DNA of 64,000 nucleotides from an uncultured Opitutia bacterium (lineage in GTDB: Bacteria; Verrucomicrobiota; Verrucomicrobiia; Opitutales; Opitutaceae), in the NCBI GenBank assembly GCA_903827245.1, contig CAIKHO010000074.1, positions 186,001-250,000 of the forward strand, in the 5' to 3' direction. The stretch's first letter is position 1; each line of letters begins with the position of its first letter. Below are positions 1 to 64,000 of the stretch, piece by piece. A program made the translations under genes and the position numbers. A model generated the notes under the pieces. That model was given only the letters and a program-made list of their open reading frames with translations. It did not search any database and was not told where the DNA came from.

Positions 1-2682
1 AGTCCAATTTTAGCGATCAATTCCGGACGCATTACGCCTCCGGAATATCCGGCTGTTCTCCTGCTCAATGCCGGCGGAGCCATCACGACGGCTAACGCCT
101 CGGCCCGCACCCTCTGGCAGACCGCCGAGGCGGAACTCATCGGCGAGCACTTTGCCAGTCTGTTCGCGTTCGACGTCGTTTCCAATGAACCGGACTGGCT
201 CGAGGCGCAGTGGGACGTCCTGCTCTCTGCCGCGCTGGAGCAGTCCATCCCGCTGAAAGCCCAGCCGCGCGAGGGCGCACCGCGCGCCGTCCGCGTGCGC
301 CTGGAAAAGGCTCTCGCCGCCACGCCGGGATATTTCGCCGTTGTGGAAACATCGGCGCCCGTCACGTCCGCTACTGCCTCCGCCGTGCCAGCCAAGGCCG
401 ATGGCCTCGCGTTGCTCGCCGAGAAAGGCACCGCCGGTTTCTTCGACCTGCACTTCAAGGAGAACCGCATCCATTACTCCCCGGCGTGGAAAAAACTCCT
501 CGGCTATGTCGACGCGGAACTGCCCAACACCTACGCCACCTGGCTGAAACTGATTCATCCCGACGATTCCGGCGCCGCTCCCGACAAGCTCGGCAAGAAA
601 CCCGGCGCCGGGCCGCGCCCCTTCACCGTCGAGTTTCGGATGAAACACCGCCGCGGCCACGATGTGTGGATCCAAGCGGTCGGCCTGCAGGTTGTCGGGG
701 AGGACGGCACCCTTGAACGTGTGGTCGGCACCCATCTCGATATCACCGAACGCAAGGAACTCGAGGAGGCCAGCCTGGCCAACGACGACCGTTTCCAGGC
801 CTTGAGCGACGAGGCCGGTCCGCTCGGCGCCTTCGAGCTCGATTTCGGCCAGAAGCGTTTCTGGTTCTCCTCTGCGTGGAAAAAGCTTCTCGGGTACGCG
901 GATGAGGAGCTCCCCGATGGTCCGGACACGCTGCTCGCCGTGCTGCCGCCCGCGGACGTTGAAGCGGGAGTGACCGCCTATTTTCTCGGCCGCGCGACCG
1001 GGCAGACGTCCTTTGTCGAAACCGTCCAACTGCGGCACAAGGACGGCAGCCTGCGCCCGATGTTGCTCGGGGTGCATCGCTCACTCACCCGCAAGCGCGA
1101 ACTCGCGCGGGTCGTGGGCTTTTGCTGTCCGCTGCCGGCCACCGCGGCCGGCGGCAGTGCGACGGGTGACAGCCTGACTTCGGACAAGCTGATCGAGGCG
1201 GCCTTTGATGCGGTGGCCGAGGGTGTGTTGGTGACCGATGGCAAAGGCCGGATTCTCCAGCTCAATTCCACCGCGGCCCGGCTGCTCAACCTGGCGGCCG
1301 CAAAGGCGCGCGGCCAGCCGGTCGCGGACGTCTTCCGCCTTGTGAACCGCCAGACCGGACGACCGGGCGATGACCCGGTCGACCGCGCACTCAGCACCGA
1401 CGAACCGCTGCCTTTGATCAACGATCAAGCGCTCGCACCCGCCGTGGAAGGCGGAAACCCGACGCCCATCTCCTGGACCGCCCGCCCCGCCCTCGACCAA
1501 GGCGGCCGTGCCCTCGGGGTCGTCATCGTCTTCCGCGACCCTGACGAAATGCGCCTCACACCGGACGAGCTCGTGAAGGCCAATCGTTTCGAGTCGCTCG
1601 GTCTGCTCGCCGGCGGCATCGCCCACGATTTCAACAACCTGCTCACTACGATCCTCGGCGGCGTCTCGCTCGCCAAGGACAACCGCAACTACTCCTCCCT
1701 CGAGGACGCCGAGAAAGCCTGCCTCACCGCGAAAGGACTGACCAAGCAGCTGCTCGCCTTCGCCAAGGGCGGCTCCGGCACCCAGGTGGTCGCCGGCGTG
1801 AAGGAGATCCTCGAGGACACCGTCAAGATCGCCGCCGCCGGCTCCGTCGCCACTGTCACGATCGAGGTGGCGGAGGGGATCCATCCGGTGCTGGTTGATC
1901 GTGCGCAGATCCTCCAGGTGTTTCAGAACCTGGTCGTCAATGCCCTCCAGGCCATGCCGCCGGCGCCGCACCCGGGCCAGGTGCAGCTGCGCGCGGCCAA
2001 CATCACGCTGGCCGCCGGCCAGGTCGCCTCGCTCCCCGCCGGCGAGTACGTGCAGTTTGAGTCGCGCGACAATGGCAGCGGCATCAAGCCCGAGCACCTT
2101 GAGAAGATCTGGGATCCCTTTTTCACCACGAAGAAACACGGCACGGGCCTGGGCCTGGCCACGGTGCTGTCGATCGTGCGCAAGCACGGCGGCATCATCG
2201 GGGTCGAGTCGACGCTGGGTGTCGGCACGGCCTTCACCATTTTCCTCCCGGCCGCCGACCGCCCGGTCGAGGTGCAGGCGCGGCGGGCGGCCTCGCTGCG
2301 ATTTGGCACGGGACGCGTGCTGTTCATGGACGACGACCCGAAGATTACATCCCTCACGTCCAGCATGCTGCAGAGCTTGGAATACAAGTTCGACCTTGCG
2401 AAGAACGGCGAGGAGGCCATCGCGCTCTACCAGCGCTACCTCAACATCGGCCGGCCCTACGATGCCGTGATCATGGACCTGACCGTCATCGGCGGCATGG
2501 GCGGCGAGGAGTGCTTCAAGGCGCTCAAGGAGCTCGACGCCGACGTGCGCGCCATTGTTTCCAGCGGCTATGACAATGACGACATGGCCCGCAAGTACCT
2601 CGACATGGGATTCTGCGGCTATCTCACCAAACCCTACCGCGTGACGGATCTGGGCAAGGTACTCAAAACGGTGCTCGGTTAG
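1..2682 (+). CDS. Multi-PAS hybrid histidine kinase with receiver domain (5' partial)
   Basis: Predicted signalling kinase that autophosphorylates and passes phosphate to its own C-terminal receiver. The frame is open from base 1, so the true start lies upstream; 893 codons are visible. A PAS-like segment begins near codon 15, followed by PAS/PAC units near codons 140-255 and 260-370 and a PAS near 395-510. The H-box GGIAHDFNNLL puts the phospho-His at codon 542. N-box (NLVVNALQA) and G-boxes (DNGSGI, GTGLGL) follow. The receiver has acidic MDDD, phospho-Asp in IMDLT (codon 826) and Lys in LTKPY (codon 877). No membrane segment is visible in the part present, so it may be cytoplasmic. No separate response regulator follows. 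The signal sensed is unknown. Confidence 0.93.
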   Translation, partial: SPILAINSGRITPPEYPAVLLLNAGGAITTANASARTLWQTAEAELIGEHFASLFAFDVVSNEPDWLEAQWDVLLSAALEQSIPLKAQPREGAPRAVRVRLEKALAATPGYFAVVETSAPVTSATASAVPAKADGLALLAEKGTAGFFDLHFKENRIHYSPAWKKLLGYVDAELPNTYATWLKLIHPDDSGAAPDKLGKKPGAGPRPFTVEFRMKHRRGHDVWIQAVGLQVVGEDGTLERVVGTHLDITERKELEEASLANDDRFQALSDEAGPLGAFELDFGQKRFWFSSAWKKLLGYADEELPDGPDTLLAVLPPADVEAGVTAYFLGRATGQTSFVETVQLRHKDGSLRPMLLGVHRSLTRKRELARVVGFCCPLPATAAGGSATGDSLTSDKLIEAAFDAVAEGVLVTDGKGRILQLNSTAARLLNLAAAKARGQPVADVFRLVNRQTGRPGDDPVDRALSTDEPLPLINDQALAPAVEGGNPTPISWTARPALDQGGRALGVVIVFRDPDEMRLTPDELVKANRFESLGLLAGGIAHDFNNLLTTILGGVSLAKDNRNYSSLEDAEKACLTAKGLTKQLLAFAKGGSGTQVVAGVKEILEDTVKIAAAGSVATVTIEVAEGIHPVLVDRAQILQVFQNLVVNALQAMPPAPHPGQVQLRAANITLAAGQVASLPAGEYVQFESRDNGSGIKPEHLEKIWDPFFTTKKHGTGLGLATVLSIVRKHGGIIGVESTLGVGTAFTIFLPAADRPVEVQARRAASLRFGTGRVLFMDDDPKITSLTSSMLQSLEYKFDLAKNGEEAIALYQRYLNIGRPYDAVIMDLTVIGGMGGEECFKALKELDADVRAIVSSGYDNDDMARKYLDMGFCGYLTKPYRVTDLGKVLKTVLG

Positions 2683-2797
2683 ACCGGCACGCGGAGTGCA
2701 TCAGTCGCACCTGCAAGGCCGATCCCGGCGGCAGGCCATGGCGCTCCGTTCCGTGGCTCGACCCCCTGATTCCCGGTTGAACTTTGTCTGAAAATTA

Positions 2798-3505
2798 ATG
2801 CTCACCCATAAGACACCACGATGGATCATCGTCGGCGCCCTGCTGCTTGCCAGCGGCGCCGGTTGCATCAACGCGGTCGGATTTCTGGGTGCGCACCACC
2901 AGGCGTTGACGCATATGTCGGGCACGGTGACCAACCTCGGAGTCGAGTTGGTCCGCGGCGACGCGTCGCTCGCTTGGCGCGCGTTCGGCGTGATGCTTTT
3001 TTTCTTCTTCGGCTGCCTCCTCAGTGGCCTGGTGATCCGGGAGAGCACCCTGCGCCTCGGGCGCCGCTATGGCGTGGCCCTCGCGCTCGAATCAGCGCTG
3101 CTGTTTGCCGCCGCCCTTTTGCTTCGCCACGACGTCGCCTCCGGAGATTTTCTCGCCGCGATGGCCTGCGGCCTGCAAAATGCGATGGCGACCAGCTACA
3201 GCGGTGCAGTTTTGCGGACCACGCACATGACTGGTATAATCACGGATCTCGGCATCGCCCTCGGCCTGGCCGCGCGCGGCTCGCGCGTCGACTGGCGGCG
3301 GCTGCGGCTTTACCTCGTGGTGCTGGCCGGATTCTTCAGCGGCGGGCTGCTCGGTGCCTTTGGCTTCCTTCGGTTTGGCACCGATACCCTGCTGTTTCCC
3401 GCCGCCATCGCCGGGGTGACGGGCCTCAGTTACACCGTGTTCAAGCACCACGAGCGCCGTCGTCACACCCGGATGCCGCTCACCGGGACGGCCCGGAGCA
3501 GTTGA
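2798..3505 (+). CDS. DUF1275 (YoaK-like) membrane protein
   Basis: A 235-residue, mostly hydrophobic protein with about six membrane segments. The N-terminal SGAGCINAVGF and HMSGTVTNLG motifs and the internal second half (CGLQNAMATSY, THMTGIITDLG) are typical of the DUF1275/YoaK family, in which an early HMSG repeats as a later HMTG motif. The family has no settled biochemical function; transport is often proposed. It ends four bases before the convergent SulP gene, and no terminator is visible in that tiny gap. Confidence 0.85.
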   Translation: MLTHKTPRWIIVGALLLASGAGCINAVGFLGAHHQALTHMSGTVTNLGVELVRGDASLAWRAFGVMLFFFFGCLLSGLVIRESTLRLGRRYGVALALESALLFAAALLLRHDVASGDFLAAMACGLQNAMATSYSGAVLRTTHMTGIITDLGIALGLAARGSRVDWRRLRLYLVVLAGFFSGGLLGAFGFLRFGTDTLLFPAAIAGVTGLSYTVFKHHERRRHTRMPLTGTARSS

Positions 3506-3509
3506 ACGA

Positions 3510-5192
3510 TTATTTCGCGGCCGCAACCAGCTCCCGCGCGCGGGCGACCGCCGCCGGGAGATCCGCCGCAATATTCGCCTCTCCCACCCGGTCGATGAAG
3601 CCGGATTTCTCCATCAGGAAGTAGGGCTGGGTGTGCGGCCCGCTGAGGATCAGGTACTTTTTGTGATGCCGGAGTTTTTCGTGAAGCGTATCGAGGGCGT
3701 TGAGCGCCGTGGCGTCGAGGGCCGTCACCGCCGCCAGGTGCAGGATCACCACGCGGGTGTCCCCTCCCGCCCGGCGGATCACGTTGTCGAGCTTCTCCGC
3801 CGCCCCGAACAGCAGCGCGCCGAACACCCGGTACACCAGCACGCCCGGCGGGAGGTTGGGCACCACGTCGTGCCCCTGGTTCCTCGATGCCGCATCGTCA
3901 TGCGCAAACACCTGCGTGGTGTCCGCCACCCGCTTGATGAACAGGGCCCCCGCGAGGATCAGCCCCCACTTCACGGCCACCGTCAGGTCGAAGCAGGTCG
4001 TCAGAATAAAGGTCACCAGAAAGACCGCGGCATCGCTCTTCGCCTGGCGGCCCAGTAGCAGGAATTCGTCCCACTCGCCCATTTTCACCGCCACCACGAT
4101 GAGCACCGCGCCCAGCACGGTCAGCGGGATGAACTTCGCCACGGGCGACACCAGCAGCACGATGAGCAGGAGGGTCAGCGCATGAACGATGCCCGCGACT
4201 GGCGACCGCGCGCCGCTGCGCACGTTGGTCGCCGTGCGCGCGATAACTCCCGTCACGGGGATTCCGCCGAAAAATGGCACGGTGAAATTCGCGATGCCCT
4301 GCGCCATCAGCTCCTGGTTGGAATCATGCCGGTCGTCGATCATTCCGTCCGACACCACCGCCGACAGCAGCGACTCGATCGCGCCCATCACCGTGATGGC
4401 CACCGCCGGCCCGACCAGGTTGCCGAGCTGCCGCCAATCAAAAGCCAGGGTATGAAACACCGGCAGCCCGCTCGGGAACGCCTCGGCGCCGAACCGGCTG
4501 CTGATGGTCGCCACCGGGAGCCTGAAAAGGTATACCACCGCCGTGCCCAGGATCACCGCCACGATGGAGCCCGGCACGAAGCGGCCCCATCCTTTCGGCC
4601 AGAACCAGATGATGGCGACGGCCCCAAGACCAACCACGATGGTTGGGACACCGGCAGAGGGCAGCGCCGCCGCCAGCGCGCCGATCTTCGCGAAGAACTC
4701 CGCCGGCACCGGCTCGAGGCCCAGGCCCAGGAAATCCTTCACCTGCGTCAGCATGATCGTAATGGCGATGCCGCAGGTAAACCCCGTGGTCACCGGATGC
4801 GGGATGAACTTGACCAGCGTTCCCAGCCGCGCCGCTCCGAGGATGAACAGGAACATCCCGGACAGCGCCGTGCATACCAGCAGGTCCGGCAGGCCGTACT
4901 GCACGATGATCGCATAGACCAGCCCGACAAACGCCCCCGCCGGCCCGCCAATCTGCACGCGCGACCCACCCAGCGCGGAGACAATGAATCCGCCGATGAT
5001 GGCGGTGTAAATGCCCGCTCCGGGTGACACGCCCGACGCGATCCCGAGCCCGATCGCCAGGGGCAGCGCCACAATCCCAACCGTCAACCCAGCGAGCACA
5101 TCCGCGACCAGTCGTTCCCGCGAATACCCTTGCAGGCACTCCACCAACTTTGGGCGGAATGAAAACGAAAAGCGCGGCGCAGCTCCACTCAT
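3510..5192 (-). CDS. SulP-family anion transporter with STAS domain
   Basis: A 560-residue inner-membrane transporter of the SulP/SLC26 family, expected to move sulfate, bicarbonate or another anion. The N-terminal hydrophobic core carries the family pattern GLTVGIVALPLAIGLGIASG near residues 33-52 and GGPAGAFVGL near 80-90. A cytoplasmic STAS domain occupies about residues 465-555, with DATALNAL near the position of the regulatory Ser/Thr loop. Length is normal for bacterial SulP proteins. Substrate cannot be read from sequence. The gene is monocistronic and convergent with the DUF1275 gene. The 256 bp beyond its start hold no element I recognise. Confidence 0.92.
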   Translation of the reverse strand: MSGAAPRFSFSFRPKLVECLQGYSRERLVADVLAGLTVGIVALPLAIGLGIASGVSPGAGIYTAIIGGFIVSALGGSRVQIGGPAGAFVGLVYAIIVQYGLPDLLVCTALSGMFLFILGAARLGTLVKFIPHPVTTGFTCGIAITIMLTQVKDFLGLGLEPVPAEFFAKIGALAAALPSAGVPTIVVGLGAVAIIWFWPKGWGRFVPGSIVAVILGTAVVYLFRLPVATISSRFGAEAFPSGLPVFHTLAFDWRQLGNLVGPAVAITVMGAIESLLSAVVSDGMIDDRHDSNQELMAQGIANFTVPFFGGIPVTGVIARTATNVRSGARSPVAGIVHALTLLLIVLLVSPVAKFIPLTVLGAVLIVVAVKMGEWDEFLLLGRQAKSDAAVFLVTFILTTCFDLTVAVKWGLILAGALFIKRVADTTQVFAHDDAASRNQGHDVVPNLPPGVLVYRVFGALLFGAAEKLDNVIRRAGGDTRVVILHLAAVTALDATALNALDTLHEKLRHHKKYLILSGPHTQPYFLMEKSGFIDRVGEANIAADLPAAVARARELVAAAK

Positions 5193-5448
5193 GACACAAG
5201 CATGCCGCGCGCCCGGGGTGAGGCAAGCGCCACACCTGGACCGCCATCGCGGTTCATTTCATCGATTGAGAATTAGTCAAAGAAGCGACCGCAGTGGCTT
5301 GGAGTAGTGCGATGCTTCCCCTCCCTTCGTCACGGCTTCAAGCAATCTTCCGTAATGCGTGAATTCGCATCGGTCACCGCCCCGGCCGATTGCGACCTGG
5401 GCTGCAAATCGGATCGACGGAACGAGCGGAAGACTGCGGGCCGGCGTC

Positions 5449-6033
5449 TCACTCCCGCCAGGTGAACGCGTGGCACAGTGCCACGCCGGCGGCGTCGGCC
5501 TCGTCGAGGGCGAGCGTGCGGCCGTGGCCGAGCAGCGCCATCACCGTGCGCGCCATCTGCTGCTTGCTCGCGCGCCCCGCTCCCACCACGGCCTGCTTCA
5601 CCCGCAGGGGCGCATACTCGAAGACCGGGCGCTCGCGCAGCGCCGCCGCCGCAATCGCCGCGCCGCGCGCGGCGCCGAGGATCTGGGCCGTCTGGAAGTT
5701 CTGCACGTAGATCGTCTGCTCCAGCGCCACGTGGCGCACGTCCGCCGCGTCGAGAAACAAGGCCACCGCGCGGTTGATTTCACCCAGTGCGTAAGCCATC
5801 GGCTGCTTCGCCGCCACCCGCACCGTCAGGCAGCGCAGCAACACCGGCTGCCGGCCTGGGACAAACTCGACCAGCGCCAGGCCTGTACCCCGCAGCGATG
5901 GGTCGATCCCCAGCACGCAGCCGGCAAACGGCGCCCGCTGCAACGCGAAGGCAGCCGTCCCTTCCTGCGCGGTGGCGCGCGGCCGCGCAGACGGCGCGGA
6001 CAGTGTCCCACCCTCCAGCTTTGCTTTCCACAT
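5449..6033 (-). CDS. ruvC: Crossover junction endodeoxyribonuclease RuvC
   Basis: Holliday-junction resolvase acting with RuvAB. The first acidic motif LGIDPSLRGTG, the Glu in ALEQTIYVQNF with following ILGAARGA, and the C-terminal LDEADAAGVALCHA give the RNase H-like acidic residues of RuvC. The protein has an N-terminal extension of about 40 residues before the core, which normally begins within the first few residues. I chose the ATG at 6033 (MWKAKLEGG) because an AGG lies just upstream; an ATG at 6048 or GTG at 6072 are alternatives. It follows the TSUP permease on the same strand after about 90 bp. Confidence 0.9.
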   Translation of the reverse strand: MWKAKLEGGTLSAPSARPRATAQEGTAAFALQRAPFAGCVLGIDPSLRGTGLALVEFVPGRQPVLLRCLTVRVAAKQPMAYALGEINRAVALFLDAADVRHVALEQTIYVQNFQTAQILGAARGAAIAAAALRERPVFEYAPLRVKQAVVGAGRASKQQMARTVMALLGHGRTLALDEADAAGVALCHAFTWRE

Positions 6034-6126
6034 CTGCCTGACGGTCATGCGGCCCATGGCGGTTTCAACCACGAGAACACGGATGTCCGGGAAAGGGAAC
6101 CCCCGAGAATTTTCCGCCAGGCCAGC

Positions 6127-6888
6127 TCAAAACAACAGTTTGAGCCCCGCCGCCACGCTCAGCGCCAGTGCGACATTCTCAAAAACCTTCTGGTTGATCC
6201 GCCGCAGGATCACCCGGCCCACGAGTGCGCCTGCCAGCACCGCCGGCGCGAGGATCAGGTTCAGCGTGAAGCTGTGCGCATTGATCAGCCCAAGGTTCAC
6301 CATGAACGGCACCTTGAAGAGATTCAGCAGCATGAAGAAGACCGCACCCGTGCCGACAAATTCCATCTTCGGCAGCCCCATCGCGAGCAGGTAGACGACC
6401 ATCAGCGGCCCGGCCGCGTTCGCCACGAGGGTCGTGAACCCCGCCAGCACGCCAATCAGCGGCGGAAACCACCACCCGTGTGCACTCTCCCCCGACTGCT
6501 GCCCACCGTCCGTTGCCTTTCGTCCCACCCACCAGCGCCGCCCGACATGCAGCGACACCAACAGGATCACCGTCACCCCGATCAACGTCCGCGCCTGCTG
6601 GTCGTCGATCCGGCCGAGCGCGTAATAACCCGCGACCACGCCCGCCGCGGTCCACGGAAACAGCCGCCAGAGGAAGCGCCACTGCGTATGCTGGCGGTAC
6701 GAGGCCACCGCCACGAGGTCGCCGAAGCAAAGCAGCGGGAGCACGATGCCGGTGGCCTGCCGCGCCGGCATGATCTGCGCAAAGATCACGACGAACAGCA
6801 TGCCCAGCCCGCTGATGCCGGTCTTCGACACGCCCACGAGCAACGCGGCTATCACGGCCAGCGCCCATTGCCAGGGTTCAAACGTCAC
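6127..6888 (-). CDS. TSUP (TauE/SafE) family permease
   Basis: A 253-residue membrane protein of the sulfite exporter TauE/SafE family with about eight membrane segments. The N-terminal [16 protein letters not shown] and central [22 protein letters not shown] repeats mark the two halves of the family fold. The start is a GTG at 6888 that overlaps the recF stop (GTGA, 4 bp), so translation is probably coupled to recF. A longer frame runs upstream inside recF but encodes no family sequence. Transported anion unknown; family members handle sulfite, sulfoacetate or other organosulfur anions. Confidence 0.88.
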
Positions 6889-7985
6889 GCCTTTGCCTCC
6901 ATATCCGGAGGATTTTCCAGAAACGTGCCGTCGGCGACAGCAAACAATTGCCACGCGCCCAGCTCGGCATCGGGGGGCTTCGTTCCCGTGGCGATCACCT
7001 GCGACTCCGCATCGATCGCCGCCCAGAAGCGCCGCCGGCGCGCCGGGTCGAGTTCACCAAGCACGTCGTCCGCCAGCAGCACCGGCCGCACCCCACTGCG
7101 GACTTGGAACCACGCCGCCTGCGCCAGGCGCAGCGCGAGCACCAGCGAGCGCTGCTGGCCCTCCGAGCCGAAATCCTTCGCCGCCCGGCCGCGCACGCTG
7201 AAGCCGAGGTCGTCCCGATGCGGTCCCGCCACCGTGGCGCGAAACTGCACATCGCGCGCGCGCCCGCCTTCCAGCCGCGCCAGCAGCACCTCCGCGGAGG
7301 GCTCCGCAAAATCGGGCTCGTAGGCCAGGGCGCCCGGCTCGCCCTCGTCGCACAACTGCGCGTACGCCGCCTTGAGTGTCGCCGCCAGCTCCCGCACCCC
7401 TTTGGTCCTCTGGACAATGAGGTCGGCCGCCGCGGGTGCGAGCACCTGCTCGAAGGCCGATAGCTCCTGGTCCGACGCGCCCCCGCGTTTCAGCAGGCTG
7501 TTCCGCCCGGCCAGAGCCTTCGTGTAGGTCTGCAGCGCCCGCAGATAGGAGGCATCCATTGCGGCCAGCGTGAGGTCGAGCCAGCGCCGCCGGCCCGCCG
7601 GCGACCCGCGCACGAGCTGCAGGTCCTGGGACGAAAAAACCACGGTCGGGAATTTCCCCAGGTAATCGGCCAGCCGGGTCACGCGTTCCTGGTCGCACCA
7701 CAGCTCCTTGCCGTCGGGCCGCAGCTTGATCGTCACGCGGGTGTCGCCCAGCCGCTCATGCTCCAGCTCGCAGGCGATGGCCGCCACCGCCTGGCCTTGT
7801 CCGATCAGCAGGCGGTTGTCTGTCGCCCGGAACGAGCGTAGCGCCGTGAGAAAACCCGCCGCCTCGAGCAGGTTGGTCTTCCCCTGCCCGTTCGCCCCCG
7901 TGAGGAATTGCCGCCGCCCGGAAAAATCCAGGGTGGCGAGGTCGACATTGCGGAAATGCCGCAGGTTGAGTTTGCGCAGGCGCAT
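6885..7985 (-). CDS. recF: DNA replication and repair protein RecF
   Basis: SMC-like ATPase that binds gapped DNA and helps load RecA through the RecFOR pathway. Walker A GANGQGKT lies at residues 30-37, the ABC-type signature [15 protein letters not shown] is in the C-terminal third, and Walker [12 protein letters not shown] follows. At 366 residues it is full length. It is not beside dnaA-dnaN here, the classical location, but heads a short reverse-strand run with the TSUP permease and ruvC. The stop overlaps the next GTG start by 4 bp. Confidence 0.95.
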
Positions 7986-8292
7986 GGGGTTCGGTCCGAA
8001 TTACGTGGTGATCGCAGAACCGGGACAACCAAATCCGGCCAACCTCCGGAGAGGCCTTCCTCATGGGGTCTTGGCACCGAGAAAATCGGATGACCCAAGG
8101 TTAATGCCCCGGATTTTTACGCCACTGCTTTCACCGATAAAAAAACCCGATAATTAAGACCCTGATTCCGCACGCCTGTCGCCCGCATCTGTGTCCATCC
8201 GTTAAATCCGTGCCAAAAATGAGGAGATTTGATTCCGGCTTTTTCCGGAGTTTTTGGTGGCGGGTCCGCCGCCAGCCGGTTTTGGTCGGGGC
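7986..8292. other. Divergent intergenic region recF / gmhA, no gene
   Basis: About 300 bp between divergently read recF and gmhA, so it should contain both promoters. AT-rich tracts lie at 8110-8156. A short stretch near 8186-8215 resembles half of the long-armed palindromes found elsewhere in the window, but no partner arm was found. I see no convincing hairpin or small gene. Confidence 0.4.
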
Positions 8293-8850
8293 ATGACTTT
8301 CGAGGCCTCGCTTGCCGAAACCCTGCGCACCTTCCAGGCGCTGGTTGAAATCCGCCCCGCCATCGACCGCGCAGGCGAACTCATCCTCTCCACCCTGCGC
8401 GGCGGGCGCAAAATCCTGCTCTGCGGCAACGGCGGGAGCGCCGCCGAGGCCCAGCATTTCGCGACCGAGCTCGCCGGCCGCTACGCCAAGAACCGCCGCG
8501 CACTGCCCGCGATCGCCCTCACGGCCGACGGCTCGCTGCTCACCTGCATCGGCAACGACTACGGCTTCGAGGCCGTGTTTGCCCGGCAAATCGCCGGGCT
8601 CGCCCAGCCGGGCGACCTGGTGATCGTCCTGACCTCCAGCGGCAATTCCCCCGACATCCTCGCCGCGCTGCAGGCCGCCAAGAAGCAGGACCTCGCCAGC
8701 ATCGCCTTCCTCGGCCGCAGCGGCGGGAAGTGCAAGGGCGTCGCCACCGTGGATCTGGTTGTTCCCGGCACCTCCGGCCGCACCGCGCAGGAGGCCCACC
8801 TCTTCCTCGTCCACCATTTCTGCGAATTGATCGACGCGGCCTTCGACTAG
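8293..8850 (+). CDS. gmhA: Sedoheptulose-7-phosphate isomerase (SIS domain)
   Basis: Phosphoheptose isomerase converting sedoheptulose 7-phosphate to D-glycero-D-manno-heptose 7-phosphate, the first step towards ADP-heptose for lipopolysaccharide inner core. The 185-residue SIS protein has CGNGGSAAEAQHFATEL, GNDYGFEAVF, LTSSGNSPD and GRTAQEAHLFLVHHFCELID, which include the expected sugar-phosphate-binding serines and catalytic Glu/His. The ATG at 8293 starts 13 codons inside a longer open frame and fits the family N-terminus. Other heptose genes are not adjacent. It implies an LPS-type outer membrane. Confidence 0.92.
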   Translation: MTFEASLAETLRTFQALVEIRPAIDRAGELILSTLRGGRKILLCGNGGSAAEAQHFATELAGRYAKNRRALPAIALTADGSLLTCIGNDYGFEAVFARQIAGLAQPGDLVIVLTSSGNSPDILAALQAAKKQDLASIAFLGRSGGKCKGVATVDLVVPGTSGRTAQEAHLFLVHHFCELIDAAFD

Positions 8851-9028
8851 CCGCCGGGCGCGCCACCGGCGTGACAATCCGCCATTTTTCCCGGTCCGTA
8901 CTTTTTCAACCAACTGTTTAGTATGCGGACCGAATTGTGCTCATGTGGGCCGGGTTCGGATGAACTGTGGCGCACGGGATGCTATCGGCAGCTTTCGGAG
9001 CCCGGCTCCGACGAACGCCACCTGCCCG

Positions 9029-10033
9029 ATGAGAAACCAAATTATCGACAGCCGCCAGATCGCAGCGTTTGCCGCGCTGGTCCGCCATCGGAGCTTTACC
9101 CGGGCGGCCGAGGCGTTGTTCCTGACCCAATCAGCAGTCAGCCACGCGATAAAATCCCTCGAGCAGGACATCGGCTGCCGCCTGGTGGAGCGCAACGGCC
9201 GGCACGTGACACTCACGAAGGCCGGCGAACAGCTCCGCCAGCACACCGAGCGGATCCTGGGCGAAATGCGGGCGGCCCGGGTGGAGATCAAAACCCTCTC
9301 CTCCGAAGCCCGCAGCCAGCTCAGCGTCGGCGCCGGTGCGCTGGCGTGCCAATACCTGATGCCGCGCGTGATGAAGGAGTTCAAGGAGAGCCATCCCGCA
9401 TGCTCCATCACGCTGGAATCGGGCAACCGGGATGGCCTGCTGGATCTGCTTCGCACCCAGCGCATCGACTTCGCGCTGACCATCGAGGGTCCGGCGTCCG
9501 AGGGCATCGCGTTCGAGCAAGTGTTCGAGGATGAACTGCTTTTTTTCGTCTCCGCCCAGCATGCCTGGAAGCAACTCGGCCGCGTGCCGCGCACCCATCT
9601 CGCCAAGGAGACCATCGTCGTTCCCGACAAGACCAACCAGACGTTCAAGATCGTGGAGGAATATTTCCGCGCGGAAAGGATCACGTTCAAGAACCTGCTC
9701 GCCCCGGGCAGCCTGGATGCCGCCAAGCAACTGGTGATTGCGGGACTGGGTGTGGGTGTCTTCGCACCCTGGCAGGTCTCCGAGGAATCGGCCGCCGGCA
9801 AACTCATCCAGGTTCCCTTGGTCTCCAAGCGACTGGCCCGAACGTGGATCGTGGCGCACCTGAAGGCGCGGCGATTGGTGCCGATCGAGCAGGAGTTCAT
9901 CAAGCGCTGCAAATCGGCGCTGGAGATGCTCTGCGTCGCCGTCTTGTTGGCGATGCTCGAGCCCGGTCTGGTCACTTCTGGACTTGCCGGCCTCGGACAG
10001 CTGCTGGACGTGGATCCCGGCCCGCTGGCGTGA
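9029..10033 (+). CDS. LysR-family transcriptional regulator
   Basis: A 334-residue LysR regulator with an N-terminal winged helix-turn-helix (about residues 5-65: FAALVRHRSFTRAAEAL, TQSAVSHAIKSLE) and a periplasmic-binding-like effector domain from about residue 90. The ATG at 9029 places the helix-turn-helix at the usual distance; an open frame upstream to 8945 has no family sequence. It is followed by a TonB-receptor remnant and two secreted amidases on the same strand, which suggests it once controlled a local uptake/hydrolysis locus. The last ~30 residues run longer than usual and are hydrophobic, without family likeness. Confidence 0.9.
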   Translation: MRNQIIDSRQIAAFAALVRHRSFTRAAEALFLTQSAVSHAIKSLEQDIGCRLVERNGRHVTLTKAGEQLRQHTERILGEMRAARVEIKTLSSEARSQLSVGAGALACQYLMPRVMKEFKESHPACSITLESGNRDGLLDLLRTQRIDFALTIEGPASEGIAFEQVFEDELLFFVSAQHAWKQLGRVPRTHLAKETIVVPDKTNQTFKIVEEYFRAERITFKNLLAPGSLDAAKQLVIAGLGVGVFAPWQVSEESAAGKLIQVPLVSKRLARTWIVAHLKARRLVPIEQEFIKRCKSALEMLCVAVLLAMLEPGLVTSGLAGLGQLLDVDPGPLA

Positions 10034-10096
10034 ATCGAGCGGAGGGTCCGGGCCTTCGTGCAATGAAATGCGTTCCTTGAAGGACGTGTGCCGTGA

Positions 10097-10342
10097 ATAA
10101 ATTTTGTAGATACCTACGCCCCAAAGTTTTTCGACGATCGGCTGATGACACTCACGCTGCCGTCCGCGACCGTCATCAATTCCGGTGTCTCATGGGATGG
10201 GCAGAAATGGCACCTGCGGTTGAACGTCTTCAACGCCGGAGACGCGAAATATTTCCGGCCACGAAATCGCGACTTCGATCCGGAACGCGTTTCGGCCATG
10301 CCCGGACGCCGCTGGGAGCTGACGGTCAAAACCGACCTCTAA
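10097..10342 (+). pseudogene. TonB-dependent receptor, C-terminal remnant
   Basis: An open frame of 81 codons after a stop at 10094-10096, ending with TAA at 10340-10342. Its translation reads like the last strands of a TonB-dependent outer-membrane barrel: FFDDRLMTLTLPS, then GVSWDGQKWHLRLNVFN, then AKYFRPR, then VSAMPGRRWELTVKTDL, the terminal strand and C-terminus usual for these receptors. Nothing upstream encodes the plug or the rest of the barrel (normally 700-1000 residues); the LysR gene is there instead. I read it as the stump left by a deletion. The internal ATG at 10145 could start a 65-residue peptide, but no function is likely. Confidence 0.72.
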
Positions 10343-10481
10343 TCGTACCCAAGCCGCGGACCGCCCTCCTCCCGTTTGCCGACGTTTTTCCGCCGTCGCA
10401 AGGCATCCGATCACACACCTGCCGGCATCAGCCCATGGTTTCGCTCAAAGAGCCCAACACTCAATTCCTTCCTCTCCTGCA

Positions 10482-12092
10482 ATGAAATCTCCCTGCCGCC
10501 TCCTTTTCGTCCTCGCCGGTTTCTTCGCCCTGGCCTTCACGCCTGCCCGGGCCGCCTCGTTCGATCTTTCCACCGCCACCATCAAGGACATCAACGACGC
10601 CATCGATGCCGGCGCCTTGTCGTCCGAACAACTCGTGCAGCTTTACCTGAACCGGATCGCCGCCTACGATCAGGCCGGGCCGAAGCTGAACACGATCATC
10701 ACTCTCAACCCGAACGCCCTCGCCCTCGCCCGCGAACTCGATGCCGAGCGCAAGGCCAAGGGCCGGCGCAGCCCGCTCCATGGCATCCCGGTTGTCGTCA
10801 AGGACCTGATCAATACCTCCGACATGCAGACCACCGGCGGGTTTATCGCCATGAAAGGTGCCGTCCCGCAGTATGATGCCAACGTGATCAAGCGGCTGCG
10901 GGCCGCAGGCGCGATCATCCTGGCCAAGACGAACATGAGCGACTGGCTCGGCAAATCACGCCCTGACGGCGGCAGTTCGATCGCCGGCCTGGTCCTGAAT
11001 CCCTACGATCTAAGCCGCAACTTCGCCGGATCGAGCAGCGGCACCGGTGCCGGCATCGCCTCCTATCTGGCGACCGTCGGCCTCGGCAGCGAGACCGGGA
11101 CCTCGATCCGCGGCCCGACCACCGATGGCTCGCTGGTCGGGCTCGCCGGCACGGAAGGACTCGTCGGCCGGAGCGGCGCCATGGCCAATTCCTTCACGCA
11201 TGAACGCATCGGGCCCATCGCCCGCAATGTCTACGACCTGGCCGTCACTCTCGACTGCATCGTCGGCATCGACGGCAACGACCTGATCACGGCGCAGGCG
11301 CTGACAAAACTTCCCACTGTTTCCTATACCACCTTTCTGAATCCCCAGGGCCTTAAGGGCGCGCGCATCGGGGTGCTGCGCGATATGTTCCGGCACGGGC
11401 CGGCTCACGCCGAGGGACTGGCCTTGGCCGAGCAGGCGATCTTCGCCCTGCGAAAGGCCGGGGCCGATGTCTATGATCCGGTTTCCGTCGGGCTGAATCT
11501 CGATCGAATCCGCCAGATCAAGGTCAACTATTGGGAAGCCGAAACCATCCTGGACAAATACTTCGTCGATTACGGCCCCAACGTTCCCTTCAAGAGCGTC
11601 AAGGAGATGGTCCGGAAATTTCCCGACCTGGTGAAGCCCGACTTCATCGCGTAAGCCAACTATGCGCCCGGACCCGACCCGGAGTATCAATCCCGGCTGA
11701 AAGCCCGTCGCGTGCTGCGGGAGGCCGTGGTGGCCCTCATGGACAAATTCCAGCTCGATGCCGTGGTTTTTCCATTCAAGACCCTGCCGGCCCAGAAGCT
11801 GTCCGATCGCCGCGACCGGAGCGCTGACTCCGATCCGCTCAATAAAATCGCCCTGAGCGGAGACGAGGTCAGCGAGTCCGACAACTACCTGAGTTCGATG
11901 ACCGGCCTGCCCGGGCTGCTGGTGCCGATGGGTTACATTGCGGATGGCGTGCCGCTCTCGCTGGAATTCCTGGGCCGCCCCTTTTCCGAGCCAACCCTGA
12001 TCAAGCTGGCCAGCGGATTTGAGAGCCAGACCCAACTGCGCAAGTCCCCGCCGACGGTCCCCGGCCTCCCCGGTGAAAAGTTTTCGTATTGA
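10482..12092 (+). pseudogene. Secreted amidase-signature enzyme, copy 1, broken by an in-frame stop
   Basis: Near-duplicate of the next gene (12171-13772). It starts with an apparent signal peptide (LLFVLAGFFALAFTPARAA) and keeps the amidase-signature catalytic segments: PVVVKDLIN (Lys), GSSSGTGAG (cis-Ser) and GSETGTSIR (Ser nucleophile). Codon 391 is TAA (11652-11654), where copy 2 has TAT (Tyr391). The frame then stays open and fully alignable to the proper end at 12092. As written, translation gives a 390-residue protein lacking the last ~145 residues, including conserved SMTGLPGLLVPMGY. The catalytic triad precedes the stop, so residual folding cannot be excluded, but loss of function is more likely. 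A sequencing error is possible. Confidence 0.85.
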
Positions 12093-12170
12093 GCCGGAGG
12101 ACCCGTTCCACCGTTCAGCAGCCATCGATCCCTTAATTTTTTAATCAATAGCATAGCCCGTTTTTCACTC

Positions 12171-13772
12171 ATGAAACTGAACCGCCACCTCGCCATCATT
12201 GTTAGCGTCCTGCTGCTCGCGTGCGCCCGCCCGCTTGCGGCCAAGGACTTTGACCTAGCCACCGCCACGATCGCCGACATCAACGACGCCATCGACGCCG
12301 GGGCGCTGACCTCGGAAAAGCTGGTGCAGTTGTACCTCAACCGCATTGCGGCCTACGACCAGCAGGGGCCCAAGATAAATTCGCTGATCACCGTCAATCC
12401 GAACGCACTGGCCATTGCCCGGGCCCTCGACGAGGAGAGGAAGACAAAGGGCCGCCGCAGTCCCCTGCACGGCATTCCAATCGTCGCCAAGGACCTGATC
12501 AACACTGCCGACATGCAAACTTCCGGTGGCTTCATCGCCATGAAGGGCGCGGTGCCGCAATACGACGCCAATGTGATCAAGCGCCTGCGTGCGGCCGGGG
12601 CCATCATATTTGCCAAGACCAACATGAGCGACTGGCTCGGCAAATCCCGGCCCGATGGCGGCAGCTCCATCGCCGGCCAGGTGATCAATCCTTATGACCT
12701 GACCCGCACCGTCGCACCGTCGAGCAGCGGCGTGGGTGCCTCGATGGCAGCCTATTTCGCCACCGCCGGACTGGGGAGCGAAACCGGCACCTCCATTCGC
12801 AATCCGACCACCGATGGTTCGCTGGTCGGGCTCGCCGGCACCGAGGGGCTGGTGGGCCGGGGCGGCACCATGGGCAATACCTTCACGCACGAGCGCATCG
12901 GTCCGATGTGCCGCAACACCTACGATCTCGCCGTCATGCTTGATTATATCACCGGGATCGACGCCAACGATCTGATCACCGCGCAATCATTGCCCAAGTT
13001 GCCGACCGTTTCCTACACCACTTTCATCAATCCCAAAGGTTTGCATGGCGCACGCCTCGGGGTGCTGCGGGAGATGTTCCGGCAGGGGCCGGCTCACGCC
13101 GAGGGCCTGGCCCTGGCCGAGAAGGCCATCTTTGATCTCCGCAAGTCGGGGGCCGATGTTTATGATCCGGTTTCGGTGGGGATGAACCTCGACCGGGTTC
13201 ACACGATCAAAGTCAACTACTGGGAGCAGACGACAGTCCTGGACAAATACCTGACGGACTTCGGCCCGAACGCACCCTTCCGCAGCATCCGTGAAATGGT
13301 CACGAAATTCCCCGACTTGGTGAAGCCCGACTTCATTGAATATCTCGATCTCAAACCCGGCCCGGATCCCGAGTACCAGTCCCGTCTCAAGGCTCGCGCC
13401 ACCCTGCGGGCCGCTCTGGTTGCCTTGATGGATAAATTTGAGCTCGATGCCCTCGTTTATCCCTACAAGACGCTGCCGGCGGAAAAGCTCACCGGCCGCC
13501 AGACGGACGACGATCCTCTCAATAAAATTGCGCGCGCCGGTGACCGCGTCTCGCCTTCCGACAACTATCTCAGCTCCATGACCGGGTTGCCTGGCATGCT
13601 CGTGCCGATGGGCTATACCAAGGAAGGTGACCCGCTGGCGCTCGAATTCCTCGGCCGGCCCTTCTCCGAGCCGACCTTGATCAAGCTGGTCAGCGGCTTT
13701 GAAAGCGAAACCAAGCATCGCATGCCACCGCCCAATGTTCCCGCCCTTCCGGGCGAGAAATTCTCCTATTAA
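12171..13772 (+). CDS. Secreted amidase-signature-family hydrolase, copy 2
   Basis: A 533-residue amidase-signature enzyme expected to hydrolyse an amide or related bond outside the cytoplasm. An N-terminal signal sequence (about residues 1-24, cleavage near PLAA) precedes the catalytic domain. The Ser-cisSer-Lys triad is visible: Lys107 in PIVAKDLIN, the cis-Ser in APSSSGVGAS (about 185) and Ser208 in GSETGTSIR. It is an intact tandem duplicate of the broken copy 78 bp upstream. Substrate unknown; the nearby LysR gene and TonB-receptor remnant suggest a locus for an imported nitrogenous compound. Family membership is secure, substrate is not. Confidence 0.9.
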   Translation: MKLNRHLAIIVSVLLLACARPLAAKDFDLATATIADINDAIDAGALTSEKLVQLYLNRIAAYDQQGPKINSLITVNPNALAIARALDEERKTKGRRSPLHGIPIVAKDLINTADMQTSGGFIAMKGAVPQYDANVIKRLRAAGAIIFAKTNMSDWLGKSRPDGGSSIAGQVINPYDLTRTVAPSSSGVGASMAAYFATAGLGSETGTSIRNPTTDGSLVGLAGTEGLVGRGGTMGNTFTHERIGPMCRNTYDLAVMLDYITGIDANDLITAQSLPKLPTVSYTTFINPKGLHGARLGVLREMFRQGPAHAEGLALAEKAIFDLRKSGADVYDPVSVGMNLDRVHTIKVNYWEQTTVLDKYLTDFGPNAPFRSIREMVTKFPDLVKPDFIEYLDLKPGPDPEYQSRLKARATLRAALVALMDKFELDALVYPYKTLPAEKLTGRQTDDDPLNKIARAGDRVSPSDNYLSSMTGLPGMLVPMGYTKEGDPLALEFLGRPFSEPTLIKLVSGFESETKHRMPPPNVPALPGEKFSY

Positions 13773-14032
13773 ACGCTCCATCGTTCCGCGCGGACGGATC
13801 CGTTCCGGTTGGGGCGCCGGATGGGCCATGGGTGCACGCAAACGGGATTGCCGCACCCCTGCGCGGATATTTGGCGAAGCCCACATCGGGCTTTTCGAGT
13901 GCGCAATGAAAAGGTTTCATCGCCCCGGTGCTTTACGACCGTGGGCCGTGAGATTAGTTTTGGCTTGTCGAAGCGGCCCAACCCCTCACCCCGGGCCGCG
14001 TCAGCAACGCCAACCCCTGTCTCATTGTTTCC
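13773..14032. other. Intergenic region, nothing recognised
   Basis: About 260 bp between the amidase and the next secreted protein. I find no strong hairpin, no coding frame with natural composition and no member of the palindrome families. Confidence 0.35.
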
Positions 14033-14731
14033 ATGAATACCCTGAAGTTCGCCTTGGCCGCCGGCCTTGCGCTCGTTTTCTCATTCGCTGCCCTTGCGGG
14101 CGTCTCCGCGCCGGCCTCGCTCGAAAATTATTACCTCAACCCCCGGCCGGCCGAGTTGCCCCGCATCATGCGGACCCTTGGCCAGCAGGGCTACTTGGAA
14201 AAGCCCGAACAGGCCGCGATCGCCATCGGCTTTCTCGGTGCCCTCTTCGCGCAAAATCCGGAGCGGGTGGATGGCTGGCTGCTCGAGTTCAACGGCCTCC
14301 CGCCCGCACAGCACCGGCTGGTTGCGGCCGCTCTATGGCAGGCGGGCAACCCCTTGGGCGCGGATATGCTCCGTCATCTCAGTGGGTCTACGCACCCGGC
14401 CAATGACGCGGTGGCGCGACTCGCGGATACCGCCAGCGAGGATATTGCCCATACGCCCGTGCTGTCGCCCTCCTCCATGAACCTGCAGTGGGGCGCCTTC
14501 CTCGCCACCGGCAATGAGCGTTATATCATCAACATTCTTGCCGCCATCGGGACGGACCGGCCCGGTCTTGATTCCGCCGCGCGTTATGCGCTCGCCCAGG
14601 ATGCGGCCGCCCATCCTCGCGTGTTTGAGATCTGCCGCGCACAACTGGACAGGCAGCCCGATGAATCACGGGCCCTCCTCCGTGCCGCGCTCAATGAAGC
14701 AGCAGCCCAGACCGGTCGGCCCAATATCTGA
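14033..14731 (+). CDS. Hypothetical secreted protein, 232 aa
   Basis: Not recognised. The first ~22 residues form a clear signal peptide (FALAAGLALVFSFAALAG). The mature part is largely helical, with repeated Ala/Leu-rich segments such as PEQAAIAIGFLGALF, HRLVAAALWQAGN and LDSAARYALAQDAAAHP, which could form a helical-repeat fold. No catalytic motif is evident. A strong rho-independent terminator follows 25 bp after the stop, so this is the end of a transcript. Confidence 0.75.
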   Translation: MNTLKFALAAGLALVFSFAALAGVSAPASLENYYLNPRPAELPRIMRTLGQQGYLEKPEQAAIAIGFLGALFAQNPERVDGWLLEFNGLPPAQHRLVAAALWQAGNPLGADMLRHLSGSTHPANDAVARLADTASEDIAHTPVLSPSSMNLQWGAFLATGNERYIINILAAIGTDRPGLDSAARYALAQDAAAHPRVFEICRAQLDRQPDESRALLRAALNEAAAQTGRPNI

Positions 14732-14756
14732 AAGAGCCGGCATCCCCAGCCTGCGA

Positions 14757-14790
14757 GGCCGGCCCCGCAAGGGGCCGGCCTTCTTGCTTT
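14757..14790 (+). terminator. Rho-independent terminator
   Basis: A perfect 10-bp GC stem (GGCCGGCCCC / GGGGCCGGCC) with a GCAA loop is followed by TTCTTGCTTT. It sits 25 bp after the stop of the 232-residue secreted protein and is the strongest intrinsic terminator in the window. Confidence 0.85.
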
Positions 14791-14890
14791 ATGAATAGGA
14801 ATCTTGGCCGTCCGGCCGGCTCCAAAAAAATTCATCCCGAAAGCGCCGCCCCGCCGACCCGCATGGCATGGCACGTGCACCTGAAGCGGT

Positions 14891-15463
14891 GTGATCGCCT
14901 CGATCCTGCCGGTTCTGATGTTCAGGATCCCCCGCCTTTATTCGCGGCGGTCGATCTTTCTGGCTCTTTCCACCTGCGCTATTCTGCCCAGGCTTCCGGC
15001 CGTCGAGCCGGCCGTGGCCGAGTTCCGTGATGTTGCCTGGTCCGCTGGCGATAACCCAAGGACCGGTGCCGCCGAAATGACCATTCTGATGCGCGTGGCC
15101 CAATTGCGTCAGGGCCATCCGCTCGCCGGCCTCGTCTGCGTGGGCAACCGTGACGGCGCCTTCCACCCATCCACCGAGGATACGCTTACCCGGGTCGCCC
15201 TCATGGGCGTGCCGATCGTCAAGCTCGCCCTCAGCAGCGCCATGCCCGTCAATCCCGACGATGTCTTCATTGAGGCCGGCATCCTGGCCCCTGCCACCGC
15301 CAAACGTCTGCTTGCCGATTGCTTGGGACGCTTCGGTGCCCCACCGGCCGCCGTCGATCCTTCCCACCCGACGGCGCGCGAGCTCGCCGCGGTTTACGCC
15401 AAGCTTGTGCTCTATCAGTCCGTGTTCGACGCCGCCAATCCCACGCGGCTGGCCAGTCGTTGA
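14891..15463 (+). CDS. Hypothetical secreted protein, asparaginase C-domain-like pattern
   Basis: A 190-residue protein with a hydrophobic N-terminus (about residues 1-37, signal peptide or anchor). The rest resembles, weakly, the C-terminal half of type I/II asparaginases: GLVCVGNRDGAF, then a TRVALMGVPIVKLALS strand, then a G-L-x-P-A-x-A-K-R-L-L helix (AGILAPATAKRLLADCL). The N-terminal catalytic Thr region of asparaginases is absent. It may therefore be a degenerate or repurposed relative. No conserved partner is adjacent. Family assignment is tentative; that it is a real gene is more secure. Confidence 0.62.
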   Translation: MIASILPVLMFRIPRLYSRRSIFLALSTCAILPRLPAVEPAVAEFRDVAWSAGDNPRTGAAEMTILMRVAQLRQGHPLAGLVCVGNRDGAFHPSTEDTLTRVALMGVPIVKLALSSAMPVNPDDVFIEAGILAPATAKRLLADCLGRFGAPPAAVDPSHPTARELAAVYAKLVLYQSVFDAANPTRLASR

Positions 15464-15499
15464 AGACCGCCGTGGGCTGATCGTGGTGAAAACGGAAGA

Positions 15500-15578
15500 T
15501 CGCGGAAACGCGAAGGAGCGGAAGCACGGAAGCGGAGATTGAATTTGCCGGCATTTCCGCCCTTTCGTGTTTCCGCGA
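15500..15578. repeat. Palindromic element, family H (class II)
   Basis: Left arm TCGCGGAAACGCGAAGGAG (from 15500) is answered by the imperfect reverse complement ending TTTCGTGTTTCCGCGA (to 15578), with about 30 bp between. The arms are purine-rich on one strand and lack an internal hairpin. The same sequence type recurs at 24645-24733. Confidence 0.7.
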
Positions 15579-15647
15579 TAATCCCGCTGTCCTCCGCTTC
15601 GTTTGTGTCTTGCCGCCCGGCGCCCGCCGCGGTTCGCTGCTCCTTCC

Positions 15648-16163
15648 ATGAGCACTCCCGCACCCGCTGAAAACGCCATCATCAAAACGTCCTACGGCGA
15701 AATGACCCTCGCCTTCTGGCCCGACGTCGCGCCCAAGACGGTCGAGAACTTCAAGAAGCTCGCGCGGGAGGGCTTCTACGACGGCACGGCCTTCCACCGC
15801 ATCATCAAGGGCTTCATGGTCCAGGGCGGCTGCCCCAACACCAAGGCCGGCAAGCATGGCATCCCCGGCACCGGCGACCCGGGCTACAAGATCAAGGCCG
15901 AGTTCAACGCCAAGTCGCACGTCCGCGGCGTCATCTCCATGGCCCGGGCCTCGAATCCCGACTCCGCCGGCAGCCAGTTCTTCATCTGCCACGGCGATGC
16001 CAAGTTCCTCGACAAGCAGTACACCGCCTTCGGCGAGCTGATCAAGGGCGACGACGTGCTCGAGCGCATCGCCAACGTCCCGACCAAGAGTGAGCGCGGC
16101 GGCGAGAAGAGCACGCCCATCGACCGCGTCGAGCTCGAGAGCGTCAAGATTGTCGCGGCCTGA
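15648..16163 (+). CDS. Peptidyl-prolyl cis-trans isomerase, cyclophilin type
   Basis: A 171-residue cyclophilin that speeds proline isomerisation during folding. Motifs include FHRIIKGFMVQGG (catalytic Arg region), SAGSQFFICHGDAKFLD and YTAFGELIKGDDVLERI. No signal peptide is present once the ATG at 15648 is used (MSTPAPAENAIIK), so it should be cytosolic, like PpiB. The longer open frame from 15603 adds no conserved sequence. It stands alone, with a palindromic element upstream. Confidence 0.93.
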   Translation: MSTPAPAENAIIKTSYGEMTLAFWPDVAPKTVENFKKLAREGFYDGTAFHRIIKGFMVQGGCPNTKAGKHGIPGTGDPGYKIKAEFNAKSHVRGVISMARASNPDSAGSQFFICHGDAKFLDKQYTAFGELIKGDDVLERIANVPTKSERGGEKSTPIDRVELESVKIVAA

Positions 16164-16170
16164 CCGGATT

Positions 16171-16368
16171 TTACGGGGAGTCGGCCTGCGACCGGCTCTC
16201 CCCCGGCTGGGGCGCCGCCGGTCGCGGGCCGGGCGGGGTCGACAACAGCCGGCCCAGGAAGGACGCATCGTCCGGCCGGTGCCGGTAGACACGTTTTGCC
16301 ACGGCGAAGAAGACCCACGCTGCAAGCGGGAAGGAAATCAGGAAAAAGCAGGCGACGGCCTCGACCAT
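16171..16368 (-). CDS. Small single-pass membrane protein, 65 aa
   Basis: Not recognised. One hydrophobic helix (VACFFLISFPLAAWVFFAVA, residues ~5-24) is followed by a basic stop-transfer KRVYRHR and a proline-rich cytoplasmic tail. It converges on the cyclophilin gene with an 8-bp gap. The composition looks like a true small membrane protein, but there is no family or operon support. Confidence 0.5.
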   Translation of the reverse strand: MVEAVACFFLISFPLAAWVFFAVAKRVYRHRPDDASFLGRLLSTPPGPRPAAPQPGESRSQADSP

Positions 16369-16585
16369 GGAGGCCAGACGGTTGTCACGCGTACCGGGTT
16401 GTCAACGGAGCCTGTTTTCCAGAAGCAAAACCGATTGCGGCCAGTAATCCAAAGCGGTCCCTGCCGGGGGCACGGAGGGTGCGCAGCCGGAAAATTTCTC
16501 CCCACGACGTTGCGACGCCACGGTCGGAATAGAATGAGGAAATTACTGAATATTGCTTGAAGATGTGACGAACGTCTGGGGTCAC

Positions 16586-16637
16586 GCGGTGCTTCAGCCC
16601 GCGTCTTTCGCCGCGGGAGTGCGGGCTGAAGCACCGC
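16586..16637. repeat. REPIN-like palindrome, family K
   Basis: Two perfect 17-nt inverted arms (GCGGTGCTTCAGCCCGC / its complement) are separated by 18 bp. Each arm is itself a small hairpin (GTGCGG...CCGCAC on the right arm), and the right arm read on the minus strand begins GTAG, the hallmark tetranucleotide of REP elements. It lies in the 451-bp gap upstream of folA. Confidence 0.75.
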
Positions 16638-16687
16638 ACTACTCCCAGCCTTCGCCGTCTCTGCTTTGGGTCAGGCTCAGTAGTTTG

Positions 16688-16715
16688 CTCTGCGCCTCAG
16701 CGCCTCTGCGCGAAA
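16688..16715. repeat. Half element, family I (class II)
   Basis: The motif CTCTGCGCCTCAGCGCCTCT followed by GCGCGAAA matches one arm of the full elements at 58878-58953 and 59683-59807. No partner arm was found nearby, so it is a single arm. Confidence 0.55.
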
Positions 16716-16819
16716 CCCACCTTGATTCAGATCCTTCTGCGTTCCCCGCGACACCGCGTGAAACCATGGCAGCCGGTTTGGCTTTCAACTTTCGCCGACC
16801 AACCTTCAACTAGCGCCGC

Positions 16820-17341
16820 ATGGCCAAGCTGCTGAACATCATCGTCGCCTGCGCGGAAAACCGCGTGATCGGCCGCGACGGCGGGCAGCCCTGGCGCATC
16901 GCGGACGACATGAAATTCTTCTCCGCCCGGACCGCCGGCCAGATTGTAGTGCTCGGGCGGATCTGTTTCGAGACCTGGCCGGGCGCAGACCATGACGGGC
17001 GCCGGCCAGTGGTCGTCACCCGCAACCGCGCCCTCGCGCGGCCCGGGGTCGCCGTGGCGGAGTCTCTCACCACGGCACTCGCGGTCGCGGAATCGCTGCC
17101 GGGCGACATCTACATCTGCGGGGGCCAGCGCATCTACGAGGAAGCCCTGGCCCTGCCGCAACCGATGCGGCTTTGGCTTACCCTCATCCACGCCGAAATT
17201 CCGGGCGACCGTTATTTTCCCGAATGGCGTCACCTCGCGTGGCGTGAAACCCACCGGCACGAGGGCCAGGATGCGAACTATCGCTACACGTTTCTCACGC
17301 TGGAGCGATTGGAAGATATGCGGTCGCGCGACCGGGAATAG
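16820..17341 (+). CDS. folA: Dihydrofolate reductase
   Basis: NADPH-dependent reduction of dihydrofolate to tetrahydrofolate. The 173-residue protein carries NIIVACAENRVIGRDGGQPW (start of the fold and flexible loop), the substrate-binding Asp in IADDMKFF, LGRICFETWPG, VVVTRN and the C-terminal IYICGGQRIYEEAL. Length is standard. A thymidylate synthase gene, its frequent neighbour, is not adjacent. The 451-bp region upstream contains two repeat units rather than an obvious promoter. Confidence 0.93.
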   Translation: MAKLLNIIVACAENRVIGRDGGQPWRIADDMKFFSARTAGQIVVLGRICFETWPGADHDGRRPVVVTRNRALARPGVAVAESLTTALAVAESLPGDIYICGGQRIYEEALALPQPMRLWLTLIHAEIPGDRYFPEWRHLAWRETHRHEGQDANYRYTFLTLERLEDMRSRDRE

Positions 17342-17358
17342 TCAATGCGCCGCCCGCG

Positions 17359-17943
17359 TCAGCGATGGAAGCGCCCAACCGTGGCCGCCTTCGCCAGGAC
17401 ATGGCCGTCGATCGCCTTGAGCACATCGGCGCGCGTCGCATCCGGTGTGAGCTCGAGCTTGAGATCGAGGGCGTAGAGTTCCCAAGTGTAGTGGTGATAC
17501 GGCCCGGCCGCACCCGCGCCCGGCCCAAGAAAGCCAACCGCGCCGCGGGTGTTCTTCGTCTGAATGGTGCCATCGGGCAGGTTGGCCTCGGCCGGCTGGC
17601 CCTCGGCGAGCTCACGCGCCGTCCCGGGAATGTTGAAGGCCATCCAGTGCAGGATGTCCTCGGACTTCTTCTGCGGCGCTGTGTCCGGATCGTGCATGAT
17701 CAGCACGAAGGTCACCGTGTTCGCGGGAACGTTCGTCCACTCGAGCCTGGGCGAGACCGGCTTGGCCACGGACTGGGTGAACATGGCGGGAATCACCGTG
17801 CCGTCCGCGAACGCGGGCGTCGTCAACGTCAGGCCCGGCGTGGCCGGAGGCCGCGGCGCGGCGGCGGGCGGCGTAGCCGGCTGCTGCGCGAAGACCGCGC
17901 AGGTGCAAAGGATCAATCCGGGGGCGAGGAGTTTGATTTTCAT
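17359..17943 (-). CDS. YbhB/YbcL-type phosphatidylethanolamine-binding-fold protein, secreted
   Basis: A 194-residue protein of the PEBP/Raf-kinase-inhibitor-like fold. A signal peptide (LLAPGLILCTCAVFAQ) and a short Pro/Ala linker lead into LTTPAFADGTVIP, PRLEWTNVPANTVTFVLIMHDPD, HWMAFNIPG and YALDLKLEL, all typical of YbhB/YbcL. The start at 17943 places the signal peptide at the N-terminus; a longer open frame upstream is not supported. Bacterial members have no firm function. It converges on folA with a 17-bp gap. Confidence 0.87.
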   Translation of the reverse strand: MKIKLLAPGLILCTCAVFAQQPATPPAAAPRPPATPGLTLTTPAFADGTVIPAMFTQSVAKPVSPRLEWTNVPANTVTFVLIMHDPDTAPQKKSEDILHWMAFNIPGTARELAEGQPAEANLPDGTIQTKNTRGAVGFLGPGAGAAGPYHHYTWELYALDLKLELTPDATRADVLKAIDGHVLAKAATVGRFHR

Positions 17944-18038
17944 GGGGTCATACTTCGTGGGCGTGACAAAAGCGGGTGACAATCCTTTTCCCTGCCGGAT
18001 CCAGAGCATGTTTTCATTTCCCACTGTTTATTCCAAGT

Positions 18039-18123
18039 TGGAGCAGCGACCTCCCGGCCTGCGCATCGTAGGCCTGGCGAAGGTGGGTCGCCGTCCGAAC
18101 GCGACCGGGAGGTCGCGTCTCCA
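18039..18123. repeat. REPIN-like palindrome, family J
   Basis: Left arm TGGAGCAGCGACCTCCCGG and right arm CCGGGAGGTCGCGTCTCCA are near-perfect inverted copies about 47 bp apart. The arms begin with GGAG read inwards, and the right side contains its own hairpin GCGACC-GGGA-GGTCGC. A related element is at 32418-32472. Confidence 0.72.
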
Positions 18124-18185
18124 GCACAGCAGTTTCGCTGCACTGAAACCACAAAAGAGAAAAATCGCGGGTTTGAAAGCAGGCC

Positions 18186-18707
18186 CTAACGCGCGGCATG
18201 CGCCCGCGCCACCTCGACGTATTTTTCGGCCGAGCGCCGCAGGCCGGCCTGTTCCTCCTCGGTCAGCGGCCGCACGATCTTCGCCGGCGAGCCGTAGACC
18301 ATGGAGCCCGGGGGACATTTGAAATGCTGCGGCACCAGGGAGTTCGCCCCGACCATGCTGCGCGCACCGATCTCGGCGTGATCGAGGACTGTCGCCCCCA
18401 TGCCGATCAGGCATTCGTCGCCGATGGTGCAGGCGTGGATGATCGCCGCGTGGCCGATCGTGCACCAGGCGCCGATCTGCACGCCGGCGTCATCGGCGAG
18501 ATGGACGACCGCGTTGTCCTGGATATTGGTCCCCTCGCCCACCCGGATCGCATTGATGTCGCCGCGCAGCACCGCGCCGTAGAACACACTGCTCTGCGGC
18601 CCGAGGACGACGTCACCGATCACCGTGGCGTTGGCCGCGACGAAAAGGGCGCCGGCAATATCGGGTTTTTTGCCGAGATGCCGGGCAAGGCGTTCGGATG
18701 GGGTCAT
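18186..18707 (-). CDS. Gamma-carbonic-anhydrase-family hexapeptide protein
   Basis: A 173-residue left-handed beta-helix protein of the gamma-carbonic anhydrase/YrdA family. Hexapeptide repeats run from about residue 25 to 130 (VIGDVVLG, SVFYGAVLRGD, IQIGA-like turns). The three metal-ligand histidines are visible in AVVHLADD, TIGHAAIIHACTIGD. Trimeric zinc or iron enzymes of this family may hydrate CO2, but many members are not proven active. It lies about 97 bp after the ABC permease gene on the same strand and might be transcribed with it. Confidence 0.88.
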   Translation of the reverse strand: MTPSERLARHLGKKPDIAGALFVAANATVIGDVVLGPQSSVFYGAVLRGDINAIRVGEGTNIQDNAVVHLADDAGVQIGAWCTIGHAAIIHACTIGDECLIGMGATVLDHAEIGARSMVGANSLVPQHFKCPPGSMVYGSPAKIVRPLTEEEQAGLRRSAEKYVEVARAHAAR

Positions 18708-18711
18708 GTAC

Positions 18712-18807
18712 GAAAATCTTTCCCTTCCTTTTTTATATTTCCCTTCATCTCCATTTCAGGAACTTGACGAAGGAGAACGAGAAAGACGAAAGAGAAAGAT
18801 TCGCTCA
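18712..18807. repeat. Degenerate palindrome, family E (class II)
   Basis: A pyrimidine-rich stretch (AATCTTTCCCTTCC...) faces a purine-rich stretch (GGAGAACGAGAAAGACGAAAG) that resembles the arms of the elements at 32336, 51855 and 57025. Pairing is partial. Confidence 0.45.
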
Positions 18808-19779
18808 TTTCTCCTTCGCATACGGCACCCCGATCGCCTTCGGCGCCACGGCCTTGCCGACAAAGCCCGCGAGCAGCAGCACCGTGAGCACGTAGGGCAG
18901 CGCGAGGATGAACTGCACCGGGATTACGCCCACGATAGGCAACGCCACCCCTTGCAGCCGTGTGGCCAGGGCGTCGGTGAAAGCGAAGAGCAGGCACGCG
19001 CCGAGCGTGGGCCACGGCCGCCATTTGCCGAAGATCAGCGCGGCCAGCGCGAGGTAGCCCTTGCCCGCGGTCATGTCGCGCACGAAACCCGCGCTCGCCG
19101 CGGTCGAGAGGTACGTGCCCGCCACGCCGCACAGCACGCCCGAGATGGCCACGGCCTGGTAGCGGAGGGCGTTGACCGAAATCCCCGCCGTGTCGACCGC
19201 GTGCGGGTTCTCGCCAACCGCCCGCAACCGCAGGCCGAAACGGGTGCGGTAAAGCACCCACGCGCTGAACGGCACGAGCGCCGCCGCCAGGTAGACGATC
19301 AGGTTGTGCCCGCCCAGCAGCTCGGCATAGAGCAACCCGGGAAACGGTAGCGCGCGCGCCTGCTCGGCCCAAGGCCACGCGAGCTCCGTGAAGCGCTGCC
19401 CCGGCCCGTCCAGCTGGGGCGTCTGTCCGCCGAGGTTGAACCACGCGAGCCCGAGCGTGGGACCGAGCCCGGAGACCATGATCGTGACCGCCATGCCCGC
19501 CACCACCTGGTTGCCGCGATGGGTGATGCACGCAAAGCCGATGAGCAGCGCGAGGGCGACCGCCGTGAGAATGCCCGCGCCCAGGCCCAGCCACGCCGAA
19601 CCGGTCACGGCGGAAACCGACGCCGCGGCGAAGGCCGCACCGAGCATCTTGCCCTCGAGGCCGAGGTCGATGATCCCCGAACGCTCCGAGAACATCCCCG
19701 CGATCGCGGCCAGCAGCAGCGGCGTGGCCACGCGGATCGTGGCGGCGAGCAGGAGGACGATGAGCGTGTAGGTTTCCAT
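18805..19779 (-). CDS. ABC transporter permease, BMP/nucleoside-simple-sugar type (second permease)
   Basis: A 324-residue inner-membrane permease with about eight to ten segments. It shows the family segments LLAAIAGMFSERSGIIDLGLEGKML (motif near residues 20-45), GVNPH-like VGENPHAVDTAGI and ISGVLCGVAGTYLS. This is the NupQ/BmpD-like subunit that pairs with the upstream permease gene. It is the last transport gene of the four-gene operon, separated from the previous permease by 103 bp that hold a palindromic element. Confidence 0.9.
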   Translation of the reverse strand: METYTLIVLLLAATIRVATPLLLAAIAGMFSERSGIIDLGLEGKMLGAAFAAASVSAVTGSAWLGLGAGILTAVALALLIGFACITHRGNQVVAGMAVTIMVSGLGPTLGLAWFNLGGQTPQLDGPGQRFTELAWPWAEQARALPFPGLLYAELLGGHNLIVYLAAALVPFSAWVLYRTRFGLRLRAVGENPHAVDTAGISVNALRYQAVAISGVLCGVAGTYLSTAASAGFVRDMTAGKGYLALAALIFGKWRPWPTLGACLLFAFTDALATRLQGVALPIVGVIPVQFILALPYVLTVLLLAGFVGKAVAPKAIGVPYAKEK

Positions 19780-19792
19780 CCTCAGAAATGGT

Positions 19793-19865
19793 GGCGCGCG
19801 TCATCCCTAATGCGCCGCGTTTGGCTCCGATCGCGTCCAACCGGCGCGTTGGGGATAACACGCCC
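19793..19865. repeat. REPIN-like palindrome inside ABC operon, family F
   Basis: Left arm GGCGCGCGTCATCCCTAATG and right arm CGGCGCGTTGGGGATAACAC are imperfect inverted copies, preceded by GTGG. It fills the gap between the two permease genes. Sister elements are at 21000-21068 and 35765-35853. Confidence 0.68.
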
Positions 19866-19882
19866 GATCTTGGGTTCCAGGC

Positions 19883-20980
19883 TCATGGAACGTCCCTTCG
19901 CCGCAACAGCGCGGCCAGCGGTCCCCGGAACAGGTTCTCCATCGCACCGCAGAGCAGGATCACGAGCCCCTGGATGACCACGACCATGTCGCGGTTGATC
20001 TTCGGCATGTCGAACGAGAGCTGCGAACCGCCCTGGTAGAGCGCCCCGAACAGCACCGCCGCGAGGACGATGCCCACGGGGTGGTTCCGCCCCATCAGCG
20101 CGACGGCGATGCCGACGAAGCCCGCGCCGCCGGGAAAATCGAGCAGCAGGCGGTGCTGCGCCCCCATGAGCTCGTTGAGCCCGAGGCCGCCGGCCAGCGC
20201 GCCCGAGAGCAACATGGCCCCGATGGTGATGCGCGGCGGCGAGATGCCCGCGTACACGGCAGCGGCGGCATTCTCGCCCGCCACCCGCAGCGCATAGCCC
20301 CAGCGCGTGCGCCAGATGAACAGCCACACCAGCGCGGCCGCCACCAGCGCGAGCACGAAGGCGAAGTTGAACGGGGTCGCGGTGAACGCGATGCCCACCC
20401 GGCCGAGCAGCTCGTGGATCGGCGGCATGAACGCGCCCGGCGCAAACTCGCGCGACTCCGGCGACTGCTGGCCCGGCTTGATCAGCACGTTGACCAGCAG
20501 GTAGGTCATCAGGGCCGACGCGATGAAGTTGAACATGATCGTCGTGATGACGATGTGGCTGCCCCGCCGCGCCTGCAGCCATGCGGGGATGAAGGCCCAG
20601 GCCGCGCCAAAGACCGCGCCGGCCAGCACCGCCAGCGGAAACACCACCCAGAAGGGCGCGGCCCCCAGCCAGAGACACACCAGCCCCGTGCCGAGCCCGC
20701 CGATATACGCCTGGCCCTCGGCCCCGATGTTGAAAAGTCCCGCGTGATAGGCGACCGCGACCGCCAGGCCGGTGAAGATGAAATTAGTGGCGTAATAGAG
20801 CGTGTAGCCGATCGAGTCCTGCGAACCGAACGCACCTGACGCCAGCAGCTTGAACGCGGACCACGGGTTTTCGCCGAGGATTCTGACCACCACGCCCGAA
20901 AGCAGCAGCGCCGCGACCAGGTTGATCGCGGGCAGCAGGCCGAGCTCGGCCCAGCGCGGGAGTTTGGCGGGGGCGCTCAT
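19883..20980 (-). CDS. ABC transporter permease, BMP/nucleoside-simple-sugar type (first permease)
   Basis: A 365-residue permease (NupP/BmpC-like). After a short N-terminus (ATG 20980, MSAPAKLPRW) come alternating hydrophobic segments with GLAVAVAYHAGLFNIGAEGQ, the conserved EAA-like loop region RVAGENAAAAVYAGI and FVGIAVALMGRNHPVGIV. A frame upstream of 20980 runs through the palindrome at 21000-21068 and is not protein-like. It should form the membrane channel with the second permease and is energised by the ATPase encoded just upstream. Confidence 0.91.
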   Translation of the reverse strand: MSAPAKLPRWAELGLLPAINLVAALLLSGVVVRILGENPWSAFKLLASGAFGSQDSIGYTLYYATNFIFTGLAVAVAYHAGLFNIGAEGQAYIGGLGTGLVCLWLGAAPFWVVFPLAVLAGAVFGAAWAFIPAWLQARRGSHIVITTIMFNFIASALMTYLLVNVLIKPGQQSPESREFAPGAFMPPIHELLGRVGIAFTATPFNFAFVLALVAAALVWLFIWRTRWGYALRVAGENAAAAVYAGISPPRITIGAMLLSGALAGGLGLNELMGAQHRLLLDFPGGAGFVGIAVALMGRNHPVGIVLAAVLFGALYQGGSQLSFDMPKINRDMVVVIQGLVILLCGAMENLFRGPLAALLRRRDVP

Positions 20981-20999
20981 GGGAACTTGGGCCAAGGGT

Positions 21000-21068
21000 G
21001 GAGCGCGTTGACCCCAACGCGCTGAACGGCGCTGTCCCTCCAACAACGCGTTGGGGTCAACGCGTTCC
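21000..21068. repeat. REPIN-like palindrome inside ABC operon, family F
   Basis: Two 22-nt arms (GGAGCGCGTTGACCCCAACG... and its complement) differ at one position and are 25 bp apart. Each arm is itself a perfect hairpin, CGCGTTG-ACCC-CAACGCG, and both start with GTGG when read inwards. It fills the space between the ATPase stop and first permease start. Confidence 0.85.
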
Positions 21069-21077
21069 ACATTGTTG

Positions 21078-22628
21078 TCATACCCCGCCCTCCGCCTTTA
21101 CCCCGGCCATCATGAGCCCGATCCTCTCCTCGGTGGCCTCCGCCCGGGCCAGCTCGCCGATGATCTCTCCGCCGTTCATCACCAGGATGCGGTCGGCCAA
21201 GCCGAGAATTTCGTCCAGTTCCACCGACACGATGAGCAGCGCCTTGCCGGCGTCGCGCAGGGCCACGAGTTTCTTGTGAATGAACTCGATCGCCCCGATG
21301 TCGACCCCGCGCGTCGGCTGGCCGATGAGCAGCACGCGCGGATCGGCGTCGATTTCCCGCGCCAGCACGAGCTTCTGCTGGTTGCCGCCGGAAAACGCCG
21401 AGAGGCGGAGCTGCGGGTTGGGCGGACGCACGTCGTAGGCCGCCATCTTCTGCTCGCAACCCGCCAGAATCGCGCCGCGGTCGAGCAGGACGCCGCCGTT
21501 ATAGGCCGGGCTGTCGTGGTAGCCGAGGATCGCGTTGGCCTGCGCCGGGAAACGGGCGACCATGCCGACATGCAGCCGGTCCTCCGGCACGTGCGCCAGT
21601 CCGAGCCGGCGCCGGGCCCGCGGATCCAGACCCTCGCGCACCAGGTCGCGGCCTTGCAGCCGGATCTCGCCCCGGCTCGGCGCCCGGATTCCCGCCAAGG
21701 TCTCCAGCAACTCGGACTGGCCGTTGCCTGCGACCCCCGCGAGGCCCACGATTTCGCCCGCCAGCAAATCAAAGGTCGCGCCCTTCACCCGCGCCATCCC
21801 GAGGCCATCCCTCACCTCAAGATCCTTGACGGAGAGCAGAGGCGCGCCGGGACGCGCCGGGCCTTTCTCTACCTGCAACAGCACGGCCCGGCCCACCATC
21901 TTCTCCGCCAGGCCTCGCAATGACGTGTCACGCGTGGCTACCTCAGCCACCACCGCGCCCTGGCGCATCACGGTCACATGATCGGTGACGGCCATGATCT
22001 CGCGCAGCTTGTGCGTGACGAGGATGACCGACTTCCCCTGCTCGCGCAGGCGCGCGAGCATGCGGAACAACTGGTCGGCCTCCTGCGGGGTGAGCACCGC
22101 GGTCGGTTCGTCCAGAATCAGGATCTCCGCGCGCCGGTAGAGCGCCTTCAGGATCTCCACGCGCTGCTGCAAGCCCACCGGCAGGTCGGAAACGACCGCG
22201 TCGAGCGGCACCTCCAGACCGTAGTCCCGCGCCAGCCGGCCGAGTTCGGCTCGGGCGTGCGCGAGGCCGCCGGCGAGCAGCCGGCCGCCCTCGACGCCCA
22301 GCACCACGTTCTCCAGCACCGTGAAATTCTCCACGAGCATGAAGTGCTGGTGCACCATGCCGATGCCCGCCGCGATGGCCTGCTGCGGGGAATGGATTTC
22401 CACCGGGCGGCCCTGCACCCGGATCTCTCCGGCGTCGGCGCGGTGAAAGCCGTAGATGATGTTCATCAGCGTGGACTTCCCCGCGCCGTTCTCGCCGATC
22501 AGGCCGTGGATGCTGCCGCCCACCACCGCGAAAGAGATCGCCCGGTTGGCGTGCACCGCGCCGAACCGCTTGTCGATGCCGCGCAACTCCAGCGCGGGCG
22601 GAGCGGGATCGGGCGAAGGGGCGGTCAT
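21078..22628 (-). CDS. ABC transporter ATP-binding protein (double cassette), nucleoside/simple-sugar importer
   Basis: A 516-residue protein with two fused ABC ATPase domains. The first has Walker A GENGAGKST, signature LPVGLQQRVEIL and Walker B ILILDEPTAVLTP. The second has a degenerate Walker A (GVAGNGQSELLE), signature FSGGNQQKLVLARE and the QPTRGVDIGA segment. This asymmetric arrangement is typical of BMP-type nucleoside importers and of ribose/xylose importers. The ATG at 22628 (MTAPSPDPAPP) is chosen since the longer frame upstream overlaps a palindromic element. It lies between the substrate-binding protein and permease genes. Confidence 0.93.
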   Translation of the reverse strand: MTAPSPDPAPPALELRGIDKRFGAVHANRAISFAVVGGSIHGLIGENGAGKSTLMNIIYGFHRADAGEIRVQGRPVEIHSPQQAIAAGIGMVHQHFMLVENFTVLENVVLGVEGGRLLAGGLAHARAELGRLARDYGLEVPLDAVVSDLPVGLQQRVEILKALYRRAEILILDEPTAVLTPQEADQLFRMLARLREQGKSVILVTHKLREIMAVTDHVTVMRQGAVVAEVATRDTSLRGLAEKMVGRAVLLQVEKGPARPGAPLLSVKDLEVRDGLGMARVKGATFDLLAGEIVGLAGVAGNGQSELLETLAGIRAPSRGEIRLQGRDLVREGLDPRARRRLGLAHVPEDRLHVGMVARFPAQANAILGYHDSPAYNGGVLLDRGAILAGCEQKMAAYDVRPPNPQLRLSAFSGGNQQKLVLAREIDADPRVLLIGQPTRGVDIGAIEFIHKKLVALRDAGKALLIVSVELDEILGLADRILVMNGGEIIGELARAEATEERIGLMMAGVKAEGGV

Positions 22629-22707
22629 GGTTGGCACGTTGCAGGCCTCGTGCCCACTTTCGCAGCCAACGCGCCGAAGTCTAGCCCGCAGGCGGCATCG
22701 CTGGAAG

Positions 22708-22827
22708 CCGGTCGGGCGCGGACTCCGTTCCGCGCCGGGCACGAGGACTGGGTTCGGCCAGCAACGGGTGGCTCCGTCGAAACTCCTTGGGTGTTCCCAG
22801 CGCGGAGCGGAGTCCGCGCCCTACCGG
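22708..22827. repeat. REPIN-like palindrome, family G
   Basis: Left arm around GGTCGGGCGCGGACTCCG TTCCGCGCC and right arm GCGGAGTCCGCGCCCTACC are inverted copies ~70 bp apart. Each arm is a hairpin (GGCGCGGA...TCCGCGCC), and the right one read inwards starts GGTAGGGC. It separates the substrate-binding-protein gene from the ATPase gene. A single arm of this family is found within mutL at 29501-29532. Confidence 0.8.
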
Positions 22828-22849
22828 AAACCATGATGCTGCCCGCGCC

Positions 22850-23833
22850 TCACTGCGCCTTATACTCGGAGACCTTGATCTTGCCGCTGATGATATTGGC
22901 CCGTGCCTGGTTGAGGCGCGCTTCCATCTCCGGCGTGATGACCTTGCGGTTGTACTCGTCGAGCGAGTAGCCGACCCCATCCTCCGCCAGGCCCAGCACG
23001 ACCGGGCCGGGTTTCCAGGTTCCGTTCTTCTCGTCGGTGAAAGCCTTGTAGACCGCGACATCAACCCGCTTCACGGCCGAGGTCAGCACGCTGCCGGGGT
23101 GCAGGTAATCCTGGTTGCTGTCGCAGCCGATGCTGAGCTTGCCGGCGTCCTTCGCCGCCTGCATGACGCCGCCCCCGGTATTGCCGGCGGCGTGAAAAAT
23201 AACGTCCGCCCCGCGGCCGATCTGGCTCTTCGCCAGCTCCGCGCCCTTCGTCGGGTCGCCCCAGGCCGCGGGCGTCGTGCCGGTCATGTTCTGGAAGACC
23301 TCGACCGCGGGGTTCACGTATTTCGCGCCCTCGGTGTACCCGAGCGCAAATTTGCGGATGAGCGGGATATCCATGCCGCCGACGAAGCCGACCTTGCCGG
23401 TCTTCGACGCCATCGCCGCCGCCATGCCGCAGAGAAAAGACGACTCCTGTTCGCGAAAGTTCACCGACTGGACGTTCGGCAGGTCGACCACGGCGTCGAT
23501 GATCGTGAATTTTACCGCGGGAAACTCCTTCGCCACCTTCTCCACCGCCGACGCCTGTGTGAAACCGACGGCGACGATGATGGTGGCGCCCCGCCGGGCG
23601 AGCTGGGCCATCGCCTGCTCGCGCTGCGCGGCGTTGGTGACTTCAAACTCGCGGAAGGCGATGCCGGTGTCCTTCTTGAACCTTTCGGCGCCCTCGCTGG
23701 CCGACTGGTTGAACGAGCGGTCGTTTTTGCCGCCGAAATCGTAGACGATGGCGGGCTGGAAGTCCGCGGCGGCCGCGAGGCGGACCGCGCCGGACAGAAT
23801 GAGCAACGCGAGCGAACGGCGGGGGGAAATCAT
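22850..23833 (-). CDS. BMP-family ABC transporter substrate-binding protein
   Basis: A 327-residue periplasmic binding protein of the basic-membrane-protein (BMP/PnrA/Med) family, which bind nucleosides or similar ligands. A signal peptide (SLALLILSGAVRLAAA) is followed by AIVYDFGGKNDRSFNQSASEG, the family's ligand-binding N-terminal motif, then EQESSFLCGMAAAMASKTGKVGFVGG (motif at residues ~110-135) and GADVIFHAAGNTG. It lacks an obvious lipobox Cys, so is probably soluble. First gene of the importer operon; gene order binding protein, ATPase, permease, permease is standard. Confidence 0.93.
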   Translation of the reverse strand: MISPRRSLALLILSGAVRLAAAADFQPAIVYDFGGKNDRSFNQSASEGAERFKKDTGIAFREFEVTNAAQREQAMAQLARRGATIIVAVGFTQASAVEKVAKEFPAVKFTIIDAVVDLPNVQSVNFREQESSFLCGMAAAMASKTGKVGFVGGMDIPLIRKFALGYTEGAKYVNPAVEVFQNMTGTTPAAWGDPTKGAELAKSQIGRGADVIFHAAGNTGGGVMQAAKDAGKLSIGCDSNQDYLHPGSVLTSAVKRVDVAVYKAFTDEKNGTWKPGPVVLGLAEDGVGYSLDEYNRKVITPEMEARLNQARANIISGKIKVSEYKAQ

Positions 23834-23914
23834 GAGAAGTGGCGCGCGAGGCGCAGCCGGACGCTGTGAAAAAGCCCGGCATGAATCAATGACGGAAGGA
23901 TGGAGGGAAACCGG

Positions 23915-24008
23915 GGTGGCCGCCGACCTCCGGGCGGCGGATTTTTCCACAGCATTTTATTCCAACTCCTCCCCACAAACCGCCGCCGCCCGGACGTCGG
24001 CGGCCGCC
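23915..24008. repeat. REPIN-like palindrome, family C
   Basis: Two 26-nt inverted arms (GGTGGCCGCCGACCTCCGGG... and complement) differ at two positions and are 42 bp apart. Each arm contains its own hairpin GCCGCC...GGCGGC and begins GTGG. It lies between the substrate-binding-protein start and the ydbL-like stop, ending 6 bp before the latter. Confidence 0.82.
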
Positions 24009-24014
24009 TGTCCC

Positions 24015-24392
24015 TTACTTTTTATACCAAGAACCATCCTCGTGCTGCAGCCAGACACCGGGGGCGCTGTTGGTGGCAATCTGCTTGGCGCGGGCATGGC
24101 CGACGCTCTCCGGCGCGGCACCGGTCTGCTTGGCAATGGCCGCGTAGACCGCGGCACGGTCCTGATTTTCGTCGGCCACGACCGTGGCGGCATCGCCACC
24201 TCCGCCCCGCACCTCGACCAGGCCGCGGTTATTTTCCCCGATGGCGCCGCCGGCCTTGAGTGCGTCCAGCTTGGGCAGGCGCTGCTCGATGCGGGCTTTC
24301 ACGGCGCCGAGATCCTCGGCCGCCCGGGCGACCGTCATGGTGCCGATGAGGAGAAACAGGGCGAAGCCCAGGCGAAGGAGGATTGATTTCAT
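24015..24392 (-). CDS. ydbL: YdbL-like protein (DUF1318)
   Basis: A 125-residue periplasmic protein with a signal peptide (LGFALFLLIGTMTVARA) and the DUF1318 body: VKARIEQRLPKLDALKAGGAIGENNRGLVE followed by ENQDRAAVYAAIAKQTG (motifs at ~residues 32-60 and 76-92). In Escherichia coli YdbL is encoded after YdbH and YnbE, which act in phospholipid movement between membranes; the same order is kept here. It is 21 bp from the ynbE-like stop. Its own role is less certain than that of YdbH. Confidence 0.83.
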   Translation of the reverse strand: MKSILLRLGFALFLLIGTMTVARAAEDLGAVKARIEQRLPKLDALKAGGAIGENNRGLVEVRGGGGDAATVVADENQDRAAVYAAIAKQTGAAPESVGHARAKQIATNSAPGVWLQHEDGSWYKK

Positions 24393-24413
24393 GCGGTCGG
24401 GAGGGGCTGGGAT

Positions 24414-24584
24414 TTACTTGAGCGTGCTGGACTTCTTGTCGATGTCGCCGAAAAAGTCATCCAGCGCCTTGTCGACCTTCACGTTCACGTCGACCACCGC
24501 GTGGACCTCGATCGGCTCCATTTTCACATGGATGCAACCACTGGAAAAAACGAGCAGGGCAAGAGGCAGCAGGCGTCGGGGCAT
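24414..24584 (-). CDS. ynbE: YnbE-like small lipoprotein
   Basis: A 56-residue lipoprotein precursor: MPRRLLPLALLVFSSGCIHV has a type II signal peptide with lipobox SSGC. The mature part (VKMEPIEVHAVVDVNVKVD) matches the short YnbE pattern of alternating Val/Asp residues. In E. coli YnbE is an outer-membrane lipoprotein that binds YdbH and completes its bridge across the periplasm. It lies between the ydbH-like and ydbL-like genes, which supports the call. The ATG at 24584 is set by the signal peptide. Confidence 0.78.
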   Translation of the reverse strand: MPRRLLPLALLVFSSGCIHVKMEPIEVHAVVDVNVKVDKALDDFFGDIDKKSSTLK

Positions 24585-24644
24585 GGCGGAGGTTTCAAGG
24601 TCAGACTCCAAAATGCAAACTAGGTTTCATGGCATCGGGCACGT

Positions 24645-24733
24645 ATCGCGGAAACGCGGAAGACCGGAAAAGCCGAAACAGAATATCCGATCCGGATTTC
24701 TTTCGTGTTTTCGTCCTTCTGCGCCTCCGCGAT
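24645..24733. repeat. Palindromic element, family H (class II)
   Basis: Left arm ATCGCGGAAACGCGGAAGAC and the right arm ending CTTCTGCGCCTCCGCGAT are imperfect inverted copies. It is closely related to 15500-15578 and lies between the ydbH-like stop and ynbE-like start, inside the presumed operon. Confidence 0.65.
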
Positions 24734-24739
24734 CCATCT

Positions 24740-25993
24740 TCACGGGCCGGCACCCGCCTTCACCTTCACGCCGTCCGTAAAGCCGAGGCGGAGCACCTGG
24801 TTGAGCGGGCCGGCGACGTTCACGGTGAACGTCACCCGCTTCACCACCCCGCCGGCCGCCGGGCTCGCCACGAGTTCCACGCGGGCGGAATGAGGCGCAT
24901 CCGGCCCGTCGGGATAAAGCTGCAGGCTCAGGCTTTCCACTGTCAGCAGCTGGCGGCCCAACTCGATGTCCTGCAGCGTGCCGTAAGCCGGGTTCTCCGG
25001 CGAGAACCAGCGCGCAAGCGGCCCGAGCCAGGCGGGCAGCAGTGCGATCGTCCGGGGCATGCGTTGCGTGAGAAAGCCGGGCGTGGCTGCGAGGCGCACC
25101 GTCGCCGGCGTGTCCGGGGCCACCGTGAGCGACCCCGTGCCCGGCTCGAATCCGCGCGCCGGGCTCCAGCGCAGGCCGATCCGGCCGTTCACCTGCCCGT
25201 GCGCCTCGGCCAGCGCCTGCGGGACCAGCGGCGCAAGTTCGCCCAGCTCGATCCGGGCAAACTCAGCCGCTGTCTCCACCGCGGGCATCGCCGGATCAAA
25301 GGCAAACGGCAGGAACGCAACATGCCCGCCGAGCATGTCCAGTTCCGCGCGCTGCACCTGCAGCCGGCCGCGCTCCTGGCCGGCCAGTCCGATCCGGAGG
25401 TTGCGCATGACGAGTCCGGCGGCCTGGACCGAGCCGACGCGGACCTCCGCCGAGCTCAGCGTGGCGACGCCCGCATTGACCGAAAGCTCGCTGGTGACCG
25501 CGATCTCCTCCGCCACCCAGCCCTGGGCGGTGCTGCGGGCGCTGCCGTTGGCCAGCGTCGAGGTCATGCTGCCCGATAGCTCCCCACCCCGCCATGTGCC
25601 TTCACCCGTAATCCGGATATCGCCCGACATCGTAAGATCAGCCGGTAATGCGCCTGGCCCGACCCGGGCTTGCGTCACGGGCAGCCAGGCCGCCGCATCC
25701 GCCGTGCCCTCGATCACCCGCCACGTGCCCGGCGCTTCGCCTACAGGCAACGTGGCCTCGATCCGCAGCCGCAGGCCGGGCGCAGTGGTGGAAAGCAGGA
25801 GCTTCGTCCCCCCGTCCTGCATCACCGAGGTCACCCGCCAGGCCAGCGGTGACGCTCCCGGCCATTCCAGGAGATTCAGATTACCCGACAGCTCGCCCGT
25901 GAGCGGCGGCAAGTTGAGTCCGGCCGGGTGTCCGCTGACCGCCCATCCCATGGCCAGAAGGACGGCGATGAGACGGCGGCGGTTCAAAGGCAT
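24740..25993 (-). CDS. ydbH: YdbH-like AsmA/TamB-type intermembrane lipid-transport protein, short form
   Basis: A 417-residue periplasm-facing protein with an N-terminal signal/anchor (LIAVLLAMGWAVSGHPAG) followed by beta-rich sequence. The C-terminal part, with AEFARIELGELAPLVPQALAEA-like and VNGRIGLRWSPARGFEPGTG motifs (residues ~245-290) and LLTVESLSLQLYPDGP, matches the C-terminal domain of YdbH. E. coli YdbH is about twice as long (879 residues), so this would span less of the periplasm or act as an oligomer. Downstream ynbE-like and ydbL-like genes reproduce the E. coli order. Function is inferred from that context plus weak sequence likeness. Confidence 0.75.
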   Translation of the reverse strand: MPLNRRRLIAVLLAMGWAVSGHPAGLNLPPLTGELSGNLNLLEWPGASPLAWRVTSVMQDGGTKLLLSTTAPGLRLRIEATLPVGEAPGTWRVIEGTADAAAWLPVTQARVGPGALPADLTMSGDIRITGEGTWRGGELSGSMTSTLANGSARSTAQGWVAEEIAVTSELSVNAGVATLSSAEVRVGSVQAAGLVMRNLRIGLAGQERGRLQVQRAELDMLGGHVAFLPFAFDPAMPAVETAAEFARIELGELAPLVPQALAEAHGQVNGRIGLRWSPARGFEPGTGSLTVAPDTPATVRLAATPGFLTQRMPRTIALLPAWLGPLARWFSPENPAYGTLQDIELGRQLLTVESLSLQLYPDGPDAPHSARVELVASPAAGGVVKRVTFTVNVAGPLNQVLRLGFTDGVKVKAGAGP

Positions 25994-26077
25994 GCCGCAT
26001 AGATTCAGGAAACACCGTCAGGTTGCTAGCCCAGGATATATTTTGCTTTGAAACCCCAGGCTCGGTGCCGCGCCTTT

Positions 26078-26178
26078 AAGGTGGCCGCCGACCTTGCTCC
26101 GGGCGGCAGTCTGGCCTCCAACCACAAAATATGCGTGCTCAAATTCCATCCGCCGCCCGGAGGTCGGCGGCCACCTTG
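26078..26178. repeat. REPIN-like palindrome, family C
   Basis: Arms AAGGTGGCCGCCGACCTTGC...GGGCGGC and GCCGCCCGGAGGTCGGCGGC CACCTT face each other about 40 bp apart. It lies between the glgP stop and the ydbH start. Confidence 0.78.
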
Positions 26179-26180
26179 AT

Positions 26181-26206
26181 TCATCGCGGCGTTAAGCCGC
26201 TCCTAC
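26181..26206. repeat. Single REP arm, family A
   Basis: TCATCGCGGCGTTAAGCCGC followed by TCCTAC is the reverse complement of the family A arm that begins GTAGGAGCGGC. It directly abuts the family C element and lies 21 bp from the glgP stop. Confidence 0.72.
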
Positions 26207-26226
26207 AAACCGAGCCCTCCCGCCCC

Positions 26227-28749
26227 TCACTTCACCGGCACGGGTAGCAGCGTCCAGATCTGCTCGGCGTATTCCCGGATCGTGCGGTCGCTCGAGAACT
26301 TGCCCATGCGCGCGGTGTTGAGGATCGCCATCTTCGCCCACTTGGCGGGATTGCGATAGGCCGCATCCACCCGCGCCTGGCAGTCGCTGTAGGCGCGGAA
26401 ATCGGCCAGCACCTTGAACGGGTCGCCGCCCGCCAGCAGGCTGTGATGCAGCAGGCCGAAGGCACCCGTCTCGTTCGGTGTGAAGAAATTCGAGCCGAGC
26501 CAGTCGACCACGGCGCGCAGTTCCTCGTCGGCATTGTAATAGGTCCAGGGATTGTAGCCGCGAGCATCGAGGGCCGCGACTTCGTCGACGTTCAGGCCGA
26601 AGATGAAGATGTTCTCGTCGCCCACCTCCTCCTTGATCTCGACGTTGGCGCCGTCGAGCGTACCGATGGTGAGGGAACCGTTGAGCGCGAGCTTCATGTT
26701 GCCGGTGCCCGACGCCTCCTTGCCAGCGGTGGAAATCTGCTCGGAGAGGTCCGAGGCCGGGATGATCTTCTCGGCCAGCGACACGCGGTAATTGGGGAGG
26801 AAGGCGACCTTGAGCTTTCCGCCGATCCGGGTGTCGGCGTTGATGTGCGCGCCGATGACATTGATCGCGTAGATGATGTTCTTGGCGAGGTCGTAGCCCG
26901 GGGCGGCCTTGGCGGCAAAGACGAAGACCCGCGGCACGATGTCCAGCTGCGGGTTCTGCACGAGACGGCGGTAGAGCGCGAGGATGTGCAGCAGGTTCAG
27001 GTGCTGGCGCTTGTACTCGTGGAGGCGCTTGATCTGGACGTCGAAGAGGGCGTCGGCCGAGACGTCGACCCCGCACTGCTCCTTGATGACGGCGGCAAGG
27101 TCGACCTTGTTGGCGCGCTTGATGCCCATGAACTCGTGCTGAAAGGCGGTGTTGTCCGCGTACCGGTCGAGCCCGCGCAGCAGGTCGAGGTCGCGCACCC
27201 AGGCGGTGCTCCCGAGCTTCCGGGTGATGAGGGCGGAGAGCCGCGGGTTGCTCTTGAGCAGCCAGCGGCGCGGCGTGATGCCGTTGGTCTTGTTCTGGAA
27301 TTTGCCGGGATAAAGCGCGTCGAACTCGGGAAACAGGTCCTTTTTCAGCAGCTCGGTATGGAGCGCGGCGACACCGTTCACCGCATGGCCGCCGGCGACG
27401 GCGAGGTTGGCCATGCGCACCATGCGGCCGTTGCCCTCCTCGATCAGCGAGCAGATCCGCTTCTTGTCGTTGTCGCCGGGCCACTGCGTCTCGACCAGTT
27501 TCATCAACCGGGTGTTGATCTCATAGATGATCTGGAGGTGCCGGGGCAGCACGCGCTCGAACAACGGCACGCCCCATTTTTCCAGCGCCTCGGGCAGCAG
27601 CGTGTGGTTGGTGTAGGCAAACGTGCGGGTGACGATTTCCCAGGCGACGTCCCATGCCATGTCCTCCTCGTCGACGAGGATGCGCATCAGCTCCACCACG
27701 GAGATGGCCGGATGGGTGTCGTTGAGCTGGACGGCGACCTTGTCGGCAAAGTTCGACCACGAGTTCGCCGGCTGGCGGAGATGGCGGCGGATGATGTCGC
27801 GCAGCGAGCAGGCGATGAAGAAATACTGCTGCACGAGGCGCAGCTCCTTGCCGTTCTCGGTCTTGTCGTTCGGGTAAAGCACCTTCGAGACGGTCTCGCC
27901 GACCGCCTTCTCGCGCACGGCCTCGACGTAGCCGCCGCTGTTGAACGCCGCGAGGTCGAAGTCCTCCGTCGACTTCGAGGCCCAGAGCCGGAGGAGGTTG
28001 ACGGTGGTCGTGCCGTAGCCCGCGGTCGGGATGTCGTGCGGCACGCCGAGGATGGTCTTGGTGTTGACCCAGCGCGGGCGGTAGTTGCCGCGGTCGTCGA
28101 AGACGTTTTCCACGTGGCCGTAAAGGCGGACTTCCTGCGTGTACTCGGCGCGCATGACCTCCCACGGGTTGCCGAACAGGATCCAGTTGTCCGGCCGCTC
28201 GACCTGGTGGCCGTCGATGAAGGCCTGCTTGAACAGGCCGTACTCGTAATAAATGCCGTAGCCGAGCGCCGGGTAGTCGAGCGTGGCGAGCGAATCGAGG
28301 AAACAGGCCGCCAGCCGGCCGAGGCCGCCGTTGCCCAGGCCCATGTCGACCTCCGACTCGCGGATCTGCTCGAAATCCTGGCCGAGCAGGGTCAGCGCGG
28401 CGCGCGCCGTCTCATAGTGATCGGTCGCGAGCAGGTTGTTGCCGAACAGGCGGCCCATAAGGTACTCGAGGGAAAAATAATAGATGCGGCGCACATTCTG
28501 CGCGTTGTGCACCGCCTGGGTCGCGATCATCCGGCCGTGGATCAGCTCGCGGACCGCCATGGCGGTGGCAATCCACCAGTCGCGGGCCGTGGCGGAGCCG
28601 GTATCGCGCGCGAGCGTGGAGGTCAGCTGGCGGACAATCGCCTCCTTGAACGCCACCACCGGGTCGTCATCGAAGCGACGTTTGGGCTGGGCATTGGCGG
28701 CGGGCTCCGGCTGGGCCGGGGCGGTTTTCTTGGATTTGGCGGCGGACAT
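26227..28749 (-). CDS. glgP: Glycogen phosphorylase
   Basis: PLP-dependent alpha-glucan phosphorylase that releases glucose 1-phosphate from glycogen. The 840-residue protein is full length and has [20 protein letters not shown], the NDTHPA segment, and near the C-terminus the PLP-binding motif [20 protein letters not shown] (Lys in GNMK). The start at 28749 (MSAAKSKK) is chosen over a longer frame from 28806 because the upstream residues do not fit the family. It is monocistronic, followed by two adjoining repeat units. Confidence 0.96.
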
Positions 28750-28865
28750 GCGGTGGAAGGTGGCTCTTAGGATCAGGAACCGTGCCAGCAGAGGCCTGAC
28801 GGTCACGTTAAATTTGCCCGGGGCCGATCAGGAAGGCAATGGCGCCGGGATTTGTCGCGGGAAAG

Positions 28866-30698
28866 TCACTTTTGGAACCGCCGGGCCAGCTCGCCGTGGT
28901 TAAGCTCGATGTACGTCGGCCGGCCCGCCGGGCTGGTCAGCGGCACGCGGGTGGCGAAAAGCTGGGCGACCAGCCCCTGCAGCTCGGCTTCGCCGGCGGA
29001 GGCCGGCAGGCGCACGGCCTTCGCCGCGGCGAGCCGGGCCAATTCCTCGCGCGCCAGATCGGGATTTTTCTCCGGCAGGCGGCCCTCGCGCACGGCCCCG
29101 AGTACGTCGCGCAGGAAGGGCTCGGCGTCGGCCGGCTCCATCCAGGCCGGCACGGCCTCGATGCGGAAGAAGTTGCGGCCGAACTCGCCGATCTCGAACC
29201 CGTGCGCGTTAATGAACTTCAGCCGGTCGAGCAGCAGCGCCGCGCCGATCGGGTCGAGCTCCACCGGCAGGGGAAAGAGCAGCCGCTGCCCCGGCACCTC
29301 GCCGCGCTGGAACTGCTCCTGCAGCCGCTCGTACCACACCCGCTCATGCGCCGCCCGCCGGTCGAGCAAGACCAGCCCGGCCGCCGTCTCGAAGAGGGCA
29401 TAGCTGCCATGCGCGAGGCCGACGTAGCGCCACGCCCGCGCCGACGCCGCGGGCGTAGGGACGAGGGCGGAGGGCGAAGGGTGAGGGGCCGCGGCAGCTT
29501 CCCGGTAGGGCGCGGACTCCGTCCGCGCCGGGAACACCGGCGGCGTCATCGGATGAACCTGCGGTCCGATTGGCTGCGGCAATGAATTTTCCGTATGCCC
29601 GGCGGCGAGCGGCCGGGCCGCCGTAGGCTGGGCGAAGATGGAAATCGCCGCCCTACCGATCTGCACCGGTGCAGCCGACCCCTCCGCACTCGCCGTCGCG
29701 GCCGCCACGCCCAGCTCGCGCAGCCGCTGCAGCACCGACCGGATCACGAAGCCGCGCACGGCCGTCTCGTTACGGAAGCGCACCTCACGCTTGGCCGGGT
29801 GCACGTTCACGTCGACTGCCGACGGATCGAGCTCGAAGAAGACAAAGGCCAGCGGATAACGCCCCTTGGGCAGCGACTCGTGGTAACTCTCGATCAGCGC
29901 GTAGTTCAGCGTCCGGCTGTCGACCGGGCGCCCGTTGACAAACGTGATCATCTCGTGGCGCGTGGAGCGCCCCGCCCCCGGCCGGCCGATGAGGCCGCTC
30001 AGTCGCATCCCTGCTTCGCCCGCCTCAACCGGCACGAGCATCTCGGCGATCTGACGGCCAAAGATTTCCGTCACCCGCTCCGCCAGGGTCGGGCATTCGG
30101 GCGAACGGAAACTCACGCGTCCGTCCTCGACCAGCGTGAACGAGGTCTGCGGGCAGGCCAGCGCGTACAGGCGTACGCACTGCGTGATGTGCGCCGACTC
30201 GGTCTGGTCGGTCTTCAGAAACTTGCGCCGAGCCGGCACCGAGTTGAAGAGGTGCGTCACCTCGATCCGCGTGCCAACCGGCTGGCCGGAATCCCGGACG
30301 TGCACGAACTTGCCGCCGTTGACGAGGATCTCGGTGCCGCTGTCGCTGCCCGCCTCGCGGGTCTGCAGCAAAAAGCGCGATACGCTGGCGATGGACGGCA
30401 GCGCCTCGCCGCGGAAGCCGAAGGTGCCGAGCCGGTCGAGGTCGGCGGCCTCGGCGATCTTGCTCGTGGCATGACGCTCGAGCGCGAGCAACGCGTCGTC
30501 CCGCGACATGCCGTGTCCGTTGTCCTCGATCCGCATGAGCGAGCGGCCCCCGTGACGGAACTCCACCTCGATCCGCGTGGCGCCGGCGTCGAGCGCGTTT
30601 TCCACGAGTTCCTTCACCACCGCGGCCGGCCGCTCGATGACCTCGCCCGCGGCGATCTGGTTGGCGACCCGGTCGGAAAGGATGCGGACTTTGGCCAT
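28866..30698 (-). CDS. mutL: DNA mismatch repair protein MutL
   Basis: GHKL ATPase that couples MutS mismatch recognition to strand incision. The 610-residue protein has N-terminal ATP-binding motifs ENALDAGATRI, EDNGHGMSRDDALLALERHATSKI (motif ~residues 60-85) and GFRGEALPSIASV. The linker (about 330-430) is Pro/Ala-rich, and residues ~389-400 are encoded by a family G REP arm. In the C-terminal domain the endonuclease motif DQHAxxExxxxE reads DRRAAHERVWYE from Asp446, and CPHGRP reads SPAGRP, so metal ligands are lost. The start is ATG 30698 (MAKVRILSDRVANQIAAGEV). argH lies upstream on the same strand. Confidence 0.95.
   Translation of the reverse strand: MAKVRILSDRVANQIAAGEVIERPAAVVKELVENALDAGATRIEVEFRHGGRSLMRIEDNGHGMSRDDALLALERHATSKIAEAADLDRLGTFGFRGEALPSIASVSRFLLQTREAGSDSGTEILVNGGKFVHVRDSGQPVGTRIEVTHLFNSVPARRKFLKTDQTESAHITQCVRLYALACPQTSFTLVEDGRVSFRSPECPTLAERVTEIFGRQIAEMLVPVEAGEAGMRLSGLIGRPGAGRSTRHEMITFVNGRPVDSRTLNYALIESYHESLPKGRYPLAFVFFELDPSAVDVNVHPAKREVRFRNETAVRGFVIRSVLQRLRELGVAAATASAEGSAAPVQIGRAAISIFAQPTAARPLAAGHTENSLPQPIGPQVHPMTPPVFPARTESAPYREAAAAPHPSPSALVPTPAASARAWRYVGLAHGSYALFETAAGLVLLDRRAAHERVWYERLQEQFQRGEVPGQRLLFPLPVELDPIGAALLLDRLKFINAHGFEIGEFGRNFFRIEAVPAWMEPADAEPFLRDVLGAVREGRLPEKNPDLAREELARLAAAKAVRLPASAGEAELQGLVAQLFATRVPLTSPAGRPTYIELNHGELARRFQK
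29501..29532 (-). repeat. REP arm of family G embedded in mutL coding sequence
   Basis: The bases GGTAGGGCGCGGACTCCG followed by TCCGCGCCGGG match an arm of the intergenic element 22708-22827. Here they are read in frame as part of the MutL linker (peptide around PARTESAPYRE). The following ~130 bp, up to a GCCCTACC at about 29650, may be the rest of a degraded element. Confidence 0.75.
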
Positions 30699-30719
30699 GA
30701 ACTGGAGGGGCGAAAAAAG

Positions 30720-30822
30720 CTCCAAATTCCAACCTCCAAGCTCCAGTGAAGCACCAAGCTTCAGTTGGAAACCATTGGAACTTGAAGTTTCACTGGAGCT
30801 TGGAGGTTGGTGCTTGGAGCTT
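30720..30822. repeat. Long palindrome between argH and mutL (class II)
   Basis: CCAACCTCCAAGCTCCAGTG on the left (30721-30750) is mirrored by CACTGGAGCTTGGAGGTTGG (30789-30821), about 38 bp apart. The sequence is AT-richer than its surroundings and was seen once. It ends 10 bp before the argH stop and begins 22 bp before mutL. Confidence 0.75.
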
Positions 30823-30831
30823 CCCGCAGGA

Positions 30832-32232
30832 TCATTTCAGCAGCCGCTTCCAGCGATTGAACTGCCTCGCCAGCTGCTTCGGGCCGGGCATGCCCGTGCC
30901 GGTGCGTTTCGCCAGCGCGCGGGAGAGATCGAAGACTTCCGTCCAGTCCGGCCCAATGGCCGGGTGCACCTTGTGCACCTCCTCGGTCGGGAGCTGGTCG
31001 AGCGCCACGGCATTGGTTTCCGCCAGCCGCACCACCGCGCCCACGGCGTGGTGCGCTTCACGGAAGGGCACGCCTTTCATCACGAGGTAGTCGGCGAGAT
31101 CGGTCGCCAGCAGCGTCGGATCGCTCACGGCCGCGGCGCACCGGTCGCGCCGCACCGTCAGGCCGGCCACCGTGCCGGCGAGCACGTCGGCGCAGAGCGC
31201 CGCCTGGTCGAAGCTGTCGAAGACCGGTGGCTTGTCCTCCTGCAAATCGCGGTTGTAAGTGAGCGGCAGGCCCTTCACGAGAGTCAGCAGGGTGTGCAGG
31301 TTGCCCTGCAGGCGCGCCGACTTGCCCCGGAGCAGTTCGCAGGAATCGGAATTTTTCTTCTGCGGCATCAGCGAGGAGCCCGTGCAGAACTCGTCCGGCA
31401 AGTCCACGAACCTGAACTCCGCGCTGGTCCACAGGATCAGGTCCTCGGCCATCCGCGAGAGGTGCACCCCGAAGGTGGCGCAGGCGGCGGCAAACTCGAT
31501 GAAGAGGTCGCGGTCGGCCACGGTGTCCATGGAGTTCTGCGTGACCTGCGGCCGGCCCTTCGCGTCGACGAAACCCAGCGCCTTGGCCGTGAACTCCCGG
31601 TCGATCGGCAGCGTCGTGCCTGCGATGGCGCCCACGCCGAGCGGGCACCAGTTCGCGTGCGTCGCCACGTCGCCCAGCCGCGACCGGTCGCGCTCGAGCA
31701 TCTCGAGCCAGGCAAAAAGGTGATGGGCCAGGTACACCGGCTGGGCCCGCTGGAGGTGCGTGTAGCCCGGGATCAGCACGTCCCGGTTCACCACGGCCAC
31801 GGCCAGCAGTGCGCGCTGGGCGCCGAGGATCTTTTCCCGCAGCACCGCGCAGGCGTGCTTGAAGAAGAGGCGCATGTCCGTCGCCACCTGGTCGTTCCGG
31901 CTCCGCGCCGTGTGCAGCTTGGCGGCGGCCGGCACCGACTTCGTCAGCGCCGCCTCGATGTTCATGTGGACGTCCTCGAGCTTCGTGTCCCAGTGGAATT
32001 TACCCGCCTCGATCTCCGCCAGGATGGCGTCGAGGCCGGCATGAATGGCGTCGCGCTCCTTCGCCGTGATGAGCCCCGCCCGGGCGAGCATGGCCGAATG
32101 CGCCTTGCTGCCGGCGACGTCGAACGGCGCGAGGCGGCGGTCGAACGAGACGGACTCGCTGAACTGCAGCATCAAATCGGCGGGACCCGCGGTGAAGCGG
32201 CCGCCCCAGGTGGCTTGGGATTTCTTGGCCAT
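30832..32232 (-). CDS. argH: Argininosuccinate lyase
   Basis: Last step of arginine synthesis: argininosuccinate to arginine plus fumarate. The 466-residue protein of the fumarase/aspartase superfamily has [20 protein letters not shown] at the N-terminus, [13 protein letters not shown] near residue 106, and the superfamily signature [12 protein letters not shown] with its flexible loop Ser. Length is normal. No other arg gene is adjacent. A 276-bp region between it and the divergent 32509 gene contains three repeat units. Confidence 0.96.
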
Positions 32233-32290
32233 GACGAGGGAGGAGATGACGCCCCCCGCCCTTGGCGCGCAACGCGAAAAGGCAACACCG

Positions 32291-32315
32291 GTAGCAGCCG
32301 ACGCAAGGAGGCTGG
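32291..32315. repeat. Single REP arm, family D
   Basis: GTAGCAGCCGACGCAAGGAG followed by GCTGG matches the arms at 50375 and 60776. No inverted partner lies beside it. Confidence 0.65.
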
Positions 32316-32335
32316 GCTAGCGATCATCCGGCCTC

Positions 32336-32387
32336 ATCGTTCTCGTTCTCGTTTCGGACCCAGCCGAGAACAAGGAGCGAGAACGAT
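32336..32387. repeat. Palindromic element, family E (class II)
   Basis: ATCGTTCTCGTTCTCGTTTC faces CGAGAACAAGGAGCGAGAAC GAT. Arms are strongly purine/pyrimidine biased and have no internal hairpin. Related copies lie at 51855 and 57025. Confidence 0.7.
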
Positions 32388-32417
32388 TCCAACGATATGG
32401 CCTCCAAGACCGCCCAG

Positions 32418-32472
32418 TTGGGGATGCGACGTCCCCGGCGCGTCAGACGGCGACCGGGAGGTCGCCGCCCCA
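32418..32472. repeat. REPIN-like palindrome, family J
   Basis: TTGGGGATGCGACGTCCCCG and CGACCGGGAGGTCGCCGCCC CA are imperfect inverted copies with an internal GCGACC-GGGA-GGTCGC hairpin on the right. It lies just upstream of the gene at 32509. Confidence 0.62.
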
Positions 32473-32508
32473 CCTTGACGACCTCCGCCCCGCCCGCAGA
32501 GTCGCGGG

Positions 32509-32964
32509 ATGCCTCGCCCCAAGTCGCTGCTGCTCGCCGTCGTGCTGGCCCTCGGCCCGGGCGCGCACGCCGAGACCGCGCCATTGAGCCGCTATGCGAT
32601 GGTGAACGTGGAGCCCGCGAAGACCTCGATCTACATCGGCAGCATCACGCTCACGACCACTCCCTTCATCCGCGAGGGCACCGCCTACTCCGCGAGCTAC
32701 TCCGCACGGGTTTTCCCGTATTTCTTCTACAACGAGAAGGGGAAACTCTGGATCGACACCTCGGACGACGACGTCCGCCGGCTCGAGCGCGGCGAGACCG
32801 TGAACTTCACCGGTCACGCGGTCAGCGATGACGGCGCCGAGCGCCGGATCGAGGGCCGGGCCGTTCCAGCCGATGCCGGCGGCGGCAAGATCAAGGTGCG
32901 GATCTTCGTCTCCAAGCGGATCGACCTGGTCTTCAACACCACCTACGCGTTCCCGAAGAAGTAG
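32509..32964 (+). CDS. Hypothetical secreted protein, 151 aa
   Basis: Not recognised. A signal peptide (SLLLAVVLALGPGAHAE, residues ~5-21) precedes a small beta-rich domain with VNVEPAKTSIYIGSITLTTT, YSARVFPYFFYNEKGKLWID and VRIFVSKRIDLVFNTTYAF. No cysteines or catalytic motifs are seen. The TAG stop codon (32962-32964) is the TAG of the GTAG that opens the family B element. It is divergent from argH. Confidence 0.72.
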   Translation: MPRPKSLLLAVVLALGPGAHAETAPLSRYAMVNVEPAKTSIYIGSITLTTTPFIREGTAYSASYSARVFPYFFYNEKGKLWIDTSDDDVRRLERGETVNFTGHAVSDDGAERRIEGRAVPADAGGGKIKVRIFVSKRIDLVFNTTYAFPKK

Positions 32965-33029
32965 GGGCGTTGCTCGCCGACGCCCGGATTGGCCCGCGGC
33001 CGGAGGGCGTCGTCAAGCAACGCCCCTAC
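32961..33029. repeat. REPIN-like palindrome, family B
   Basis: GTAGGGGCGTTGCTCGCCGA CGCCCGG is answered by CCGGAGGGCGTCGTCAAGCA ACGCCCCTAC. Each arm starts GTAG and can fold on itself (GGCGT...ACGCC). The first arm overlaps the stop codon of the preceding gene, and the element ends 11 bp from the convergent OsmC stop. Confidence 0.85.
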
Positions 33030-33039
33030 GGTCGGGGAG

Positions 33040-33453
33040 TCATTCTCCCGCCCAGTGCAGCACGACTGGCTTCTCGATCGACGAATCGAGGCTGAGATGC
33101 ACAGGGCAGGTCTCGGCGGCGTTTTGCAGCAGCTTGGCGAGCGCCTCCGTCCGCGGGACTGGCAGCCAGAAATGGGTCGCGAGCCGGCCCAGCCGCCGTG
33201 GTCCGTAGGCCGACATCTCCTTGGTCACCTCGAATTTCATGCCGCGCAGCTCGACGCCCTGCTTGCGCGCCGCGATCGCCATGATCGTGGCCATGCACGT
33301 GGCGAGCGCGGTGGTCGCGAGATCCGTGGGTGAAAACGCCTCGCCCCGGCCCTGATTGTCCTTGGGCGCATCGGTGACGAGCACATTGCCCGAGGGCACA
33401 TGCGTCGCGGTGCAGTGCAGGTCGCCCTGGTATTCGCCGGTGATTTTGACCAT
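33040..33453 (-). CDS. OsmC family peroxiredoxin-like protein
   Basis: A 137-residue OsmC/Ohr-family protein, expected to reduce organic hydroperoxides with a reactive cysteine pair. The two conserved cysteines lie in TALATCMATIMA (on the central helix) and AAETCPVHLSLDSS. The N-terminal FSPTDLATTALATC matches the family. The start at 33453 (MVKITGEYQGD) fits usual length. A longer open frame overlaps the repeat-rich region upstream and is rejected. Confidence 0.9.
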   Translation of the reverse strand: MVKITGEYQGDLHCTATHVPSGNVLVTDAPKDNQGRGEAFSPTDLATTALATCMATIMAIAARKQGVELRGMKFEVTKEMSAYGPRRLGRLATHFWLPVPRTEALAKLLQNAAETCPVHLSLDSSIEKPVVLHWAGE

Positions 33454-33498
33454 GGAGCCAAAATCCGTGGAATGGACCCGTTGGCAACCATGCAATTG

Positions 33499-33828
33499 AA
33501 CCGCGAAGGAACGCGAAACGACGCGAAGGAAAACCCAGGCCAAGTGCAGTCGTTTTTAACCTAAATCCAGCAGTCGGATTTGAACCGCGGAGATACCAAG
33601 GACACAGAGCAGATAGGTGCTGAAGCAAGTCGGGCCGACGGGACTTTCGACTGTGGGGTGAAGTGCGGTTTTGCCCCGGTTGCCAGCTTGGTCTCTGTGC
33701 CCTTTGTGCCTTTGTGGCTCAACTGCGTTTTTTTGGTTTAATCACTATCAAACTATGACGGCCTTTGCTCCGGCCACCGTTCCCCCTTACCCTTCCGAAT
33801 TCGCGCTCATTCGCGTCCCTGCGCGGTT
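33499..33828. repeat. Nested pair of class II palindromes
   Basis: Outer arms AACCGCGAAGGAACGCGAAA (33499-33530) and the inverted copy ending TCGCGTCCCTGCGCGGTT (33793-33828) enclose a second palindrome at 33580-33722. Its arms are TTGAACCGCGGAGATACCAA... and ...GTGCCTTTGTGGCTCAA. The 395-bp gap is filled by these elements and no gene is seen in it. Confidence 0.68.
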
Positions 33829-33848
33829 TTCCTCTGCGTTGTTCCGGC

Positions 33849-35522
33849 TCAGGGAATCACCGGCGTGACGCGGAACCAGTCGAAATCGGCGTAGCCGGTT
33901 TTTTCCGCAGAAGGCGCGGCGCTCGCGAAGACGCCGACCTTGGCGCCGACCCAGCGGTCGCCGGAGGCCTTGAACGGGTCGCCGATGGGAACGAACGCCC
34001 GGTTGTCGAAGCTGTACGCGAACCGGCAGGTCGCATCCGGCCCGACGGTCACGCGCAGGTAAACCGGTGCCTCCTTCGCGTCCACCGCCGCCACTTCCCG
34101 CTCCTCCGCGCCCGGGCGGTTGGCGCCGGCGTTGACGACATGGAACAGCCGCAGACCCGTGGCGCTGCGCCGCAGTCCGACAAAGGCATAGTCGTAGCCG
34201 AAAACAACTAGCCCGGCGCGCTCGCCCTCGCCCGCCGGCGCGAACTGGAGCACGGTCGTGACGATGAACTCGGGCGCGGGAAACTTTTGCAGGAGAAAAT
34301 TCGGCGCGTCGTAGAGGCTGTTCGGCGCGGGCTTGCCGTCGTTGCGCGTCCGAGGTGCCGGCACGCTGGCCAGCCGCAGGAATCCGTGGCGCGCCGCGAG
34401 CGAGGCCCACGCCGCCTGCGGATTGGCGTTCCACTGCCATTGGAGGCCGAGGGTGCCGCCGTCGAACTCGTCAGAGGTCTGCGGCACGGCGACCGGCCAG
34501 CTGCGGCCGACATTCGGTTTCCGGTACGTCAGCACCGGCTGGCCCTTGCCCGTGCCGGCCGGATCTTCGCCGATCACCGGCCAGTCGTCATGCCAAGTCA
34601 TCGGCTCGAGATGCACGACCCGGCCGTAGGCGCCGAGATCCTGGAAGTGGAGGAACCAGTCCTCGCCGTTCGGTGTGTCCACCCACGCGCCCTGATGCGG
34701 GCCGTTGACCGGCGTTTTGCCTTGGTCGAGCACGATGCGGTGCTCGTATGGGCCGTGGATGTTCTTCGCGCGAAACACGGCCTGATAGCCGCCGGTCACG
34801 CCGCCCGAAGGGGCGAAGACGTAGTAGTAGCCGTGACGCTTGTAGAGCTTCGGGCCCTCCAGCGTTGTCCAGTCGGGGATCTTGTTACCGTCGATGATAA
34901 CCTCGCCGGGGTCGAGCACCTTGGTGCCGTCCGGGCTGAGCTGGTGCAGCGTGAGCAGATTCGCGATGCCCGCGCGGCTCTTGGCCCAGCCGTGGATGAG
35001 GTAGAGCCGGCCGTCATCGTCCCAGAACGGACACGGGTCGATCAGGCCCTTGCCGGCCTTGATCAGTACCGGCGGGGTCCAGGCACCGGCGGGATCCGTG
35101 GCGGTCGTGAGATAAATGCCGAAGTCGGGATCGGGATAAGTGATCCAGAATTTCCCGCCGTGAAAGCGTATCGCCGGCGCCCACACGCCCTCCCCGTGGC
35201 GGGGCAGCGCGAAGTGCTCCGCCGGCGGCTGCGCGGCGAAGACGTGGTTGATGATCGTCCAGTTGACGAGGTCCTTGGAGTGGAGGATCGGCAGACCCGG
35301 GGTCGCAATGAAGCTCGACGACGTGAGGTAAAAATCGTCGCCCACCCGTACTGCGTCCGGATCGGAGTAGTCGGCGAACAGCACGGGGTTTTTATAGGTG
35401 CCATCGCCGCGATCGGGCACCCAGGGCGCGCCGGCAGCGGGGTCGGCACCGCGCGCGCCGGCGGCAAGGCCCAGCAGGATTCCAGCAGACAGAGAAAGGC
35501 AGAGGAGTTTTGGGATCAGCAT
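33849..35522 (-). CDS. Secreted glycoside hydrolase family 43 with C-terminal sandwich domain
   Basis: A 557-residue exported GH43 enzyme, probably a beta-xylosidase or alpha-L-arabinofuranosidase acting on hemicellulose. Signal peptide: LLCLSLSAGILLGLAAGARG. The five-bladed propeller carries the expected acids: Asp in FADYSDPDAVRVGDDFYL, Asp in GLIDPCPFWDDDGRLYLIHG and Glu in TLEGPKLYKRHGYYY. The C-terminal ~200 residues (from about DEFDGGTLGLQWQWN) form the concanavalin-like beta-sandwich common to GH43 beta-xylosidases. Start chosen at 35522. A second GH43 gene lies 3 kb away on the same strand. Confidence 0.92.
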   Translation of the reverse strand: MLIPKLLCLSLSAGILLGLAAGARGADPAAGAPWVPDRGDGTYKNPVLFADYSDPDAVRVGDDFYLTSSSFIATPGLPILHSKDLVNWTIINHVFAAQPPAEHFALPRHGEGVWAPAIRFHGGKFWITYPDPDFGIYLTTATDPAGAWTPPVLIKAGKGLIDPCPFWDDDGRLYLIHGWAKSRAGIANLLTLHQLSPDGTKVLDPGEVIIDGNKIPDWTTLEGPKLYKRHGYYYVFAPSGGVTGGYQAVFRAKNIHGPYEHRIVLDQGKTPVNGPHQGAWVDTPNGEDWFLHFQDLGAYGRVVHLEPMTWHDDWPVIGEDPAGTGKGQPVLTYRKPNVGRSWPVAVPQTSDEFDGGTLGLQWQWNANPQAAWASLAARHGFLRLASVPAPRTRNDGKPAPNSLYDAPNFLLQKFPAPEFIVTTVLQFAPAGEGERAGLVVFGYDYAFVGLRRSATGLRLFHVVNAGANRPGAEEREVAAVDAKEAPVYLRVTVGPDATCRFAYSFDNRAFVPIGDPFKASGDRWVGAKVGVFASAAPSAEKTGYADFDWFRVTPVIP

Positions 35523-35764
35523 GGGGAAGGAAAATGAGGCGCACGATTCGAGCGGCCCGACCGGCCAGTTTGCTCCTGCCCGATCCCTGCGGCAACTGGT
35601 CTCACATGTTGACCCCAACCGCCTCCGCGTCGAGCGCGCGAAGTCCTGCTGTCTGCCGGCAAACTCAAGGTTGAGGCCACCGGCCTCGAGGACGGGTTCT
35701 TAAACGCCCAAGGCCTTCCTTTGCTCTTCGCTTCGGCCGGAGCAGGGTCTCCTTTTGTCCGAAA

Positions 35765-35853
35765 GGTGGAGCGTGTTGTCCCCAACACGCTGATCGCGCC
35801 GGACCGCGTTTAATCTTAGGCGGCACGAAACAACGCGTTGAGGTCTATCCACC
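35765..35853. repeat. REPIN-like palindrome, family F
   Basis: GGTGGAGCGTGTTGTCCCCA ACACGC faces AACGCGTTGAGGTCTATCCACC. Its end merges into a degenerate family C-like palindrome (35849-35887: CCACCTGCGGCCTCCGG...GGCGGCCACC). Together they occupy most of the right half of the 369-bp gap before the BON gene; the left half contains nothing I recognise. Confidence 0.65.
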
Positions 35854-35891
35854 TGCGGCCTCCGGCATAGAGGCTGGCGGCCACCTTGGGT

Positions 35892-36641
35892 TCAGTCCTT
35901 GACCGTCATGTTGTTGTCGACCGACTTCACCCCGCGGATGTCCGCGGCGAGCTTCGACACCAGGCTTTTCTCGGCCTCCGAGGCAGCCTCGCCCGTGATG
36001 GTCACGACCCCGTCGTTCGTGACGACCTTGGTCTTGAGCGCGCTGGTCGAGCGATGCCGGAGCAGCTCGTATTTGACCTGCGAGGTGATGGACGCGTCAT
36101 CGATCGCGTCGGCCATCGTGCCCCCGCCGGCGGGCGGCGCCTGCACCACGAGCTCGTTGCGGACCGATTTGACGTGGTCGATGTCCTTCACGTAGGCCTC
36201 GGTGAGGTCCTTCTGCGCGGCGTTCTCCGCCGTGCCAGTGAGCGTGACCACGCCGTCCTTCACGTCGACCTTGGTCGTTGCAAAGCTGACATGGGCCTTC
36301 ACGAGCAGCCGGCTTCGGATCTTGAGCGCGATCCAGGCGTCGGAGTGCTCGGGCACGGTGGACTTGATGACGATCTGGTTGTCGACGCGGACGACACCGG
36401 GGAGATTTTCGACGGTGTCCTCGGCGAGGTCGCGGTCGTCCTCGTCCATCACGGTGCCGGTGAGCGTGACGACTCCGTCGCTGGACTTGATCTTGACGTG
36501 GTCCTCGAGGACGGTGCGGTAGTTGTAGGAGGCCTTGGCGGCGTCCTCGATCTTGCGGTCGGTGGCGGACGCGGCGAACAAGGCGGCAGGCAGGAGGATG
36601 CCGAGCAGCAATGCAATGCGGAGTGATGTTTTCATGGGCAT
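35892..36641 (-). CDS. BON-domain protein, three BON domains
   Basis: A 249-residue exported protein with a signal peptide (LRIALLLGILLPAALFAAS) and three BON domains. Each ends in the family pattern DGVVTLTG...V..VxNxI/MxV: VKIKSSDGVVTLTGTV, VDVKDGVVTLTGTAENA and VVTNDGVVTITGEAASEAE. BON domains, as in OsmY, are thought to bind membranes or phospholipid and help against osmotic or envelope stress. It is divergent from the cardiolipin synthase gene, with about 195 bp between. Confidence 0.9.
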   Translation of the reverse strand: MPMKTSLRIALLLGILLPAALFAASATDRKIEDAAKASYNYRTVLEDHVKIKSSDGVVTLTGTVMDEDDRDLAEDTVENLPGVVRVDNQIVIKSTVPEHSDAWIALKIRSRLLVKAHVSFATTKVDVKDGVVTLTGTAENAAQKDLTEAYVKDIDHVKSVRNELVVQAPPAGGGTMADAIDDASITSQVKYELLRHRSTSALKTKVVTNDGVVTITGEAASEAEKSLVSKLAADIRGVKSVDNNMTVKD

Positions 36642-36836
36642 GATCGGGTTGAAACCGCGCCCGAGGAATTCGGGCGCGTGAATTGCGGACCGCGACAGAC
36701 CACGAACGGCCCGGATCGTTCCCGGCCCGCGCCATTGCCGCGCCGCGTGGCCCGGGCGGCGAAATGTGCCGCGCTTTTTCCCGGGCGGAGATTGCGGGTC
36801 GCGATTGCAAGTCAGCGCGGCCGGTCCACGCTGGCC

Positions 36837-38270
36837 ATGGGCATGAAGCTATTCCTCGTCCTGTGTTATTTCGCGAGCTGGGCGTTCATCCCGCATCTCC
36901 TGCTGCTCAAGAAGCGCCCGACCGCGACGCTGGCATGGCTGTGGGCGATCCTCTTCATCCCGCTCCTCGGCGCGCTGGCGTATTTCGCGATCGGGACCGA
37001 CCGCCTCAAGCGCCGGCGGCTCAAGCGGCGCCGGCTTTTTTCGGCGCGCGCCTCCCGCTCGGGCGGGCCTGCCAGCACCACCGATGCGGCCAGCAGTGGC
37101 CTGCTCGCCGGGCTGCCGCGGCGCGACCGCCAGTTTCTGCAGCTCCTCTCCCGCATCAACCAGCTGCCCATCAGTTCCGCCACCGACCTGCACATCCTGC
37201 GCGACTCGGCGCAGTATTATCCCGCCCTCGCCGCCCGGATCGGCGAGGCGCGGCACCATATCCACCTCGAGCTCTATATCTGGCAGGGCGATGACACCGG
37301 CCGGCGCTTCCTCGAACTGCTCACCGCAGCCGCGCGGCGCGGGGTCGTGGTCCGGCTGCTGCTCGATGGCGTCGGCTCGCATGGTCTCGCCGCGGAACTT
37401 CTCGCGGACCTGACGGCGGCGGGCGGACAGTTCTCGTGGTTCCAGAGCCTCGATCCCAAGCGCAACCGTTTCTTCCTGAACCTGCGCAACCACCGGAAGC
37501 TCCAGATCATCGACGGGACCATCGCGTTCGTCGGCGGCATGAACATCGGGCGGGAATACGAAGGGCTCGATCCGGCGTTCGGGCACTGGCGCGACGTGCA
37601 GCTGGAGGCGACCGGATCCGTCGCCGCCGAGCTGCAGGAGGTGTTCGCGGACGACTGGTTCTTTGCCACCGGGGAAAAAATTTCCGCTCCCTCCTATTAT
37701 CCCCCGCCTTCCGGCCAGGCCCGGCACCCGGTGCATATCGTACTGGGCGGACCGGACCGCCGGAACGAGCCGATCAGCAAGTCCATCGTCAGCCTGCTCG
37801 CCGAAGCCAGCGAGCGGGCCTGGATCGCCACCGGCTATTTCGTGCCCGACGACGTGCTGCTCGCGGCGCTGGAGCTCGCCGCCAGCCGCGGCGTCGATGT
37901 CCGCCTGCTGATCTCCGAGAAGAACGACCATTCCTTGCTCGTGAAGGTCGGCCGCTCGTACTACGGGGAACTGCTGGCGGCGGGCGTGCGCATTTTCGAG
38001 TACTCGGCGGGCATCAACCACGCCAAGGTCGCGGTGGCCGACAGTCAGTGGGGCATGGTCGGTTCCGCGAACCTCGACTACCGCTCGATGCGACTGAACT
38101 TCGAGCTCAACCTGCTCTTCCATTCTCCCGCGCAAAACGCGGTCCTCGCCAGCCTGCTCGAGCACGACTTCGCCCTCTGCAAGGAAATCGACCCCATGGT
38201 CTTCAGCCGCCGTCCGTTCCGGCAGAAGTTCCTCGAGGCCGCCCTGCGCCCGCTCTCGCCACTGCTGTGA
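36837..38270 (+). CDS. cls: Cardiolipin synthase (phospholipase D family)
   Basis: Membrane enzyme that makes cardiolipin from two phospholipid molecules. The 477-residue protein starts with two membrane segments (LFLVLCYFASWAFIPHLLLL and AWLWAILFIPLLGALAYFAI), then two PLD/HKD motifs: NHRKLQIIDGTIAFVGG and NHAKVAVADSQWGMVGSAN. ATG 36837 is chosen; ATG 36843 is equally possible. A longer frame upstream has no membrane segment and is rejected. Divergent from the BON protein, which may also act on membranes. Confidence 0.94.
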   Translation: MGMKLFLVLCYFASWAFIPHLLLLKKRPTATLAWLWAILFIPLLGALAYFAIGTDRLKRRRLKRRRLFSARASRSGGPASTTDAASSGLLAGLPRRDRQFLQLLSRINQLPISSATDLHILRDSAQYYPALAARIGEARHHIHLELYIWQGDDTGRRFLELLTAAARRGVVVRLLLDGVGSHGLAAELLADLTAAGGQFSWFQSLDPKRNRFFLNLRNHRKLQIIDGTIAFVGGMNIGREYEGLDPAFGHWRDVQLEATGSVAAELQEVFADDWFFATGEKISAPSYYPPPSGQARHPVHIVLGGPDRRNEPISKSIVSLLAEASERAWIATGYFVPDDVLLAALELAASRGVDVRLLISEKNDHSLLVKVGRSYYGELLAAGVRIFEYSAGINHAKVAVADSQWGMVGSANLDYRSMRLNFELNLLFHSPAQNAVLASLLEHDFALCKEIDPMVFSRRPFRQKFLEAALRPLSPLL

Positions 38271-38305
38271 TGGATTAGTCCGTGCGCGACCGGATTGCAC
38301 ATTCG

Positions 38306-38328
38306 CAGGGGCGTTGCTTGACGACGCT
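38306..38328. repeat. Single REP arm, family B
   Basis: CAGGGGCGTTGCTTGACGAC GC matches the family B arm; no paired arm lies beside it. It follows the cardiolipin synthase stop by 35 bp. Confidence 0.6.
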
Positions 38329-38368
38329 CGTACCTGTCGACCCGCCCTTAAACCCCAGCCGGATTTCA

Positions 38369-38437
38369 GCCACAGATTACACCGATGGGCGCAGATGGCC
38401 GCATGGGTTATCTGTGCACGTCGGTGCAATCAGTGGC
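38369..38437. repeat. Palindromic element (class II, single copy here)
   Basis: GCCACAGATTACACCGATGG GCGCAGAT faces ATCTGTGCACGTCGGTGCAA TCAGTGGC. Arms are 28 nt with a few mismatches and 13 bp between. Confidence 0.7.
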
Positions 38438-38595
38438 CAAAGATCTGCCGGGTCATTTTTGGAAATTCAGCGATCCCGCTCCGTCATGCCGGAAAGCAGC
38501 CAGCCTCGAATCGTTCTCGGATCGTCTCCTGTGCAACGGTTCGGAATCTGAGATTTTACAGGAGGCGATCCAAGAGGGATCCGAGGATTAACCTC

Positions 38596-38662
38596 GTAGG
38601 GCGTTGCTCGACGACGCCCTCCGGGGTTCCCCAAGCCGGGCGTCGTCAAGCAACGCCCCTAC
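38596..38662. repeat. REPIN-like palindrome, family B
   Basis: GTAGGGCGTTGCTCGACGAC GCCC faces CGGGCGTCGTCAAGCAACGC CCCTAC. The right arm, read on the minus strand, starts GTAG, and its TAG is the stop codon of the GH43 gene that ends at 38659. Confidence 0.85.
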
Positions 38663-40266
38663 TGTCCAGCCGGGCCGGCGTATATGTAGTGAAACCAGTC
38701 CACATCCACGTAGCCCGCGTCGGCCTTGTCGTTAAAGCTGTAGATGCCGATCCGGTCGCCGCGGTAGTTGCCCCACGTGAGCTGGTAGGGTTCGCCGAAG
38801 GGGGTGAAGTTCTTTCCGTCCGTGCTGTAGGAATAATGGCTCAGGCCATCGAGGCCCCATTCCGACCGCAGCCAGATCCGGCCCGACGTGATCACGGGGC
38901 CGGGCGCAGCCTGGTCGTTGCGCGTGAATTCCAGCGCTCGGACCGCCCCCTGCTGCCGGACGCCGAGCGTGCTGTGGTCCTTCGCGAAATGACACAACCC
39001 CGCCACCTGCCCGTCCGCCATGCCGACGAGATCAAGCAGCACAGTCACGACATTGTCCTTCGTCCTCATCGTTCGCTGCGTGAGGGTGTTGCCCGCGGCC
39101 ATCACCTCGCCCGGGCGCAGCGGTTGAAACGCGTGCAGCCGGAGGAATCCCGGACGCTCGCCGAGCGACCACCGGTCCGCGCGCGGCTGGTAATTCCATT
39201 CCCACTGCGGCGGCAGGTTCGGGGCCGCAAACTCGTCGCTCGCCTGCGGCGTGATCACGGGCAACCCGGTCGCCGGCATTTTTCCCGACCACACCATGCG
39301 GCCCATGCCGTCGTCGCCCACCTCGCCGACGATCGGCCAGCCGTCGAGCCACGTCACTGGCAGCAGGCTCGCCGCCCGGCCCTCCCAGGCACCGCGGCCA
39401 TGGTGCGTGAAGAAATACCATTTGCCGTCCGGTCCCTCGACAAAACCGCCCTGGTTCGGCTCCATCGCCTCGCGGTCGGCGTGCTTCAACTGCTTTTTTT
39501 CCGCGTACGGACCCGCGATGCTCTTCGCGCGCTCCATCATGATGACCCGTCCCTCCGGCTGCACCTCGCTGAAGAAGTGATAGTAGGAATCGTTAATGTG
39601 ATAGAGCTTGTTGGCCTCGCTGCCCTTCGACTGGTAGATGACACGGTCGGACTCACGCACCAGGTCGCGGCCGTCGGCGGTCAGCTTCCAGAGGTGGATC
39701 TTGTAGCCGTCGCGAAAATTCGAACCAACCAGGTAGCCCTGCCCATCGTCATCCCAGAACGGGCAGCAGTCATCCCAGCCCGCTTCCTTCAGCACCGGGT
39801 GCAGCGGCGCCCACGGCCCGGCGACGTCCTTCGCGGTGGTCATGAAGTAGCCTTCGTCCGGCGTGCCAAAATAAATCCAGAACTTCCCGTCATGGTAACG
39901 GATCGCCCCGGCCCACACGCCCTTGCCGTAGCGGTTCATCCGGTCCCAGTTCAGCTCCGGCCCGATCTGCGTGAGATCCGGGACGGCATGGCCGGCGATG
40001 GTCCAGTCCACTAGGTCTCGCGAGTGCAGGATCACGATGCCCGGCGAGAACTGGAACGTGGACGAGATCGCGTAGTAGTCCGATCCGACGCGGATGCAGT
40101 CGAGGTCGCTGTAGTCGCCGGGCAACACCGGATTCAAGTAGGTCCCGTCGCCCTGCGCGCCCCACCGCGGCCAGTCGCCCCACGTCCGCGGGGCCGCGTC
40201 CGCCGCCGCCAGCGTCACGGCAGTGAACGAAAGGAGAAGGGCGAAGAGGCGGGGCAGAAAACGCAT
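38659..40266 (-). CDS. Secreted glycoside hydrolase family 43, second copy type
   Basis: A 535-residue exported GH43 enzyme. Signal peptide: FLPRLFALLLSFTAVTLAAAD. The propeller includes NPVLPGDYSDLDCIRVGSDY, AGAIRYHDGKFWIYFGTPDE, WDDCCPFWDDDGQGYLVGS and GSEANKLYHINDSYYHFFSE, giving the family's three acidic positions (Asp, Asp, Glu). A C-terminal sandwich domain follows from about residue 345. It is not a close duplicate of the GH43 at 33849; motif context differs (SDLD against SDPD), so substrate may differ. Its stop codon TAG belongs to a family B REP. Confidence 0.9.
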   Translation of the reverse strand: MRFLPRLFALLLSFTAVTLAAADAAPRTWGDWPRWGAQGDGTYLNPVLPGDYSDLDCIRVGSDYYAISSTFQFSPGIVILHSRDLVDWTIAGHAVPDLTQIGPELNWDRMNRYGKGVWAGAIRYHDGKFWIYFGTPDEGYFMTTAKDVAGPWAPLHPVLKEAGWDDCCPFWDDDGQGYLVGSNFRDGYKIHLWKLTADGRDLVRESDRVIYQSKGSEANKLYHINDSYYHFFSEVQPEGRVIMMERAKSIAGPYAEKKQLKHADREAMEPNQGGFVEGPDGKWYFFTHHGRGAWEGRAASLLPVTWLDGWPIVGEVGDDGMGRMVWSGKMPATGLPVITPQASDEFAAPNLPPQWEWNYQPRADRWSLGERPGFLRLHAFQPLRPGEVMAAGNTLTQRTMRTKDNVVTVLLDLVGMADGQVAGLCHFAKDHSTLGVRQQGAVRALEFTRNDQAAPGPVITSGRIWLRSEWGLDGLSHYSYSTDGKNFTPFGEPYQLTWGNYRGDRIGIYSFNDKADAGYVDVDWFHYIYAGPAGQ

Positions 40267-40335
40267 CGGCCAAGCGCTAGGGGGCGCACTCAACCAGGGC
40301 AAGACCGGGACGGTGGCGCAATGAACGTTTCCGGA

Positions 40336-42138
40336 TCATGAATCCGGATCGGGATCGGGATCGGGACGCGACGGTCGTTGCGTCGTGGCGCGAAACCTTC
40401 CGATCCGCGGATCTTGATCGGGCTCAGGCCGGCGGCGACCCTGACCGTGCTCAGGCCCGCCCGGGTTCACGGGTCGCAAAGGATTTTCCACAGGCGCGGC
40501 AATCGACGGTCCGCGATCGAAGCGGGAGCGGCAGGCGCAGCAGGACGAGAATTGCCGCAAGGGCGGAAAGGGGCCGCACATGAAGGTCGGTCGATCCACA
40601 GAAGGGACATACCAGCACGCCTTCCGCACTGGGTTTTTCGCCGAGGATCGCCAGGGCATCTTGCACTTCCTCGTCCGGAACCTCGACCCGCACTCCGCCC
40701 ATGGCATTGGCATATAGCCCTCGAGCCAGCCCTCGCACTGGTGCTCGCTCAGCATTTCCATCACGCGCCCGGCCGGGGCGAGAAACTCATCGCCCGGCAC
40801 CGTCGCGGCCTCCCACTGGCGCTTCGTCACCTCGAACAGGGCCTCGAGTCCGTTGGAGAGCGTCTCGTCCGGGCCGAAGACCCGGAAATTCCTCTGCTCC
40901 TGGTTCAGCTTCGCCACGTCGCGCAGGAAGCGCCCGAGCACGTGCGTGTCGCCGATGCCGCGCACCCCGGGCGCCGGCACCTCGACGGCGTAGTCGCAGA
41001 AATCCGGCATGCGGAGGTCGCGGAGCAGGATACCGCCGTTCGCGTGCGGGTTCGCACCCATGCGCCGCCAGCCCTTGGGCGCAAGCTCGGCCAGCTCCGG
41101 CTTCAGGTGGCCCTGGGAGTCGAAGAGCTCGTCCGGCCGGTAGCTCCGCAGCCAGTCCTCGAGCTGCTTGAGATGCTCGGGCGGCGCCGAAGGCGACACC
41201 GAGAGCGGGACCTGGTGCGCCCGGAACGTGCCCTCGTTGGGCAGGCCGTCGACCATCTTCGGGCCCGTCCAGCCCTTCGGTGAGTTGAGGACGATCATCG
41301 GCCAGCGCGGCCGCACGGTGATGCCGCGGACGCGGGCGTCCGCCTGGATTTTTTTGATCTGCTCGATGGCCGTGTCGAGCGTCGCGGCCATCGCCTCGTG
41401 CATCAATGCGGGCTCGTGGCCCTCGACAAAGTACGGCGTCCAGCCGTAGCCGCGGAGCAGCTGCTCGAGCTCCTCCCGCGTGATGCGCGCGAGGATCGTC
41501 GGGTTGGAGATCTTATAGCCGTTGAGGTGAAGGATCGGCAGCACGGCGCCGTCGGTGACGGGATCGAGGAACTTGTTCGAGTGCCACGCCGTGGCCAGCG
41601 GGCCGGTCTCCGCCTCGCCGTCGCCCACGACGCAGGCGACGACCAGTTCCGGATTGTCGAACACGGCGCCGAAGGAATGGCTGAGCGAATAACCCAGTTC
41701 CCCGCCCTCGTGGATCGAGCCGGGACATTCGGGCGAGGCATGGCTGGGGATGCCGCCGGGAAACGAGAACTGGAGGAAGAGCTTCCGGAGCCCGGCCTCG
41801 TCGCGGCTGATGTTAGGGTAGATCTCGCTGTAGGTGCCCTCGAGGTAGGTCCCGGCCACGACGGCCGGCCCGCCGTGCCCGGGGCCGGAAACGTAGATCA
41901 TGTCGAGGTCGTACTTCTTGATGACGCGGTTGAGGTGCGTGTAGATGAAGTTCTGTCCCGGGGTGGTGCCCCAGTGACCGAGCAGCATGTGCTTCACGTC
42001 CGCGAGCGTCAGGGGCCGCTTCAGCAGCGGGTTGTCGTAGAGGTAAATCTGGCCGACCGACAGGTAGTTCGCGGCGCGCCAGTAGGCATCCATGCGCTGG
42101 AGCAGGTCGGGCGTAAGCGTGGTGGAATTGGTTTTCAT
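40336..42138 (-). pseudogene. xfp: Phosphoketolase, 3'-truncated
   Basis: Begins as a normal D-xylulose/D-fructose-6-phosphate phosphoketolase, which makes acetyl phosphate with thiamine diphosphate: [26 protein letters not shown]-like [36 protein letters not shown] (motif ~residues 85-105) and [20 protein letters not shown]. Family proteins run ~790-800 residues. Here the match stops at [11 protein letters not shown] (residue ~475); the next bases are the tail of a DUF2007 gene in another frame. The phosphoketolase frame runs on for ~125 meaningless codons to 40336. ackA, which would use acetyl phosphate, is in the same operon. The TPP-enzyme core is incomplete, so activity is unlikely. Confidence 0.87.
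40451..40716 (-). pseudogene. DUF2007-type signal-transducing protein, C-terminal fragment
   Basis: In a different frame from the phosphoketolase, the translation [20 protein letters not shown] matches the C-terminal half of DUF2007 proteins. It is followed by a zinc-ribbon pair (CPFCGSTDL and DCRACGKSF) around a hydrophobic segment ([15 protein letters not shown]). The N-terminal half and the true start are missing. The DUF2007 reading begins exactly where phosphoketolase similarity ends, near 40711-40716, with a shared TAT codon. A GTG at 40738 could open the frame, but within phosphoketolase-derived sequence. Confidence 0.7.
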
Positions 42139-42173
42139 GGTTCGAGAATTGATCCGGGCGATCGGGTCTGCGC

Positions 42174-42668
42174 TCAGGCATTCAGCCGCCAGAGCGCAAA
42201 GTTCAAGGCGGCCGCAAAGCTCACCCAGGCCAGATACGGCAGCAGCAAAATCCCCGCCACCCGCCGCACCCGCCAGAACGCATGCAGGGTCACCGCCAGC
42301 ACGAGCCAGAGCACCACGATTTCCCCGAACGCCGGCCCCGCGAGATGCAGGCCGAAGAACAGCGGCGTCCACAGGGTGTTGAGCAGCCATTGCCCGACGA
42401 AAAGCCCTAGGGCGCGCCCCTGCGCCTTCCAGCCGCCCTCGCACCAGACCAGCCAGGCGGCCACCGCCATCATCAGGTAGAGCAGCGTCCACACCGGGCC
42501 GAAGAGCCACGCGGGCGGGTTCCACGCCGGCTTGTGCAGCGCGGCGTACCACCCGCCGGTGGAAACGAACACTGCCGTGCCCGAGGCCGCGAGGCAGAGC
42601 ACGAGCCAGCCGGCCAGCGCCGGAAAGCGGCGGACGGGTCGCGGGGCGGAGAACGGGGACGAGTGCAT
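42174..42668 (-). CDS. tspO: TspO/MBR family membrane protein
   Basis: A 164-residue five-helix membrane protein of the TspO/peripheral benzodiazepine receptor family, linked to porphyrin/haem binding and stress signalling. Family hallmarks: [28 protein letters not shown] (motif ~residues 40-67), [19 protein letters not shown] with conserved Trp/Asn, and C-terminal [19 protein letters not shown]. It lies 21 bp after the P-type ATPase gene and 35 bp before the phosphoketolase start, so is in the same operon. TspO beside ATPase and ackA points to a low-oxygen or redox-stress regulon. Confidence 0.92.
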
Positions 42669-42689
42669 GCGAAACGAGGCCGGCGGCGG

Positions 42690-44639
42690 TCAGAGATCGT
42701 GTATCACCTTCGGGGGAAAGGCCGCGCGCAGGGCGTTCAGCACGGCGAGGACGTCGATGACTTCCTGGGCGATCGCGCCGTTCACCGGGCTCAGATGCCC
42801 CGTGGCCGCGATAACCATGCCGATCATGCTCAGGGCCATGCCGCCCACCGCGCTCTGGAGCGCGATGATCCGCATGCGGCGGCTGATGTGCATGAACTCG
42901 TCCACCTTCGTGAGCGAGTTGTCCATGATGACGACCCCCGCCGCCTCGGCGGTGACGTCGCTGTTCTGCCCGATCGCCATGCCGACGGTGGCGGCCATCA
43001 TGGCCGGGGCATCGTTGAAGCCGTCGCCGACGTAGAGCGTCTTGGCCTTCGCGGTTTCCGCCCGCACCAGCACCAGTTTCTGCTCCGGGCTTTGCTCCGC
43101 ATGGATTTCGGTGATGCCCACCTGCTCCGCAAGGTAGCGAACCTCCGACTCCCGGTCGCCCGAGACGAGCATGACCCGCGCGAAGTGATGCTTCGGCCCA
43201 AGGTGGCTCACGAACGAGCGGCTGTCGGCCCGCGGCGCATCGCGAAAGCGGAGTATCCCGGCAAAGCGCTCGTCCACCACCGCCACGCACTCAAGTCCGC
43301 CGGCGACCGGCGGAAGCTGGCCGGCCCCGGCAATTTTCAGCGCGATCAGCTTATTGCGGCTGGTGACCAGCAGGCGATGTCCGGAAACGGTTCCACGCAA
43401 ACCCTCGCCCGGTTGTTCGCCCACGTTGGTGGCCTCGGGCAGCGCCATCCCTTCCGCCTGCGCCGCGGCGAGGATGGCGCGGGCCAGCGGATGCTTCGAG
43501 TAACGTTCCAGGCTCGCCACCAGCGTCAGCACTTCCGCGGAGGTGAAGCCTGGAGCGGTGAGTTGCTCGGTCAGCTTCGGCTCGCCGTACGTGAGCGTCC
43601 CGGTCTTGTCGAAGATCGCGGTGCGGCATTCGGCGATCTGTTCGAGCACAACGGGGCTCTTGACGATGATCGCGCGCCGCGCGCACAGGGAAATGGAGCC
43701 GATGATGGCGATCGGGATCGCGAGGAGCAGCGGGCACGGGGTCGCGATCACGAGCACCGCGAGGAAGCGCACCGCCTCGCCGCTGACGGCCCAGGCGAGG
43801 ACTGCGACCGACAGCGCGACAGGGGTGTAGATCGCGCCGAGGCGATCCCCGAGCCGGCGCAAATTCGGCCGCTTCGCCTCGGACTCGCGCATGACCTCCA
43901 TGATCTTCGCATAGCGCGAATCGGCGGCGCGCCGGGTCGTGCGTATAGTGAGGGCCGACTCGCCGTTGATCGCGCCGGAGATCACGGCGGAGCCGGAGGT
44001 CTTGGTGATCTGGAACGGCTCACCCGTCAGGTAGGACTCGTCCATCACGCCGTGACCCTCGACCACGACGCCGTCCACCGGGCAGATATCGTGCGGGAAA
44101 AGCACGAGGAAGTCACCGACCGCCACGTCCGGCAGCGCCACGTCGACGATCTGGGTGTCGTGTTTCCGGTGGGCGACCGAGGGCAGCCTCTTGGCCAGTG
44201 CGGCCAGCACGGAGGAAGCGCTGCGCAGGGCATAGCTCTCCAGCGCCTCGCCGCCCGACAGCATCAGCACGATGATCGAGCCGGCGAGGTATTCGCCCAA
44301 AAGTACTGACGTGATGATGGAAATGCCGCCAAGCAGGTCGGAGCCAAATTCCCGCCGCAGCAACTTGCGGAACAAATCGTAGACCAGGGGCAGGCCACCG
44401 ATGACCAGCGTCACGAGCAGGGGAATCCGGCTGATTCCGGGAGCGGCGCGCCAGCCAAAGCGGAGCGCCAGGTGGCACAGGATGGCCGCGACGGACAGCG
44501 ACGCGATGACGGTGGTCTTCCGTCGCCAGAGACCGGCCAGGGAATACCATGGCTGGCCCGGCGCCTCTGGTACGACCGCAGAAGGCCTTGCGGGCGGTTT
44601 CACCAGTTCAGCCGGCGGCAGGGGATCGACCGTGTTCAT
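42690..44639 (-). CDS. Heavy-metal-type P-type ATPase with TPC motif (P1B-5-like)
   Basis: A 649-residue P1B-type cation pump. Membrane metal-site motif reads [11 protein letters not shown] (Thr300-Pro-Cys302) rather than CPC. The phosphorylation site is [10 protein letters not shown] (Asp344), the actuator loop is YLTGEPFQ, and the hinge is [11 protein letters not shown]. No N-terminal heavy-metal-associated CxxC domain is present; residues 1-40 are Pro-rich. TPC motifs are described for P1B-5 pumps (nickel/iron type), so that is my best guess at substrate. Its ATG overlaps the ackA stop by 4 bp (ATGA), indicating coupled translation. Confidence 0.9.
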
Positions 44640-45817
44640 CGCGAAAGGAGGCGGGTGACGGACCGCGCGATCATGAGTTCCTCGTCGGTGCGAATGACCC
44701 GCACCGCCACCCGGCTGGCGCCCTTCGAGATCAGCGGCGCACTCTGTGCGTTGCGCTTCCGGTCGAGGGTGAGGCCGAGAAACCCGAGGCCGTCGCAGAT
44801 TCGCTCGCGCACGACCGGCGCGTTTTCCCCGATGCCACCGGCAAACACGAGCGTGTCCAGTCCGCCGAGGGCGGCGGCGTAGGAGCCAATCCATTTTTTC
44901 GCCTGATAGCAGAATAGCGCCACTGCGTCCGCAGCGCTTCCATCGCGGGCCTCCCGCGCCAGCAGATCGCGCATGTCCGCGCTGGTGCCTGAAATCCCGA
45001 GCAGGCCGGACTCGTGGTTTACAATGCGGTCAAAGCGCGCGGCGGTCAGATTACCCGTGCGGGCGAGAAACGAGAAGAGCCCTGGATCGAGGTCGCCCGT
45101 CCGCGTGCCCATCACGAGGCCCGCGGCGGGGGTCAGGCCCATGCTGGTGTCGAAGCTCCGGCCCCGGTGCACCGCCGCGAGACTCGCGCCGTTGCCGAGA
45201 TGCGCGAGGATCACGCGGCCCTTTGCGGCGGCGGGATCGAGCCGGCGGAGCTCTTCCATCAGGTAGGCGTAGGACAGGCCGTGAAACCCGTAGCGGCGCA
45301 CCCCCTTTTTCTCAAAACGCCGCGGGATTGGCAGGAGTCGCGCCACGCGCGGCAGGTCGCGATGAAAGGCCGTGTCGAAGCAGGCGATTTGGGGCAGGCC
45401 GGGAAAGCGGGCGCGCAGGGTCGCGATCAGGCTGAGCTCGGCCGGCAGGTGCTCGGGATCGAACACGCTGAACTGGCGCAACTGCTCCAGCATCGCAGCC
45501 GTCACCTTCTGCGGCGCGGTGTAGCGCCCGCCGCCATGGACTATCCGGTGGCCGATCGCCGCGAGCCCGTCCTCGCCCGTGAGCGGAAGGATTGCCTTGA
45601 TCACGAGGGTCAGGGCTCGCGCGTGATCGGGGGCGGACACGGCCCGGTGCCCAGGTGCCCGTCGCGGCATGTCGGATGCCATGGCCAGGTCCGCCCTGCC
45701 CCGCCCGATGCGACTCACGGCCCCGAAGGCGAGGCGCAGCAAGCCCTTGTCCGCCCGGAAAACGGCAAACTTCAGGCTGGAGGAACCCGCGTTCAGGATC
45801 AGGAGGCAGCGTGGCAT
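44636..45817 (-). CDS. ackA: Acetate kinase
   Basis: Interconverts acetyl phosphate plus ADP with acetate plus ATP. The 393-residue protein shows [15 protein letters not shown] at the N-terminus, [63 protein letters not shown] (motif ~residues 205-228), and [17 protein letters not shown]. Length is standard. It is the first gene of the operon ackA-ATPase-tspO-phosphoketolase, in which phosphoketolase would supply acetyl phosphate. No pta gene is adjacent. Confidence 0.96.
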
Positions 45818-45922
45818 GCGTGGAAGAGAGGAGTATCTTGTTGTGAAAACTGATCGCGAACGACCCGCGTGTCCACCGCCAGACCGACCCCGATCCGGGC
45901 CCGGGGTGTCGCACCGATGCGC

Positions 45923-46513
45923 CTAGACGCCTTCCCGGCCGAACGCGTCCATGCGCTTAAGCCATTTTTCCCGCCCGGATTTCTTTTCCGCGTCGACGTG
46001 GCCGATCAGGCTCTCACTGATCGGGCCGATACCGCAAAACCCGAGGACGTTGCGCTCGAGATTTTTAAGGCTGTGGGCGCGGAAATACCAGCGGTAGACC
46101 AGCGCGGGCATGCCCATGGTGACAACGATGCGCGCGGTCCGACCCTTCAGTTTCCGCCGCGAGCCCGTGCCGGAGCTTCCGGGAGCGGCAAAGGCAAATC
46201 CCGGACGGAAGACCTGCTCGAAGAATCCCTTGAGCAGCGCCGGCATCGCACCAAGCCACAGCGGATAAATAATCACCAAGTGCCCGGCCCGGCCAATCAG
46301 GCGCTGCGCCTCGTGGATCGCCGGCAGCGGCTCGCCCTGCTCAAAATCCTCCTTGGTCCGGAGCAGCGGAAAATCGATCCGGGCTACGTCGATCACGCTG
46401 ACCTCGCGCCCCGCCGCCCTCGCGCCCCGCGCATAGGCCGCAGCCAGTGCGTGCCCGAAATGCGTGCGCTGTGGATCGGGATTTCCCTGGATGATGACGA
46501 TCGGTTCGAACAT
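45923..46513 (-). CDS. NAD(P)H-dependent flavodoxin-fold oxidoreductase (quinone reductase family)
   Basis: A 196-residue protein of the NAD(P)H:quinone oxidoreductase/flavodoxin-like superfamily, likely an FMN or FAD-dependent quinone reductase. It shows IVIIQGNPDPQRTHFGHAL at the flavin-phosphate loop and AGHLVIIYPLWLGAMPALLKGFFEQVFRPGFAF, the conserved core near residues 77-109. ATG 46513 is chosen by family fit. It lies 105 bp upstream of ackA on the same strand and may belong to the same stress regulon. Confidence 0.9.
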   Translation of the reverse strand: MFEPIVIIQGNPDPQRTHFGHALAAAYARGARAAGREVSVIDVARIDFPLLRTKEDFEQGEPLPAIHEAQRLIGRAGHLVIIYPLWLGAMPALLKGFFEQVFRPGFAFAAPGSSGTGSRRKLKGRTARIVVTMGMPALVYRWYFRAHSLKNLERNVLGFCGIGPISESLIGHVDAEKKSGREKWLKRMDAFGREGV

Positions 46514-46732
46514 GGCGCGGCGATGGTGAGTGATTGAGATCAACGGCCCGCGGCCGGATCGCGGATGACGGCTTCGATTCTGTACCGTATTATAGCCGAC
46601 AGGCCCCCGAGCCGCACTGCAACGGCTGCCATTTTTCACGCATAAATTGACCCGCCAATCGGCGGTGAATCAGCCCCATGCCCGTCCGGTTTTGTACTTT
46701 AGTCTACCGGCCAATTCACGCCGGCAGACCCA

Positions 46733-46758
46733 GGTGGCCGCCGACCTCCGGGCGGCGG
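46733..46758. repeat. Single REP arm, family C
   Basis: GGTGGCCGCCGACCTCCGGG CGGCGG is identical to the left arm at 23915. No paired arm follows; a family A element starts 33 bp later. Together they occupy the middle of the 420-bp gap between the flavodoxin-fold reductase and the next gene. Confidence 0.72.
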
Positions 46759-46791
46759 ATTCCGGCTGGCCGAGGTGCCACACCGCCGACG

Positions 46792-46860
46792 GTAGGAGCG
46801 GCCCTTACGCCGCGATGGTTCGCCGGACCGTCAATCATCGCGGCATAAAGCCGCTCCTAC
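46792..46860. repeat. REPIN-like palindrome, family A
   Basis: GTAGGAGCGGCCCTTACGCC GCGATG faces CATCGCGGCATAAAGCCGCT CCTAC. Both arms open with GTAG, and each is a hairpin by itself (GCGGC...GCCGC). Confidence 0.87.
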
Positions 46861-46933
46861 ATTTTCAAATGGAACCGGCCCCGGCCTCTGTCGGTAGGCG
46901 CAGCTGTCTCATGTGACCCGCAATTGAACTCGC

Positions 46934-47488
46934 TCATGCGGCAAAACAGCGTCCCGTGAGTGATGTCGGGGCGAGAAATCCCCGGGCGTATTCCGCCCGG
47001 TGCACGTTCGGAATGGTGGAAGCGGCCTCGATGGTGACCGGCCACGACCCTTCTGTCCCGCTCAATGCGACCCGGGTCGTGGTGCGTCCTGGCGGTAAGG
47101 CCAAACAGGAGGCCAGCGAAGTCTCGCCGGCTGCGTCCACCGGATCCATCCCCCCAGTCGACAACACGAGCAGGTCGGCCTCTGCCGTATCCGCGGCGGC
47201 CCGATCCTGCGATTCCGGATCGGACCAATAGGCCAGCGGCTCGGCGACGAGCTGCAGTTCCAGGTCGGGGCCGGCGGAGCGGAGCAGGTCGTTCAACCAG
47301 CGCAAGGCCATCAGCCCGGCGGCGGCATGCTCGTAGGCCACGACAACCTTCCAGACCGCGCCAGGAGACAACGGCAGCGACTGCAACCCGGCGGCCAGGG
47401 ACGCGGACGGGCGAATATCGGGGGTGTCGGTCAGTCCAGAACGCTGATTCTGCGGGCGGCCGAGTGAGGGCATGATTTCAAAATTCAT
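46934..47488 (-). CDS. Hypothetical protein, 184 aa, Rossmann-like alpha/beta pattern
   Basis: Not recognised. After a variable ~50-residue N-terminus comes VWKVVVAYEHAAAGLMALRWLNDLL, then LELQLVAEPLAYW and EADLLVLSTGG, which together suggest an alternating alpha/beta domain somewhat like nucleotide-binding or universal-stress folds. No ATP-binding GxxGxxxG motif is visible. ATG 47488 is used. Its place between the ackA operon and the DksA/HPF-like genes suggests a stress role, by position only. Confidence 0.62.
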   Translation of the reverse strand: MNFEIMPSLGRPQNQRSGLTDTPDIRPSASLAAGLQSLPLSPGAVWKVVVAYEHAAAGLMALRWLNDLLRSAGPDLELQLVAEPLAYWSDPESQDRAAADTAEADLLVLSTGGMDPVDAAGETSLASCLALPPGRTTTRVALSGTEGSWPVTIEAASTIPNVHRAEYARGFLAPTSLTGRCFAA

Positions 47489-47733
47489 CGAGGCAAGGGA
47501 TTGAAAAGGGTGATGGAACGACCCGCAGCATAGCATGCGTCCCGGCGCGGGGGAATTGGGGCCCGGGAGGTTTCTCGCTAGGGGAATTCCGTACCCCGCT
47601 TAAGCCGTTTTGGGAGGCTGATGGTCCCCCGTGCAGCCGCACGGGCTGCTTCAGGCGGTCGCGCGACAAGAAACAGCGCCCGTTGGACAATTTGTGCGAA
47701 GCGGCCCGCGCGCAATTCCGGCACCATGGGCGC

Positions 47734-48123
47734 ATGAAAACCCCGGCCAACCTCGAACCCCGCTGGACCTGGCATTTTCAAACCCTCCTCGCACTCCGGG
47801 AGAAGCTGGTCTGCGCGCGTGACGCTCACCGTTCCGACGCCGCCACCCCCGTCCAGACCGAGGGGGCCGATCCCATCGACCGCGCGAGCGACCTCGCCGA
47901 GCGCAATGTCATCATGGCCGAGCTCGGGGTCGAGGAGGCTGAGCTTGCCGCCATCGATGCGGCGCTGCAGCGCCTGCGCGATGGCACCTACGGCATCTGC
48001 GTGCTCACCGGCCAGCCCATCGCTGCGGCCCGCCTGCGCGCCCTGCCGTGGACCCCCTACGCGATCGAAGCCGCCGGTCGACGCGAGCAAGCTGCCGGCC
48101 TGGCCCATGGAGCCAGGAAATAG
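47734..48123 (+). CDS. TraR/DksA-like protein lacking the zinc cysteines
   Basis: A 129-residue protein with the coiled-coil plus C-terminal motif layout of DksA/TraR proteins, which bind RNA polymerase's secondary channel. The DPIDRASDLAERNVIMAELG segment gives the acidic coiled-coil region, and GTYGICVLTGQPIAAARLRALPW is the signature C-terminal motif. The four-cysteine zinc site is nearly gone: only the Cys in GIC remains. The start is ATG 47734. HPF lies 23 bp downstream, so the two are probably co-transcribed and may both act when growth stops. Confidence 0.82.
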   Translation: MKTPANLEPRWTWHFQTLLALREKLVCARDAHRSDAATPVQTEGADPIDRASDLAERNVIMAELGVEEAELAAIDAALQRLRDGTYGICVLTGQPIAAARLRALPWTPYAIEAAGRREQAAGLAHGARK

Positions 48124-48146
48124 AAACCCCAACGCCCTTCCCCACC

Positions 48147-48539
48147 ATGACTCCCGCGCAAATCGTCTTCCGCCATGCCGCCTCGTCCCCCGCCGTCATC
48201 AGCCGCGTCGAGGAGGAGGTGGCCAAGCTGCACCACTTCTGCGACGCCATCACGCGATGCCGGGTCGTGATCGAGGCGCCCCATCCGCACCACCGCCACG
48301 GCGGCCATTTCTCCGTCCGGATCGAGCTCCACATCCCGCGGCACGAAATCGTCGTGCATCACAATCCCTCCGTCCGCTTCGCCACCCAGGGCGCCATCAA
48401 GGGTGCCCGGACAGCCGAGGTCGACGTCCCGCACAAGGACGTTTACATCGCAATCCGCGATGCCTTCGACGCGGCCCGCCGGCGCCTGGAGGACCAGGTG
48501 AGACGGATGAGAACGCGGGTCAAGGAACGCGCGTTGTAG
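48147..48539 (+). CDS. hpf: Ribosome hibernation promoting factor / HPF-RaiA family
   Basis: A 130-residue protein with the HPF/RaiA beta-alpha-beta layout: IVFRHAASSPAVISRVEEEVAKLHHF, RCRVVIEAPHPHHRHGGHFSVRIELHIP (motif ~residues 40-67), and the C-terminal helix DVYIAIRDAFDAARRRLEDQV. Such proteins dimerise or silence idle ribosomes under stress. Histidine clusters are notable. It follows the DksA-like gene by 23 bp. Its TAG stop (48537-48539) is the TAG of the GTAG opening a family A element. The short length indicates the single-domain form. Confidence 0.85.
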   Translation: MTPAQIVFRHAASSPAVISRVEEEVAKLHHFCDAITRCRVVIEAPHPHHRHGGHFSVRIELHIPRHEIVVHHNPSVRFATQGAIKGARTAEVDVPHKDVYIAIRDAFDAARRRLEDQVRRMRTRVKERAL

Positions 48540-48601
48540 GAGCGGCTTCTTGCCGCGATGCTCGGTGAGCAGATCCAGCCATTGCGGCAAGAAGCCGCTC
48601 C
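48536..48601. repeat. REPIN-like palindrome, family A
   Basis: GTAGGAGCGGCTTCTTGCCG CGATG faces CATTGCGGCAAGAAGCCGCT CC. The first arm overlaps the hpf stop codon. Confidence 0.85.
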
Positions 48602-48714
48602 GACTGTTTCAGACGGATCCATTTCCCGCCGTCTCGGGCCTCGCCGGGCTCGTGCCGCCTGGAATGAGGTGGTCCGCGACTTCTTTGTAGCGGTTGGCCT
48701 GCGTGCGATTCATT

Positions 48715-48740
48715 CCGCCGCCCGGAGGCCGGCGGCCACC
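48715..48740. repeat. Single REP arm, family C
   Basis: CCGCCGCCCGGAGGCCGGCG GCCACC is the reverse complement of the family C arm. It sits in the 371-bp gap between hpf and the next gene; the gap's remainder (48741-48910) holds nothing I recognise. Confidence 0.68.
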
Positions 48741-48910
48741 TTTCATTCTGTCGCTTTTCATCGTGAAGCAGGACTTCAACTGCATGACTCCGGCTCGGGA
48801 CTGCGGGTCAGCGCGACGGAAATTCCGCCAAGGCAAATGCCACGAATGCGGCGCGTCGCAGGGAACCAACGGCCAAGGCGGGACACGTTACTTGAACCAC
48901 CTTGAACCCC

Positions 48911-49549
48911 ATGAACAACCGACTTGAATCGCTGCTGGAACAGATGCGTGCCCTGGAAAAGGAAGTGCTCCAGGAAACCCGGAAAAAGGAGACGGAATTC
49001 TGCTACAAGGTTCACGATCGGAAGGTGCAGTTCACCACGGAGGTGCGGACGAGGCACCGCCAGTTCCGGACCAGCCTCCACCGCTATGTGCTGCATTCCC
49101 GCTTTCTCGTCCTGCTCACGACCCCGGTCATCTGGATGTGCGCCATCCCCATCCTGCTCACGGACGTGATGGGCACCATCTACCAGGCCATTTGTTTCCC
49201 GATCTACGGCATCCCGAAGGTTCGCCGCGGCGATTACCTGGTGTTCGACCGGCATCACCTCACCTACCTCAACCTGGCGGAAAAGCTGAGCTGCGAGTAC
49301 TGCGCCTACGCCAACGGCATCCTCGCCTATTTCACCGAGATCGCCGCCCGCACCGAGCAGCACTGGTGCCCAATCAAGCACGCCGGCTGCGTGAAATGCG
49401 CCCACAGCCGGTACAAGAAATTCGTCGATTTCGGCGACGCCGAACAGTACCGGCTCCACGTGGAGGAAATCAGGCGCGCGTACGGGGACATCGAGGCGGA
49501 AGCGGAGAAATCCGGGGCGAAGGAAACCGTGCTCAAAAACCACCCTTGA
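48911..49549 (+). CDS. Conserved-looking membrane protein with clustered cysteines, 212 aa
   Basis: Function unknown. A charged helical N-terminus (~1-60) is followed by a hydrophobic region (LVLLTTPVIWMCAIPILL, ~70-100). Then comes a soluble part with LSCEYCAYANGILAYFTEIAARTEQHWCPIKHAGCVKCAH (positions ~135-175), giving CxxC and C-x6-CxxC-type cysteines that could bind metal or be redox active. ATG 48911 is used; a TTG at 48902 is possible. It is the last gene before tRNA-Asp, whose likely promoter overlaps its stop. Confidence 0.7.
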   Translation: MNNRLESLLEQMRALEKEVLQETRKKETEFCYKVHDRKVQFTTEVRTRHRQFRTSLHRYVLHSRFLVLLTTPVIWMCAIPILLTDVMGTIYQAICFPIYGIPKVRRGDYLVFDRHHLTYLNLAEKLSCEYCAYANGILAYFTEIAARTEQHWCPIKHAGCVKCAHSRYKKFVDFGDAEQYRLHVEEIRRAYGDIEAEAEKSGAKETVLKNHP

Positions 49550-49573
49550 CTTGCTAATCTCGGATTCTACGTT
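49546..49573 (+). promoter_or_regulatory. Candidate sigma-70-type promoter for tRNA-Asp
   Basis: TTGACT (49546-49551) and TACGTT (49568-49573) are 16 bp apart, 21 bp before the mature tRNA-Asp 5' end. The -35-like box overlaps the TGA stop of the preceding gene. Confidence 0.42.
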
Positions 49574-49593
49574 CCGCCCTTCTCCCGTCTCAC

Positions 49594-49670
49594 GGGGTGG
49601 TAGCTCAGCTGGTTAGAGCGTCTGCCTGTCACGCAGAAGGTCGCGGGTTCGAGTCCCGTCCATCCCGCCA
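49594..49670 (+). tRNA. tRNA-Asp (GTC)
   Basis: A complete 77-nt cloverleaf with encoded CCA. The acceptor stem GGGGTGG/CCATCCC, D-arm GCTC...GAGC with GG in the loop, anticodon stem TCTGC/GCAGA with loop CTGTCAC (anticodon GTC), T-arm GCGGG/CCCGT with TTCGAGT, and discriminator G73 fit tRNA-Asp. Confidence 0.97.
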
Positions 49671-50060
49671 TCCTCCGCTCCTTTGGAGCTTTGGATGGCA
49701 CAGCCATCGGAAGCGGAAAAGGTGCGCAGGAGGGCGCCCTCCCAAGCTCCAGCGACGCACGGCGGAGTTTTTCCGCGCTTTCGCGAAAATCGTTGAAATA
49801 AACGGGCCGTGGCTCGCGTTTCCAATGCATGGAGCCCGACCTCTACACCCAAGACGGGCAAGTAGCATGGCTCGCAATTGGCACAGCTTGAGCCGATGAG
49901 CCGCGGCACGTATTTTTGCGCTACACAGGCCTGGCAACCCTCTTGGTGCGCTGCGCGAACTAACGTTTCTTCGCCTCCTTATCTCGTCGAGAAACTGGAA
50001 CTATGCGCTCTCCGCCATGACTGTGGTTCGCAGCTCATCGGAAACCTTAAAAAACCTGTC
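49671..50060. other. Intergenic region, no gene recognised
   Basis: About 390 bp between tRNA-Asp and the 39-codon membrane peptide. It is less GC-rich towards the right end, where the peptide's promoter must lie. I see no full palindromic element; longer frames here have unnatural composition. Confidence 0.4.
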
Positions 50061-50180
50061 ATGCACACACTCCTTCTACCCATGGCCGCGGCCGGATACT
50101 CCTTCCTCTATCTGCTTTTCGGCGGGGGCATCGGTGGCGCAGTTTTGATCTTCATTGTCGCGAAAGCGTTCGGAAAATAA
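50061..50180 (+). CDS. 39-residue hydrophobic membrane peptide
   Basis: MHTLLLPMAAAGYSFLYLLF is followed by a glycine-rich GGGIGGAVLIFIVAKAFGK, so nearly the entire peptide would span or line a membrane. A strong terminator (50211-50240) starts 30 bp after the stop, marking a real transcript end. No family is recognised. Could be a regulatory or toxin-like small membrane peptide, but no antisense RNA or partner is evident. Longer in-frame sequence upstream to 49878 is unlikely to be coding. Confidence 0.5.
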   Translation: MHTLLLPMAAAGYSFLYLLFGGGIGGAVLIFIVAKAFGK

Positions 50181-50210
50181 CCGATCGGCCAAAAACGCGA
50201 TTATCCTTCC

Positions 50211-50240
50211 AAAGGCCCGCCCATACGGCGGGCCTTTTTT
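50211..50240 (+). terminator. Rho-independent terminator
   Basis: AAAGGCCCGCC and GGCGGGCCTTT form an 11-bp stem with a CATAC loop, followed by TTT. It terminates the 39-codon peptide transcript. Confidence 0.83.
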
Positions 50241-50374
50241 ATCTTGGCGAAATGAAATCCAATCGGACCTGTGTCTACGCCAGCGGATAATTTGGAAAAA
50301 CGCTATCAACCCATACCCCAGTTGAGTTGCCACGATCGTCCTCGTTGCGGTTAACCGTAAGCCTGCAGTCGCCG

Positions 50375-50444
50375 GTAGCAGCCGACGTGAGGAGGCTGGT
50401 TTGGAGTGAGTCACCACACCCAGCCTCGTTACCTCGGCTGCTAC
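50375..50444. repeat. REPIN-like palindrome, family D
   Basis: GTAGCAGCCGACGTGAGGAG GCTGG faces CCAGCCTCGTTACCTCGGCT GCTAC. It is the same element as 60776-60845 in the opposite orientation, with similarity extending into ~25 bp of flank to about 50469. It lies in the 397-bp gap before the glycosylase gene; nothing else is recognised there. Confidence 0.85.
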
Positions 50445-50577
50445 ATCGATCACTGAGGTTCAATTGCATTGAACCGGCTTAAATTGGCTTTCTTCCAGGA
50501 CTACCGATCCCCGCGTACGTAAAGAGAATGCCTTTTCTTGGTGCGCCCTGTGGGCATTCCCGCTTATTTGCGGCCCG

Positions 50578-51708
50578 ATGCCGCCCGCCGCACTCAAGGT
50601 TTCGCCCGAAACGGCCCGCCGCTTTCACCGGCGCGCTCTTTTGCTCGACACGCCCGCGCCGGATATCGCCATGGCCCTCGCCCATCACGGCTACATCCAG
50701 ATCGACCCGATCAACATCTGTGGCCGGATGCAGGAGCACATCCTGCGGAATCGCGTGCACGGTTATCGCGAGGGCGACCTGATGCGCCATCTCCACGGGG
50801 AGGGGTCGGGGTTGATCGCGGACCGGCGGAGGGCTTTCGAGCACCACCTGCCCGACAGCAATGTGCTGGTCGCCTTCCCGCTCGACGCCTGGCCGCACCT
50901 GCTGGCCGCCATGCACCGGCGAACGAGCCGCCACAGCGCCTGGTCGGGAAAACTGACGGCGCGGGAACAGCGGCTGGCCGAACACATCCTGGAGGAGATC
51001 GCCGCGCGCGGCCCGCTTTCATCGGAGGATATCGACGACGAACGCCGCTCCCGGCAGGCCGGCTGGGGTTCCGCCTCGCTCGCCAAGATCACCCTCCAAA
51101 AGCTCTTCTTTCACGGCCGAGTGTTGATCGCACGTCGCGACAATAACCGGCGCCTTTACGACCTGCCCGGGCGCGTCCTGCCGGCCAGCGTACTCGCCCT
51201 GCACGAGCCCGGCCGCGGGGACACGGCCCGGTGGCTGGCCATCCTGAAGCTGCGCCAGCGCCGGCTCGTCACCCTCAAGCGCGGCGAGTTGCCGCTGGTG
51301 GAGGACCTCGTGCAACCCGTCGCCGTGACTGGTTGTCCCCCGCTCTTCTGCCTGCGCGAAGATGTCCCGCTTTTCGAGGATAGGGCCGCTCCGGGCCCAT
51401 CGCCCGGACCTAATTTCCGGCAGCCTCTGCTGCTCGCACCGCTCGACCCGCTGATCTACGACCGCCGCATCACCCGGCTCCTTTGGGGCTTCGACTACAC
51501 GTGGGAGGTCTACACGCCGCCGGCCAGGCGCAAGCGCGGCTACTATGCACTACCGGTCCTAGCCGGTCTTGAAATCGTCGGGCATGTCGACCCGAGGGCC
51601 GACCGGAAAAAGCACAAGCTTGCCATCGTTTCGCGTCGCGTCCGGCGCGGCCACCGAGTGGCGGGTGCAGTCGAGGAATTGGCCGCGTTTTTGGGGTTGC
51701 GGTGGTGA
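50578..51708 (+). CDS. AlkZ/YcaQ-type DNA glycosylase (HTH_42 family)
   Basis: A 376-residue protein of the YcaQ/AlkZ family, winged-helix DNA glycosylases that unhook interstrand crosslinks and remove bulky alkylated purines. The catalytic-region motif appears as GYIQIDPINICGRMQEHIL near residues 38-56 (Q-x-D form). LLAPLDPLIYDRR and the C-terminal LEIVGHVDPRADRKKHKLAI are typical. The Gln-x-Asp motif fits the AlkX/YcaQ branch rather than natural-product self-resistance enzymes, though sequence alone does not settle it. No biosynthetic cluster is nearby. Confidence 0.87.
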   Translation: MPPAALKVSPETARRFHRRALLLDTPAPDIAMALAHHGYIQIDPINICGRMQEHILRNRVHGYREGDLMRHLHGEGSGLIADRRRAFEHHLPDSNVLVAFPLDAWPHLLAAMHRRTSRHSAWSGKLTAREQRLAEHILEEIAARGPLSSEDIDDERRSRQAGWGSASLAKITLQKLFFHGRVLIARRDNNRRLYDLPGRVLPASVLALHEPGRGDTARWLAILKLRQRRLVTLKRGELPLVEDLVQPVAVTGCPPLFCLREDVPLFEDRAAPGPSPGPNFRQPLLLAPLDPLIYDRRITRLLWGFDYTWEVYTPPARRKRGYYALPVLAGLEIVGHVDPRADRKKHKLAIVSRRVRRGHRVAGAVEELAAFLGLRW

Positions 51709-51741
51709 GATTTTAATCGGTCAGCCGAAAATCGTTGAGTT

Positions 51742-51811
51742 GCAGGGGCGTTGCTTGACGACGCCCGGGCTTGCCCGCCTCCCGGAGGGCGCACGCGAGG
51801 TGCGCCCCTAC
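51742..51811. repeat. REPIN-like palindrome, family B, hybrid
   Basis: The left arm GCAGGGGCGTTGCTTGACGA CGCCCGGG is family B. The right side ends GGTGCGCCCCTAC, but its middle is replaced by a separate small hairpin (GGGCGCAC...GTGCGCCC). It looks like a recombinant of two REP types. Confidence 0.65.
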
Positions 51812-51854
51812 AAGGCAATCGCCTGCGCCGCGACAACCTCCGGTCTGATTACCA

Positions 51855-51932
51855 ATCGTTCTCGTTCTCTTTCTCGTTCTCGATTTGGTGTCCGGAGGGA
51901 GAACGAGAAAGAGAACGAAGAACGAGGACGAT
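51855..51932. repeat. Palindromic element, family E (class II)
   Basis: ATCGTTCTCGTTCTCTTTCT CGTTCTC faces GAGAACGAGAAAGAGAACGA AGAACGAGGACGAT, 17 bp apart. Long, almost pure purine/pyrimidine strands. Confidence 0.78.
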
Positions 51933-51975
51933 TTTGCCACGCGGGCAGGGAAATCCGGCTCCCCGCCGGCCAAGC

Positions 51976-54474
51976 TCAGCCCGTGCCCGCTGGCAGCGGG
52001 CCGATCACGATGAAGCGCGACTCCTGCGGTCCCAGCGTCAGCGGCAACGCCACGCTCCCGTCGGCCTTCGGGGCACCGGCGACCGCGTGGATTGTGCCGC
52101 TCGCCGGATCCCAGACCTGGACCTGGCCGCGGCCGTCCAGCGTCGCCGTGCGGGTTTGCGGCTGGTCCGATTCGTTGAAGAGGAAGTAAACATCCCCGTC
52201 CTTCAACGTGCGGTGCATGTACTTCAGCGGCGCACAGGCGGCGTCGAGCTTGACGTCCGGCTTGGGCAGCGCCGCCACAACTCGCGGGGTGATGTTCGGT
52301 GTCGGTTCCAAAGTGGCAAAGCTGAGGTCGGGCGCACCGGTCGCATGGAGGAACGACCGGTCCGCCACCATGGTCGGCGTACGGCCGACGAAGACAACCT
52401 TGCCGCCCGCCTTGGCAAAGGCGCGCAGGCGATCGAGGACGTTCTTCTGGATGACCGTCGAGGTGGGAACGATGACGGCGCGGTAAACCTGCCCGCTCAG
52501 GTTCTTCAACCCGCCGCCCTCGAGCGTGCAGATCGAGGCGAGCGAATCCTGGTCGATGTGGTCGAAGTCGATCTGCTGCTCCATGAGCTGGGTCGTAAGG
52601 TCAACCGTGACCGTGTCGGCCTCCTGGTCGCCCAGCCAGTAGCTGTCCGCGGGATGGTAAAGCGCGACCTGCGCCGCCGGCCGGCCGATCGTCATCAGGT
52701 ATTGCGCGCGGGACATGTACCAGCCGGTGGTCACCGCGGGATCGGCCGGGGGCGGGGCCATGTTCAGCCCCCGGATGTTCATGAAGTTGATGCCGCGCAC
52801 CAGCTGGTAATCGAACACGAATTTTCCGCCCGGCGCCAGGTTGCCGCCCGATTCCGTCCAGGACTGGGGACGGCCGAAGAGGTGGGACGCGGAGCCGGCG
52901 ATCTTGGGGAAATCGGCCACCAGCCCAGGACGGATCTGGCTGAGGTTGTCGACGCCGGGCACGCCGACGTAGCGCATGTCGCGGAAGAAGGAACCCTCAT
53001 TCTTGGTCATGTCCTCGCCGCCGCCCCGGTTCAGCATCAGCTCCTCGTGGTTCAGGTGCATCATGTAGCCCATACCTCGCGCCGCGCACCATTCCTGCAT
53101 CGGCTTGTAGAAATTGTCGCGGAACATGCCACTCCAGACATCGAAGTAGTCCGCCTTGGCCCGCAGCACGTCCGGCGTCAAAGCCGAGCCGAAGAACTGG
53201 GCGACATACTGTTTCAGGTCGTACCCTTTCTGCTTCTGGAAGGTTTCCAGCAGCTTGGGCGTCCAGGGAATGAACCCGGTGAAGTCGGTCTCGTCGCCGC
53301 GGAAGCCGAGGATGGTCTTGCCGAACTCGGCGCCGAAATATTTCTCGTAGGTTTCGGGCACGAGTTTGATGTACGCGGCGGTCGCGTTGGCATCGAGGTA
53401 GTCGACCAGCGAGTAGAGGCTGTCCTTATCCCGCGAGCCGTCCTCGCGCTGGCCATAGCGGGTGGGCGAACTGCGGTAGACGTGGCGCACGAAGGTGACC
53501 ACCCACGTCCCGGAGGCCGGCGCGGTCCACGTGAACTTCCCGTCCGCCGGCAGCGGCACCTGGGTGGTCGCCGGGCCGTCGTTGCGGAATTCCGGCTGGC
53601 CGGGCCGCCAGTCCGTCCGGATGTCGGCCACGATGCTTTTCGTCTCCTGCGGCACGGGAATCATCAGCGTCTGGCCGGAGAAAACGCTGTAACGCGCCTC
53701 GCCGGCGCTGCCCTGGAAGGTCACGTACCAAATGCCGCCGGTGGGCGCGATCCACTTGAATTGTCCATCCGTCGGCATCGGCAGTTCCTGGTGCGGTGGG
53801 ACAACAATGACGACCGGCGGCGGGCCACCCCGCCCTCCCTGCCGTCCCGCCCGTCCGGCGCCCGGCGCCGGCTGTCCCGGTGCCGCCCCGGCCCCGGGAG
53901 GTGTCGTCGCGGCCGCGGCCGTGGGCGCAGGCGGTGCCCGCCGGGCCGGAGCCGCGGCCGGGTCCGGACGCAGGCCGGTCAGGATGCCCAACGTGTCGGG
54001 CGGCACCGGAATGCTGAGCGTCTGGCCCGCTTCCACGGTGTAGCGCGCATCGGCGACGATGGCCTGCATGCCCAGTTGGGGATAGAGCTTGCTGATCATG
54101 CCCCCGGCGAAGCCGTCGGGATAACCGTCATCGCCGTCGATCCACATCTTCATGCCGCGCTGCTTGAGCTCGTCCACGGCGACCTTCATCAGGTCAAAAT
54201 ACTCGGGCGAGAGATACTTCACTGTCCGGCCGCCACTGTTGATCATGTAAACGCCGCCGCCATTGGCATCGGTGTGCTCGATGTCCGAGAGGATGCGCTC
54301 CTTGGGCTGGGGAAAACCGGTCGCCCAATGGATGGCGCGGTATTCCTTCGGCGGCTGCGGAAAGGCCGCGGCCGCCTGGGCCACGGTCGGCACGGTGACC
54401 TCCTGCCAGAACTGGGCCGCGCTCAGCGAGAACGGGAGGAAGGCAAGGAGAACGAAGCGGGATGACACTTTCAT
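51976..54474 (-). CDS. Secreted glycoside hydrolase, GH106-like (alpha-L-rhamnosidase type)
   Basis: An 832-residue exported enzyme with a signal peptide (FVLLAFLPFSLSAAQ). The body resembles GH106 alpha-L-rhamnosidases: GGVYMINSGG, a DDGYPDGFAGG loop, a catalytic-domain segment GFRGDETDFTGFIPWTP with acidic residues, ARGMGYMMHLNHEEL, PGVDNL and WTESGGNLAPGGKF. A ~50-residue Ala/Pro/Gly low-complexity stretch (about residues 185-235) interrupts the N-terminal half; the beta-sandwich sequence GGIWYVTFQG and TWVVTFVRHV follows. A sugar target such as pectin or ulvan rhamnose is inferred, not shown. It is monocistronic. Confidence 0.78.
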   Translation of the reverse strand: MKVSSRFVLLAFLPFSLSAAQFWQEVTVPTVAQAAAAFPQPPKEYRAIHWATGFPQPKERILSDIEHTDANGGGVYMINSGGRTVKYLSPEYFDLMKVAVDELKQRGMKMWIDGDDGYPDGFAGGMISKLYPQLGMQAIVADARYTVEAGQTLSIPVPPDTLGILTGLRPDPAAAPARRAPPAPTAAAATTPPGAGAAPGQPAPGAGRAGRQGGRGGPPPVVIVVPPHQELPMPTDGQFKWIAPTGGIWYVTFQGSAGEARYSVFSGQTLMIPVPQETKSIVADIRTDWRPGQPEFRNDGPATTQVPLPADGKFTWTAPASGTWVVTFVRHVYRSSPTRYGQREDGSRDKDSLYSLVDYLDANATAAYIKLVPETYEKYFGAEFGKTILGFRGDETDFTGFIPWTPKLLETFQKQKGYDLKQYVAQFFGSALTPDVLRAKADYFDVWSGMFRDNFYKPMQEWCAARGMGYMMHLNHEELMLNRGGGEDMTKNEGSFFRDMRYVGVPGVDNLSQIRPGLVADFPKIAGSASHLFGRPQSWTESGGNLAPGGKFVFDYQLVRGINFMNIRGLNMAPPPADPAVTTGWYMSRAQYLMTIGRPAAQVALYHPADSYWLGDQEADTVTVDLTTQLMEQQIDFDHIDQDSLASICTLEGGGLKNLSGQVYRAVIVPTSTVIQKNVLDRLRAFAKAGGKVVFVGRTPTMVADRSFLHATGAPDLSFATLEPTPNITPRVVAALPKPDVKLDAACAPLKYMHRTLKDGDVYFLFNESDQPQTRTATLDGRGQVQVWDPASGTIHAVAGAPKADGSVALPLTLGPQESRFIVIGPLPAGTG

Positions 54475-54586
54475 ATGCGGGCGGGGTTGGGTTGAACTGG
54501 AAAGCACACGGCCAGACGGATCGGCGGGGCGAAAGGACCGGCATTTTTAGCGGCTCATGGCATCCGCTGGCCAGCCTTTGATTCCG

Positions 54587-54708
54587 GTTGAAGGGGAAGG
54601 TAGGAGGGCCGGAAGGCCAGAAGTTCAGAGGGTCGGAGGACCGGAAGACCAAGCCTTCCGGCTTTCCGCCCCTCCGGCCGTCGGGCCTTCCGCCCCCCGG
54701 CTTCCGGT
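54587..54708. repeat. Long palindrome (class II, single copy here)
   Basis: GGAGGGCCGGAAGGCCAGAA and further GGAGGACCGGAAG on the left face CCTTCCGGCTTTCCGCCCCT and CCGGCCGTCGGGCCTTCCGC on the right. Arms are about 50 nt, imperfect and purine-rich. It lies between the GH106-like start and the next stop (240-bp gap), 6 bp from the latter. Confidence 0.65.
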
Positions 54709-54714
54709 GTTCGA

Positions 54715-56913
54715 TCAACGCCAGCGGAACACGCTCAGCAGGCTCGAGTAATCGTCCGTCCAGACTGCCTGCCGGTCGTTGCCGCGGGCGGGCTGCCAGC
54801 GTGAATCGCGGGCCAGTTTCGCCAGGTCCTCCGGGGTGCGCGCCATCACCAGCCAGACCGAGGGCGATTTGCCCGCCGCGTACTCCTCCGGCGAGATTAC
54901 CGTGTCGTCGCGCAGGAGGCACGCCAGCCCCGCGTCGCGGGCCAGGTTCGCGAACACCGGCTCAAGGTCGAGGTGCAGGTTCGAGATGTGGAAGGCCAGC
55001 CGCCCTCCCGGGGCCAGCTTGCGCAGGTACAGCGCCAGCGCCTCGCGCGTGACCAGGTGCACGGGGATCGCATCCGAGCTGAAGGCATCCAGCAGCAGCA
55101 GGTCGAACCCCGCGTCGGGCTCGGCGACGAGCGACAGCCGCGCGTCGCCCAGCACCACCCGCGGCGGCGCCGCCGAGTCGTGGAGAAACGTGAAGTACCG
55201 CGGGTCGCCCGCAAGTTTCAGCACCACGGGATCGATTTCGTAATAGGTCCAGGACTGCCCCGGCTGCGCGTAGCTCGCCAACGAGCCCGAGCCGAGCCCG
55301 ACGGCCCCGATCCTCTCCCGCGCCTCCCGGCCGTAAAGCGCCAGCACCTCGCCGGCCGGGCCGCTGCGGCTGTAGTAGGTCAGCGGTTCGTCCCGCCGCG
55401 CGGGATCCAGGCTCTGCCGGCCGTGCAGCGTCAGTCCGTGGATGAGAAGGTGGTAGCGCCCCGTCGGGTCCAGCATCACGCGGGTGACCCCGAAGAAGCT
55501 GCGCTCGGCATACAACAGCGTCCCTTTCTCCCGCTGGAAAAAACTCCCCGCCAGCAGGATCGCCCCGATGCCCAGCGCAAACCGCAGCGGACGCCGGGAA
55601 AAGAAATAGCAGACGAGGGCCGGGATCCCAAAGAGCAGGCCGGTGATCGCCGCATCCGTCCGGAACCGCGAGCCTTGGACCAGCATCACCAGCGCGGTGG
55701 CGGCCGCGCCGAGCACGACCGGCCAGACCCAGTCCTTGACTGGCGCGGGGACCGCCGCGGCGCCTTCGGCGCGCAAACCGGCGACGCACGCGAGCATGAG
55801 AACCAGAGGATACTCGGCAATGGAGTCGAAGATCATCGGCGCTACGAGGGCGTTGAACATGCCGCCGAGCACGCCGCCGACGGACATCCACAGGTAAAAC
55901 TGCGTGAGGTGCGCCGCGGACGGACGGTCCGCAGCCAGGCGGCCGTGGCAGAGCATCGCGGCCACAAAAAAAGTCCCGAGGTGCAGGAGCATCAACCCCG
56001 CGATCGGCTCGGCCGCCTGCATGTTGAAGAGCATGACCAGCGCCACGAGCAGGATGGGAAACGCCCGCGTCAGGAGCATCCGCGGGATGATTTCGCGCCG
56101 GGCGAAGACGAGGATGAAACTCAGCAGGTAGATCGCGAGCGGGATGACCCAGAGCAGCGGCACCACCGCGATGTCGCTGGAGAGATACGTCGTGACCCCG
56201 AGCATCAGGCTGGACGGCACGAAGGCCAGCAGGACCCAATGCAGCCGGCGCTGCATCGTGAGTTTTTCGGATGTTCGCGGAATCGCCGCCGACGCCCCGG
56301 CGACGCGAGCCGCCCCGCCGTTGCCCGGCCGCCACAGCCAGGCGGCGCAGCCGGCGATGAGCAGCACCAGCAACCCGTAGCCCCACGTCCAATAATGGCT
56401 TTGCTGCGCCAGATGGAAATGCGGCTCCACGAAAAGCGGATAACTCAGCAGCGCGACCATGCTGCCGATGTTGCTGGCCGCATAGAGGAAGTACGGATCG
56501 CCAGCCTGCCGGTGTCCGGTGGCCGCGAACCACTGCTGGAGCAACGGGCTCGTCGCGGACACCGCAAAGAACGGCAGCCCGACGGCGACGGTCATGAGTC
56601 CCAGCAGCCACCACGACGGATTCCCGGACGTCGGCGGCGACCAGCCGCCGGGAATCGCGATCGGCAAAACAGCGAGCGGCAGCAGCAGCACGACAAGATG
56701 CAGCCACGCCTGCCGCCGCACCCCGAGCCGCGCAGCGCCCCCGTGCGCGTAGGCGTAGCCGGCGAGCAAGGCCGACTGGAAGAAAACCATCGCCGTGTTC
56801 CAGACCGCCGGCGACCCGCCGAGCAGCGGCAGCGCCATCCGCGCGAACATCGGCTGCACGAGAAAAAGCAGCGCAGCGCTGGTGCAGATGGTGAGGGCGT
56901 AAAGCGCAACCAT
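54715..56913 (-). CDS. Membrane-fused spermidine-synthase-like protein
   Basis: A 732-residue protein with an N-terminal multi-pass membrane half (~1-440, about 12 segments beginning ALYALTICTSAALLFLVQPM) joined to a C-terminal class I methyltransferase/spermidine-synthase fold. The latter shows IGAVGLGSGSLASY, YYEIDPVVLKLA, VVLGDARLSL, FDLLLLDAFSSDAIPVHLVT and GGRLAFHISNLHLDL. Such fusions are common and usually annotated as spermidine synthase, but their substrate is mostly unproven. Start ATG 56913. It stands alone. Confidence 0.87.
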   Translation of the reverse strand: MVALYALTICTSAALLFLVQPMFARMALPLLGGSPAVWNTAMVFFQSALLAGYAYAHGGAARLGVRRQAWLHLVVLLLPLAVLPIAIPGGWSPPTSGNPSWWLLGLMTVAVGLPFFAVSATSPLLQQWFAATGHRQAGDPYFLYAASNIGSMVALLSYPLFVEPHFHLAQQSHYWTWGYGLLVLLIAGCAAWLWRPGNGGAARVAGASAAIPRTSEKLTMQRRLHWVLLAFVPSSLMLGVTTYLSSDIAVVPLLWVIPLAIYLLSFILVFARREIIPRMLLTRAFPILLVALVMLFNMQAAEPIAGLMLLHLGTFFVAAMLCHGRLAADRPSAAHLTQFYLWMSVGGVLGGMFNALVAPMIFDSIAEYPLVLMLACVAGLRAEGAAAVPAPVKDWVWPVVLGAAATALVMLVQGSRFRTDAAITGLLFGIPALVCYFFSRRPLRFALGIGAILLAGSFFQREKGTLLYAERSFFGVTRVMLDPTGRYHLLIHGLTLHGRQSLDPARRDEPLTYYSRSGPAGEVLALYGREARERIGAVGLGSGSLASYAQPGQSWTYYEIDPVVLKLAGDPRYFTFLHDSAAPPRVVLGDARLSLVAEPDAGFDLLLLDAFSSDAIPVHLVTREALALYLRKLAPGGRLAFHISNLHLDLEPVFANLARDAGLACLLRDDTVISPEEYAAGKSPSVWLVMARTPEDLAKLARDSRWQPARGNDRQAVWTDDYSSLLSVFRWR

Positions 56914-57024
56914 GGGGCGGAAATCCCGGGAAACCGGAACGCAATGCAATGACGTCCCCACCTTCGCTCTCCAAGCACCAATCCTCGGCCAAGGCGGCAG
57001 GATTGGGCTCCCCCCGCTCCGACG

Positions 57025-57089
57025 AATCGTTCCTCGTTCTCGTCGGTTTCGCGCGAGAACGAGAAAGAGAACGAATAACGAGAGCGATT
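57025..57089. repeat. Palindromic element, family E (class II)
   Basis: AATCGTTCCTCGTTCTCG faces CGAGAACGAGAAAGAGAACG AATAACGAGAGCGATT. It is in the 328-bp gap between the spermidine-synthase-like gene and tRNA-Arg; a small hairpin (CTCGCGGG/CCCGCGAG) lies near 57212-57234. Confidence 0.72.
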
Positions 57090-57241
57090 TCGGACCGCCG
57101 GCAAAGCAACCCCACGCACCGAACCGCCGGCTGCTACCGGATGCGCCGTAAATCGAGCACCATCAGTCAGCAGCCCTGCACTTATCAGATGGATGGCCGT
57201 GCCATCCGTAGCTCGCGGGGCAACGACCCGCGAGCGAAGGA

Positions 57242-57318
57242 TGGCGCGGTGGAGGTGACTCGAACACCCGACCGGCGGTTTAGAAAACCGCTGCTCTATC
57301 CAGCTGAGCTACCACCGC
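57242..57318 (-). tRNA. tRNA-Arg (TCT)
   Basis: A complete 77-nt cloverleaf on the minus strand with encoded CCA. Acceptor GCGGTGG/CCACCGC, D-arm GCTC/GAGC with GG in the loop, anticodon stem GCGGT/ACCGC with loop TTTCTAA (anticodon TCT, reads AGA/AGG), T-arm GGGTG/CACCT with TTCGAGT, discriminator G73. Confidence 0.96.
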
Positions 57319-57411
57319 ATCACACGGCTGCACGGGTAGCGTCTGTCCTTGGGTGCGACAAGGGGAAAAACCAGACGTGGTGATTCGCGTCGGTCAGAAA
57401 GCCCCACACCA

Positions 57412-58005
57412 CTACGGCGTGGCGCCCCACCGGCCCCAGTTCTCGGCGGACACTTTCATCGGCACCACGACCCCGACCACCCCGACCGTCAGGGATTTTG
57501 ACTGCAGATAGAGGGCTCCGTCGTTCCCCTTGTAGAGGATGATCGCAGTCGATTGATCCGTCGCGGCCGCCAGGTTTCCTCCCGCCCCGAAATCATTTTT
57601 CCGCGGCAGGCGCACGGCACCGGTGGCGCGGTCGGTCTCGACCGGCACCGTCTTGGACGCCACCACCCGCCCGTCCGTCAAGGCCGCGATCTCCAGCTGA
57701 TTCGCTCCGTGCTGGACGAGGCGGATGTGATCGGCCGCGATCGCCGGCTTGGTTTCCGGGAACAGGAGTACCGTGAGCCGCCCGCGGGTAAGGTGCCCGG
57801 GACCGCGGGAATACTCATGGGTGTAGTCGCCCAAATCCAGATAGCTCCCGGACACATCCGGAGCCGCGCTTCCCGGTTGCAGCGCCGCCAGCCACGATGC
57901 GAGCAAATCCTCGCGGGCAACCCGGTCGTGGGCCGCGACACACCCCGCGAGCAACAGGGCGCAGCACAAAATTCCGGTGAGGTTGAGGGCTTGGCAACGG
58001 ATCAT
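57412..58005 (-). CDS. Hypothetical lipoprotein, 197 aa
   Basis: Not recognised. The N-terminus ILCCALLLAGCVAA is a type II signal peptide with lipobox LAGC. The mature domain has VSGSYLDLGDYTHEY, LTRGRLTVLLFPET, RLVQHGANQLEIAALTDG and SLTVGVVGVVVPMKVSAENWGRWG, suggesting a small beta-rich fold. The alternating charged pattern looks like a lineage-specific envelope lipoprotein. It is the second gene read leftward after the 58146 gene, with 140 bp between; whether they form an operon is unclear. Confidence 0.7.
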   Translation of the reverse strand: MIRCQALNLTGILCCALLLAGCVAAHDRVAREDLLASWLAALQPGSAAPDVSGSYLDLGDYTHEYSRGPGHLTRGRLTVLLFPETKPAIAADHIRLVQHGANQLEIAALTDGRVVASKTVPVETDRATGAVRLPRKNDFGAGGNLAAATDQSTAIILYKGNDGALYLQSKSLTVGVVGVVVPMKVSAENWGRWGATP

Positions 58006-58145
58006 GAGCGACGGAATGCCGGATCTGTTGTCGGCGGGCGGGAATTCGTTGGACGAAGAGGCGGAAGAATTTCAGGTCGGTAATATGAGGCTATGTCCAA
58101 GTCCACTTCCCGGCTTGAGGCCTTCGTCCATCCCTAATCCGCCGT

Positions 58146-58694
58146 TCACTTTTGCGTCCGGGCTTTCCTGGCGTCTTCGGCTTTCAGTCCCGATGCAATA
58201 TAAGGCCGCCAGGAGTGATCGATCTTCCCCTGCTCGATTTTGTAGAGGTAGGGGTCGTTCTCTTTGAGATACGCCTCCGCCTTGGCCAGTAACGCGTCGT
58301 CCCGGGCGTAGAGCGCGGGGCAGATCAAGGCAAAGGCCAGGATGGAATCAGGCTTCTCCTCGAATCGTTTCGTCAGGGCCTGGGTAAGGTTCGCGCGCAT
58401 GCCGATATCGCCGATCAGAAAGGACCGATACGGCCATCCGCCGCCTTTTTCCGGCTCCAGGATCGAAATCTTGATTTCCGAGAGGTAAAGCGCCGCGAGG
58501 CCGTTCGCGTAAATCTCATTGGCCTTGGCGTGGTCCGCCTTGAGGGCTTCGTCGCGCTTGGCGGCGTCAACGGTCGTGACGGCGCCGCTGCGCAGGTCGG
58601 CAATCAGGTCATCGACTTGATCGGCGCGCGCCGCGCCGGGGCGGAGCAAAAGGCCGGCCGCCGCAAGGGACAGAAACAGTATATTCGTCTTCAT
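58146..58694 (-). CDS. Hypothetical secreted protein, 182 aa
   Basis: Not recognised. A signal peptide (ILFLSLAAAGLLLRPGAARA) precedes a mostly helical mature domain: DQVDDLIADLRSGAVTTVDAAKRDEALKADHAKANEIYANGLAALY (positions ~27-75) then LTQALTKRFEEKPDSILAFALI and a Lys-rich C-terminus. It may bind another envelope component, but nothing diagnostic is seen. The ATG at 58694 is set by the signal peptide. Confidence 0.72.
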   Translation of the reverse strand: MKTNILFLSLAAAGLLLRPGAARADQVDDLIADLRSGAVTTVDAAKRDEALKADHAKANEIYANGLAALYLSEIKISILEPEKGGGWPYRSFLIGDIGMRANLTQALTKRFEEKPDSILAFALICPALYARDDALLAKAEAYLKENDPYLYKIEQGKIDHSWRPYIASGLKAEDARKARTQK

Positions 58695-58792
58695 GGGGTA
58701 AAGTGACGGGACCGGGGTTCCCCGCAATACTTCCAACAACGCCACCTCACGCAACGCCTTTCACCGCACGTCCGACGTTTGCCATGCTCGCG

Positions 58793-58817
58793 GTAGGAGC
58801 GGCTTTATGCCGCGATG
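58793..58817. repeat. Single REP arm, family A
   Basis: GTAGGAGCGGCTTTATGCCG CGATG matches the left family A arm. No paired arm lies beside it. It and the family I element occupy the left part of the 386-bp gap 58695-59080. Confidence 0.72.
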
Positions 58818-58877
58818 ATCGGGTCTGATAGCGGCAAAGTTTCGGCTAGAGACAACGAAGACGGGGAGAGAAGGCTA

Positions 58878-58953
58878 TTTCACGCAGAGGCGCAGTGACC
58901 GCATAGTAAGGCATCGGAAATGATCTCTGCGTCCTCCGCGTCTCTGCGTGAAA
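58878..58953. repeat. Palindromic element, family I (class II)
   Basis: TTTCACGCAGAGGCGCAG faces CTCTGCGTCCTCCGCGTCTC TGCGTGAAA, about 30 bp apart. Confidence 0.72.
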
Positions 58954-59080
58954 TTCCGAATTCCGATTCCAATTTCTCAGCCTTACTCCGGAACTTTGCG
59001 TCTCGCCGCGAAACCGGCTTGGTCGGGTTGGTCCCACACTGCACCATTGCCTCGGGTCTATCCTCCAGTCCGGTCGACGG

Positions 59081-59629
59081 TCAGCCGGCTTTTGCCGGCG
59101 CCGCGGTTCCCAGCACGCCCCGCCACAACTCCGCCTCGCCGGCGAGCCCGTGGTTGCGGAGGCCGGCGGCGATGGCCGCGAGCGTTGGCTCCTCGACCGC
59201 GTGGCGCGGATCGGCCGGGAATTCCGGGCGCACCGCGCGGACGAGCGCCCAGCAGGCCCACGCGCGCCAGGCCCGCTGCTCGCGGCGGGGGGCGTTCATG
59301 CGGTCAGCGTAATGCTGGAAGTGCACGCGGGGATTCCCGAGAAAAACATCCGCCGGCGTGTGCGTGACCAGCCACGCCATGGCCGCGTAGGGCAGCGGCC
59401 AGGCTTGCAGCACGGGCTCACGACCCGACAGGTCGGCGCCAAACGCGCGGTCGAGACAGAGGATGGCCCGTGCAGCCTGGCCGCGCTGCCACAGGGCGTG
59501 CCCATATTCGAGGCAGTCGTGATAAAAATCTGCCCGGCGCTCATCCTCGCGGTGGACATTCAGCGCACGCCAGTCCAGCCCCGCCCGCGGCGGCGGCAGG
59601 TGCGGGCACGGCGGCAGGGAAACGGGCAT
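59081..59629 (-). CDS. Hypothetical cytosolic protein, 182 aa
   Basis: Not recognised. The protein is Trp/Arg/His-rich and helical: VHREDERRADFYHDCLEYGHALWQRGQAARAILCLDRAFG (positions ~25-65), HTPADVFLGNPRVHFQHYADRMNAP and EEPTLAAIAAGLRNHGLAGEAELW. No signal peptide or membrane segment. The pattern suggests two TPR-like helices near the N-terminus. A much longer frame reaching 60094 overlaps the acyltransferase gene and is rejected; ATG 59629 (MPVSLPPCPHLPPP) is used. Confidence 0.65.
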   Translation of the reverse strand: MPVSLPPCPHLPPPRAGLDWRALNVHREDERRADFYHDCLEYGHALWQRGQAARAILCLDRAFGADLSGREPVLQAWPLPYAAMAWLVTHTPADVFLGNPRVHFQHYADRMNAPRREQRAWRAWACWALVRAVRPEFPADPRHAVEEPTLAAIAAGLRNHGLAGEAELWRGVLGTAAPAKAG

Positions 59630-59682
59630 GCGCGGGTTGGTGCCGGGGAATGAGGGGAAGGTCAATCGCCACTCGGAAGAGG

Positions 59683-59807
59683 TTCGCGCAGAGGCGCGGG
59701 GGCGCAGAGCAGGAACCGGACGAGAGTTTCGTGTGAGATGGAATGGGCCTCGACCCACGATCCTTTGACTTTTGCCCCGCTCTGCGTCCCTGCGCCTCTG
59801 CGCGAAA
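59683..59807. repeat. Palindromic element, family I (class II)
   Basis: TTCGCGCAGAGGCGCGGGGG CGCAGAGC faces GCTCTGCGTCCCTGCGCCTC TGCGCGAA. The arms are 28 nt with few mismatches, and 69 bp of spacer is longer than usual. It fills the 310-bp space between the two divergent starts. Confidence 0.77.
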
Positions 59808-59939
59808 TTATCCTGTCTTGTTGCCATCCAATCTTTCGCTTGGCGCGCGGCATGGTTTGCGCGACAACCGGCGGCGCTGAATCCGCCGACCGACACTCCC
59901 CCCGGACACCCCGCCGCGACGGCCGCCCCGCCCGCCGCG

Positions 59940-60575
59940 GTGCATGCCATCGGCGGCTGGCGCCGGGTGGCGCTCTGGCCGTTCGCCTGCTTGATGCGGT
60001 TGTGGGGACGGACGCTGCGGCTGGAACTGTCCGCGGACGACCGGCGCGCGATCACCCACCGCGACGAACCCGTGGCGATCGTGCTCTGGCACAATCGGCT
60101 CTTCCTCTCCGCCGAGATTTTCCGCCGCTTCCGGCAGGGCCGGCCGGCCTATGCGCTCGTCAGTGCCAGCCGCGACGGCGCCTGGCTGGACGCCTTTTTC
60201 TCCGCTGTCGGGATGCACACGGTACGCGGGTCGAGCAACAAGCTCGGCCGCGAGGCCGTGTCGGGACTGGTCGACGTGCTGCGGGCAGGCCACGATATCG
60301 GCATTACGCCCGACGGGCCGCGCGGCCCGTGCTATGACCTGAAGCCCGGCGGGCTCATCGTGGCCCGCCGCACGCATGTGCCGCTCCTGCTGATCGGCGG
60401 CGAGTTCGCCTCGGCCTGGCGGCTGAAGAGCTGGGACCGGTTTTACCTGCCCAAACCCTTTTCGCGGGTGCGCCTGCGCTGCGAATACGTGCCCAACAGC
60501 GAAATCGCCGGCGACCGCGATGATGCCATGGCCCGCCTGAAGGCGCGCCTGCTGGCGATCAACCGGGATGGGTAG
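59940..60575 (+). CDS. DUF374-type lysophospholipid/lipid A acyltransferase-like protein
   Basis: A ~211-residue membrane-associated acyltransferase family protein (DUF374). Key parts: a hydrophobic N-terminus (WRRVALWPFACLMRLWG), an acyltransferase motif IVLWHNRLFLSAEIF, SASRDGAWLDAFF, GITPDGPRGPCYDLKPG and LLLIGGEFASAWRLKSWDRF. DUF374 proteins are thought to add acyl chains to lipid precursors. The start is uncertain: GTG 59940 is chosen. The frame is open back to a TTG at 59772, but its first codons are family I repeat sequence. It opens divergently from the 182-residue gene. Confidence 0.82.
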   Translation: MHAIGGWRRVALWPFACLMRLWGRTLRLELSADDRRAITHRDEPVAIVLWHNRLFLSAEIFRRFRQGRPAYALVSASRDGAWLDAFFSAVGMHTVRGSSNKLGREAVSGLVDVLRAGHDIGITPDGPRGPCYDLKPGGLIVARRTHVPLLLIGGEFASAWRLKSWDRFYLPKPFSRVRLRCEYVPNSEIAGDRDDAMARLKARLLAINRDG

Positions 60576-60605
60576 GCGGGAGCGATCGAGTCGAGAGCAT
60601 GCGCT

Positions 60606-60630
60606 GTAGGAGCGGCTTTACGCCGCGATG
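60606..60630. repeat. Single REP arm, family A
   Basis: GTAGGAGCGGCTTTACGCCG CGATG, 30 bp after the acyltransferase stop. No paired arm follows directly. Confidence 0.75.
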
Positions 60631-60775
60631 TCCTTTTATTTTTGGGTTTTAGTTAGGGCGAACCATCCCGGTGAGCCGCGGCTCGGCGGGGACACCTCGC
60701 CTACCCACAGACAGCCTGGCTGCGATATTTCATTTCCCTAAGCCGGAACGATGCAGTTAAACCGCAGCGATCAGT

Positions 60776-60845
60776 GTAGCAGCCGAGGTAACGAGGCTGG
60801 GTTTGCTTACTCACCTCAAACCAGCCTCCTCACGTCGGCTGCTAC
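60776..60845. repeat. REPIN-like palindrome, family D
   Basis: GTAGCAGCCGAGGTAACGAG GCTGG faces CCAGCCTCCTCACGTCGGCT GCTAC. With about 25 bp of matching flank on the left (from about 60751) it repeats the element at 50375-50469 in the other orientation. Confidence 0.85.
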
Positions 60846-60870
60846 AGGCGACTGCACCGTCCCGGCTAAG

Positions 60871-60946
60871 GGGCGTTGGCATTACGCCACGATAAATGAG
60901 CCTGCCGTTGGGACCGAAGGACATCGCGGCGTAAAGCCGCTCCTAT
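60871..60946. repeat. REPIN-like palindrome, family A, one arm decayed
   Basis: The right arm CATCGCGGCGTAAAGCCGCT CCTAT is near-consensus; the left arm (GGGCGTTGGCATTACGCCAC GAT) is degenerate. Three repeat units thus fill the 403-bp gap between the acyltransferase and the next gene. Confidence 0.65.
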
Positions 60947-60978
60947 CGTTTTAAAACCGCTTCCCGCCCTCCGGCCCG

Positions 60979-61341
60979 TCAAAAGATGGGCGTGAGCACG
61001 GCCTTGGTGCCGGGTGTGACCACGAAGTCGTCGCCCGCGCACCAGATCAGGTCGTTGATCAGAAATTTGCAGACGACCGGGCCGGCGGCGTCCGCGAGGG
61101 ATGTCGCCCACAGCTCATCCGCCATGCAGGTCATCGCCAGGCCCTTTTCCCAGCTGAGACCGGGACCGACGCCACGGATGTAAAGCATGTTGCCAAAGCC
61201 CACGTTGACCTGGGCGGAGATCGTCGTGACGACCGCCTTGGGCGCCGACTTCTTGACGGCGGGAGCCGCCGTCTTCTTGCGCGGCTTGGCTGCTGTTTTC
61301 GCCGGGGCGGGCGTCTTGATGATCTTGGTCTTCTTTTTCAT
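60979..61341 (-). CDS. Lys/Ala-rich tail joined to a small beta-domain, 120 aa
   Basis: Not firmly recognised. Residues 1-40 (KKKTKIIKTPAPAKTAAKPR, AVKKSAPKAV) look like a histone H1-type or nucleic-acid-binding tail. The rest (VNVGFGNMLYIRGVGPGLSW, CMADELWATSLADAAGPVVCKFLINDLIW) resembles a small starch-binding-like or immunoglobulin-like beta-domain: FGNMLYIRG, GLSWEKG and FKFLINDxIW is a CBM-like pattern. The combination is unusual. Start ATG 61341. Confidence 0.6.
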   Translation of the reverse strand: MKKKTKIIKTPAPAKTAAKPRKKTAAPAVKKSAPKAVVTTISAQVNVGFGNMLYIRGVGPGLSWEKGLAMTCMADELWATSLADAAGPVVCKFLINDLIWCAGDDFVVTPGTKAVLTPIF

Positions 61342-61527
61342 GGCTGTGATGCCATTCTGCGAGTGCCGGGACGGCCGAAATGTCCGTCCCATTCCCCGGG
61401 CAATCAATAGCATTCCGGGGGCCAAGCGCAATCCAAGGCAGGATTTTTCCCGACCGTAACTCCCCATCACGGCCAATGGTTTGCCGGTGGGTCACTTAGC
61501 CCGGTTCTGTGCGGCTGTCTGCGGGTG

Positions 61528-61594
61528 CAGCGGCGTTCCTGTCGGACACCCGGTTTGCGGTCGTGAAGCCGGGCGTCCGCCAGGAACGCCCCTA
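61528..61594. repeat. REPIN-like palindrome, family B, degenerate
   Basis: GCAGCGGCGTTCCTGTCGGA CACCCGG faces CCGGGCGTCCGCCAGGAACG CCCCTAC. The right arm keeps the terminal GTAG (minus strand). It ends 11 bp before the lactonase stop. Confidence 0.68.
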
Positions 61595-61605
61595 CGCCGA
61601 TCCGG

Positions 61606-62787
61606 TCAGTCCGGCAGTTGCAGGAACTTCACTCCCACCGGCGAGCGGACCTCGAGGCTCTGGCCCGTGGGAGCCGGGATGCCGGTGGCCGGGTCGAGGG
61701 CAAAGACGACGATGTTGTGGGTGTCCTGGTTTGCCGTGATCAGCCACCGGCCCGAGGGATCCAGGCTGAACCCCCGCGGGGTGCGGCCCCCGCTGGCGAC
61801 GTGCGCCACGGGCGTCAGCCTTCCCTCAGCGTCGATCGAAAAGACCGCGATGCTGTCGTGCCCGCGGTTCGACGCGTAAAGGAAGCGGCCTGACGGATGG
61901 ACCAGCACCTCCGCCGCGGTGTTGTGGCCCTTGAAATCCGCGGGGAGTGTCGAAAGATTCTGCAGTTCCCGGAACGAACCGCGCGCCGCATCGTAGGCCA
62001 GCACGGTGACGGTGCTGTCGATTTCGTTGAGCGAATAGGCCGTGGCCCCGTTCGGGTGAAAGGTGAAATGCCGCGGGGCCGACGCCGGCCGCAGGACGAC
62101 CTGCGGCGGATCGGCGGGACGAAGTGAACCCGCCGTGGCGTCGAAGCGGTAGACCGACAATCGGTCGGTGCCGAACTCGGCCGCAACCGCCAGGCGGTTG
62201 TCGGGCGTTACATTGAACGAATGCGTGTGCGGCCCGGCTTGCCGCGGGTTCGGGCCGGAGCCGGTGTCCTGCACGACCGCCGAGGCCGGCCGCAACGTGC
62301 CATCGGGATTAAGCGGAAGCACCGCCGCGCTCCCGCTGCCAAAATTGGCCACCAGCAGATTCCGGCCGGTGCGGTCGAAGGCCAGATGACAGGGACCAGT
62401 ACCGTGGCTGACGACCTGGTTCAGAAAGGTCAGCCGGCCGCTCGCCGGATCGACGGCAAAGGCGCTGACCGTACCGGTTGGCTCGCCCTGGAACCGGTAG
62501 ATCTCGTTGACCGCATAGAGAAACCGGCCCGAGGCGGAAAACGCGACATAGGTTGGATTCACCGTCTCCGCCGCCAGTCCGAGCGGCGTCAGCTTGCCGC
62601 TGCCAGGATCAAAGCGAAACACCTGGATCCCCCGGCTCCGCTCGCCCGGCGGATTATGGTGCACCGGCACAAGCTGCTCCCAGTCGGTGTAGGTCCCCAC
62701 GTAGACGAAGCAGGGGGACGGCGCGGCCAACAGGACGGCGGCGGGCATGAGAAACGCCAAGAATGCTGACATGGACGACCGTTTCAT
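61606..62787 (-). CDS. Secreted lactonase family beta-propeller protein
   Basis: A 393-residue seven-bladed propeller of the lactonase (YbhE/Pgl-like) family, which includes 6-phosphogluconolactonases. A signal peptide (SAFLAFLMPAAVLLAA) makes it exported, so a cytosolic pentose-phosphate role is unlikely; it could act on sugar lactones in the periplasm. Motifs: FVYVGTYTDW, GRFLYAVNEIY, GTGPCHLAFDRTGRNLLVANFGSGS (residues ~155-180), PRHFTFHPNGATAYSLNE and SNRGHDSIAVFSID. Start ATG 62787. Confidence 0.88.
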   Translation of the reverse strand: MKRSSMSAFLAFLMPAAVLLAAPSPCFVYVGTYTDWEQLVPVHHNPPGERSRGIQVFRFDPGSGKLTPLGLAAETVNPTYVAFSASGRFLYAVNEIYRFQGEPTGTVSAFAVDPASGRLTFLNQVVSHGTGPCHLAFDRTGRNLLVANFGSGSAAVLPLNPDGTLRPASAVVQDTGSGPNPRQAGPHTHSFNVTPDNRLAVAAEFGTDRLSVYRFDATAGSLRPADPPQVVLRPASAPRHFTFHPNGATAYSLNEIDSTVTVLAYDAARGSFRELQNLSTLPADFKGHNTAAEVLVHPSGRFLYASNRGHDSIAVFSIDAEGRLTPVAHVASGGRTPRGFSLDPSGRWLITANQDTHNIVVFALDPATGIPAPTGQSLEVRSPVGVKFLQLPD

Positions 62788-62882
62788 AGCTCGTTGGGGT
62801 TCGCCATTGATGACCGGGGACGAACGCCGGGCGAATCTAAATCGAAGCCTGCCCTCGTTCCGGGAGCGTGCCACCGAACGAC

Positions 62883-62917
62883 AATTTTCCTCCGTGCGAA
62901 GGCGCACACGGAAAATT
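62883..62917. promoter_or_regulatory. Hairpin upstream of tRNA-Ala
   Basis: AATTTTCCTCCGTGCG and CGCACACGGAAAATT form a 14-15 bp imperfect stem with an AAGG loop. It lies between the divergent lactonase start and tRNA-Ala. It lacks a following T-run, so it is not a plain terminator. Confidence 0.55.
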
Positions 62918-62964
62918 GATGTTTACTTGCGCACCGCTCTTTCCCAATACCTCGCCTTCCCCAT

Positions 62965-63040
62965 GGGCCAGTAGCTCAGTTGATAGAGCGCGTCGTTCGC
63001 AACGACGAGGTCGTCGGTTTGATCCCGATCTGGTCCACCA
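62965..63040 (+). tRNA. tRNA-Ala (CGC), with A19-U56 in place of G19-C56
   Basis: A complete 76-nt cloverleaf with encoded CCA. Acceptor GGGCCAG/CTGGTCC includes G3-U70, the alanyl-tRNA synthetase identity pair, and A73. The anticodon stem CGTCG/CGACG has loop TTCGCAA (anticodon CGC, reads GCG). The D-loop is AGTTGATA, giving A19. The T-loop is TTTGATC, giving U56. These two changes compensate each other. Confidence 0.94.
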
Positions 63041-63068
63041 TCCTTCGCCCGGGCGGCGCCAGCCCGGC

Positions 63069-64000
63069 CTACTCCACCGCGCTGAGCATCCGGGCAAACA
63101 CCATCTTGCCCCCCGCGCTCGGCAGGACGCTGATGATCTCCGCCGACACCCGCTTGCCCATGTGGCCGCGGCCGGCGTTCACCACCACCATCGACCCGTC
63201 CTCGAGGAAGCCGACCGCCTGGCCCTCCTCCTTGCCGGCCTTGACCAAGTCGACTTCCAGCGTTTCGCCCAGGAGCAACTCGGGGCGCAGCGCCTTGGCC
63301 AGCTGGTTGAGGTTGAGCCACGGTACGCCGTGAAACTCGGCCAGCTTGGCCAGGTTGTAATCGGTCGTGAGCAGCTTGGCCCGCATCGATTGGGCCAGGA
63401 AGACCAGCTTGGCGTCCACATGCTGGCTGTTGGCCACCTCGCTGTCGGTGATGCGGATGTCGATGTTCTTGATCTTGCGCAGCTCGCCCAGGATCTCGAG
63501 CCCCCTGCGGCCGCGCGCCTGCTTGTGCGGGTCGCTCGAGTCGGCGACCGCGTGCAACTCATCCAGCACGAAACGCGGGATGACCAGCGCCGCGCTCATG
63601 AAGCCGCTCTCGCACAGCCGGGCGATGCGGCCGTCGATCAGCACGCTCGTGTCGACCACGACCAAGGGCACGTCCACGTCGTGCGGCACGAAGCGAACAT
63701 AGGGAATGACCAGGTTGAACTCGTCCTTGCCGCGCAGCGCGATCACCGTCGCGAGGTATGGGCAGATCATGAATAGCGCGAGCTGTGTAAGGTAGATCAT
63801 CTGCGGATCGCCTTCCTGGAGCAGCGGGGACGAACCCACCATGTAGGAAATGAGCAGCCCCACCCCGATGCCGAAGGTCAGCGCGGACAGGCCGCGCAGG
63901 GAAAAACCCTTCAGCATCATGTCCACCAGCACCACCAGCACGCCGATGCAAAGGCCCACCGCGACCGCCCTTCCGCGATACGGGTCCCATTGCTGGATGG
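63069..64000 (-). CDS. PIN-TRAM domain membrane protein (YacL-like; 5' end outside window)
   Basis: The frame is open to the window's right edge, so the N-terminus is missing. Visible order: membrane segments (VGLCIGVLVVLVDMML; TFGIGVGLLISYMVG; MIYLTQLALFMICPYLATVIAL), then a PIN domain VPLVVVDTSVLIDGRIARL with acidic residues at VVDTS, DELH and LLTTDYNL, then a TRAM-like C-terminus (GETLEVDLVKAGKEEGQAVGFLEDGSMVVVN, GKRVSAEIISVLPSAGGKMVFA). YacL-type proteins are thought to be membrane-anchored RNA-binding or ribonuclease proteins. tRNA-Ala lies just downstream, converging. Confidence 0.92.
   Translation of the reverse strand, partial: IQQWDPYRGRAVAVGLCIGVLVVLVDMMLKGFSLRGLSALTFGIGVGLLISYMVGSSPLLQEGDPQMIYLTQLALFMICPYLATVIALRGKDEFNLVIPYVRFVPHDVDVPLVVVDTSVLIDGRIARLCESGFMSAALVIPRFVLDELHAVADSSDPHKQARGRRGLEILGELRKIKNIDIRITDSEVANSQHVDAKLVFLAQSMRAKLLTTDYNLAKLAEFHGVPWLNLNQLAKALRPELLLGETLEVDLVKAGKEEGQAVGFLEDGSMVVVNAGRGHMGKRVSAEIISVLPSAGGKMVFARMLSAVE

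Follow-up and report, generated by a model that had tools for sequence, protein, structure and literature searches.

Three protein-coding genes in the window, i.e., the whole 64,000-nt stretch of DNA that was analyzed, take their TAG stop codon from the GTAG that opens a repeated palindromic element. We call this GTAG the head of the element. The genes, the elements and one neighboring gene are the following.

32509 to 32964, plus strand: gene of a 151-residue protein; its stop TAG at 32962-32964 lies within an element head
32961 to 33029, plus strand: head-to-head pair of GTAG REPs of family A (variant A2), whose far head is at 33029-33026 on the minus strand
33040 to 33453, minus strand: OsmC-like gene that converges on the gene of the 151-residue protein and ends 10 nt away from the far end of the first element
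38596 to 38662, minus strand: head-to-head pair of GTAG REPs of family A (variant A2), with one head at 38662-38659 on the minus strand and the other at 38596-38599 on the plus strand
38659 to 40266, minus strand: GH43 gene, start as called, frame open to 40302; stop within an element head
48147 to 48539, plus strand: gene encoding a 130-residue protein with an S30AE (Hpf-like) domain, counted from the called start; it stops within an element head
48536 to 48604, plus strand: GTAG REP pair, family B; far head GTCG on the minus strand at 48604-48601

The arrangement was read directly at each site, and the claim of the earlier note that the GTAG of an element supplies the stops of the genes for the 151-residue protein, the GH43 protein and hpf holds at all three. 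The last codon of each gene ends in G, which together with the TAG forms the GTAG head of the palindrome. The first gene ends in AAG TAG, with GTAG at 32961-32964 followed by an inverted repeat that ends in CTAC at 33026-33029, and this element occupies nearly the whole gap before the OsmC-like gene. The GH43 gene stops on the minus strand at the TAG in 38661-38659, opposite a partner head with an intact GTAG. The third gene ends in TTG TAG (GTAG at 48536-48539, stop at 48537-48539), and the GTCG of its partner head is due to mutation. All three frames are coding according to a hexamer model. A GH43 domain was recognized by Pfam in the second protein and an S30AE (Hpf-like) domain in the third; the 151-residue protein has no Pfam match at an E value of 0.001, and matches to it were found in 26 of the 57 genomes searched, its own counted. 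The elements are also oriented alike relative to the three genes, as had been noticed before, but this is uninformative as evidence because TAG works as a stop solely in that orientation.

REPs are small, non-autonomous palindromes thought to be mobilized in trans by REP-associated tyrosine transposases (RAYT, TnpAREP). The three elements belong to the GTAG-tagged REP palindromes described by Di Nocera, De Gregorio and Rocco (2013; PMC3733652), and share with that superfamily, as the available text describes it, the GTAG head, a short palindrome, head-to-head pairs and many copies near gene ends. Pairing head to head was counted at these three sites, where it occurs every time. Folded as RNA, the pairs reach -53.2, -53.8 and -50.9 kcal/mol with z-scores of -6.9, -8.7 and -8.0, the folded stretches being 38597-38662 for the second pair and 48536-48608 for the third. 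They are ruled out as intrinsic terminators: there is no T run, and the 13 terminator-like sites of 32900-48800 include none of them.

We analyzed a sample of 1.63 Mb, or 46% of the genome, composed of the larger contigs and of contigs with element hits. At least six repeat families in this sample begin with GTAG and have a palindromic consensus; the family letters used here (A, A2, B, C and F) are labels of this analysis. Requiring GTAG plus a body with at most 6 mismatches yielded 236 heads in 1,628,095 bases, compared with 2 when the bodies were reversed. The heads lie mostly between genes, only 6 of the 236 falling inside called genes. Two other procedures were abandoned, namely, a loose detection of bodies without GTAG, which gave 618 hits, many of them by chance, and a clustering that allowed GTGG and was overwhelmed by coding sequence. 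The loose run, performed on 0.84 Mb, was the source of an earlier tally of 6 stops. The base pair before the GTAG is often CT in family B (C in 56% at position -2 and T in 79% at position -1 of 39 heads), which fits the cleavage site at CT published for a TnpAREP in the portion of that work available (PMC8266576).

Other repeats were seen in passing. A repeat starting with GTGGCCGCCGACCT at positions 23915, 26148, 46732 and 48714 of the window may be a REP family headed by GTGG instead of GTAG; this 14-mer has 26 copies in 0.84 Mb, on both strands. Two 131-nt inverted-repeat arms at 50351-50481 and 60739-60869 of the window, 84% complementary, contain family F heads. Several copies of this family in the genome sample share the sequence before the GTAG and begin about 20 nt behind a stop, and family F may therefore be part of a longer repeat.

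How often heads serve as stops was determined with a gene caller based on a hexamer model that was built for this analysis and compared only with the ORF list of the window. It called 1377 genes, with 854 TGA, 268 TAG and 255 TAA stops. Thirteen of the 236 heads, about 1 in 18, are the stop of a called gene. As the window had been chosen for the effect, it is richer in stop heads (3/17), and the key counts were therefore also made without it, which leaves 10 of 219. This number compares with a mean of 2.1 heads per position 4 to 24 nt behind same-strand stops (Poisson p = 7e-5) and with an expectation of 2.3 for any one position if heads were placed uniformly in the free gap (p = 1.3e-4), both with the window excluded and both assuming independent heads, which the two heads of one pair are not. 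Stop heads outside the window are thus about five times as dense as heads at nearby positions. Restricting the count to heads that keep the stop residue of a congener gave 8 against 2.6 expected (p = 0.005), or 6 against 2.3 without the window (p = 0.029). The insertion at or just after stop codons that the earlier note proposed is therefore borne out as a bias of position, which may reflect survival rather than targeting.

Several further counts bear on this frequency. G-TAG stops end 108 of the 1377 called genes, and 13 of these sit in elements. The A2 variant is over-represented among the stops, 8 of its 35 heads being stops compared with 1 of 42 in A (p = 0.009); the comparison was post hoc, and 2 of the 8 come from the window. 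At loci of the same genome outside the sample, none of 7 elements ends a coding frame. In the congener G001, 1 of 40 distinct elements does, and as that frame looks doubtful, no orthologue test was gained. Heads also show peaks at distances of 24 nt (9 heads) and 25 nt (6 heads) behind stops, and 9 of these 15 belong to family F.

The frame in which genes meet the heads was examined in two ways. Of the genes that meet a head at their called 3' end, 13 stop in frame at its TAG and 1 reads through the head to end 13 nt later; 3 more same-strand genes hold a head far inside or near their start. When the caller was left out, coding frames that stay open as far as the head were in phase with it in 16 cases and out of phase in 12 (p = 0.008, with some frames that look spurious). 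This test is much weaker than that on called genes.

We compared the gene ends with those of the congener G002, which is poor in family A elements and in which orthologues of all 13 stop-element genes were found. A search from -30 to +150 of the stop revealed a recognizable element at none of the 13 ends in G002. The stop is nonetheless at the same residue in 8 of the 13 genes, the background being 249 of 331 reciprocal pairs without a stop element. Five of the eight have TAG in G002 (C74:69361, C21:104835, C9:19237, C88:24985 and the gene of the 151-residue protein), and three have TGA (the GH43 gene, C78:61642 and C35:50549). The stop position differs in the remaining 5 of the 13 genes: the G002 protein is 13 residues longer for C74:142055, 2 longer for C42:86774, 1 longer for C42:95754 and 2 to 3 shorter for C55:12416, and that of hpf has a different tail reaching 9 residues beyond the end of its counterpart in the alignment (5 in net length). 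Judged from these alignments, the proteins that end in an element TAG are mostly little changed.

These data mostly do not bear out the alternative offered in the earlier note, that the element replaced the original C terminus and stop. At the three sites in the window, the orthologue comparison gave a mixed answer, with the same residue and TAG for the 151-residue protein, whose gene ends in TAG in most other relatives compared as well, the same residue and TGA for GH43, and a different tail for hpf. Thus, two of the three genes stop alike without the repeat, which speaks against the note, while the frequency of stop heads above the local background speaks for it.

We consider it likely that mobile REPs land close behind genes, and that copies whose TAG falls in frame on a stop survive, changing little. 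The GTAG head belongs to the element and would arrive with it, as suggested by its being part of the element in the published biochemistry and by the CT that precedes family B. REPs accumulate in the short stretches directly behind genes, and where a copy comes to lie on a gene end with its TAG in the frame of that gene, this TAG would become or stay the stop and leave the protein little altered. Such copies would survive because so little is changed, and out-of-frame copies are rarer, presumably through loss by selection. The reverse comparison agrees with a TAG brought in by the element: of three G002 genes that stop in an element, two have TAA and one has TGA in the genome studied here, at the same position in none of the three. 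Simple supply of the TAG, however, predicts that G002 has TAG at the background rate, which is exceeded: 5 of the 13 genes have a TAG there that matches in residue, compared with 36 of the 331 background pairs (p = 0.012).

Movement of the elements would probably depend on a RAYT. Against this, the Y1 transposase domain PF01797 had no match in the genome under study (G000), a draft of 97% estimated completeness, although 28 of the 38 genomes searched, including G001 and G002, have one. REP/RAYT (TnpAREP) systems, so far as the accessible parts of PMC2817692 and PMC8266576 describe them, resemble the present elements in their GTAG-headed hairpins and in the CT that precedes family B heads; they differ in having a Y1 transposase, so that mobility is an inference in our case. 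Biochemical work on TnpAREP, in the part available, presents GTAG as part of the element and, in one tested system, as guiding the cleavage, which occurs at CT or CA (PMC8266576). Pseudomonas protegens Pf-5, by the available account, provides a precedent for REPs without a working RAYT (PMC3390384).

The excess of TAG in G002 is what would be expected if elements inserted preferentially at existing stops, especially TAG or GTAG, the host stop being kept and fused to the element; we regard this as rather unlikely. GTAG is likewise enriched in G002 (4/13 against 18/331, p = 0.006), at ends without a recognizable element, and in the sample from the genome under study six heads start exactly 1 nt behind a stop, with none directly at it. 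However, the excess of TAG is not significant relative to TAG-ending genes without an element in the same genome (5/13 against 11/63, p = 0.098). In addition, G002 has TGA in three of the eight same-residue genes and stops elsewhere in five of the 13, TAG was present in none of the three reciprocal cases, and one of the five TAG genes, C88:24985, possibly carries a decayed element in G002, since its sequence there includes GTAGGGGCGC, which is common to the element. It is similarly unlikely that existing (G)TAG stops are the insertion targets of a mobile palindrome that docks onto gene ends and leaves the protein unharmed. If true, (G)TAG targeting would account for both the in-frame bias and the TAG in 5 of 13 congener genes, and the targeting of stop codons would explain how REPs spread so cheaply this close to genes. 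The TAGs in G002 may hint that TAG stops are preferred in addition, or may be a chance result of the small sample.

Chance would suffice if elements were simply dense behind genes, a few of them fell on a stop, and the window had been picked for its three. The concentration of stop heads in the window relative to the rest of the sample agrees with such a selection, and the excess becomes modest once the count outside the window is confined to the 6 cases with the stop residue of the congener. Moreover, GTAGs outside the families with non-coding DNA behind them are more often stops (92/637) than are element heads (13/228). Yet the 10 heads in the remainder of the sample are too many for both null models, which treat even paired heads as independent, and we deem chance distinctly improbable. 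Still less credible, and in our opinion highly improbable, is that elements are kept at stops because their hairpin acts on the mRNA or on the terminating ribosome: the strong predicted hairpins start at the stop codon, and E. coli REPs at most 15 nt from a stop reportedly make ribosomes stall and reduce translation (cited in PMC12306157, as available), but no element is recognizable at the 13 G002 gene ends, the pairs lack a T run and do not figure among the terminator-like sites, and family A matches vary widely within the genus (107 in G000, 248 in G001 and 19 in G002), as those of mobile DNA with no conserved role would. For the protection of mRNA or the block to read-through that the earlier note considered, what the analysis shows is the strong predicted folding.

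Survival of in-frame copies that bring their own TAG, the reading we prefer, concerns a phenomenon already in print, of which the present case is one instance. Elements whose TAG serves as a stop are real and above chance, with the caveats given for the counts. The available text of PMC3733652 states that flanking ORFs often obtain their TAG stop from the ends of GTAG REPs, that many REPs are located no more than 20 bp from ORF 3' ends, and that Opitutus terrae, a member of the Verrucomicrobia, is rich in GTAG REPs. That text, as far as available, contains no rate and no comparison of proteins with those of relatives; the rate, the frame test and the comparison with a congener are added here, and the remark of 2013 is now quantified, for our sample, at 13 of 236 REPs. 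In the literature searched for REPs as stop codons, to the extent that it was available, no statement beyond that paper was found. The E. coli REPs of PMC12306157, as the accessible part presents them, are alike in being palindromes at ORF ends; unlike those acting on translation, the elements described here include the stop codon itself.

Two orthologues in G001 carry related elements at their ends. That of C78:61642 (L210) has a family A head 7 nt behind its stop, and that of C74:142055 (L211) has a family C-like head, borderline with 6 mismatches, whose TAG ends the gene. Elements may arrive more than once at the same gene ends.
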